From: Candidatus Heimdallarchaeota archaeon
Lineage (GTDB): Archaea > Asgardarchaeota > Heimdallarchaeia > Heimdallarchaeales > Heimdallarchaeaceae
NCBI GenBank assembly: GCA_023136245.1
Contig: JAGLRO010000021.1
Location: forward strand, 1-37,556
DNA length: 37,556 bases
Direction of reading: 5' to 3'
Shown here piece after piece: positions 1 to 37,556 of the stretch. Positions within the stretch are counted from its first letter, which is position 1; every line of letters starts with the position of its first letter. The notes under the pieces were generated by a model. It was not told where the DNA came from. It saw nothing but the letters and a program-made list of their open reading frames with translations, and ran no database searches. Position numbers and translations under genes: made by a program.

Positions 1-1009
1 CAAGATCGTTTTTGTAATTTTCAGGGAGAAATCGTGCAATTTCTTTATCTACTTTTGCGATGAATTCAGATTTTCCTTTATAATCTCCATCATGACCGAA
101 ATTATCAGCTCCTTTAACATGAGTAAATACAAAATCGTAATTTTGTAGAGTTTCGAAAGTTATCTCAAACTTCGCAGATAAATCAGTGGATGATCCTCCA
201 GTCAATCTTTCATCTTCAACTATATGCATTCCTAGCATTCTAGCAACACCCTTGTAAAGACCGCCTCCAGCTACACAAGCAGTTTCCAAACTGTATTCTT
301 CCTCAAAATTTGGTAATTTAGGTACTTTCCCTGCTCCTCTAATTAAGAAATAATTAGCAGGTAGTAGTCCTTTCTCTATCCTTTCCTTATTAATCTCAGC
401 TTTTGACAGAATTGAATTCGCCTTTTCAATGAATTTATTTAGAATCTTTGATGTGAGTTTAGCATTTGAGCTATCATCTAATGGTTCAAATTTATGAGGT
501 TCGACTCCTTCCACATGCGGATCATTTTCTGAAACTTTATCTGACAAATTGTCCCCTCTAAGAACTAATGCTGCCCTATGTTCTGTTCCAGCTTTTAGAA
601 AAACTTGAACTCCATCTATCATTATGTTGTCGAATAATTCAACTAATTCTCTTGTTCCAGTTTTTATTCTCCCTGCTCTTCGATCTTCAACAATTCCATT
701 TCTATCTATTGTTGCGAAGTTTGATCTAAAAGCTACATCACCTTCCTTTAATTCTAAACCTATACCTGCTGCTTCAAAAGGTCCTCTTCCAGTATAATAT
801 TCGAAAGGATCAGCTCCAAACAGAGCTAAATGAGCCGTATCACTTCCAGGAGTTACACCTGGAGCGATTACATGTAGTAGACCATTCATTCCAAGAGATG
901 CAAATTTATCCATATTTGGTGTATCTGCATATTCAAGAGGGGTTTTTCCTCCTAATTCAGGGATAGGTCGATCACCTAATCCATCCAAGACAATGAACAA
1001 GAGTTTCAT
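1..1009 (-). CDS. apgM: 2,3-bisphosphoglycerate-independent phosphoglycerate mutase, archaeal ApgM type (3' end runs off the window)
   Basis: Manual reverse-strand translation from ATG at 1009: [85 protein letters not shown]...; typical alkaline phosphatase-superfamily ApgM motifs. Absent from the ORF track because it is open at the edge. Confidence 0.93.
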
Positions 1010-1121
1010 AATAAAGCAAATTTTCACTACAAATAAAAATGTTCCATTCTAACATTAAATCCATTCAGAAATTTAAGAAGAGAATAAATCTAATTTTATT
1101 TTTTTGTAAATCGATGTATTT

Positions 1122-1127
1122 TTAAAT
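1122..1127 (+). promoter_or_regulatory. Putative TATA element of proS (TTAAAT), 20 nt before GAGGACA
   Basis: AT-rich TTTTTAAATG; same 20-nt spacing to GAGGACA as at thrS. Confidence 0.5.
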
Positions 1128-1147
1128 GACAAAAGATGGTAATGTAT

Positions 1148-1257
1148 GAGGACAATGATAGGTGAATTTGTTCCGAAGAAACCGACGGATACTCACAAAT
1201 ATCTCAAGTGGGAACCTTTTTAGTGTAAATAAGGAACAAAACTCTCAAGATGTCTTC
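1148..1257 (+). promoter_or_regulatory. Candidate structured aaRS leader element of proS
   Basis: GAGGACAATGATAGGTGAATTTGTTC near-identical to the thrS leader; GAGGACA (1148-1154) can pair with TGTCTTC (1251-1257, one G-U); inner TTTGTTCC (1167-1174)/GGAACAAA (1233-1240) 8-bp complement. Confidence 0.6.
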
Positions 1258-1294
1258 GAGATTTTTATAAAAGAACAAACAATGGTGATTCGAA

Positions 1295-2728
1295 ATGTCA
1301 ATTTTCACTAAGAAAAAAGAAAATTTCATGGCTTGGTATTTAGATGTTGTGCGTCGAGCACAGATAGTAGACACTCGAACTGAAGTAAAGGGTATGAATG
1401 TTTTACTTGCTAATGGGTATGAAATCTGGGATCGAATGAAGAAAATGTTGGATGAAAAATTCTATGTAACTGACCATAAGAATATGTATTTTCCTCTGTT
1501 TATTCCTGATAAGTTTCTTGAATTAGAAAGTGAGCATTTTGAGGGTTTTGTACCAGAAGTAGCATATGTAACACATGCTGGTAAAAAGAAGCTTGAGAAT
1601 AAATTTGCTCTGAGACCAACATCAGAGACAATAATGTACCATATGTATTCTCAATGGATAAGAGCACATACAGATATGCCACTCAAGGTAAACCAATGGT
1701 GCAATATCATCAGGATAGATACGAAAGATACAAAACCTCTACTCCGTGATAGAGAGTTTCAGTGGACTGAAGCTCATACATGTCATGTTACTCCAGAAGA
1801 AGCTGTTGAACAGGTTAAGGAGTCAATGTGGATCTATGGATCTTTTTTTGATGAATGTTGCCTACCTTATCTAATTACTAAAAGACCAAAATATGATACT
1901 TTTCCTGGTGCGTTGTATTCAGTTGCATATGACACTCCATTACCTGATGGGAAAACACTTCAAATAGGTACAACTCATAATCTTGACCAAGGATTTGCAA
2001 AAGTTTTCAACATTCGTTTTCAGAAAGAAGATGGTAGCCACGATTATGCGTACCAAACATGTTATGGACTGTCAACAAGAGTCATTGCTGCAGTTATTAG
2101 TGTGCATGGAGATAATCGAGGGTTAATAATTCCTCCTTATCTTGCACCTTTACAAGTGATTATTGTTCCAATTCTGTTTAAAGGTAAGGAAGAAGGAATA
2201 AACAAAGAATGTGAAGAAGTTCTAAAGGAAATAAAGAAATCTGACATCAGAGTAGAGTATGATTCAAGTAATAAAACATCAGGATTTAAATTCAATGAGT
2301 ATGAACTGCTTGGAGTTCCAATTCGAATAGAAATTGGACCTAAAGATGTTGAAAAAGGTGGAGTTACTCTTGCCAGACGTGATACAAAAGAAAGGATTTT
2401 TGTTGAAAAAAGTAAAATTGTGAAAGCAATTAAAGAAGCATTTGACATAATTACTGAGGAGTTGAAAAATAGATCGAAAACATTATTGGAAAAATCAATA
2501 ACTGAGGTTGTAGCTTACGATGAATTGGAATCCACATTTACAGACAGAAATCCAGGTTTTGTAAAGACTAATTGGTGTGGTGATGAGGAATGTGCAGATT
2601 TAATCAAAGAGAAGCTTCGCGCTGAGATACGTGGTACTCTTTATGGAGAGGAAGAGGAGCCTTTTGGTCCCTGTATAATTTGCAATGAAGAAGCTAAAGA
2701 AGTTGTATATATCTCTAGATCATATTAA
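1295..2728 (+). CDS. proS: Prolyl-tRNA synthetase (archaeal/eukaryotic-type class II)
   Basis: Class II motifs (LRPTSETIMYHMYSQWIRAHTDMPLKVNQWCNIIR, REFQWTEAHTCH, GTTHNLDQGFAKVF); SD GGTGATT 6 nt upstream of ATG 1295. Confidence 0.97.
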   Translation: MSIFTKKKENFMAWYLDVVRRAQIVDTRTEVKGMNVLLANGYEIWDRMKKMLDEKFYVTDHKNMYFPLFIPDKFLELESEHFEGFVPEVAYVTHAGKKKLENKFALRPTSETIMYHMYSQWIRAHTDMPLKVNQWCNIIRIDTKDTKPLLRDREFQWTEAHTCHVTPEEAVEQVKESMWIYGSFFDECCLPYLITKRPKYDTFPGALYSVAYDTPLPDGKTLQIGTTHNLDQGFAKVFNIRFQKEDGSHDYAYQTCYGLSTRVIAAVISVHGDNRGLIIPPYLAPLQVIIVPILFKGKEEGINKECEEVLKEIKKSDIRVEYDSSNKTSGFKFNEYELLGVPIRIEIGPKDVEKGGVTLARRDTKERIFVEKSKIVKAIKEAFDIITEELKNRSKTLLEKSITEVVAYDELESTFTDRNPGFVKTNWCGDEECADLIKEKLRAEIRGTLYGEEEEPFGPCIICNEEAKEVVYISRSY

Positions 2729-2815
2729 ATTCTCTCTTTCTTCTTTTTCTGGTTTCAATAAACTTAATAGTAGAATAGTTCTCTATAACAAGTAGAAAAA
2801 TATAGGTGATGAAAA

Positions 2816-3202
2816 ATGTCTATAGATTTATCAGCAGCACAAAAAAAGCAACTTGTTAGAATACTGAAACAAATATCACTTGGGTGCGATTTAGAAGCTC
2901 TCGCTGTTGTTAACCAAGAAGGAATTAAAGTTGCTTTTTTCTCGGAGAAAGGCACAGATCCAGATTTGCTTAGTGCTATTTCTTCAGCAATTCATTCAAC
3001 AGGTAAAATGGTTACTGGTAACCTTGATCATGGAGATTTAGAACAAGTTCTAATACGAGGAGAAGAAGGTTTTACAATACTTGCAGGTGCAGATGAATAT
3101 ATTTTAATCGGTGCAAGTCATGATCTACACAATGTAGGACTTGCTATGCAAGTAATCAAAAGATATGTTCCTGAAACTGTCGATGTTTTGAGTTCTGCTT
3201 AA
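2816..3202 (+). CDS. Roadblock/LC7 domain protein (MglB-like)
   Basis: About 128 aa, LVRILKQISLGCDLEALAVVNQEGIKVAFFSEKG...LLSAISSAIHSTGKMV...EQVLIRGEEGFTILAGADEYILIGAS is the classic Roadblock/LC7 layout; SD aggtgatg upstream. Confidence 0.88.
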   Translation: MSIDLSAAQKKQLVRILKQISLGCDLEALAVVNQEGIKVAFFSEKGTDPDLLSAISSAIHSTGKMVTGNLDHGDLEQVLIRGEEGFTILAGADEYILIGASHDLHNVGLAMQVIKRYVPETVDVLSSA

Positions 3203-3268
3203 TTTCCTTTTATTTCTTCTTTTTATCTCAAGTTTCAAGCAAATATTTCAAGGAATTATTCCAAGCTT

Positions 3269-3634
3269 CTATAACGATCCATAGAAAAGTAAGTTTTCCC
3301 TGATCTCATTCTTAGGAAAACCAGCATTTATTCCAACAATAATTCTTATAACATCCATTGTCTCAGCAAGTTTTAATTCCAGAAAACCAATTATGATATC
3401 TGACTCTAAAACTGTTCCAAATCGGAAAATTCTTTTCCATTTTTTTAGAAGAAATCGTTCAACGGCAAATTCTAGTTCATGTAAAGGAATCTCTTTTTTA
3501 ACTATATACTCCGAAAATACTGTTTTGTATGGTGGGTAATTATATGTTTCTAATACTTCTGAAACTGAACTAGCATTAAGAGCTTTTGCAATGAAGGGAT
3601 TAGGTAAAATATAACGATATGCTGGTATAAATGT
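3269..3634 (-). pseudogene. C-terminal fragment of a V/A-type ATPase subunit C (AC39 family), apparently start-less
   Basis: Reverse-strand open frame (in-frame stop TGA at 3637-3635, stop TAG at 3271-3269): FIPAYRYILPNPFIAKALNASSVSEVLETYNYPPYKTVFSEYIVKKEIPLHELEFAVERFLLKKWKRIFRFGTVLESDIIIGFLELKLAETMDVIRIIVGINAGFPKNEIRENLLFYGSL. Matches the AC39 C-terminal pattern (E..LD..L...., ...I..YL..KE.E..N+R.I..GK..G.P.EEIRE.L). No early ATG in frame. Confidence 0.7.
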
Positions 3635-3683
3635 TCAAGTTATAAAAAAAAAAGAAAAAAAGGTTTTTTGCATTATTCGGTTT

Positions 3684-5489
3684 TTATTTCGATCTTAATC
3701 TTCTCATAGATTCAATAGCTGCTAGGCCAAGGAATGATATGAAAATTAATCCAGCAATTCCGGTTGGTGAAGTATAAGGTACTTCAACAGTAAAACCAGC
3801 ATTTTCCATATAATCAATTGCAAGATTTAAATCGTATGCGTATGGTTCTAGTGTATCATCATATCCTACAACAGAGTCTGGTACTGCAGTTGTAGCAGGA
3901 GCTCCTAATCCTTCTAGAATCTCATCAACTATGGTTTGACGAGGAACAGCGTGACTGATAGCTTTACGAACGTACTTAGCAGCTTCAGCTGTACCAACTG
4001 GTGTTAATTCTCCAGTTCCCATAACTGGGTGTAGCATATTAATTGACATTTCTTGATGAGAAGGATCTTTAACAAGCACACCTTCGATACCAGCTTGATT
4101 CTCAAAGTCTGCTAATACTGGGAAGTATTGTGCATCCATTAAATCGATTTCATCTGCTAGAAGTGCGGCAACAGCTGCGTCTTTACCGGCAATAAAGGTT
4201 AGATACCATTCAGTTAGTTTTACTGGTTCACCGTGCCAATATGGATTAGGTACTAATTTTACGACACTGTTAATGGAATCGTAGCTTTCTACCATAAATG
4301 GACCACAGGACTTGACTAGTGACCACTGAGCATTACCAGTGCCTGGAACATCATTAAATATACCATATCCATGAGCTGAAATTAGTGGTTGAACTTCGCT
4401 TTTATCTATTATTTGTGTATTAAAGATGCTTTCCCAAAGGTTGAAAACACCAGAAAACTCGAAGAGTACTTGTCCACCAGCAACATTTCCTCCAGATCCT
4501 CCAACAATTGATATTGAACTATTTGTTGGGAACCAATAAGTAAGAGTACCATAATTTGAACTTCCTACAGCTGGAGTCATATGTAATTCATAACTATATT
4601 TGAGATCTTCTGGTAAAACATCACTATCATCACTGAATTTAGCCAAAGAATCAAGAGTCACTGTAACATTTATTTTATCATCAATTACTGTTGAAACCTC
4701 TATTGCTGAAGCAATTTCAGGTTCCCAAATATGACTATCTTGTGCTCTCTTAAGTGGACATCCATAAACTGGGTACATCCATTGCCAATCATAAAACGAT
4801 TCAGCTTGATAGACGTTTGGTTCTCTTAAATCTGCTGGAATAGCGTATTTGATGATATGATCATCAGGGTCATCCCAGAATTCAGCACGATGATTTGTAC
4901 TAGCTAATAATAGATCATCAATGCCAACAAGACCTTCTTTGAATCCAAAAAGTGATCTAGGATATACTAAGGCAATTCCAGGGAGATCTTCGTAAATAAT
5001 CTCTTGCAGATCTTTTGCAAGTGATAGTCTTTGAGTTGTATCAAGTTCTGCCATATAATCTTCTAAAAGTGTGTCGTATGCTGGATTACTATATTGGTAA
5101 TGGTTATCTCCATTTGGAGTAATTGCTGTTGTTTCATACAAAGCTTGTAGGTTTAAGTCAAGAGGCCATGACCATCCAACGAAAAGAAGATCATAACCAC
5201 CTTCTGAGTATGTTGGGATGTAATCATAGTCTAAGAATGGATAAGACCATGTACGAGGTGCAATATTACCCCATCCAGTAGATTCATGGAATGTGATTCC
5301 AATTCCAATTTTTGGTAAAGTTTGTTCCATTAATAGTGACCATTGATTGCGGGCTGGACTTGTATTAGGAGATAGTAAGTTGATTGAAAATGCAATGTTA
5401 ATTTCTGTCTGTTGAGCAGTTGTTACGCCCATCACTATTGAAACACTGAAAATAGCAATAATTGCTAAAGTCATTATTCTTTTATTCAT
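3684..5489 (-). CDS. Family-5 (oligopeptide/dipeptide-type) extracellular solute-binding protein with signal peptide and C-terminal TM anchor
   Basis: Signal peptide MNKRIMTLAIIAIFSVSIVMGVTTAQQ; SBP family 5 motifs PNPYWHGEPVKL, YVRKAISHAVPRQTIVDEILEGLGAPA, NPAYDTLLEDYMAELDTTQRLSLAKDLQEIIYEDLPGIALVYP; C-terminal TM GIAGLIFISFLGLAAI + RRLRSK. SD AGGTGAAT upstream. Confidence 0.88.
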   Translation of the reverse strand: MNKRIMTLAIIAIFSVSIVMGVTTAQQTEINIAFSINLLSPNTSPARNQWSLLMEQTLPKIGIGITFHESTGWGNIAPRTWSYPFLDYDYIPTYSEGGYDLLFVGWSWPLDLNLQALYETTAITPNGDNHYQYSNPAYDTLLEDYMAELDTTQRLSLAKDLQEIIYEDLPGIALVYPRSLFGFKEGLVGIDDLLLASTNHRAEFWDDPDDHIIKYAIPADLREPNVYQAESFYDWQWMYPVYGCPLKRAQDSHIWEPEIASAIEVSTVIDDKINVTVTLDSLAKFSDDSDVLPEDLKYSYELHMTPAVGSSNYGTLTYWFPTNSSISIVGGSGGNVAGGQVLFEFSGVFNLWESIFNTQIIDKSEVQPLISAHGYGIFNDVPGTGNAQWSLVKSCGPFMVESYDSINSVVKLVPNPYWHGEPVKLTEWYLTFIAGKDAAVAALLADEIDLMDAQYFPVLADFENQAGIEGVLVKDPSHQEMSINMLHPVMGTGELTPVGTAEAAKYVRKAISHAVPRQTIVDEILEGLGAPATTAVPDSVVGYDDTLEPYAYDLNLAIDYMENAGFTVEVPYTSPTGIAGLIFISFLGLAAIESMRRLRSK

Positions 5490-5587
5490 TTTTTATTCAC
5501 CTAAATTTCCCACTCAAGAAAAACTTGAAAGTGGTTCAGCCTTATTTATTTAGAAGTACTTATTAATGTTATTACAATTGTTTTAAT

Positions 5588-5703
5588 AATTAGATTTATG
5601 TCATTTTAATTATTGGATTAATTGATTATAAATATTAGAGGGCACAACAATCAAAAACGGGTTATTTTTGAATTATTAGATTAATAGTATTCTAATAATT
5701 GAA
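5588..5703. repeat. Cluster of AATTATTRGATTAAT-type direct and inverted repeats in a divergent intergenic region
   Basis: AATTATTGGATTAAT (5608-5622) and AATTATTAGATTAAT (5671-5685), 14/15 identical; TTGAATTATTAGA (5668-5680) inverted against TCTAATAATTGAA (5691-5703), 12/13; additional ATTAGATT near 5588. Confidence 0.45.
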
Positions 5704-5826
5704 GTGAAAAAAATAATGAAACTCTGATTAATTAGAAGACTTTTCACCTTTCGTAATACATTTATTATGTAACAAAAGTAAATAACACAGGGTAATTTTT
5801 AGAAATTTCCAAGAGATGGAAGTCAA

Positions 5827-6678
5827 ATGAACATCACAATTTCTGGTCAACAGGAAGGAGAGGAGTTCCATATTACCATCAATCCCAATATAGAGACAAT
5901 AAATCTATCTAGTCTAAACATTGATCGGATTGATTTGACACAAATCTCTATTTGTACAAAACTAATAACGTTAAATCTTAGTTCAAATAATATTATAGAA
6001 ATTGATTTGAAACCATTGAAAAAATGTAAAAAGCTTCAATCTATAGACCTGAGTAACAATCAGATTATTCGAGTTGACTTAACACCCTTATCAATGTGCT
6101 TGAAACTAGAAACACTGAATTTACAGAATAATCTTCTTAATGAAATAAATCTCAAACCTATTCGCAACAATAAGAAACTGAAAATAATCAACTTCGATTA
6201 TAATCTGCTAAATAAGATAGAAATAGATGAAGAAACTCAATGGTCTAATATCAAAGAACTGCGTTTCTACAGTAATGAAATAAAGAAGATAAGGTTGGAT
6301 TCTTTAACATTATGCAAAAAAATCAAAGAGATAGATTTGGGTGACAACAGAATATCAAAAATCAATCTGAAACCTTTAGCTAATTATACTAATATTTCTT
6401 CTTTATCTTTAGAGAGGAATCGCTTAAAAAACATTAATTTGAAGCAATTAGGTGAAAAACATAAATCATACGTAGTTTGTACAGATCCCGATGTAAAAAT
6501 TAAGGGTCTAGAATCAAATAAGAAAAAGAATAAAATAAGAATAGTTTACTCCAAGGGGAAATATTACTCGGAAGAACAAGAGCAATTATTGGATCAATTT
6601 ATGAAAGAAGAGAAAAAAGAGAGGAGAGAAAAAAGAGCAAAGCTTGTTGGTAAAGTTCAAAATTTCTATAGAGGGTAA
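5827..6678 (+). CDS. Leucine-rich repeat protein with charged C-terminal tail
   Basis: Repeats of about 23 aa such as LITLNLSSNNIIEIDLKPLKKCKK / LQSIDLSNNQIIRVDLTPLSMCLK / LETLNLQNNLLNEINLKPIRNNKK; tail KEEKKERREKRAKLVGKVQNFYRG. No signal peptide, so likely cytosolic. Confidence 0.88.
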   Translation: MNITISGQQEGEEFHITINPNIETINLSSLNIDRIDLTQISICTKLITLNLSSNNIIEIDLKPLKKCKKLQSIDLSNNQIIRVDLTPLSMCLKLETLNLQNNLLNEINLKPIRNNKKLKIINFDYNLLNKIEIDEETQWSNIKELRFYSNEIKKIRLDSLTLCKKIKEIDLGDNRISKINLKPLANYTNISSLSLERNRLKNINLKQLGEKHKSYVVCTDPDVKIKGLESNKKKNKIRIVYSKGKYYSEEQEQLLDQFMKEEKKERREKRAKLVGKVQNFYRG

Positions 6679-6908
6679 ACCCCAAATTATTATTTTAAAA
6701 CAATCCCTACTTTTTTTGTTCTAGATAGAATTTGAGTTACAAAAGAACTGGGAATAGAAAGGAATCAGTTGTTGGGCTTATAAAAGCTGTGATTGTATTA
6801 ATGACAATATCGCTAATACTATCAAAAACTTTAATTAAGACTTAAAGGTTATGAATCAATAAGACCATTACTAAATGGATATAAACAAAAATTGCAAAAG
6901 TGATAACT

Positions 6909-8045
6909 ATGGAAGAGATGATACAAAACAAACCGCTGGTTATAGATAATGGTACCGGTTTTACTAAAAATGGTTTTGCCGGTGAAGATCAACCCAGAAG
7001 CGTTTTCCCAACAATTATTGGTTATCCAAAATATCAAATAATCATGACTGACGTAGAGCACTACGTGCGTGAATATTACATAGGCGAGGAAGCTATAAAC
7101 CTCCGCGGTGTTCTGAAACTTGTTTATCCTGTAGAGCATGGACAAGTTCAAGACTGGGATGCAATGGAGCGTATTTGGCATTATACTTTCTACAATGATT
7201 TAAGAGTTAATCCTAATGAACATCCTGTTCTGCTAACTGAACCTCCCTTGAACAAAAATCAAAATAAGGAGAAAATGGCAGAATTGATGTTTGATACATT
7301 TAATGTACCTGCAATGTACATTTCAATGCAAGCTATCTTATCTCTTTACGCTTCAGGTCGTACTACTGGTATTGTTGTAGACTCCGGTGATGGAGTTACA
7401 CATATAGTTCCTGTCTACGAAGGTTTCGCAATAAGTCATGCAATTCATCGTTCTGACATTGGAGGACGTGATATAACAGACTATCTCCGCAGACTTCTAC
7501 GTCAGCGAGGATATTCACTCTCAAGCAGTGCTGAGAGAGAAATTGTCCGTGATATTAAGGAACGCCTTTGTTACGTAGCTCTTGATCCCGAGAAAGAGCT
7601 AAAGCTTGCTGAGAAAGTTTCTGGAATGGAGAAAACATATACTTTACCAGATGGTGAAACATTAACCATTGGTGCTGAACGTTTCATGGCCCCTGAATTA
7701 CTCTTTAATCCAGGTGCTATTGGATCAGAAGAAAATCCACTTGACGAATTAATATACAGATCAATACAAAATTGTGATGTAGATCTCAGAAGAGATTTAT
7801 ATGCAAATATTGTACTATCTGGTGGTTCTACAATGTTCCCAGGTCTTAAAGAACGTCTTCATAAAGAACTTACAGAATTAGTTCCTGAGACTATGGAAGT
7901 AAAGATTATCGCACCTCCTGAGAGAAGATATTCTGTCTGGATTGGTGGAAGCATCCTAAGCTCCCTTAAAACATTCGCAAAATTGTGGGTTACCAAGAAA
8001 GAATACAAGGAAATTGGACCAACTTCAGTTTACCGCTGTATTTAA
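6909..8045 (+). CDS. Asgard actin (Lokiactin-type)
   Basis: [139 protein letters not shown]: close to eukaryotic actin along its length. Track start 6900 is GTG; ATG 6909 with SD GTGAT is preferred. Confidence 0.98.
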
Positions 8046-8198
8046 CAAATTTTCCCAACTTCCTTCTTTTTCTTTATTTTTTTAATTTTTAATTATTTGT
8101 TTGTTAACAGTAAAATTACCATTTTCTTTCCCTTTTATCAAAAGGTTTATTTTACATCTCCTTCAGCGTTTTTCAAAATATAAACGAGAAGAACAATC

Positions 8199-8540
8199 AT
8201 GACTACCCCGCAAATGACTCCAGAACAGCAAGAAGAACTTCAACGATTTAATCAACTTGTTCAAGAATTAGAAATAATAAGGGTAAATCTTCAGCAATTC
8301 GAACTTGAGAAACGAGATATAGCGAGCGCATTAAAAGAGACCAAAGAACTAGATCCATCTGAAGTTATCTATAGGTCTGCAGGACGGTTATTGTTTCAAA
8401 CAAATGTTGAAGATGTAAATAAGCATCTTAAAGAACAACAAGAAAAAGTAGAAGTTAGACTTTCTTCTTTGACCAATAGAGAGAAAAAATTAGTCTCTTC
8501 TGTTAAAGAGCTACAAGAGAAATTAATAGGTAAAAAATGA
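8199..8540 (+). CDS. pfdB: Prefoldin subunit beta
   Basis: 113 aa coiled-coil with beta-hairpin (EVIYRSAGRLLFQTNVEDVNKHLKEQQEKVEVRLSSLTNREKKL), archaeal prefoldin beta pattern. Confidence 0.92.
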   Translation: MTTPQMTPEQQEELQRFNQLVQELEIIRVNLQQFELEKRDIASALKETKELDPSEVIYRSAGRLLFQTNVEDVNKHLKEQQEKVEVRLSSLTNREKKLVSSVKELQEKLIGKK

Positions 8541-8588
8541 ATAAACATTTCTTCTTTATAGCTAATAATCTATACGAGTAGTAGATAC

Positions 8589-8894
8589 ATGTCATCTGAT
8601 ATAATAGATATAGGTATTGGACCATTAACTGAGGATCAACTTGAAGATTTAGCATCAACAATAGAAGATAAGATAAACGCTCAAATTAGTAAACACCCTC
8701 AGAAGCAGCTCCTTACAGATTATAATTTTATTGTACAATTATCGCAATCTACTGATAATCTGTTAACTTTGGTTATTGATTTCGAAATGTCAGGAGGATT
8801 AACATCCACTGAACTTGAAGAACTGCTTAAAAATCTCAATGACTTTGCTCAAGACGTTTTAAAAGAGGAGTTACTATGTCTAAAGAAATCCTAG
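8589..8894 (+). CDS. DUF3194 family protein
   Basis: Small acidic protein directly downstream of prefoldin beta, the usual archaeal context of DUF3194; overlaps the next gene by 19 nt. Confidence 0.65.
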   Translation: MSSDIIDIGIGPLTEDQLEDLASTIEDKINAQISKHPQKQLLTDYNFIVQLSQSTDNLLTLVIDFEMSGGLTSTELEELLKNLNDFAQDVLKEELLCLKKS

Positions 8895-9883
8895 AAATAT
8901 TGGAATTTCTTCAAGAAGAAAAAATCTCACATGTAGGAATTTTCACTCATCAGAATGCAGACCCTGATTCCATCTCAAGTGCAATAGGTTTGAAAAACTT
9001 ACTGTTGCATTTCATACCTAAGCTATCAATCGTTTTAATTGCTGATTCTTTAAGTAAATTATCTAAAAAGGTTTTATCGCATAAAGATGAAGAAATATTC
9101 TTAGAGAACATCCCCGCTAATTTGGAAGCGATTTTTCTCTGTGATACAAACAATCCATCGCAATTAGGAAACATTTCCTTGGAGCAATACATTATTCAAA
9201 AAACACCCATTTTTATTATAGACCATCATTCTTTTCATGAATTTTCCAAGAAAGCAAAACAAACAATTATTCATGATGCAACATCTACTGCGGAAATTAT
9301 TACACAGTTACATGATGAGCTGGAAATTGAACTCTCTCCTGAAATCTCAACGCTACTTATAGCTGGGATTCTATTTGATACAAGAAGATTCAGATATTTA
9401 TCTCCAAACACATTAAGAATAACACAATCTCTAATTAAAAGAGGAGGAGATTATGAAAAAGCACTTAAGATGCTTCAAACTGATTTATCTATATCAGAAA
9501 GAGTTGCCAGACTAAAAGGAGCAGCTAGAAGTTTAGTACACAAGGAAGGAGCTAATGTTTATGTCGTATCATACGTAAATAGCTTTGAAGCATCTGTAGC
9601 TAGAGCATTAATCGATGTAGGTGCAAGTTTTTCTGCAGTAATAGCAGCACCAACCTGTGAGGAACATCGGGTCAGTTTTAGATGTACAAAAGAGTACTCT
9701 AAAAGTAATGATGTTAATCTTGGAGAGCTTGCAAATCGATTAGCAAATAAAATGAATGGTTCTGGAGGGGGTCATGAGACTGCTGCTGGTATGAATATAG
9801 TAAAATCAGATATTTTTCCAACAGATATAGAAGAAAAAATGAAATATCTTTTAGATCTTCTATTAGAGGAGATTAAGAGATGA
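8876..9883 (+). CDS. DHH/DHHA1 family phosphoesterase (RecJ-like/NrnA-like)
   Basis: HQNADPDSISSAIG, CDTNNPSQLG, IIDHHSF, GGGHETAAG motifs. Confidence 0.92.
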   Translation: MSKEILEILEFLQEEKISHVGIFTHQNADPDSISSAIGLKNLLLHFIPKLSIVLIADSLSKLSKKVLSHKDEEIFLENIPANLEAIFLCDTNNPSQLGNISLEQYIIQKTPIFIIDHHSFHEFSKKAKQTIIHDATSTAEIITQLHDELEIELSPEISTLLIAGILFDTRRFRYLSPNTLRITQSLIKRGGDYEKALKMLQTDLSISERVARLKGAARSLVHKEGANVYVVSYVNSFEASVARALIDVGASFSAVIAAPTCEEHRVSFRCTKEYSKSNDVNLGELANRLANKMNGSGGGHETAAGMNIVKSDIFPTDIEEKMKYLLDLLLEEIKR

Positions 9884-9906
9884 TTGACGTAGTGTGAGGT
9901 TTGCAT

Positions 9907-11379
9907 ATGACAAAATCAGCTATCTCTTTCGAGAACTACAGTTTTCGTTATAGTTTGAGAGATAGATGGACTGTGAAAGATATAAATGCAACAATTTCAA
10001 AGGGAGAATTTGTTATATTGACAGGTCCAAGTGGGAGTGGTAAGAGCACTCTTTGTTATTCAATGCTTGGACTTATTCCTAATTTCTATGCGGGCGAAAT
10101 TGAGGGTAAGATAATATTCCATCATGATGGAATGAAGAAATCTTCAATTTCTAAATTATCTAAAAATATCGGATATATTCCACAGAGAATTGAAAATTCA
10201 TTCACAACACCTTATGTTATCTCAGAATTAGCTTTTCCTATGGAATATCGTAATTACTCAAAACAAAAAATGATGAAAACTATTGATACAATTTCAAGCG
10301 ATATTGGTATAGAACACCTACTATATAGGAGAATCAACAAATTATCAGATGGTGAGAAACAGCAAATTGCAATTGGTTGTGCATTGGTGACAGATCCTGA
10401 AATCATAGTTGCTGATGAACCGCTTGCAAATTTAGATAAGAAGAACAAGAAGACCAATCTCTCAATTCTTCAAAAATTACATTCCGAAGGAAAAACTATA
10501 ATTGTTTCAACTCATGAACTAAAGAACTATGCAAACATGGTAACAAGAGTTATTGAGTTGTCTGACGGTAAAATAGTCAGAGATATTTCATCAATTAGGA
10601 AAGATAACAAAGAAAAAACGAAAAAAAACTTCACTCTATATAACCTCAAGAATACAAAAGAAAGTGAATCTTTTAAAGAAAAGGTTGTAAATATTGAGAA
10701 TCTTTCCTATGAATATACAGATTATTTTCAGTTATCAGATATTTCTATTTCTTTGTACAAAGGAGAAATTATAGGATTAATCGGTGAAAATGGCTCTGGC
10801 AAAACCACCATGATTAAGTTACTGTGTGGGTTATTAAAACCAAAAAAAGGTAAAATTCGTGTAATGGGTAATGAAATCGATGTAAGGAACTGGAGGGAAA
10901 TTGCACAGAATTTTGGGGTTGTCTTTCAAGATCCTGAAAAACAATTTTTCGAAGAAAATCTATTTGATGAAATAGCACTAATCTCAAAGAATCTAGGAAT
11001 AACACCCTCTATTCAAGTAATTAAAGAAATGTTAAAAGAAAGTGGTTTACAGGATTATGAAAAACATAACGCACACTCTCTTTCACATGGTGAAAAAAGA
11101 AGATTAGCTTTTCTTACAGCTATCTATCATGATCCTCCAATCATAATTTTGGACGAAATAACAAATGGATTAGGAAAACAGAACAAAGAGTGGTTGATTA
11201 ACCAATTAGATGAATTAAGAAGAAAAGGAAAATCAATATTCATTGCATCACATGATTGGGAATGGTTATCACATTTTGCTGATCGAGTAGTATTGTTAGA
11301 AGAAGGAGTAATCAGCTCTATTATGAACGCAAAACAATTCAATGATTTCGTAACTTCTGAAAACCCAAATGAGAATTAA
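9907..11379 (+). CDS. Energy-coupling-factor (ECF) transporter ATPase, two fused ABC domains
   Basis: Two Walker A (GPSGSGKST, GENGSGKTT), two signature-like (LSDGEKQQ, LSHGEKRR) and two Walker B regions; followed by EcfT-like gene. Confidence 0.93.
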   Translation: MTKSAISFENYSFRYSLRDRWTVKDINATISKGEFVILTGPSGSGKSTLCYSMLGLIPNFYAGEIEGKIIFHHDGMKKSSISKLSKNIGYIPQRIENSFTTPYVISELAFPMEYRNYSKQKMMKTIDTISSDIGIEHLLYRRINKLSDGEKQQIAIGCALVTDPEIIVADEPLANLDKKNKKTNLSILQKLHSEGKTIIVSTHELKNYANMVTRVIELSDGKIVRDISSIRKDNKEKTKKNFTLYNLKNTKESESFKEKVVNIENLSYEYTDYFQLSDISISLYKGEIIGLIGENGSGKTTMIKLLCGLLKPKKGKIRVMGNEIDVRNWREIAQNFGVVFQDPEKQFFEENLFDEIALISKNLGITPSIQVIKEMLKESGLQDYEKHNAHSLSHGEKRRLAFLTAIYHDPPIIILDEITNGLGKQNKEWLINQLDELRRKGKSIFIASHDWEWLSHFADRVVLLEEGVISSIMNAKQFNDFVTSENPNEN

Positions 11380-11394
11380 ACATGAGATGAAGAT

Positions 11395-12162
11395 ATGATT
11401 AGTACAAGCAAACAAAGAGAAGAAATTTTTCTTAGGCATAAGAAAAAAACATATTTCGATCCTAGAACTAAATTCGTTATTCTAGTAGCGTTTCTTGTTT
11501 GTGTTCTATATTCTATGAATTTGTATGTTCTCGTAGCTATTGTAACATTATCCTTTATCTCATTGATACTTACAAGAATCAAATTTAAATTCATCTTACT
11601 ATCAATTTTCTTTTTAACATTGTTTTCATTTGTGGGAACAGTAATAGCTTATTTTACAGTAGAAGTGGAAAATATATACTATTTATTTGGTATAATAGAA
11701 ATTCGATTTTTAACTTCATTTTTCATTGTCAGTTGGTTTTTTAATTCTGTAAGTCCGTATGAACTATCTATTTCTTTAGAAAAGATGTATGTACCTGCAA
11801 CAATAACATGGTTACTAACAACAATCTATCAATTCATCCCTGTGTTAGGAAAGGAAGCCCAGGAAATCAATGATATTAGAAAACTAAAAGGTTTATCTGC
11901 AAAGAAATGGCAAATAAAAAAACAATCATACATATTAACAAAAACACTTCGACCTCTTATTACAGGATCAATTAATAGAAGTGTTGATTTAGCTGAAGCT
12001 ATGATAATCAAAGGTTTTAAACCTATGAGAAGGAAGAATCACATATTAGATTTGCACATAAAAATCACTGATATAATTCTAATGCTAATTACAATTGCAG
12101 CGATGGTTTGTATAATAATATTCTTCAGACAAGAATCACTCTTTTTCCTGCAAGAAGTTTAA
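11395..12162 (+). CDS. ECF transporter transmembrane component EcfT (CbiQ-like)
   Basis: Several TM segments, FDPRTKFVILVAFLVC N-terminus and coupling-helix-like AQEINDIRKLKGLSAKKWQIKKQSYILTKTLRPLITGSINRSVDLAEAMIIKGF. Confidence 0.9.
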   Translation: MISTSKQREEIFLRHKKKTYFDPRTKFVILVAFLVCVLYSMNLYVLVAIVTLSFISLILTRIKFKFILLSIFFLTLFSFVGTVIAYFTVEVENIYYLFGIIEIRFLTSFFIVSWFFNSVSPYELSISLEKMYVPATITWLLTTIYQFIPVLGKEAQEINDIRKLKGLSAKKWQIKKQSYILTKTLRPLITGSINRSVDLAEAMIIKGFKPMRRKNHILDLHIKITDIILMLITIAAMVCIIIFFRQESLFFLQEV

Positions 12163-12768
12163 TAAGTACTCATTGATTATTTTGCTAACTTCTATAATTG
12201 GTTTATCGACATCAATTATATGAAATAGATTTGGAAATTTCTTAGCTAGAGCATAATAAATTTCTTTAACTTTTTGTAAGCTTTCTTTCTTTTCAAAAGT
12301 ATTTACTCCCTCAGTTCTATCAGAAGCTATCCTTTTAATTGCTACATCTACAGGTAAATCTAGCAGAAGCACAATATCTGGTACAATTGAAACTTTTTCA
12401 TTTTCTGAAAGAATATATTTCCAGTCGAGACCTCGGGATCCTTGATATGCAACTGAAGAAAAATAATATCGATCAGTAACCACTATTTTCTTGTTCTTCA
12501 GTTGAGGTATAACTTCATCTTTTAAATGTATAATTCTATCCTCTAAAAATAATCTAAATTCTTCTTCTACTGGGAAACGTTCTAGAGCAAAAAAACTTTC
12601 TCGAAGTTTTCTACCTGGAATAGAATAACGAGTTGGTTCAGTAGTATAAACTGCATCAAAACTTACAGATTTAAGAAAATCAACAGCTGAACGAGAATGA
12701 CTAGTTTTGCCAGAACCATCTATCCCTTCGAAACAGATGAACATACCAGATGAAGGAGATTCGGACAT
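12136..12768 (-). CDS. tmk: Thymidylate kinase
   Basis: MFICFEGIDGSGKTSHSRSAVDFL, TTEPT, DRYYFSSVAYQGSRGLDWKYI, DLPVDVAIKRI. Start MSESPSSGMF at 12768 preferred over the track start 12915. 3' end overlaps convergent ecfT by 27 nt. Confidence 0.93.
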   Translation of the reverse strand: MSESPSSGMFICFEGIDGSGKTSHSRSAVDFLKSVSFDAVYTTEPTRYSIPGRKLRESFFALERFPVEEEFRLFLEDRIIHLKDEVIPQLKNKKIVVTDRYYFSSVAYQGSRGLDWKYILSENEKVSIVPDIVLLLDLPVDVAIKRIASDRTEGVNTFEKKESLQKVKEIYYALAKKFPNLFHIIDVDKPIIEVSKIINEYLLNFLQEKE

Positions 12769-12921
12769 ATCAACAGAAGAAAATAAATAGCTTAAAACAG
12801 TTTTGGTGACAACATTCTGAGAGGTATGTTGGATTATTGCTTGGTGTTTTTTTAGAGAAATGTTTAAATTCATACGAACTCCGATTAAATTGCAAGAGAG
12901 AACAAATTCTAACAAGATTGT

Positions 12922-14295
12922 ATGAGTGATAAAATGTTTTCAGAAAACTTTCTTTCATTAATTGATTATACCAAAAATGCGCTTGAATCTAGCTCATTTG
13001 ATTCATATGAGATAAATTGTGTAGATCGTTTACATGCATTAACACGTTTTGCAAATTCAACTATACATCAAAATGTTTCAGATCATACTTACAGATTTCT
13101 ATTTAGAGTTTCAAAAGGAAAGAAATTTTGTTCAAGTTCTTTAACTACATTAACTCCAAGTTCAATAGATGCTACAATAAAACAATTAGATTCTATGCTT
13201 TCATTTGTTCCAGAAATATCCTTCTTTCAAGGCTTCCCTGAATCAATAGATTCTCCACTTGTTTCAATTCCAACTGTCGGTAATTTATTAGATGAATTTC
13301 AACGTGCAGATATAGTAGAAACTTCAGTAAGCGGAGCTGAAGAAGTAGACAAGAATGCAAGATTAGCTGGTTCAGTTTATATATCAGATATTCGTTTTCG
13401 AGTCTTAAATTCAAATGGAATTGATAATTCACATCAGATCACTTATAATGGTCTTATTGTGAATTCCTTAACTGAAAGAGAAAATAAGGGCTATGCAAAA
13501 GAAGAACAACATGTAAGAGATCCAGCTGATCTCAAACCTTATGAAATTGCACGACAAGCTACAGAACTTTCTGTCAGTACTTGTTCTTCCAAAGATTATT
13601 CACCGGGTGAATATGAGGTAGTATTATCCCCATCAGCAACAACTACACTTATGCGATTTCTATCTATGGGTTTTTCCGGAAATGCATATCATGAATCACA
13701 AAGTTTTGTAGCAGATCAAATTGGAGTTCAGCTATTTGATCAAAAACTAACTCTTCAAGATGATCCTTTAAATCCAGAAACTTTGTTAGCAACCCCCTTT
13801 GATGGAGAAGGAGTACAAAAGAAACCACTCTTTCTTATAGAGGAAGGAATCCCCAAAACAATCATTTACAATAACTTCATGGCTTCAAGATATTTGAATG
13901 ACAAAAGTAGTTCCACAGGACATCAAATTATTCCATTCTCTGATTATATCTTTAGCTGGGTTATGCCGATGAATCTTACTCTTTATCCAGGTGATTCTTC
14001 ATTAGAAGAAATGATTGAAGAAACAAAAAAAGGATTCTTTGTAAATAGATTACATTATACAAACTTTGTTAACAGAAGACTTGGTGCAATTACTGGTCTA
14101 ACTCGTGATGGTTTGCTCTACATCGAAGATGGTGAGGTAGTGTCTGCTGCGAAAAACTTCAGATTTACAGACAATATTCCTAACTTTTTGAAGGAAGTCC
14201 CATTAATAGGAGAGAATAGAGAAAAGAGTATTGCTTCATTATGTCCAGCAATTAAGTTGAAATCCTTTAGATTTTCAGGCAAAAGCAAGCATTAA
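12922..14295 (+). CDS. TldE/PmbA-type member of the TldD/PmbA family
   Basis: Family fold features (RFANSTIHQN, FRVSKGKKFCSSSLT, SPSATTTLMRFLSMGFSG, RLGAITGLTRDGLLYIEDGEVVSAAKNFRFTDN) and no HExxxH metal motif. Confidence 0.88.
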   Translation: MSDKMFSENFLSLIDYTKNALESSSFDSYEINCVDRLHALTRFANSTIHQNVSDHTYRFLFRVSKGKKFCSSSLTTLTPSSIDATIKQLDSMLSFVPEISFFQGFPESIDSPLVSIPTVGNLLDEFQRADIVETSVSGAEEVDKNARLAGSVYISDIRFRVLNSNGIDNSHQITYNGLIVNSLTERENKGYAKEEQHVRDPADLKPYEIARQATELSVSTCSSKDYSPGEYEVVLSPSATTTLMRFLSMGFSGNAYHESQSFVADQIGVQLFDQKLTLQDDPLNPETLLATPFDGEGVQKKPLFLIEEGIPKTIIYNNFMASRYLNDKSSSTGHQIIPFSDYIFSWVMPMNLTLYPGDSSLEEMIEETKKGFFVNRLHYTNFVNRRLGAITGLTRDGLLYIEDGEVVSAAKNFRFTDNIPNFLKEVPLIGENREKSIASLCPAIKLKSFRFSGKSKH

Positions 14296-14349
14296 TCAAT
14301 ATCAAGCAGAAATAAACTGATTACTGAAGAAATTTCAGGAAGTTATTGG

Positions 14350-15303
14350 ATGTTGGATACAATTAAAGAAACGTATGATAGGATTAAGGATGCAGTTAAT
14401 CATACTCCAGTAATGCAATCTAGCACTTTAAACGGAATAATTGATGCAACTTGTTTTCTTAAATTGGAAAGTTTTCAGAAAACTGGTTCATTCAAATTTA
14501 GAGGAGCTTTTAACGCTGTTTCTAGCTTGGATGCTGATCAAAAATCCAGAGGTGTAATAACTCACTCTTCGGGAAATTTTGCTCAAGCTTTATCATTAGC
14601 AGCAACCAAAGCCAATGTTTATGCTGTCATTGTTATGCCTGAAAACGCTCCTCAAATCAAAGTAAATGCAACCAAAGGATATGGTGCAGAGGTTGTTTTT
14701 TGTGGTTCCAAACCTGGTGATAGAGAAAAGACTGCTGATGATTTGATAAAACAACATGATTATACTTTAATTCACCCATCTAATGACATGGAAATTATAT
14801 ATGGTCAAGGAACCGCAGCTTTTGAATTAATTCATGAAGTTGGAAATCTTGATTACATTTTTGCTCCATGTGGAGGAGGAGGACTCCTATCAGGTACAGC
14901 TATTGCAACCAAGGAATTACTTGAAGGAACGAGAGTAATTGGTGTCGAACCCAAAAATGCTGATGATGCATATAGATCTTTTAGAAATGGTAAAATTCAC
15001 CCTTCAATAAATCCTAAAACAATTGCTGATGGATTAAGAACCCAACTTGGTTCTAATACTTTCAGGATAGTTAGAGAAAAAGTCGATGATATCATTACAA
15101 TTACTGAAGAAGAAATCGTAAAAGCAATGGAATTTCTCTGGAATCGAATGAAACTTGTTGTTGAACCTTCAGGGGCTGTTTCTTTAGCTGGTGTTATGTC
15201 AAACAAGTTTGATTTAGAATCGAAAAAAATTGGTATAATCATATCTGGTGGAAATATAGACCTTGCAGAATTTTTCAGCATTCTGAGGAAAAAAATAGTA
15301 TGA
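14350..15303 (+). CDS. PLP-dependent fold-type II threonine/serine dehydratase or serine racemase-like
   Basis: LKLESFQKTGSFKFRGAFNAVSSL (PLP lysine), SSGNFAQALSLAA, PCGGGGLLSGTAIA. Confidence 0.92.
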   Translation: MLDTIKETYDRIKDAVNHTPVMQSSTLNGIIDATCFLKLESFQKTGSFKFRGAFNAVSSLDADQKSRGVITHSSGNFAQALSLAATKANVYAVIVMPENAPQIKVNATKGYGAEVVFCGSKPGDREKTADDLIKQHDYTLIHPSNDMEIIYGQGTAAFELIHEVGNLDYIFAPCGGGGLLSGTAIATKELLEGTRVIGVEPKNADDAYRSFRNGKIHPSINPKTIADGLRTQLGSNTFRIVREKVDDIITITEEEIVKAMEFLWNRMKLVVEPSGAVSLAGVMSNKFDLESKKIGIIISGGNIDLAEFFSILRKKIV

Positions 15304-15432
15304 AGATATTATCATTTTTTTCTAATTATTCTCTTGTGGTTCATCTTCAAATTAAGTGAACAAACAAAAGTGTATTTATTATTTGCTTTTAATAAAAATG
15401 CAAGAAAAAGAAAGAAAAAAAGAAAAGAGATT

Positions 15433-17889
15433 TTAATAATTCGGTGGACTTGGAGGACTTGGGGCTTTAGGAGTTTTTGTCTTAATTCGAGGGATTATAA
15501 CTCGTACAACAACCACAACAAGGGCACCAGCACCTATCAAACCTCCAATTATAGAAAGCGCAATTATACTTCCTGCAGAGAGACCACCAACACCAAATTG
15601 CTCGTAGTCTAGAGGATTGATTAAAGTGCATGAATATGGTATAAATTCTATTGAGATAGAACCATTAAGGTTTGCATGATAAACATTGAACATGAAAACT
15701 AATTGTTGTGAAAGGACACCAAATTCGATTTCATAACTTATGTTATCAGGTGCATATGTCGTATCATAATTAACAAAGTATGTGCTTGATGTATAATCTT
15801 TGTAGTAGTATTTATTCCAAACAGCTTCTCTTCTGAAATAATCTGGTCTAATTCCATCACTATTTGGAAAATCAAAGACTGCATTTCCTCTTGTCCCATT
15901 TATTACCTCAATTTTTATCTTGTACCAAGTAAATTCAGGAACTGTTGTATTGATAATGTACAAATCGTAATCATTGCCAATATCATAGAAATCGTAGGAT
16001 CCTAACCAACTACCATTGACTAAGAAAGCATCTGCTATGAAATTTAAATTCACAATATTGAAATCATCAGGATAGCCAGGGTCAATCTTCAGAATTATCT
16101 GAACTGATGTTTGATTAACGAATGCATCACCATAATTATTCCAGGAGTATCCAGTGTTATTGTATACATCTAGAACGTATATTAACACATATCTAGTGCA
16201 TGGTTCAAGTGAATAGAACGACAGAACTTGTGTGTCATTTGTATCATAAGCTTGAAAAATTCCAGTATCTTGCTGATTCCCTAAAGTGTCATCTATAGTT
16301 TCAGTTGGGTGCATATAATTTCCAGTATAGATGCTGAATTCGTACTCAACAGTATAATTATTCGGCATAGTGAATGTGAAGTTAAAGTTGTTGAACTCAA
16401 GCTGAGGAATATCAAATCTAAATAGTCTATAGTTATCAGGTGTTCCATCTTCTTGTTCCAAATCTAAGGATTTTGTGACGTTATAAACCTCATAATTAAC
16501 TGTGCTTAATAGAATATCAAAATCATATGTGCTTATTGTAGGATTCATAAAGAAGTAAAATCCTGGTTCCAGAATAATCTTCATAGAATCTTCAGCTAGA
16601 GGATTCATGGTATAAGAATCTCCACTAAGAGTACCTTCATCTAAGTATCTTGATATCCACATATCTAAAGGTCCTCCTCCAGTGTAGTTTAAGTACAATA
16701 GTTGTGTTTGTTCAACATTTACACCGAAATTTAGAATATCATCCTCATATACATCTTGAACACCAGATTCAAGTAATGGAAGATCCTCACTGATAATAGA
16801 GAATATATAATCAAATTCAATCCAATCTGTATTATCTCTCTCGCAGTCTATATAGATTAGGATTTTAGTATCATATTCAAAATACATGTTGAATTTATCA
16901 GGTGATCCTGATCCAAGCATGAAATCTAAATAAGATAAAGGCTGACCATCATCAAAATACAGTGTTGTAGGACGGATATAAGCCAACGTGTTAATAGAGT
17001 TATCAAAACGAATATATTTCATTTGATAGAAACCTTTTGGTATCTCGAAATAATACACATGAATTGCTTCTTTATCCAAGTTATCTTCGAATAGATTTCT
17101 TGATTCATTCCAAACTTGATTAGGTTCTTGTATAAATCTACTAGCAACAGGAGAATCAACTGTTTTTTTACCAACTCTGATCTCTCTAGGTTCCATAATC
17201 ACATAATTGTCTGTAGTTGAGATAAAGTAGATGAAATATGTTCCTCTGTCACGAGAGAATAATGGTTGCACATTTCTGGAAACACCATTTGCTGAGTCCG
17301 CATAGGAAAGAACATCGTTGAAGTATACATAATAAGTTAAGAAAGCAGTAGTTCTAATATTAAGATCAAAGAATTCTCCTTCTCGCAGGTTGACTGTAAA
17401 AAGATATAGTATTTCAGCTTCTAATTCTAAAGTAGTTTTTGACTTTAGTGAAAGCTCTCCTTGATCATTCAAACCTACAGTGAAGTTGAGATTCGGTCCT
17501 GCTCCAGTATTGTTAGTTGCTGTTAAGTAAGTTGGATGATTAATCCAGTTTGATTCTTCATAGAAGTATCTGTTAAAGCTATTATAATACGAAGAATCAT
17601 AAGATTGTCTAAAGACACTGGATCCATTACCCATGGATGTTGCAGAAAAACCAGTATCTTCACGAACGTACCTTAAATCTGTATCATAATCATTTTCAAG
17701 ATATTGATTTTCCATGGCATGATTACCATTAATAACCCCATAACCAGTGTTATCATGTTCATTTAATGTCACTGTTGTAGTTACATTCCAATCATATGCA
17801 TACGTTTCAATTGTGATAAATGTTGAAGAAACAATTAGAATCGAAACAACTAGACATAAAATAGAAAGTATTTTTTGTTTTATTTTCAT
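15433..17889 (-). CDS. Large secreted/surface protein with signal peptide and C-terminal TM anchor plus proline-rich tail
   Basis: N-terminal signal MKIKQKILSILCLVVSILIVSSTFITIETYA; Asn/Tyr-rich ectodomain; TM GLSAGSIIALSIIGGLIGAGALVVVVVRVII followed by PRIKTKTPKAPSPPSPPNY. No recognised enzymatic motif. Confidence 0.85.
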   Translation of the reverse strand: MKIKQKILSILCLVVSILIVSSTFITIETYAYDWNVTTTVTLNEHDNTGYGVINGNHAMENQYLENDYDTDLRYVREDTGFSATSMGNGSSVFRQSYDSSYYNSFNRYFYEESNWINHPTYLTATNNTGAGPNLNFTVGLNDQGELSLKSKTTLELEAEILYLFTVNLREGEFFDLNIRTTAFLTYYVYFNDVLSYADSANGVSRNVQPLFSRDRGTYFIYFISTTDNYVIMEPREIRVGKKTVDSPVASRFIQEPNQVWNESRNLFEDNLDKEAIHVYYFEIPKGFYQMKYIRFDNSINTLAYIRPTTLYFDDGQPLSYLDFMLGSGSPDKFNMYFEYDTKILIYIDCERDNTDWIEFDYIFSIISEDLPLLESGVQDVYEDDILNFGVNVEQTQLLYLNYTGGGPLDMWISRYLDEGTLSGDSYTMNPLAEDSMKIILEPGFYFFMNPTISTYDFDILLSTVNYEVYNVTKSLDLEQEDGTPDNYRLFRFDIPQLEFNNFNFTFTMPNNYTVEYEFSIYTGNYMHPTETIDDTLGNQQDTGIFQAYDTNDTQVLSFYSLEPCTRYVLIYVLDVYNNTGYSWNNYGDAFVNQTSVQIILKIDPGYPDDFNIVNLNFIADAFLVNGSWLGSYDFYDIGNDYDLYIINTTVPEFTWYKIKIEVINGTRGNAVFDFPNSDGIRPDYFRREAVWNKYYYKDYTSSTYFVNYDTTYAPDNISYEIEFGVLSQQLVFMFNVYHANLNGSISIEFIPYSCTLINPLDYEQFGVGGLSAGSIIALSIIGGLIGAGALVVVVVRVIIPRIKTKTPKAPSPPSPPNY

Positions 17890-17946
17890 TTAAATCTAAA
17901 GAAGATATAAGGGTTAGTCTAAAAAAACCTTGTTAAAGTTTCAAAA

Positions 17947-18351
17947 TTAATTTCCCATAGTATGGATATAGATAGGCTTTATTTTAATCAAAATTCGTAT
18001 CTCGCCTTCTGATAAAGGATATATAGCTCTCTCCATATATTTCATCGAGAGCTTGTTGATATGCTCTTTGGCTCCTGTTTCTGTAAGATCAATTATTTCT
18101 CCTTGAATCCCGAGATATCTATAAGGATTGTTCTGATCTTGGATACTTATTGCTACTTTGGCTCCTTTGAACATATTTCTAGTTTTTTTCCTACCTTTTG
18201 CTGTGTTCATAAGAATTTCATTCTTAGCTTTGTCATAGTCTATCCAAACAGGAGTAACTTGTGGAGAACCATCCGGATTGATAGTAGCAACATGTGCAAA
18301 ATTCTTTCCCAATAATAAATCTTGAATACTTTCAGGAATACTCATTTCCAT
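17947..18351 (-). CDS. Pyridoxamine 5'-phosphate oxidase-fold, PPOX-class (probably F420-dependent) protein
   Basis: MEMSIPESIQDLLLGKNFAHVATINPDGSPQVTPVWIDYD...NTAKGRKKTRNMFKGAKVAISIQDQNNPYRYLGIQGEI. Start refined to 18351. Confidence 0.9.
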   Translation of the reverse strand: MEMSIPESIQDLLLGKNFAHVATINPDGSPQVTPVWIDYDKAKNEILMNTAKGRKKTRNMFKGAKVAISIQDQNNPYRYLGIQGEIIDLTETGAKEHINKLSMKYMERAIYPLSEGEIRILIKIKPIYIHTMGN

Positions 18352-18412
18352 CAATATTAAGTGGTACTTCTGAGATAATAAAGCTAATTTAAGAACAAAA
18401 ATAAGAAAGATT

Positions 18413-19825
18413 CTATTCTGAAGACACGGGGTCAAGTGCTGGTTTTGGTGGCTCTCCTGCGAATTTATAGAACTTTGTCCAAATCAGAATTACTATTGTT
18501 GTTATGAGAAGAAAAACACCAGCTCCTGTCATAGTTATGATGATTCCAATCGAATCGGCAGTTATACCTGAAACTGACAAACACATTACACTGAATACTT
18601 GAATATATGCATTTGTTGCGCTATATGCTCTTCCTCTAACCTCATTGGGTACATTTTCTGCAAACAAAGCATTGATTGCTAGACTAAACATACCATTAAA
18701 GAATCCATTAAACAAACCTACTCCCAATAGAAGGTAGAAACTAGGTTTGAAAAGGAAAATAAAATAATAAAATGAAATTGAGAGAGTACCTAAAGTAATT
18801 GCTAAAGGTCTTCCTATTCGCTTCTCAAATCTTCCAAAAATAAGATTTCCTGCAATAGAACCAAAAGCAGCTATAGCTCCAAGAAATCCAAATTCTCTAT
18901 CTGATAGATCCTTAAGAGTCTGTCGAAATATCGGATTGTACACATTAAATATAGAATCAGGAGTATTAAAATACTGAATTGCAAGTGCATTTTGTTTCAC
19001 TTCAAAAAGATATGGCAGAAGTAAAGGTCCAGCAAATGCCGTCCCTATGATGATGAATGTGAACATAAAGAGCAGTAATCTTACAGTTGGATGTCTAATA
19101 AGAAAAGTAAAGCCGTCTTTTAGATCTTTTAATACCACTTTAAATGATATAACCTCATCTTTGTCGCTGTCTGCTGAAGGGATGATTGTAAAGTAGACAA
19201 TTATTGCTGAAACAAAATAACAACCGCTTGTAATCCAGAAAGTTGAAGGTCCTAAGAAGATATAAATTGGTGCAGCAAATAGTGGTCCCAAAACTGCTAA
19301 AGTTTGAAAAACTAATTGACTTAAAGAAATCGCTTTTACATATAACCGCAAACCTGTGATTTCAGGTATAGCAGCAGATCGAGGAGCAACAAATGTTGCT
19401 GAAGCAGCACCAAGCAAGAAGGCTATAACAGCTATACCATATAAATTTGTTAAAAAAGGAAGAATGACAATAGAAACGCCCCGGATGATATCAGCACTCA
19501 CCATAAGTGCCTTTCTACTTATTCGATCAGCAAAAACTCCAGCTATTGGTCCTATAACTATCCAAGGTATAGTTTGAGCTGCAAGGATAAGTGTCATAGC
19601 AGTAATAGAAAGAGTCATTTCATAGACATAAAGCTGAATCGCTATACGAAAAATGGCGTCTCCAAAATTACTAAAAAATTGTCCTGATAAAAGCTTCATA
19701 AATTCCTTATTTTTGAAAACATCTAGATATGTCGGTTCATCCTTCTCAGGTTCTAGTGGAGTTTCATTCTCCACGTGTACAGTTTCAGCAATAATATCTG
19801 GACTACCGACATCATCATCATCCAT
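18413..19825 (-). CDS. MFS transporter (macrolide-efflux/enterobactin-exporter-like)
   Basis: About 12 TM helices; FMKLLSGQFFSNFGDAIFRIAIQLYVYEMT, IGPIAGVFADRISRKALMVSADIIRG. Confidence 0.92.
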   Translation of the reverse strand: MDDDDVGSPDIIAETVHVENETPLEPEKDEPTYLDVFKNKEFMKLLSGQFFSNFGDAIFRIAIQLYVYEMTLSITAMTLILAAQTIPWIVIGPIAGVFADRISRKALMVSADIIRGVSIVILPFLTNLYGIAVIAFLLGAASATFVAPRSAAIPEITGLRLYVKAISLSQLVFQTLAVLGPLFAAPIYIFLGPSTFWITSGCYFVSAIIVYFTIIPSADSDKDEVISFKVVLKDLKDGFTFLIRHPTVRLLLFMFTFIIIGTAFAGPLLLPYLFEVKQNALAIQYFNTPDSIFNVYNPIFRQTLKDLSDREFGFLGAIAAFGSIAGNLIFGRFEKRIGRPLAITLGTLSISFYYFIFLFKPSFYLLLGVGLFNGFFNGMFSLAINALFAENVPNEVRGRAYSATNAYIQVFSVMCLSVSGITADSIGIIITMTGAGVFLLITTIVILIWTKFYKFAGEPPKPALDPVSSE

Positions 19826-19919
19826 AGTTTGCCACCGTTATAAAACTAACTTTAACGAGAAATCATTCATATGCTTATAAAGATAATGAAATAGATTGTT
19901 TCAAGAAGAACATATATTT

Positions 19920-20762
19920 CTAAATTGTGTAACTATACAGATTTGTTTCATTTTCTTTCTTTAAATTTGATTTGAAACGATATACTTTCTTTTTTATTTT
20001 CTCTTCTTCTTCATTAGTTATTTCCACAAGATATTTCCATATTTGTGATTTTTCCTCTTTCTTTGTAAAATAGGAAGAAATCAGAGTACCTATTATTACA
20101 GCTGCTGATTTTGTAGTATCGATTTTTGGTATAGATTTAGAGTGGACAAGTTCATATCCTGCTATTTCCATTTCATTTATTTTATCACTGTGGTGAGGAT
20201 AAATGGTTGCCATGTGATTGACAATATGACAATATTTGTCTTTTAATTTCAGAGTGTACCCTAGTTTTCTTATCTTTGTAATATAACCTCTCTGTATTAA
20301 TTCCATTTGTTTTTTCTTCATTTTATTATAACTGAATGATTTCCCTGAACTTAATCCTTGCATATTATGTTTAAGTAAATCAAAATGAACATGTGATAGC
20401 TGCTCAAAAATGGATGCTAGTAGATTATCCAATATAGCTAAGAAGTTTATTGCTATTTGGTTTCTAGTAAAATGTTTATTCCGGTTTATTCTCTTAACTA
20501 TCAACAGAAGTTGTAAATTTTCAAACAAAGTCACTGATTGAATCAAAAATTCTTTTGGGATATGATCGTGGAGAACATCAATTATTTCATCGATACTCTC
20601 TTGTACTCGTTCCTCTGTTCTTTCTAATATTTGCAGAAATTTCTCCTTAGAACCTATCTCAACGTCAATTAGGGAAGAAATTAAATCTTTTTGCAATTCT
20701 TTATTATCTCCTCTAACGACATCTGCCATTGGATATCCTCGAGAGTATATCCGTAATTTCAT
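19920..20762 (-). CDS. Uncharacterised helical protein, possible cyclin-fold/TFB-like C-terminal domain
   Basis: 280 aa; DKYCHIVNHMATIYPHHSDKINEMEIAGYELVHSKSIPKIDTTKSAAVIIGTLISSYF resembles TFIIB/TFB cyclin-repeat layout; no zinc-ribbon cysteines seen. Confidence 0.6.
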   Translation of the reverse strand: MKLRIYSRGYPMADVVRGDNKELQKDLISSLIDVEIGSKEKFLQILERTEERVQESIDEIIDVLHDHIPKEFLIQSVTLFENLQLLLIVKRINRNKHFTRNQIAINFLAILDNLLASIFEQLSHVHFDLLKHNMQGLSSGKSFSYNKMKKKQMELIQRGYITKIRKLGYTLKLKDKYCHIVNHMATIYPHHSDKINEMEIAGYELVHSKSIPKIDTTKSAAVIIGTLISSYFTKKEEKSQIWKYLVEITNEEEEKIKKKVYRFKSNLKKENETNLYSYTI

Positions 20763-20820
20763 TTAAATACGGAAAAAAAATCAAGGAAAATAATTTGGAA
20801 AGCAGCACTTTGATTCTGTT

Positions 20821-22278
20821 CTAGATTAATCCTACTTCGTCATTGAACTTAATAATCAGTTCATCTATAGGTTTTACAAGCATTCTAATTGATTCCCAAT
20901 AAGAAGAATCATACCACTGACGGTTCAGTTCTTCTAACTCCTTCCCTTGCTGTTCAATCCAAGTGAAATATTTCAAATTATGAATTTTTTTGCGTTGATA
21001 ATAATCTAATTCTAACATATTGTCTGTCTTTAATCCGTGTAAATGTGCATGAAAATCTCGAATTGCATTTTCACGGGTGTAAATACCCTTTTGTTTTCTA
21101 AGTTCGTTTATACGGGATTGATAGAGTTCCATCGAATCTGTGAGTACTGTAAAAACAACATCATTTCTATTCAATTCAAAGTATTTTGAATATTTGATTG
21201 CCATTACCATATTTGCAATTCCTGAAATTCCAAAAAGGTGTAATTTACTAACAATCTCTTCAGAGACTCCCATACTAATTAGAAAATCATGACCTGCTTT
21301 TTCATTAAACAATCTCATTATTTGATAAGTATCATTGTCATCAACTGCAATTACCATATCAGTATTCTTAACATTATGAATCCAAGGGATGTGCTTGTCT
21401 CCTATTCCCTCAATAGTATGAGCACCAAAACCATTATGCAACATTGTAGGACATTGTAGTGCTTCACCAGCTGCGATATTTAGGAATGGATAATATTGCT
21501 TTAACAAGTCTCCACTTGCAAGTGTGCCAGCTGATCCTGTTGTTAGTACTAAACCATGAAAATTGTCATTCCTTAGTTCTTTTGTCAAAACCTCTTTCAT
21601 TGCATTTCCAGTTACATCATAATGCCAAAGATAATTTCCAAATTCCTCGAATTGATTGAAAACAAATATATTCTCTCTAGTTTGTCTAAGCTCCCAAACC
21701 TTATCAAAAATTTCTTTGACATTGCTTTCACTTCCAGGTGTTTTAATTACTTCACCAGCAACTGACTGTAACCAATCAAATCTTTCTTGTGACATTTCTT
21801 CAGGAAGTATTGCTATGGATTCACATGCTAGAAGTGCTGAATCATATGCTCCTCCTCTGCAATAATTTCCTGTACTGGGCCATACTGCTTTATGAATAGA
21901 AGGATTAAATTGTCCAGTAACTAAACGGGGAACAAGACATCCAAAAGTTGCTCCCACTTTGTGTGCTCCTGTGGGAAAATATTTTCCTACTAGAGCTATT
22001 ATTCTCGCTTCTACTCCGGTTAATTCAGTAGGTAGTTCAATGTAATTTACGTTCTGAAATCCACCTGATTTCTCCACTGGTTCATTCTTCCAAGTGATTC
22101 TAAAGAGATTCCGAGGATGTACTTGCCAAAGACCTATTTCTTTAAGTTCTGCAGTTATGAGACTTGGAATTGTAGTGGGATCCCTTTGTTGAGCAAAAGT
22201 TGGAATTATAATTTCTTTTTCTCTAGCTCGCTTTATTGCTTCTTGTAAACCGTTTTCATTAACTGTTAAATCAATCAT
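20821..22278 (-). CDS. PLP-dependent fold-type II enzyme (cysteine synthase/threonine synthase-like, about 485 aa)
   Basis: FPTGAHKVGATFGCLVPRL (candidate PLP lysine), WPSTGNYCRGGAYDSALLACESIAILP, LTTGSAGTLASGDLL. Confidence 0.82.
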   Translation of the reverse strand: MIDLTVNENGLQEAIKRAREKEIIIPTFAQQRDPTTIPSLITAELKEIGLWQVHPRNLFRITWKNEPVEKSGGFQNVNYIELPTELTGVEARIIALVGKYFPTGAHKVGATFGCLVPRLVTGQFNPSIHKAVWPSTGNYCRGGAYDSALLACESIAILPEEMSQERFDWLQSVAGEVIKTPGSESNVKEIFDKVWELRQTRENIFVFNQFEEFGNYLWHYDVTGNAMKEVLTKELRNDNFHGLVLTTGSAGTLASGDLLKQYYPFLNIAAGEALQCPTMLHNGFGAHTIEGIGDKHIPWIHNVKNTDMVIAVDDNDTYQIMRLFNEKAGHDFLISMGVSEEIVSKLHLFGISGIANMVMAIKYSKYFELNRNDVVFTVLTDSMELYQSRINELRKQKGIYTRENAIRDFHAHLHGLKTDNMLELDYYQRKKIHNLKYFTWIEQQGKELEELNRQWYDSSYWESIRMLVKPIDELIIKFNDEVGLI

Positions 22279-22435
22279 TGATATACATCATTGATAATAT
22301 ATTTTTAATCTTTCTAACAAAAAATGAGAAAGAAATAGCTTATAGTTATTTTCCTTTCCATTTTCATAATTCTTGGTTCTTCAAATTATTTAAATATCAG
22401 TGACGGGTTCAAACGATTATTATAGGTAGATAGTT

Positions 22436-24169
22436 ATGACCGTTGGGGAAATTGAGAAAGTTAAAGCTGATATAATAGAGAAATACAAAAATAAAACATC
22501 TACTTCTGAAAAGCATTTTGAAGAAGCAAAGAAATGGCTTCCAGGAGGAGGAACTAGAAATGTTGCCTATTTCTATCCTTATCCTTTCTTTGTTACAAAA
22601 GGAGAAGGATGCTACCTTTACGATTATGATGGTAACCAATACATCGATTGTTTGAATAGTATGACAGTGAACATTCATGGCCATGCTCATCCTAAAATCG
22701 TTGAAAAAATGCAAGAACAGGCGAAAGAAGGAACATCGCATGCTGCACCTATGGAGCTTCAATACGAGTTAGCAAAGATTATTTGTGATAGAACACCTTC
22801 GATTGAATTGCTTAGATTCTGTAATTCTGGCACAGAAGCAACTATGTTTACAATCCGTGCTGCTAGAGAATACACCAAGAAAAATAAGATAATAAAGACA
22901 GAAGGAGGTTATCACGGTTCCCATGATTATGTGGAGGTTAATATTACACCTAATCTAACAGCAGAAGAAATGCCTATTGCAACCGTAGAAAAAGGAGTTC
23001 CTGAAACAGTTCTACAGGATGTATATATTGTCCCATATAATGACTTATCTGCAGCTGAAAAGATTATGAAAAAACATCATAAAAAGATTGCAGCTATGAT
23101 TATTGAACCAATTATGGGATCTGGTGGAGGAGCAATTGCAACTAAAGAATATCTTCAAGGGTTAAGAGATTTAACAAAGAAATATGGAATTCTGTTGATA
23201 TTTGATGAAGTAATAACTTTTCGAATGACTACTGGAGGTATGCAGAAATATTATGGTGTAACTCCAGATTTAACAGCTCTTGGGAAAACCATAGGTGGAG
23301 GATTACCTGTTGGTGCTTTTGGTGGAAAACGTGAGATAATAGATCAATTTAATCCAACAAAGAAGAAGTTTATAACACATTCAGGGACTTTCAGTGGAAA
23401 TGCTATGACAATGATTGCTGGAAAGACAGCAATGGAATTATATGATGAAGCAGAAATTGAAAGATTAGGAAGATTGGGAGACCGTTTAAAAGAGGGATTA
23501 AGAGAAGTTCTGAAAAATCTCAATATTAAAGGACAAGTTAGTGGATTACAATCATTAATTTATGTATATTTATTCGAAGAACCCATAATTAATGCAAGAC
23601 AAACTGTCTTTAAATTAATACCAACCCTAGAACTATCAAAATATTTGACACTAACTCTAGCTATAAACGGAATATACGCTGTATCAAGAGGTGTTACTGC
23701 ATTCATTCTTTCAACACCAATGAATGAAGAAATAATTGATGAGATAGTAGTACGCTATAGAAGAGCTATGGAAATGATATTACCTTTATACAACCAAATA
23801 AAGAATTACTCAGGATTTGCATCTATTATTTTTGCAATGCTTAAATCGCTAAATACTGAACCAGAGTTTTCAAAACAATTTAAAGAACACAATTACACTA
23901 TTCTTCTTGTTGCAAAAGAAGATCCTAAAGCGATAAAACTTCTAATTAACAAAGGGGAAATCCAGTTTAATCAGCTAGACAATCAAAGTGAGATTATCAA
24001 GGCAGCAAAAAAAGAATGTGATGCTTCAATAATAACAACAACTCCAATTTTCTTAGGTTTTGGTTCAGGACAAATTAGTCCAATCAAAGCAATCTTGTTT
24101 GGAAAATTAAGAATAAAAGGATTGAAGTATATCTTAAAGTTTTCAAAATATTTTAAGTTGCTTCAGTAA
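22436..24169 (+). CDS. Class-III aminotransferase (glutamate-1-semialdehyde aminomutase-like) with C-terminal SCP2-like domain
   Basis: Aminotransferase core: FCNSGTEATMFTIRAAREYTKK, IFDEVITFRMTTGGMQKYYGVTPDLTALGKTIGGGLPVGAFGG, HSGTFSGNAMTMIAG. Tail of about 120 aa: CDASIITTTPIFLGFGSGQISPIKAILFGKLRIKGLKYILKFSKYFKLL, SCP2-like. Confidence 0.9.
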   Translation: MTVGEIEKVKADIIEKYKNKTSTSEKHFEEAKKWLPGGGTRNVAYFYPYPFFVTKGEGCYLYDYDGNQYIDCLNSMTVNIHGHAHPKIVEKMQEQAKEGTSHAAPMELQYELAKIICDRTPSIELLRFCNSGTEATMFTIRAAREYTKKNKIIKTEGGYHGSHDYVEVNITPNLTAEEMPIATVEKGVPETVLQDVYIVPYNDLSAAEKIMKKHHKKIAAMIIEPIMGSGGGAIATKEYLQGLRDLTKKYGILLIFDEVITFRMTTGGMQKYYGVTPDLTALGKTIGGGLPVGAFGGKREIIDQFNPTKKKFITHSGTFSGNAMTMIAGKTAMELYDEAEIERLGRLGDRLKEGLREVLKNLNIKGQVSGLQSLIYVYLFEEPIINARQTVFKLIPTLELSKYLTLTLAINGIYAVSRGVTAFILSTPMNEEIIDEIVVRYRRAMEMILPLYNQIKNYSGFASIIFAMLKSLNTEPEFSKQFKEHNYTILLVAKEDPKAIKLLINKGEIQFNQLDNQSEIIKAAKKECDASIITTTPIFLGFGSGQISPIKAILFGKLRIKGLKYILKFSKYFKLLQ

Positions 24170-24231
24170 TCACTCTTTCTTAAGAAATTCACAGCAAATT
24201 ATTTAATTACAAGCTTTCATAAATAACGGCC

Positions 24232-25140
24232 ATGACAAGTCTTCGAGCTAAGATATTCATTAAAATAATGAAAGCAATGTCGATGAAAGATGAAGGTATA
24301 TTTGACGTGAAGAAAAAAAGGGAGAATCTAGAAAAGCGAGTATCTATGTTTAAGATGCCAAGAAAAGTAAAGGTTGAACACATAGATGTTGATGGTATTC
24401 CAGCAGAATGGTTATATCCTCATAATAGTGAAAAAAATCGAGTAATTTTATATCTACACGGTGGCTATTACACTTCTGGTTCTCCAAAAACACATCGTAG
24501 TCTCGCAGCTCGAATCGGAAAAACTTCAAACTCTCCTGTTTTGTTAATAGACTATCGTCTTGCCCCAGAAAATCCTTTTCCAGCAGCTTTAGAGGATTCT
24601 ATATCTGCTTATAACTGGATAACAAAACAAAAAGGAATCAAGACCAATAAATTGATGATTGCTGGAGATTCAGCAGGTGGAGGATTAGTTCTTGCTACAT
24701 TAATTAAGTTACGTGATGAGAAGAATGCTCTCCCTGCAGCAGCAATTTGTCTTTCTCCTTGGACTGATTTAGCACTAACAGGAGATTCAATAAAAACTAA
24801 AGCAGATGAAGAATTAATGCTGACTGAAATTGAAGTGAGACAAGCAGCTCAATTTTATCTGAAAGAAGCGGAGAGCAAAAATCCACTAGCATCACCTCTT
24901 TATGCTGATTTGAATGGTTTACCTCCACTCTTAATCCAAACTGGAACTGCTGAAATTTTGCTTGATGATTCAACTCGCTTTGTAGACAAAGCTAAAACGA
25001 GTGGTGTTAAAGTAACCTTTGATCTTTGTCCAGAAATGTTTCACGCTTTTCAAATGTTCGGTAATCTTATACCAGAAAGTAAGAAAGCTCTAAAAAAAAT
25101 TGGAATGTTTGTGCAAGAAATATTTTCTCAGAATTCATAG
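24232..25140 (+). CDS. Alpha/beta hydrolase fold-3 esterase/lipase (HSL family)
   Basis: HGGYYTSGSPKTHR oxyanion motif, GDSAGGG nucleophile elbow, MFHAFQ catalytic His region. Confidence 0.94.
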   Translation: MTSLRAKIFIKIMKAMSMKDEGIFDVKKKRENLEKRVSMFKMPRKVKVEHIDVDGIPAEWLYPHNSEKNRVILYLHGGYYTSGSPKTHRSLAARIGKTSNSPVLLIDYRLAPENPFPAALEDSISAYNWITKQKGIKTNKLMIAGDSAGGGLVLATLIKLRDEKNALPAAAICLSPWTDLALTGDSIKTKADEELMLTEIEVRQAAQFYLKEAESKNPLASPLYADLNGLPPLLIQTGTAEILLDDSTRFVDKAKTSGVKVTFDLCPEMFHAFQMFGNLIPESKKALKKIGMFVQEIFSQNS

Positions 25141-25150
25141 AAACAAAGAA

Positions 25151-26623
25151 CTAATTCAAAATACCAACTCTAACATTATCAAATCGAGTTGGGGCAATTC
25201 CATGACCTACGTAAGCTGCTTGACCAGGTTCACCTTTTCCACAATTAGGAGTTCCGAATATTTTCCAATGCTCTTTGTTACATATCCCGCTAACATTTCC
25301 CCAAAATTCTGGAGTAATGCCCTCATATGTGGGGTTTTTTATCATATCTGTCATTTCACCATTTTCTATTTTCCACCCAATCTCAGTACCAAATTGGAAA
25401 TTCATTCTTATATCATCAATACTCCAGCTTCTATTAGTTTCTAAGAAATATCCATTTTTAGTATCAGCAACAAGCTCATCAAATCCCCAATCTCCTGGTT
25501 CTAGATTTACGTTAGTCATCCTGATAATTGGAATTCTGTCATATCCCATAGCTCTTGCAGCACCTGAACTCCTTTCTAAACCGATGGCTTTTGCTGTCTC
25601 TCTTGATGACATGAAAGCTACAAAAACTCCCTTATCGATCATAACAACTCTCTGAGCTTCAACTCCTTCATGATCATAGAAGAATGTTCCTAGCCCTCCA
25701 GGGACAGTTGCATCAGCTACCATAGTAACAAGTTCATTGCCATATTTGAAACCTGTTCCTAAGAGATCAGGTGTGAGAAAGCTTGTTCCAGCATAAGCAG
25801 CTTCATAACCGATTGCTCTATCTAGTTCTGTAGGATGACCACAGCTCTCATGGACTTGAAGTGCCAATTGAGAATGTCCTAGAATGATAGTTGATTTTTC
25901 ACTAGGCATTTTTTCAGCAGATAATAGTTGAACAGCTTCTTTGGCTGCTTTCTCTGAAACTTCTAGTAGATCTAAACTTTCAAAATATTCATATCCCTTT
26001 GTTTGGAAGTCACCTCTGAAACTTGCAGGAAGACTTCTTGTTTGAACTTCTCCTCCTTCAATTGCAGTAGAAGCAACACCACCCCCACACCAGATAATTG
26101 TTTGGTCGATTTTCGTTCCTTCTGTAGTATAAAGAATCATATGATCTTTTCTACTGACATAGTGACTATTTGCTACTTTAATTCTATCTGAAAATCCTTT
26201 TGCTCGTATTGCACTCTCCTGTAAGACATCAATTTTCTCATTCAATTCTACATCAAAAGGATCTTTCTTTACAGGAGTTTTTACTGTAGCTTTGTGTATA
26301 GGTTCCTCAGCAAACTCAATATCAAATTTCTTTACTAATGCAGAAGCTTTAGCAATTTTTACAACTAAATCAGCTAAATCTGTTACTTTTTCTCTAGTTA
26401 ATTCATTAGAACTAGCGAATCCCCAGCTTTTGTTAACCAAACAACGAATACCTATTCCTTTCTTATTTGTAACATCTAGTCTTTCTAAAGATTCATTTTT
26501 GAATGATATATCCTCCATCTTAGTATCCATGAATTTAACATCAGCATAGTCCACTCCTTTTTTCTCACAACACTTAATCCCATAAGCTACTAAATCAGCT
26601 AAATTCTCTGCACTTTCTTGCAT
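25151..26623 (-). CDS. tldD: TldD-type metallopeptidase
   Basis: HESCGHPTELDR (HExxxH), YDHEGVEAQRVVMIDKG, GVASTAIEGGEVQTRSLPASFRG. Confidence 0.94.
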   Translation of the reverse strand: MQESAENLADLVAYGIKCCEKKGVDYADVKFMDTKMEDISFKNESLERLDVTNKKGIGIRCLVNKSWGFASSNELTREKVTDLADLVVKIAKASALVKKFDIEFAEEPIHKATVKTPVKKDPFDVELNEKIDVLQESAIRAKGFSDRIKVANSHYVSRKDHMILYTTEGTKIDQTIIWCGGGVASTAIEGGEVQTRSLPASFRGDFQTKGYEYFESLDLLEVSEKAAKEAVQLLSAEKMPSEKSTIILGHSQLALQVHESCGHPTELDRAIGYEAAYAGTSFLTPDLLGTGFKYGNELVTMVADATVPGGLGTFFYDHEGVEAQRVVMIDKGVFVAFMSSRETAKAIGLERSSGAARAMGYDRIPIIRMTNVNLEPGDWGFDELVADTKNGYFLETNRSWSIDDIRMNFQFGTEIGWKIENGEMTDMIKNPTYEGITPEFWGNVSGICNKEHWKIFGTPNCGKGEPGQAAYVGHGIAPTRFDNVRVGILN

Positions 26624-26684
26624 GGATTGAAATTTTCACACTTGTTATAAACCTTTTTCCAAAATGAGTATAAATAATGAATAA

Positions 26685-27527
26685 TCAATAGTCTGTAAGA
26701 ATCGTACCTAATTCATCAAAACCTTCTGTTCCCTTCTTTCTACTGAATAGACCTTTTATTTTTATTGTATCTCCAACATTAAGATTATTATCTTTTGCCA
26801 ACAAGTCCATCCCAATTTTAGCGCTCTTTATCTGTTCTCTGAAATACTTGCCTTTTATCAAATTATAGATTGGTTCTATTGTAGCTTTTAAAATTTCAAT
26901 TGAATTCAATATCTCAGACATCGGGACTGGAGGTTTGAGATATAATACATTCAATACAACCTCTGCATCAATTTTTCCAGTAATCTTTATCGCGTTATTT
27001 AACTCTCGTTCTAGCTTTGAAAAGTTATAAACACCATTATCTAGTTTTTCCTCCTCTAGCAGTGAATCTAGTTTTTCAAGGATATCATAGTAAATATCTT
27101 CATCTACAGTATATCCAGTTTTGGTAATATATCTTTGAGTTGAAACGAGACCAGAATTGTTGTACTTGACGTCTTCAATATATTCAACAGCTGACACTAT
27201 CTGATTTAATAATTTATACATCAAGATAATACTGTTCATTGTTTTGCTGATATTTTGATGATTTTCAGCTAATTGTTTCGTTACTAAACCTAATTTGCCT
27301 AAACGTGTTGATAATTGGTCGAATTCATAAGGAGTTAGATTTCCTTCCTCGAGCATAGAATCGATTTCCCATCCATAATTCAAACACTCAAGAACTGCTT
27401 CTTCCACTTTTCTTATTGTTATAGATTCATCTTTTGATAAAGAAAACTTATCTCCTCTAAATCTTTCTGCAATTCCTTTAATTTTCTTTGCTCGTTCTTC
27501 AATAGCATCCTCAGTGGTGGAATCCAT
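26685..27527 (-). CDS. Uncharacterised protein, helical with a possible beta-rich C-terminus
   Basis: 280 aa intact ORF; C-terminus NLNVGDTIKIKGLFSRKKGTEGFDELGTILTDY; no recognised family. Confidence 0.7.
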   Translation of the reverse strand: MDSTTEDAIEERAKKIKGIAERFRGDKFSLSKDESITIRKVEEAVLECLNYGWEIDSMLEEGNLTPYEFDQLSTRLGKLGLVTKQLAENHQNISKTMNSIILMYKLLNQIVSAVEYIEDVKYNNSGLVSTQRYITKTGYTVDEDIYYDILEKLDSLLEEEKLDNGVYNFSKLERELNNAIKITGKIDAEVVLNVLYLKPPVPMSEILNSIEILKATIEPIYNLIKGKYFREQIKSAKIGMDLLAKDNNLNVGDTIKIKGLFSRKKGTEGFDELGTILTDY

Positions 27528-27634
27528 TTTTTTTCTACCCTGAATTCTTCCAAAGAAATAAGAGACACCGAATCATTAAAACCTTTACATTTCAAAAATA
27601 AAAAGAGAATGCTAGTTCATGAGAATATTATAGG

Positions 27635-28780
27635 TCATGAATAACTCTCGAGCAGCACTTCGTAAATGATATTTGCATAATCTATGACTTCTTGTTTCTC
27701 TGTATATTCATCAGTTACATGCAACTGATCTAACTTACCTGGTCCCATAATAACAAAAGGAGTATTATATTCAGGTATGAGCATAGCACCATCGGTTCCA
27801 TAGTTCACTCCAATTATTTCAGTTATTCCTTTTGCTCTAGTTTTTGCTTTCAATTTCTCAATAAATAGTTCTCCATCCTTTGATTCTATTACAGGTAATT
27901 CGTGAACTATCTCCATCTTTGCTTTAGATTCTTCTGTTTTGTTAAAATGTTCAACTATGGTATGTATCTTCTGCTTAGTCTGTTCTCTAAGTTCATTGGA
28001 TACTAAACGAAAATCACATTCAAATTCACAGAACTCTGGTACAACATTTATTAGAGTTCCACCCAGAATCTTACCAATATTAAGTGTTGAACTTCCAAGA
28101 ACATCATGTTCAAATTCCGGTACTGCATCTTTCATTTTTGCAATTAGTTTTGTAGCACCCTCTATTGCACTTACACCCAAATGAGGAGCAGATCCATGAG
28201 CAGATTTACCCTCTACAGCAATTTTAATCCATAGTGTTCCTTTCTCAGCAAGAGCAATTTTAAGTTCAGTTGGTTCTCCAATTAAGACAAAGTCACATCC
28301 TTCCATTATTCCAGCATTTTTAGCTTCTAATGATCCATCCATCCCAATTTCTTCATCAGATGTTCCTAGGAAAACTATTTTTTTATCAAGTTTTACATCA
28401 TTTTCCTTTAGTTTCTTCAGTATTGATATATATGCAGCAACAGCACCTTTCATATCGGTAGATCCTCTTCCATAAATCTTCCCTTCATTTTCTATGGCTT
28501 CAAACGGAGGATATTTCCATTTATTTGCATCACCTGCAGGAACAGTATCTAAATGACCAGTAATAATTATACTTCTTTCACTTTCACCAAATTCAGCAAT
28601 TATGTTTGCTCTTCCTTTTGCATATTCTTGAACCTTATATTTAATCCCACAAGCTTCAAATTCTTTAGCAATATAATTGACAGAATCGATAGTTTTTCCA
28701 GGTGGGTTTTCAGTGTTAATTCTTATTAACTCTTTTAAAATCGGAATGACTTCTTCTTCAGCTATTACCATACAACTCAC
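27635..28780 (-). CDS. M20 family peptidase/deacylase (ArgE/DapE/ACY1-like)
   Basis: IITGHLDTVPAGDANKWKYPPFEA, YGRGSTDMKGAVAAYI, GTSDEEIGMDGS motifs. Confidence 0.94.
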   Translation of the reverse strand: MSCMVIAEEEVIPILKELIRINTENPPGKTIDSVNYIAKEFEACGIKYKVQEYAKGRANIIAEFGESERSIIITGHLDTVPAGDANKWKYPPFEAIENEGKIYGRGSTDMKGAVAAYISILKKLKENDVKLDKKIVFLGTSDEEIGMDGSLEAKNAGIMEGCDFVLIGEPTELKIALAEKGTLWIKIAVEGKSAHGSAPHLGVSAIEGATKLIAKMKDAVPEFEHDVLGSSTLNIGKILGGTLINVVPEFCEFECDFRLVSNELREQTKQKIHTIVEHFNKTEESKAKMEIVHELPVIESKDGELFIEKLKAKTRAKGITEIIGVNYGTDGAMLIPEYNTPFVIMGPGKLDQLHVTDEYTEKQEVIDYANIIYEVLLESYS

Positions 28781-28835
28781 TAATGCAAAGCATAAAGACT
28801 TTTTAACTCTTCACTTCGGCTGGAAATTTGTGAAT

Positions 28836-30386
28836 CTAGATAGCACTCGTCATTATCTTATTTCTATCCAAAATAAGTGAATTATAATTCTTAGGACGAT
28901 ATAAAACAAATGTAATTATTCCAATTAATATCAGAATCGACGCGATAAGAAAAGTGACCTTGTAAGAATAGGAATCAGAAACACCATAATTGATTATAAA
29001 AGAGGAGATTAGGGGTGCAATAAATGCAGTAACAACACCCAATACAGCTATCCATCCAATTGCTGATCCGATGAATAATCTTCTGTTTTTCCTTAATCCA
29101 CTTATTTTTTCAACCATCATAAAAATCCAGACACCAACAAAAATGATACCTATCACTGTATATGATAAGATCACAATTATATTGGAACTTACTATTGCAT
29201 CCGCTATAGGACCAGTAAGTATAGTTCCACCTAATCCCCAAGATAGATAGAAAGTCGCATTATAATACGCCATCATTTTACCTCTTTTTTCTAAAGGAAC
29301 GACTCTATTGACCATTGAATATGAGGTAGTATTCACCCATACTCTTGTGAAACCTCTGAAAGACATGAATATGAATATAAATACAATATTTGGTGCAAAA
29401 GGAAGAAGCATAGTTGCTACAAATGCAAGTATGAAACCTACAAACAACATTTTCCCATCACCAAATCTACTTGTTAAGAAACCAATCACCAAACCAGCAA
29501 CAATCATCGAAATATTAGCCGTATTCCTCATTTGTGCAACTGCCATATCAGACGCATTAAATGTATCGGGAAGACGTACATGAATGTTTACCAAAAATCC
29601 TATACTATTTCCACCGATATTAATAACTGCTAAAATGACTAACAACCAAACAAAAAGCTTCCATTCCCATTTCATAGATTTTGAGTCTTTATTGGCTTTG
29701 TTCCTCATTTCTCGCTGTTCTTCAACAACCTCAGCAATCACTTGATCTTCACTTTTATCTAAATCCGCATACGATTCTGGAATCAAGAACAGAGCTAAAA
29801 TACTAAAGAACATTATTCCAGATGAAATGTAAAATAGGTTTCCTTCAGCAAACCCTATTCCATCTTTATAGAGAAATCCACATGCAGTAACTCCCAGTAC
29901 ATTACCAATACCTCCAACAAACTGTAACAAACCCATAATTTTGCTTCTTTCAGAATCCTTAGTCAAATCTGCTATTAGTGTAGTCCAACCTAAATTACTG
30001 CTACTCCAACCAGCTTCAATTAACGTAAAACCAATAATAATTGTAAATGCAGCAGCTCTTAAAGCTCCACTAGTTTCATAGCCTTTATGTATCCAATAAA
30101 CTACTAAATATCCTATCGCTGCATATAATTCTCCAAAAATAATTAGCAATCTTCTTTTCTTATATCGATCTGAGATTCTTCCCCAAATTCCTGTTTGCGA
30201 AGCTATGTTTGCAATCATAGGTAGAGTAGCAAAAAGTGTCATCTCAGTGTTAGTTACTTGAAGGTACTCTTTTAGATAGATACTAAGGAAGAAATAGAAA
30301 ATACCTCTTCTGAACATAGCCATTAACTGAAAAATGGACAGACTAACAAAGTGTTTCCTTTGCATTCTAATTTCCTCTTCATTCAA
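28836..30386 (-). CDS. MFS transporter
   Basis: About 12 TM segments; IWGRISDRYKKRRLLIIFGELYAAIGYLV. Confidence 0.9.
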   Translation of the reverse strand: MNEEEIRMQRKHFVSLSIFQLMAMFRRGIFYFFLSIYLKEYLQVTNTEMTLFATLPMIANIASQTGIWGRISDRYKKRRLLIIFGELYAAIGYLVVYWIHKGYETSGALRAAAFTIIIGFTLIEAGWSSSNLGWTTLIADLTKDSERSKIMGLLQFVGGIGNVLGVTACGFLYKDGIGFAEGNLFYISSGIMFFSILALFLIPESYADLDKSEDQVIAEVVEEQREMRNKANKDSKSMKWEWKLFVWLLVILAVINIGGNSIGFLVNIHVRLPDTFNASDMAVAQMRNTANISMIVAGLVIGFLTSRFGDGKMLFVGFILAFVATMLLPFAPNIVFIFIFMSFRGFTRVWVNTTSYSMVNRVVPLEKRGKMMAYYNATFYLSWGLGGTILTGPIADAIVSSNIIVILSYTVIGIIFVGVWIFMMVEKISGLRKNRRLFIGSAIGWIAVLGVVTAFIAPLISSFIINYGVSDSYSYKVTFLIASILILIGIITFVLYRPKNYNSLILDRNKIMTSAI

Positions 30387-30518
30387 TGTATCTACACAAG
30401 AAAATACAGATTCAGTTTCAAGAAAAATAGTAACGAATATTAATTTTGTGCTAGTTCAATTTCTTTCAAATAGGGAAAAATTGGGAGATTCAATAAAATT
30501 GATTAAGTAATAAATTTT

Positions 30519-30524
30519 TTAAAT
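30519..30524 (+). promoter_or_regulatory. Putative TATA element of thrS (TTAAAT), 20 nt before GAGGACA
   Basis: TTTTTTAAATATATG; exact same spacing as in proS. Confidence 0.55.
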
Positions 30525-30544
30525 ATATGTTGAATAAATTCTTT

Positions 30545-30625
30545 GAGGACAGATGTTAGGTGAATATGAAACAATTTCCTGACGTTTTTTTAGTATCCCT
30601 ACATGAGAGTAGGTGCGCTGTCCTT
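30545..30625 (+). promoter_or_regulatory. Candidate structured aaRS leader element of thrS
   Basis: GAGGACAGATGTTAGGTGAATATG; P1 AGGACAG (30546-30552)/CTGTCCT (30618-30624); P2 ATGTTAGG (30553-30560)/CCTGACGT (30578-30585, two G-U); P3 CCTAC (30598-30602)/GTAGG (30609-30613). Confidence 0.65.
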
Positions 30626-30654
30626 TTGAGTAAATTAAATTTAAGGGTGATTTT

Positions 30655-32574
30655 ATGGTCAAAATAGTATTACCGGATGAGAATATTCTTGAAATTCCTA
30701 AAGACAGCACCGTTAGAGATGTAGCAAAGCTGATTAGTGAAAGGTTAGCTGAAGCAGCATTAGCAGCAAAAGTGAATGGAGAACTAGTAGACCTTTTTTA
30801 CGAATTAGATGAGGACGCGAAATTGGAAATTTTAACTGAAAAATCAGAGGAAGTTCTACATGTATTGAATCATAGCGGAGCACATATCATGGCAGGAGCT
30901 GTAGTAGATCTATTTCCAGATGCAAAACCAACCATCGGACCAAGTATAGATCCTGTAGGATTTTATTATGACTTCTATATTGAAAAACCGTTTACTCAAG
31001 AGGATCTAGAGAAAATTCAAAAGAGAGTAGAGGAAGCTATTGCAGAAAATACTGCTTTTGTGAGAGAAGAAGTACCTATAGACAAAGCTATCAAATATTA
31101 TGAAAAAGAAGAAGAAAATAAATTCAAAGTTGAAATACTCAAGGAAACAAATGTAGATACTGTTTCTTTCTATTCTCATGGTAATGGAAGCTTTAAAGAT
31201 CTATGTCGAGGACCACATATTCCGTCAACAGCAAGAATTAAGGCAATCAAAATACTGAATGTTTCTTCAGCATTTTGGCGAGGAGATGCAAATCGGGAAT
31301 ACTTACAAAGAGTCTATGGAGTAGCATTTCTGTCAAAGAAGGATTTGAGAAAACACCTACTTATGCTAGAAGAAGCTAAGAAGCGAGATCATAGAAAGCT
31401 AGGTCGGCAATTAGACCTTTTTGATACAGCAGATGAATGGGGTCCTGGAATGCCTTTAATTTTTCCTAAAGGCGAGACTGTACTTGATGTTATGAGAAAA
31501 TTCTGGAGAACAGAACATAAGAAAGCAGGTTATGACTTTATTCAAACACCTCACATATATAAGGAAAATGTTTGGCAGACTAGTGGTCATACAGAATATT
31601 TCTTAGAAAATATGTTTCCTGTTGATTTACGAGGTGAACAATGGTATGTTAAGCCAATGAATTGTCCAGGTCACATGATGATCTATAATCGCAAGTCACA
31701 CTCCTACAGAGAGTTACCAATTCGTTTAGCTGAAATGGGTACTGTTTACAGATACGAATTGTCTGGTGTTTTGCATGGATTATTCCGCATTAGAAGCATT
31801 ACTCAAGATGATGCACATCTTTTCATGCTACCTGATCAATTAGAAGATGAAATTGTTGGTGTCATCAGAATGACAGAGTTATTCTACAAAACTTTTGGAT
31901 TTACTGAATGGGAATATTTCGTTAGTACTAAACCTGAAAAAGCTATCGGAAAAAGTGAAGGTTGGGACCATGCAACTCAAGCTTTAATGAGAGCACTAGA
32001 AAGAGAAAATCTACCATATAAAGTTAAAGAAGGAGAAGGTGCATTCTATGGTCCAAAGATAGATGTAGATCTTAAAGATGCCTTAGGACGAAAGTGGCAA
32101 CTAGCTACTATTCAAGTAGATTTCAATTTACCTGATCGTTTTGACATAACTTACATTGGAGAGGATGGACAGAAACACCGTCCTTTTGTTATTCACAGAA
32201 CGATTTACGGAGCTACAGAGAGATTTCTAGCTATTTTAGTTGAACATTATGCAGGAAAATTCCCAATATGGCTAAGCCCAATTCAAGCAGTTGTTATACC
32301 AATAACAGATAACCACATTGAATATGCCAATGAGATTGTCAAGATTTTACAAGAAGTAGGAATACGAGTAGAAGCAGATCTTAGTGGGGATAGGATGGAA
32401 TACAAAATAAGACATGCTACTATGCAGAAAGTACCTTACATAATCAATGTTGGTGAGAAGGAAATTGAAACACAAACAATTGCTGTAAGATCTAGAGGTA
32501 ACAAAGTAGAATATGGTGTTCTAGTTAATGATTTCATAACTATAGTACTGGAACAAATACAAAATTATGAGTAA
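30655..32574 (+). CDS. thrS: Threonyl-tRNA synthetase, bacterial/eukaryotic-type with TGS and N2 editing domains
   Basis: TGS-like start, HSGAHIMAGAVVDLFP, FKDLCRGPHIPSTARI, class II core MNCPGHMMIYN, RIRSITQDDAHLF, PIQAVVIPITDNH anticodon-binding domain. SD GGGTGA. Confidence 0.96.
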   Translation: MVKIVLPDENILEIPKDSTVRDVAKLISERLAEAALAAKVNGELVDLFYELDEDAKLEILTEKSEEVLHVLNHSGAHIMAGAVVDLFPDAKPTIGPSIDPVGFYYDFYIEKPFTQEDLEKIQKRVEEAIAENTAFVREEVPIDKAIKYYEKEEENKFKVEILKETNVDTVSFYSHGNGSFKDLCRGPHIPSTARIKAIKILNVSSAFWRGDANREYLQRVYGVAFLSKKDLRKHLLMLEEAKKRDHRKLGRQLDLFDTADEWGPGMPLIFPKGETVLDVMRKFWRTEHKKAGYDFIQTPHIYKENVWQTSGHTEYFLENMFPVDLRGEQWYVKPMNCPGHMMIYNRKSHSYRELPIRLAEMGTVYRYELSGVLHGLFRIRSITQDDAHLFMLPDQLEDEIVGVIRMTELFYKTFGFTEWEYFVSTKPEKAIGKSEGWDHATQALMRALERENLPYKVKEGEGAFYGPKIDVDLKDALGRKWQLATIQVDFNLPDRFDITYIGEDGQKHRPFVIHRTIYGATERFLAILVEHYAGKFPIWLSPIQAVVIPITDNHIEYANEIVKILQEVGIRVEADLSGDRMEYKIRHATMQKVPYIINVGEKEIETQTIAVRSRGNKVEYGVLVNDFITIVLEQIQNYE

Positions 32575-32590
32575 TTCATTACTCATTTTT
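32568..32590 (+). terminator. Hairpin plus T-tract at the thrS 3' end
   Basis: TGAGTAA-TTCA-TTACTCA followed by TTTTT; includes the thrS stop codon. Confidence 0.45.
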
Positions 32591-32627
32591 CTATTCAAAA
32601 CAAAGAATAAGAAAATGGATACTAGGT

Positions 32628-33311
32628 TTATTCTCCATTTTGCATTTTTTCATATTCTTCTTCGATGTGGGTAATTTTAATGCCCAAGCTATCCATTAGT
32701 TGGAAACACCAACCTAGCCAAACATTAACAAAACCCATAGCACCAGCATCAACAACACCTGCTTCTTTCAAACAAGGAAGAAGATTAGGAGTATTTTCAA
32801 GTGAAACTACTGCAGTGGAATATGTTTCTGTTATCATTTCATTCCAATTTCCACCTTTTTCTGCTATTTTTTTAGCTATTGCAGCAGTATCTTTTATTAC
32901 TGTAAGAATTGTTCCTTCAGTCGGGTGAAGAACAGCTTCATATGACCATTCACATCCAGCTTCCAATGCTTTAGCAAATATATCAATTCCGACTTCTTCA
33001 TGATTTTCTATCTCAGAACTGAAACCTTGAAAGAATTGAGAAATTATTACACCTGAATTTCCTTTAGCTCCAAGAAAACTCCCTTTAGTTATTAATTGTG
33101 CTGCTTCATTTATAGAAGAAGGATCAATTTCATCAAACTGCTCTACTACAGTTCTCATTGTTAAAAACAGATTAACACCAGTATCTCCATCAGGAATTGG
33201 AAAAACATTAATTGCATTGAGTTCTTCTTTTGTTTGTTCCAAATTACTAGCTGCGCTAATCATCATTTTTTTCAAAGTAATTCCGTTAATTTTGGAATCT
33301 TGTACCGTCAT
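32628..33311 (-). CDS. Stand-alone DAK2 (DhaL/FakA N-terminal-like) domain protein
   Basis: LNAINVFPIPDGDTGVNLFLTMRTVVEQ, GSFLGAKGNSGVIISQFFQGF, EAGVVDAGAMGFVNV. Start MTVQDSK at 33311 preferred over 33518. Confidence 0.9.
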   Translation of the reverse strand: MTVQDSKINGITLKKMMISAASNLEQTKEELNAINVFPIPDGDTGVNLFLTMRTVVEQFDEIDPSSINEAAQLITKGSFLGAKGNSGVIISQFFQGFSSEIENHEEVGIDIFAKALEAGCEWSYEAVLHPTEGTILTVIKDTAAIAKKIAEKGGNWNEMITETYSTAVVSLENTPNLLPCLKEAGVVDAGAMGFVNVWLGWCFQLMDSLGIKITHIEEEYEKMQNGE

Positions 33312-33588
33312 TTTCGAGCCCCGCGTTATGTATAAGCGTTTTACTATGTTGGATAGTTTATTTTTCGCAAAGCAGTATATAATACTTCCTTGCTTATATG
33401 AACATAGAATATTATATCCTGTAATTGCATTTATGCTAAGTTGAATTTCCTCGGAAAATGAATTTAAAAGATTATGCATTGTGCTTATTATATCGCCATA
33501 AAACATTAGTATTTTCAAGAAAGAGAGGAAATTGGAATTTTTTCATTTTCTAATTATCCGTATTTTTTCAGTATTATTATTCCAATTT

Positions 33589-36522
33589 TTACTCTAGAAG
33601 TAAGGCAGGTTTCATTGGTCTAGCTTTTTGTGCTTTGTTTTGAGGATCGTAAATATCTTTCTCATCCGCTAAATGGATCAGTACTTCAGCTTTATCAAAT
33701 GTCCTAATAATGAATTCTTTGTATCCCATTATAGCTTCTTCCTGTTCTTTGGAACTCAGCATTTCTATTCGAAATATTGTAGGATCTTTCATCATTAATT
33801 TCGCTTCATTTGCAATATCTTTCATATACTTGCTCAATTTGCTATTTTCTTTTACCGCATTCATCATTTTACTAATTTTAAATGCCTCATCCTCGAAAAT
33901 CTCTTGTGCAATTTTGTACAGTTCATTTTTCCATTCTGCATTTATATAGATATGAATCTTCTTTGGCTTGGTTTTGACTAGTTTCACAATTTGCTCAATG
34001 TCTTCTATCAAATTAGCCATGAATTTTGCTTCCAAAGCATACAGTTCATCTTGATATGAAATTACAATGTCAGGTATTTGCTTCAAAGAATTGTATTCTT
34101 TGTCGCCCATTCTTTCATTCAGTTCTTCACAAATATGTGGAATAACTGGAGACATAGTTGCGATTATCTTCTCTATTATCTCTCTCAGTATTGTATTTCT
34201 TTCTTTTTCTGGTAAGTGCTGTGCGATTTTCTGATATTCATCAATAGCCCTAACATTTGAATAAAAACCATCTAAAACGAAATCTCTTGCATTGAAGTTC
34301 TCTATTCTTTCTATTGCTTTCTTCAAATTGGTTTTGACTGAAGATATTAAAACCTTTGATGGAAAGGAAAAATCTTCTTCACTTATTTTAGATATTTTAG
34401 TAACACTTGTTGCATATTCCCAGAATTTCCTCAACCTTTGTTTAGCAAAATTCACTTCGTCTTCTCTCCAGTCTAGAACTGTGTCTACTGTAGCAACTGA
34501 TGCTAAATGAAGTCTTGTCAAATCAACACTATATTTCCTTGGTATATGCCCCATAGCAATAACATTACCTTTGCTTTTACCCATCTTCTGACCAAATCGA
34601 TTTAGCATTTCACTAATAGAGATGGTTTGCATCCAATATTTCTCAGGGAAGATTGCTACATGATGATATATAGCAAAGGATAAATGATTGGATAAATGAC
34701 CAATCGCTGTGTGTCGAAAATCATTTGGATACCAGTATTCAAATGAATCCTTCATCTCCATTAGCAGATCTTTTGAAATACCAGTTAATTCTATTATTTC
34801 CTCAACTTTTCCTTTATCACGGAATATGAAATCAAATAATTCCGGTTTCAGTTGTTCAGGTTTGATGTTGTTTTGTCTAATTGTTCTAACTATTGTGTAA
34901 TATGACATATAAATTACAGAATCACTTAGAGATTCTATTATCCAACCTTCACCTTTAGTTAAAGGAAATTCAGTTCCTAATCCTCGTTTTCTTACACAAG
35001 GTCTTTTGTCTAGCCAATGAAATGTGTTTTCAAATGCTTGTCTGTATTTTTCTGGAATTATTTCCATATTTTTCAAAGCATAAAATGCTTGCTCTTTCCA
35101 TTCAGAATCTCCATAATTCAAGAAGTATTGATCTTGTAGAACAGCTACAATTACTTGACCACCACATCTACAGAATGATCTCTCGGAAGCTTCATAGATT
35201 GTTGTTGCTAAATTAACCTTTTCTAACTTTTCAGCAACTGCATCTTTTGCTTGTTCTACTTTTAATCCTTTGAAATCTCCAGTGTTATCTTTCATTATTC
35301 CTGAATAGAATTCATCTTTATAGATAGTCTGAGTAGCTTTTTCCAATTCTTCTCGATCTTTCTGACTCTGAACGCCAAGTTTTTCACACAATTCCACAGC
35401 AGGAAATTCACCATACCCCTTAACTTCTATCAGAGATATGGGTATAATCTTCGATAAACTATCTCTAACTAAATTGTAATTTTCAATAGTTTCGTCATCA
35501 TTTTGTAAATCAACCAATGCTGCATAATCATAAGGAGCATGAGCGGGAACACTGTAAACAACACCAGTTGCATGATCTGTATCTACAAACATAGCAGGAT
35601 AAATTGGGATTTTCCAATTTGTAATTGGTACAGTAACTTCTTCATTTACTAGCTCTTTACCCTTTAATTCTCTAATTATCTCAATGGTATGCTCTTGTTC
35701 AGATAATTTCATAGTAGCTTCTTCAGAAACAATCCATTTTTCTCCATCAATCATGATTTCATTGTATATTGCTTCTGGGTGAATCCAGACATTTGTAGCT
35801 CCGAAAATTGTCTCGGGTCTTAAGGTTGCAGCTACTAAAGCGGTTCCACTGTTTAGCTTAAATTTGATACCTACGAATTCACTAACTTCAACTTTAAGCA
35901 AATCTCCGTCTTGGATATCATCCTCACCAACAGCATTTTTATCATTTACACACCAAAGAATCGGATAGCTACCCTTTGTAATGTAATTTTTCTCATTTAG
36001 TATTCCATATTGCCATTCAATGAATTTGTTGTAATCAGGATCTCCTGTTGTAAATTGCCTTGTATCATCTATTGAAAATCCTAGGTTTAGGAAATCTTGC
36101 AAGATTGTACTCGAAAAGAAATTAGCAACGTTTTGTGGTTCTACAAATGTTCCTACTATTTCATCTATTTTTTTAGGGTCATCTTCATAAATGCCTACGT
36201 AGTCTCGATAAGTTTCCCATGCTTTTTCCTCGTTATTTTTTATTGTCCATGATACTGAAAGAACAGGGGTTCCAGTTATATGCCAAGCCATAGGATAAAA
36301 CACATTGTATCCTCTTTGTCTTTTGAATCTAGCATAAATATCTCCCAAATTGTAAGTTCTAGCGTGACCTAAATGGAAGGCTCCAGAAGCATATGGATAT
36401 GGTACTGTTATGAACCATTTTGGTCTTGAATGATCTATTTTTCCTACAAAAATCTGATCTTCTTGCCATTTCTTTTGCCATTTCTTTTCGAACTCACGTA
36501 TCACTTCGAGAAAAATCGTCAT
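33589..36522 (-). CDS. leuS: Leucyl-tRNA synthetase (archaeal/eukaryotic type)
   Basis: TVPYPYASGAFHLGHARTYNLGDIYARFKRQRGYNVFYPMAWHITGTP (HLGH), CVRKRGLGTEFPLTKGEGWIIESLSDS, KMGKSKGNV (KMSKS variant). Start ATG 36522 preceded by SD AAGGTGATT. Confidence 0.96.
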   Translation of the reverse strand: MTIFLEVIREFEKKWQKKWQEDQIFVGKIDHSRPKWFITVPYPYASGAFHLGHARTYNLGDIYARFKRQRGYNVFYPMAWHITGTPVLSVSWTIKNNEEKAWETYRDYVGIYEDDPKKIDEIVGTFVEPQNVANFFSSTILQDFLNLGFSIDDTRQFTTGDPDYNKFIEWQYGILNEKNYITKGSYPILWCVNDKNAVGEDDIQDGDLLKVEVSEFVGIKFKLNSGTALVAATLRPETIFGATNVWIHPEAIYNEIMIDGEKWIVSEEATMKLSEQEHTIEIIRELKGKELVNEEVTVPITNWKIPIYPAMFVDTDHATGVVYSVPAHAPYDYAALVDLQNDDETIENYNLVRDSLSKIIPISLIEVKGYGEFPAVELCEKLGVQSQKDREELEKATQTIYKDEFYSGIMKDNTGDFKGLKVEQAKDAVAEKLEKVNLATTIYEASERSFCRCGGQVIVAVLQDQYFLNYGDSEWKEQAFYALKNMEIIPEKYRQAFENTFHWLDKRPCVRKRGLGTEFPLTKGEGWIIESLSDSVIYMSYYTIVRTIRQNNIKPEQLKPELFDFIFRDKGKVEEIIELTGISKDLLMEMKDSFEYWYPNDFRHTAIGHLSNHLSFAIYHHVAIFPEKYWMQTISISEMLNRFGQKMGKSKGNVIAMGHIPRKYSVDLTRLHLASVATVDTVLDWREDEVNFAKQRLRKFWEYATSVTKISKISEEDFSFPSKVLISSVKTNLKKAIERIENFNARDFVLDGFYSNVRAIDEYQKIAQHLPEKERNTILREIIEKIIATMSPVIPHICEELNERMGDKEYNSLKQIPDIVISYQDELYALEAKFMANLIEDIEQIVKLVKTKPKKIHIYINAEWKNELYKIAQEIFEDEAFKISKMMNAVKENSKLSKYMKDIANEAKLMMKDPTIFRIEMLSSKEQEEAIMGYKEFIIRTFDKAEVLIHLADEKDIYDPQNKAQKARPMKPALLLE

Positions 36523-36657
36523 AATAATCACCTTGTTTCTCTTTTTGTCTATAGTTCACTGATGATTCCAAACTACTCTTGGAATTGTAAAACCAAAACA
36601 CCAAGTTAGAAGCTTTTCTTCCGATCGTTAGAATAGATTTTACTATGAATAAAATCT

Positions 36658-36740
36658 GGAAACTACTAAATTTCAAAGGTAGAGTTTCAAATGGGAAGAA
36701 CACATTCACCAGTCATTATATTATTCTCCGTGTAGTTTCC
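36658..36740 (-). promoter_or_regulatory. Candidate structured aaRS leader element of leuS
   Basis: On the minus strand GGAAACTAC (36740-36732) perfectly complements GTAGTTTCC (36666-36658), enclosing ATGACTGGTGAATGTGTTC (36716-36698); TATA-like TTTAAAAAC about 30 nt upstream. Confidence 0.55.
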
Positions 36741-36773
36741 TAAAGAATCAAGAATTCTTTATGTTTTTAAATT

Positions 36774-37106
36774 TTATGAAGAAGAAGAAGTTGGCGTAAA
36801 TGCCAAATATTTTTCTATTATTGAAGAAATCTCATCTCTTGTAAATAGAATTATAGCAATCATTGCAACCATACTACTTATTGTAGCAAATTGTGATGCT
36901 ACTCGAATAGCTTTTACCCTATTTATTTGACTGAAATAAACTTGGAGCATATCACCTAAAACCCATCCAATTAATGAAATAATAGCGATTGTGAAATAAT
37001 AGAAGGCAGTAGAAGAAATACTATTCTGTTTAATTATCAATAACACCAAACCTACCACTAAAGTCGAAAACGAAAATATTCCAACTGCTACTGAAAATCC
37101 TAGCAT
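36774..37106 (-). CDS. Small multi-pass membrane protein, unknown function
   Basis: 110 aa with three predicted hydrophobic segments. Confidence 0.55.
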   Translation of the reverse strand: MLGFSVAVGIFSFSTLVVGLVLLIIKQNSISSTAFYYFTIAIISLIGWVLGDMLQVYFSQINRVKAIRVASQFATISSMVAMIAIILFTRDEISSIIEKYLAFTPTSSSS

Positions 37107-37391
37107 TAAACCATTTAAAGAGGGAATATACTTAAGCTTATTCTAATATCTAACCAAAAATAAAATCGGCGCTTCTCCTAAAATCCAAGTAACTATTACG
37201 TATTTTTTCTTTAATCTAGTCTTTTTTTGAAATGCAATATCAGAAAATTCGATATTTATTCCTATACATAGTGAATTCGAGAATTTATCTTTCACAGCCC
37301 ATGGTTTCTGTTCATTTTGATGCACTATCGTTGTATCATCGACTTTTTAAGTTGCTAAAAAACGACCACATGGAAATATAGAGGTTATATA

Positions 37392-37556
37392 ATGCAAGCT
37401 AACATCCAAACAGAAGAGGATAAAATAATTGAAGGAATATTAAGCAAATTTAAGCATAAATTTGCTGTTTTAAGTGGAAAAGGTGGTACAGGAAAAACAA
37501 CTGTGGCTACTAATATGGCCGTTTCTCTTGGATCCGATGTCCAGGTCCTGGACTGT
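37392..37556 (+). CDS. MinD/Mrp-type P-loop ATPase (3' end runs off the window)
   Basis: MQANIQTEEDKIIEGILSKFKHKFAVLSGKGGTGKTTVATNMAVSLGSDVQVLDC: deviant Walker A KGGTGKT; SD GAGGTTAT upstream. Confidence 0.88.
   Translation, partial: MQANIQTEEDKIIEGILSKFKHKFAVLSGKGGTGKTTVATNMAVSLGSDVQVLDC

Follow-up and report, generated by a model that had tools for sequence, protein, structure and literature searches.

Short upstream reading frames with a cognate codon are candidate tRNA-charging sensors in the leaders of Asgard archaeal leuS, ileS, proS, and thrS

The window, a 37,556-nt stretch of contig JAGLRO010000021.1 from a Candidatus Heimdallarchaeota archaeon, carries the aminoacyl-tRNA synthetase genes proS and thrS on the plus strand and leuS on the minus strand, each preceded by a short upstream open reading frame (uORF) and by segments that could pair in the leader RNA. 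The features are as follows; here and below, peptides written without dots end at a stop codon, and dots mark peptides quoted in part.

1122–1127, plus strand: TATA-like box of the proS promoter, from sequence
1148–1154, plus strand: 5′ arm of proS stem P1, GAGGACA, also SD-like, pairs with 1251–1257
1155–1223, plus strand: proS uORF, MIGEFVPKKPTDTHKYLKWEPF (MIGEFV-P-KK...), V-P kept in relatives
1167–1174, plus strand: 5′ arm of proS stem P2, TTTGTTCC, uORF codons 5–7, pairs with 1233–1240
1173–1175, plus strand: Pro codon CCG at position 7 of the proS uORF, cognate to the enzyme
1233–1240, plus strand: 3′ arm of proS stem P2, GGAACAAA, pairing with TTTGTTCC
1251–1257, plus strand: 3′ arm of proS stem P1, TGTCTTC, pairing with GAGGACA
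1295–2728, plus strand: proS (prolyl-tRNA synthetase)
30519–30524, plus strand: thrS promoter element, TATA-like TTAAAT inside TTTTTTAAATATAT, from sequence; relatives have this box at an equal distance
30545–30552, plus strand: 5′ arm of thrS stem P1, GAGGACAG, including the SD-like GAGG of the thrS uORF, pairs with 30618–30625
30553–30582, plus strand: thrS uORF, MLGEYETIS; MxGExET in 18/18 family thrS leaders
30571–30573, plus strand: Thr codon ACA at position 7 of the thrS uORF, cognate to the enzyme; ACA in 18/18
30585–30591, plus strand: U7 tract of thrS, beginning 14 nt downstream from where the Thr codon starts
30618–30625, plus strand: 3′ arm of thrS stem P1, CTGTCCTT, pairing with 30545–30552
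30655–32574, plus strand: thrS (threonyl-tRNA synthetase), the putatively regulated gene
33589–36531, minus strand: leuS (leucyl-tRNA synthetase)
36658–36666, minus strand: 3′ arm of leuS stem P1, GTAGTTTCC, followed by a U-rich stretch
36687–36716, minus strand: leuS uORF, MTGECVLPI, identical in genome G021
36696–36698, minus strand: Leu codon CTT at position 7 of the leuS uORF, cognate to the enzyme
36732–36740, minus strand: 5′ arm of leuS stem P1, GGAAACTAC, pairs with 36658–36666

The genes thrS and leuS are close neighbors in opposite orientation, both in the window (30655–36531) and in nearly all of the genus relatives examined (L108–L122). The comparison covered the 2.27-Mb Heimdallarchaeota genome of the window and other Asgard genomes, with families given f-numbers and genomes G-numbers; the names Thor (f9) and Loki (f8) rest on records L156 and L221 and their close relatives, and the named relatives of the window's genome include AB_125, HM4_B41, 8H_bin2, and YT1_002.

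A preliminary description of this DNA had proposed that the three leaders share one sequence element acting as a common regulator of synthetase expression, with a tRNA-charging sensor, an RNA–protein switch, and uORF control as the options. The thrS, proS, and leuS leader sequences quoted there match the DNA as re-read in the window, and the TTAAAT boxes at 30519–30524 (thrS) and 1122–1127 (proS) end exactly 20 nt ahead of GAGGAC, as described. The motif was said to lie upstream of no other gene, and exact matches to ATGNNNGGTGAATNTG across the 2.27-Mb genome were indeed confined to the regions upstream of thrS, proS, and leuS (three in the window vs. 0.27 expected); the reversed motif, used as a control in the same genome, gave no exact match and, with one mismatch allowed, one match vs. 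13 for ATGNNNGGTGAATNTG. Most same-genus genomes also have the exact motif ahead of thrS, and some have it ahead of proS; the further exact matches examined there lay inside unrelated coding sequences. The Rfam scan of the leaders gave nothing at the gathering threshold and no T-box match.

The idea of a single shared RNA motif was rejected, however, because the ileS leader (outside the window) and most leuS leaders are without it: the ileS uORF lacks GGTGAAT, and most leuS genes of the genus have a different uORF, MGYRVLLN, without ATGNNNGGTGAATNTG. Each synthetase instead has its own uORF, with E-T for Thr, V-P for Pro, V-L for Leu, and E/Q-I for Ile, and the letters common to the three leaders are partly the coding sequence M-x-G-E of the uORF. 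ATGNNNGGTGAATNTG is best read as the presumptive start of short uORFs rather than as a bare RNA motif, and what is strongly supported of the proposed common regulator is the uORF option combined with the sensing of tRNA charging, not one common motif. The decisive feature, missed in the preliminary description, is that the cognate codon is codon 7 of each window uORF. A second frame starting from GGTGAAT-NTG and open across the thrS start was also considered, and was rejected because NTG is replaced by GCG or GGG in two relatives (L074 and L075); reading the GGTGA core as an SD for this second thrS frame was dropped as well, the NTG being unconserved and the conserved cognate codon lying in the upstream frame.

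Codon 7 specifies the amino acid of the downstream enzyme in 3/3 window uORFs (Thr ACA, Pro CCG, Leu CTT), a match that was made post hoc on three sequences and was therefore treated as a hypothesis and tested on relatives. The pattern predicted from Heimdall family f1 held in other Asgard families for leuS, ileS, and proS. When scored with uORF motifs that were defined from Heimdall sequences already inspected, and across sequences that are not independent inside one family, the own-gene motif was found at 64 of 70 leu, 33 of 42 ile, 17 of 31 pro, and 18 of 18 thr upstream regions, vs. shuffled means of 33.7, 7.9, 5.3, and 0.3, respectively; the motifs of the other three synthetases occurred in each upstream region at the shuffled level only. 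Chance automated uORF picks (e.g., f22, f18, f12, f8 ileS) were excluded from the reported counts. A less biased check was provided by searching 10 Thor genomes for uORF starts without the cognate codon: GGATGGATTGYS gave uORF-type matches only at leuS (MDCVL) and ileS (MDCQI), and ATGYTAGGTGAR only at proS (MLGE-VP), and the remaining matches examined had no conserved counterpart and lay mostly within or across other genes.

Several conserved features favor a translated frame over a bare RNA motif. The start is ATG, sometimes GTG or TTG, with GAGG or GGTGA ahead of it at an SD-like distance; the distance from start to cognate codon, which mostly occupies position 5 to 8, changes by whole codons only, and a stop in the same frame usually follows 0–5 codons later. 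Cognate codons vary synonymously (CCG/CCA; CTT/CTA/CTC), and the codon preceding them is constrained, being NTT before CTN/CCN and NAA (or TTT) before ATY/ACA. Extended codon–anticodon pairing involving tRNA positions 37/38 was considered for this constrained codon and dropped, as it fits Leu and Pro but fails for Ile. TATA-like boxes lie ∼20–25 nt upstream of the GAGG element, so that the uORF should be near the 5′ end of the transcript. In the thrS, proS, and leuS leaders, stems can be drawn that pair the uORF SD, start, or first codons with downstream RNA; no mutually exclusive terminator/antiterminator pair as in bacterial attenuators was identified among them.

At thrS, M-x-G-E-x-E-T with the codon ACA is kept in all 18 distinct leaders, which belong to the same family, and two of them accommodate a one-codon insertion with the frame kept (MNPGEYETIQ and MKIGECETNQ). 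The P1 pairing is likewise kept in relatives, as GAGGACA/TGTCCTC and also GAGGATA/TATCCTC. A cognate uORF was found at none of 15 ThrRS genes outside family f1. A sub-threshold match to SNORD2, a C/D-box snoRNA-like family, at window positions 30520–30588 in a relaxed Rfam scan (19.6 bits, E 0.17) is probably due to chance.

The proS uORFs of the same family, which precede the 478-aa type of the enzyme, keep V-P (MIGEFVPK, MKGEFVPKI, MKGDYVPTNTCN, and MSIGEFVPNLQ), and both stems recur in relatives, P1 as GAGGATA/TATCTTC and GAGGACT/AGTCTTT and P2 as GGGACAAA, GGAACAAC, and ATGTTCC/GGAATAT. Beyond f1, uORFs with V/L/F-P were found in f3, f4, and f9, including MGEYVPLN, MNPGDCLPIQ, (GTG)IGDCLPEGN, and MSFGEYFPK in other Asgard families and, in Thor, MLGECVP.. 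(including MLGECVPHYQ), MLGEYVPHE, MLGENVPNP, and MLGERVPH; the f4 leader has a stem GACTGCC/GGCAGTC. The proS uORF is absent in most families. Several members of the genus (L128–L132) have a divergent 503-aa ProRS replacing the 478-aa one and lack the leader uORF, a uORF with cognate codon being found at the divergent gene in 0/5 genomes.

A cognate uORF precedes leuS in about eleven families in all. Within the genus, MGYRVLLN and its variants, with two Leu, predominate, MKGDYVLLGKQLFY occurs in G022, and no leuS uORF was found in G001. Other members of the same order have MCSVLLNRL, MITGYYVLQKQ, MRNYVLFNI, (GTG)RDSVLRAQRI, MRNCVLLI, and MGYYVLSYQN. Beyond f1, V-L (or I/F/L-L) was found in f2, f3, f4, f5, f6, f9, f13, f16, f19, and f23, in forms such as MRDSVL..., MRDCVL.., (GTG)RDCILY, MGPCVLTA, MRNYVLPI, MRYCVLLS, MRNSVLLNW, (GTG)RGSIL..., and (GTG)RNCLLC, and Thor has MDCVLxx, MRYCVL, and similar peptides at 30/30 loci; the element is absent in f10, f11, f18, f20, f21, and f22. 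At 15/15 Loki leuS loci, two of them nearly identical, the peptide is 27–31 codons long with 7–10 Leu, 4–7 of them within the last nine residues (e.g., MISNKTALKMNLREKVSLVDLLAVLLLS), and a stem-loop with a U-rich loop begins at the uORF stop codon (mean folding z −2.2). Stem P1 of the window leuS leader recurs in relatives as GTGGTTTCC in L048 and as GGAGACC/GGTCTCC and GGAAACC/GGTTTCC, and f5 has a leader stem ACGTTCTC/GAGAACGT. Across the genus, 96% of cells in P1 were paired and two pairs had changed on both sides; covariation support is suggestive only, because the main observed values were reached by 22–31 of 500 shuffles. Upstream of leuS in L150, the promoter and uORF are missing through an apparent deletion between two copies of ATATCTGTTT, either real or an assembly artefact. 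The Thor leuS leaders (L263–L292) also contain a nearly invariant CTTTATAG in a small hairpin, GTCC/GGAC, ∼30–40 nt past the start of the uORF Leu codon; this sequence may belong to the switch or serve as a second TATA box.

A cognate uORF precedes ileS in about ten families in all. In the genus it is MDREIR or MDREIH, once MDREIRY (16/16, the window's own genome included), and in Thor MDCQI.., MDRQIS, or MDCEI.. (6/6 genomes). The E/Q/K-I type was found beyond f1 in f2, f4, f9, f11, f13, f17, f18, and f19, and other ileS uORFs read MDHQIC, MDRQIRLQ, (GTG)YRRQI, (TTG)TERQI, MRDLQIHR, (GTG)RDCQI.., and MRDYEILLC; two f3 genomes have an F-I type (MCYFI.. and MCCFI..). The ileS element is absent in f5/f6.

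Runs of four or more U were scored 12–33 nt past the cognate codon and compared with shuffled sequences. In most sets, a run starts 14–28 nt past the codon; such runs were present at 17 of 18 thrS leaders (shuffled mean 4.7), 15 of 15 genus ileS leaders (4.6), and 23 of 30 Thor leuS leaders (4.5). Enrichment was weak at genus leuS (6/11 vs. 4.5), and only 1/6 Thor ileS leaders had a run, so that one termination mechanism may not fit all. A ribosome holding the cognate codon in its A site would have its leading edge at about the start of the U-run.

These leaders very probably encode short uORFs that act as sensors of the cognate aminoacyl-tRNA for the downstream synthetase gene. Sequence comparison itself shows the cognate codon, its frame, the specificity for the gene, the spread across lineages, and where the U-runs lie; that the uORFs are translated, which way expression responds, and that control acts on termination and not on translation are what we infer. 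With charged tRNA in good supply, the first ribosome would finish the short frame fast and release at the stop, leaving the leader bare; stems could then form between the uORF SD, start, or first codons and RNA 40–80 nt downstream, and U-rich RNA immediately beyond the uORF would be exposed. Expression would stay low, most likely because the archaeal factor FttA (aCPSF1) terminates transcription prematurely at the U-tract. If charged tRNA ran short, the ribosome would pause once the cognate codon had entered its A site and cover the 5′ arms of the stems, its leading edge standing where the U-run starts, about 15 nt further along; the RNA would thereby be shielded, transcription would proceed, and the synthetase would rise. 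FttA prefers U-rich RNA, and its steric exclusion by a coupled ribosome has been proposed for archaea (PMC11616081), which makes premature FttA termination the first-choice output; termination as the output is modestly favored, at somewhat better than an even chance, over control of translation. Most uORFs hold one cognate codon, with 7–10 Leu in Loki leuS and 2 Leu in genus leuS, and in theory a single cognate codon gives a weaker response than many (PMC1183508).

The same uORF sensor could instead work by translational attenuation, in which the stalled ribosome opens a structure or re-initiates at the synthetase start and transcription is unaffected. The conserved uORF stems would suit this, as would the P1 3′ arms of thrS and proS, which lie about 30–60 nt from the main SD/start, but conserved pairing hiding the synthetase SD was not found, the stem of the window leuS lies >100 nt upstream of the leuS start, and the U-runs are non-randomly placed beside the cognate codon; we regard this outcome as possible but doubtful. 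Chance together with duplication of promoters and leaders between synthetase genes, which would require no sensor, might account for the shared M-x-G-E and related appearance of the thrS, proS, and own leuS leaders. It is scarcely credible against a cognate codon that is the very residue differing by gene, is held across families far above the shuffled expectation, and is reached by several different peptide designs.

Two further readings do away with the sensing of charged tRNA by decoding. In a T-box-like arrangement, uncharged tRNA would bind the leader RNA directly, with the cognate codon as specifier and no ribosome involved. In its favor are the presence of one codon that resembles a specifier and encodes the right amino acid, and the constraint on the codon before it; a T-box, however, needs none of the conserved start codon, SD, frame, nearby stop, and whole-codon length changes seen here, and in Loki the element is a long peptide rich in Leu, which, with the lack of an Rfam T-box match, makes direct binding very unlikely. 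Stalling might also be caused by the V-L, V-P, Q-I, and E-T peptides themselves, or by free amino acid, rather than by a lack of charged tRNA. Conservation of the residue ahead of the cognate residue across families speaks for such nascent-peptide arrest, but peptides of 5–8 residues barely enter the exit tunnel, four sequences would require four arrest mechanisms, and the cognate codon changes from gene to gene in just the way that a charging sensor would need, so that arrest, if marginally less remote than direct tRNA binding, is also improbable.

The proposed charging sensor resembles bacterial ribosome-mediated attenuation (trpL, hisL, leuL, thrL, pheM/pheST) in its short 5′-proximal frame with cognate codon(s), the regulated gene downstream, structures that a stalled ribosome would disrupt, and a U-rich stretch; Loki leuS, with a Leu-rich tail and then a stem-loop, comes closest to the bacterial textbook design. 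Unlike those bacterial attenuators, the Asgard leaders belong to an archaeal host, mostly have one cognate codon in a 6–10-codon frame, target the synthetase genes leuS, ileS, proS, and thrS, place their U-runs in a loop beside the uORF and not after a GC-rich hairpin, and would likely use FttA as terminator. The synthetase targets, the one cognate codon per leader, and the charging logic are shared with the T-box riboswitch, whereas the Asgard codon is surrounded by a conserved frame (in all four genes), SD, and stop and gives no Rfam match. Eukaryotic uORF control by amino-acid supply, e.g., of GCN4, also combines leader uORFs with the logic of amino-acid starvation; in the Asgard leaders, by contrast, the cognate codon in each uORF matches the gene that follows it, and no scanning or eIF2 logic is implied.

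A 2021 paper stated that no attenuation or antitermination was known in archaea (PMC8448881), and no later description of such an archaeal system was found in the open-access literature searched. The chances are about even that these leaders represent the first ribosome-mediated attenuation in Archaea, present at leuS/ileS/proS/thrS in many Asgard lineages, relying mostly on a single codon, and using a stalled ribosome to block FttA at the U-tract. A leader peptide of this kind, with its cognate codon kept throughout many Asgard families, would be a concrete candidate for archaeal attenuation, and its presence in many lineages suggests that it is perhaps ancestral to Asgards. Such a system would imply transcription–translation coupling in the lineage nearest to eukaryotes, would provide a natural test case for the proposed mutual exclusion of ribosome and FttA, and would have synthetase genes sense their own product by decoding.

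The element does not extend to all synthetases. No cognate uORF was found at the SerRS, HisRS, and GlyRS genes of the window's genome or at Thor SerRS (0/4), and no consistent one among five genus valS sequences, the window's genome alone being readable as MKLSV. Upstream of valS in the genus (L104, L139–L142), a palindrome, TTGAGTG-N5/6-CACTCAA, lies directly 5′ of the TATA-like TTTTTAAA and resembles a DNA operator of the kind bound by transcription factors.
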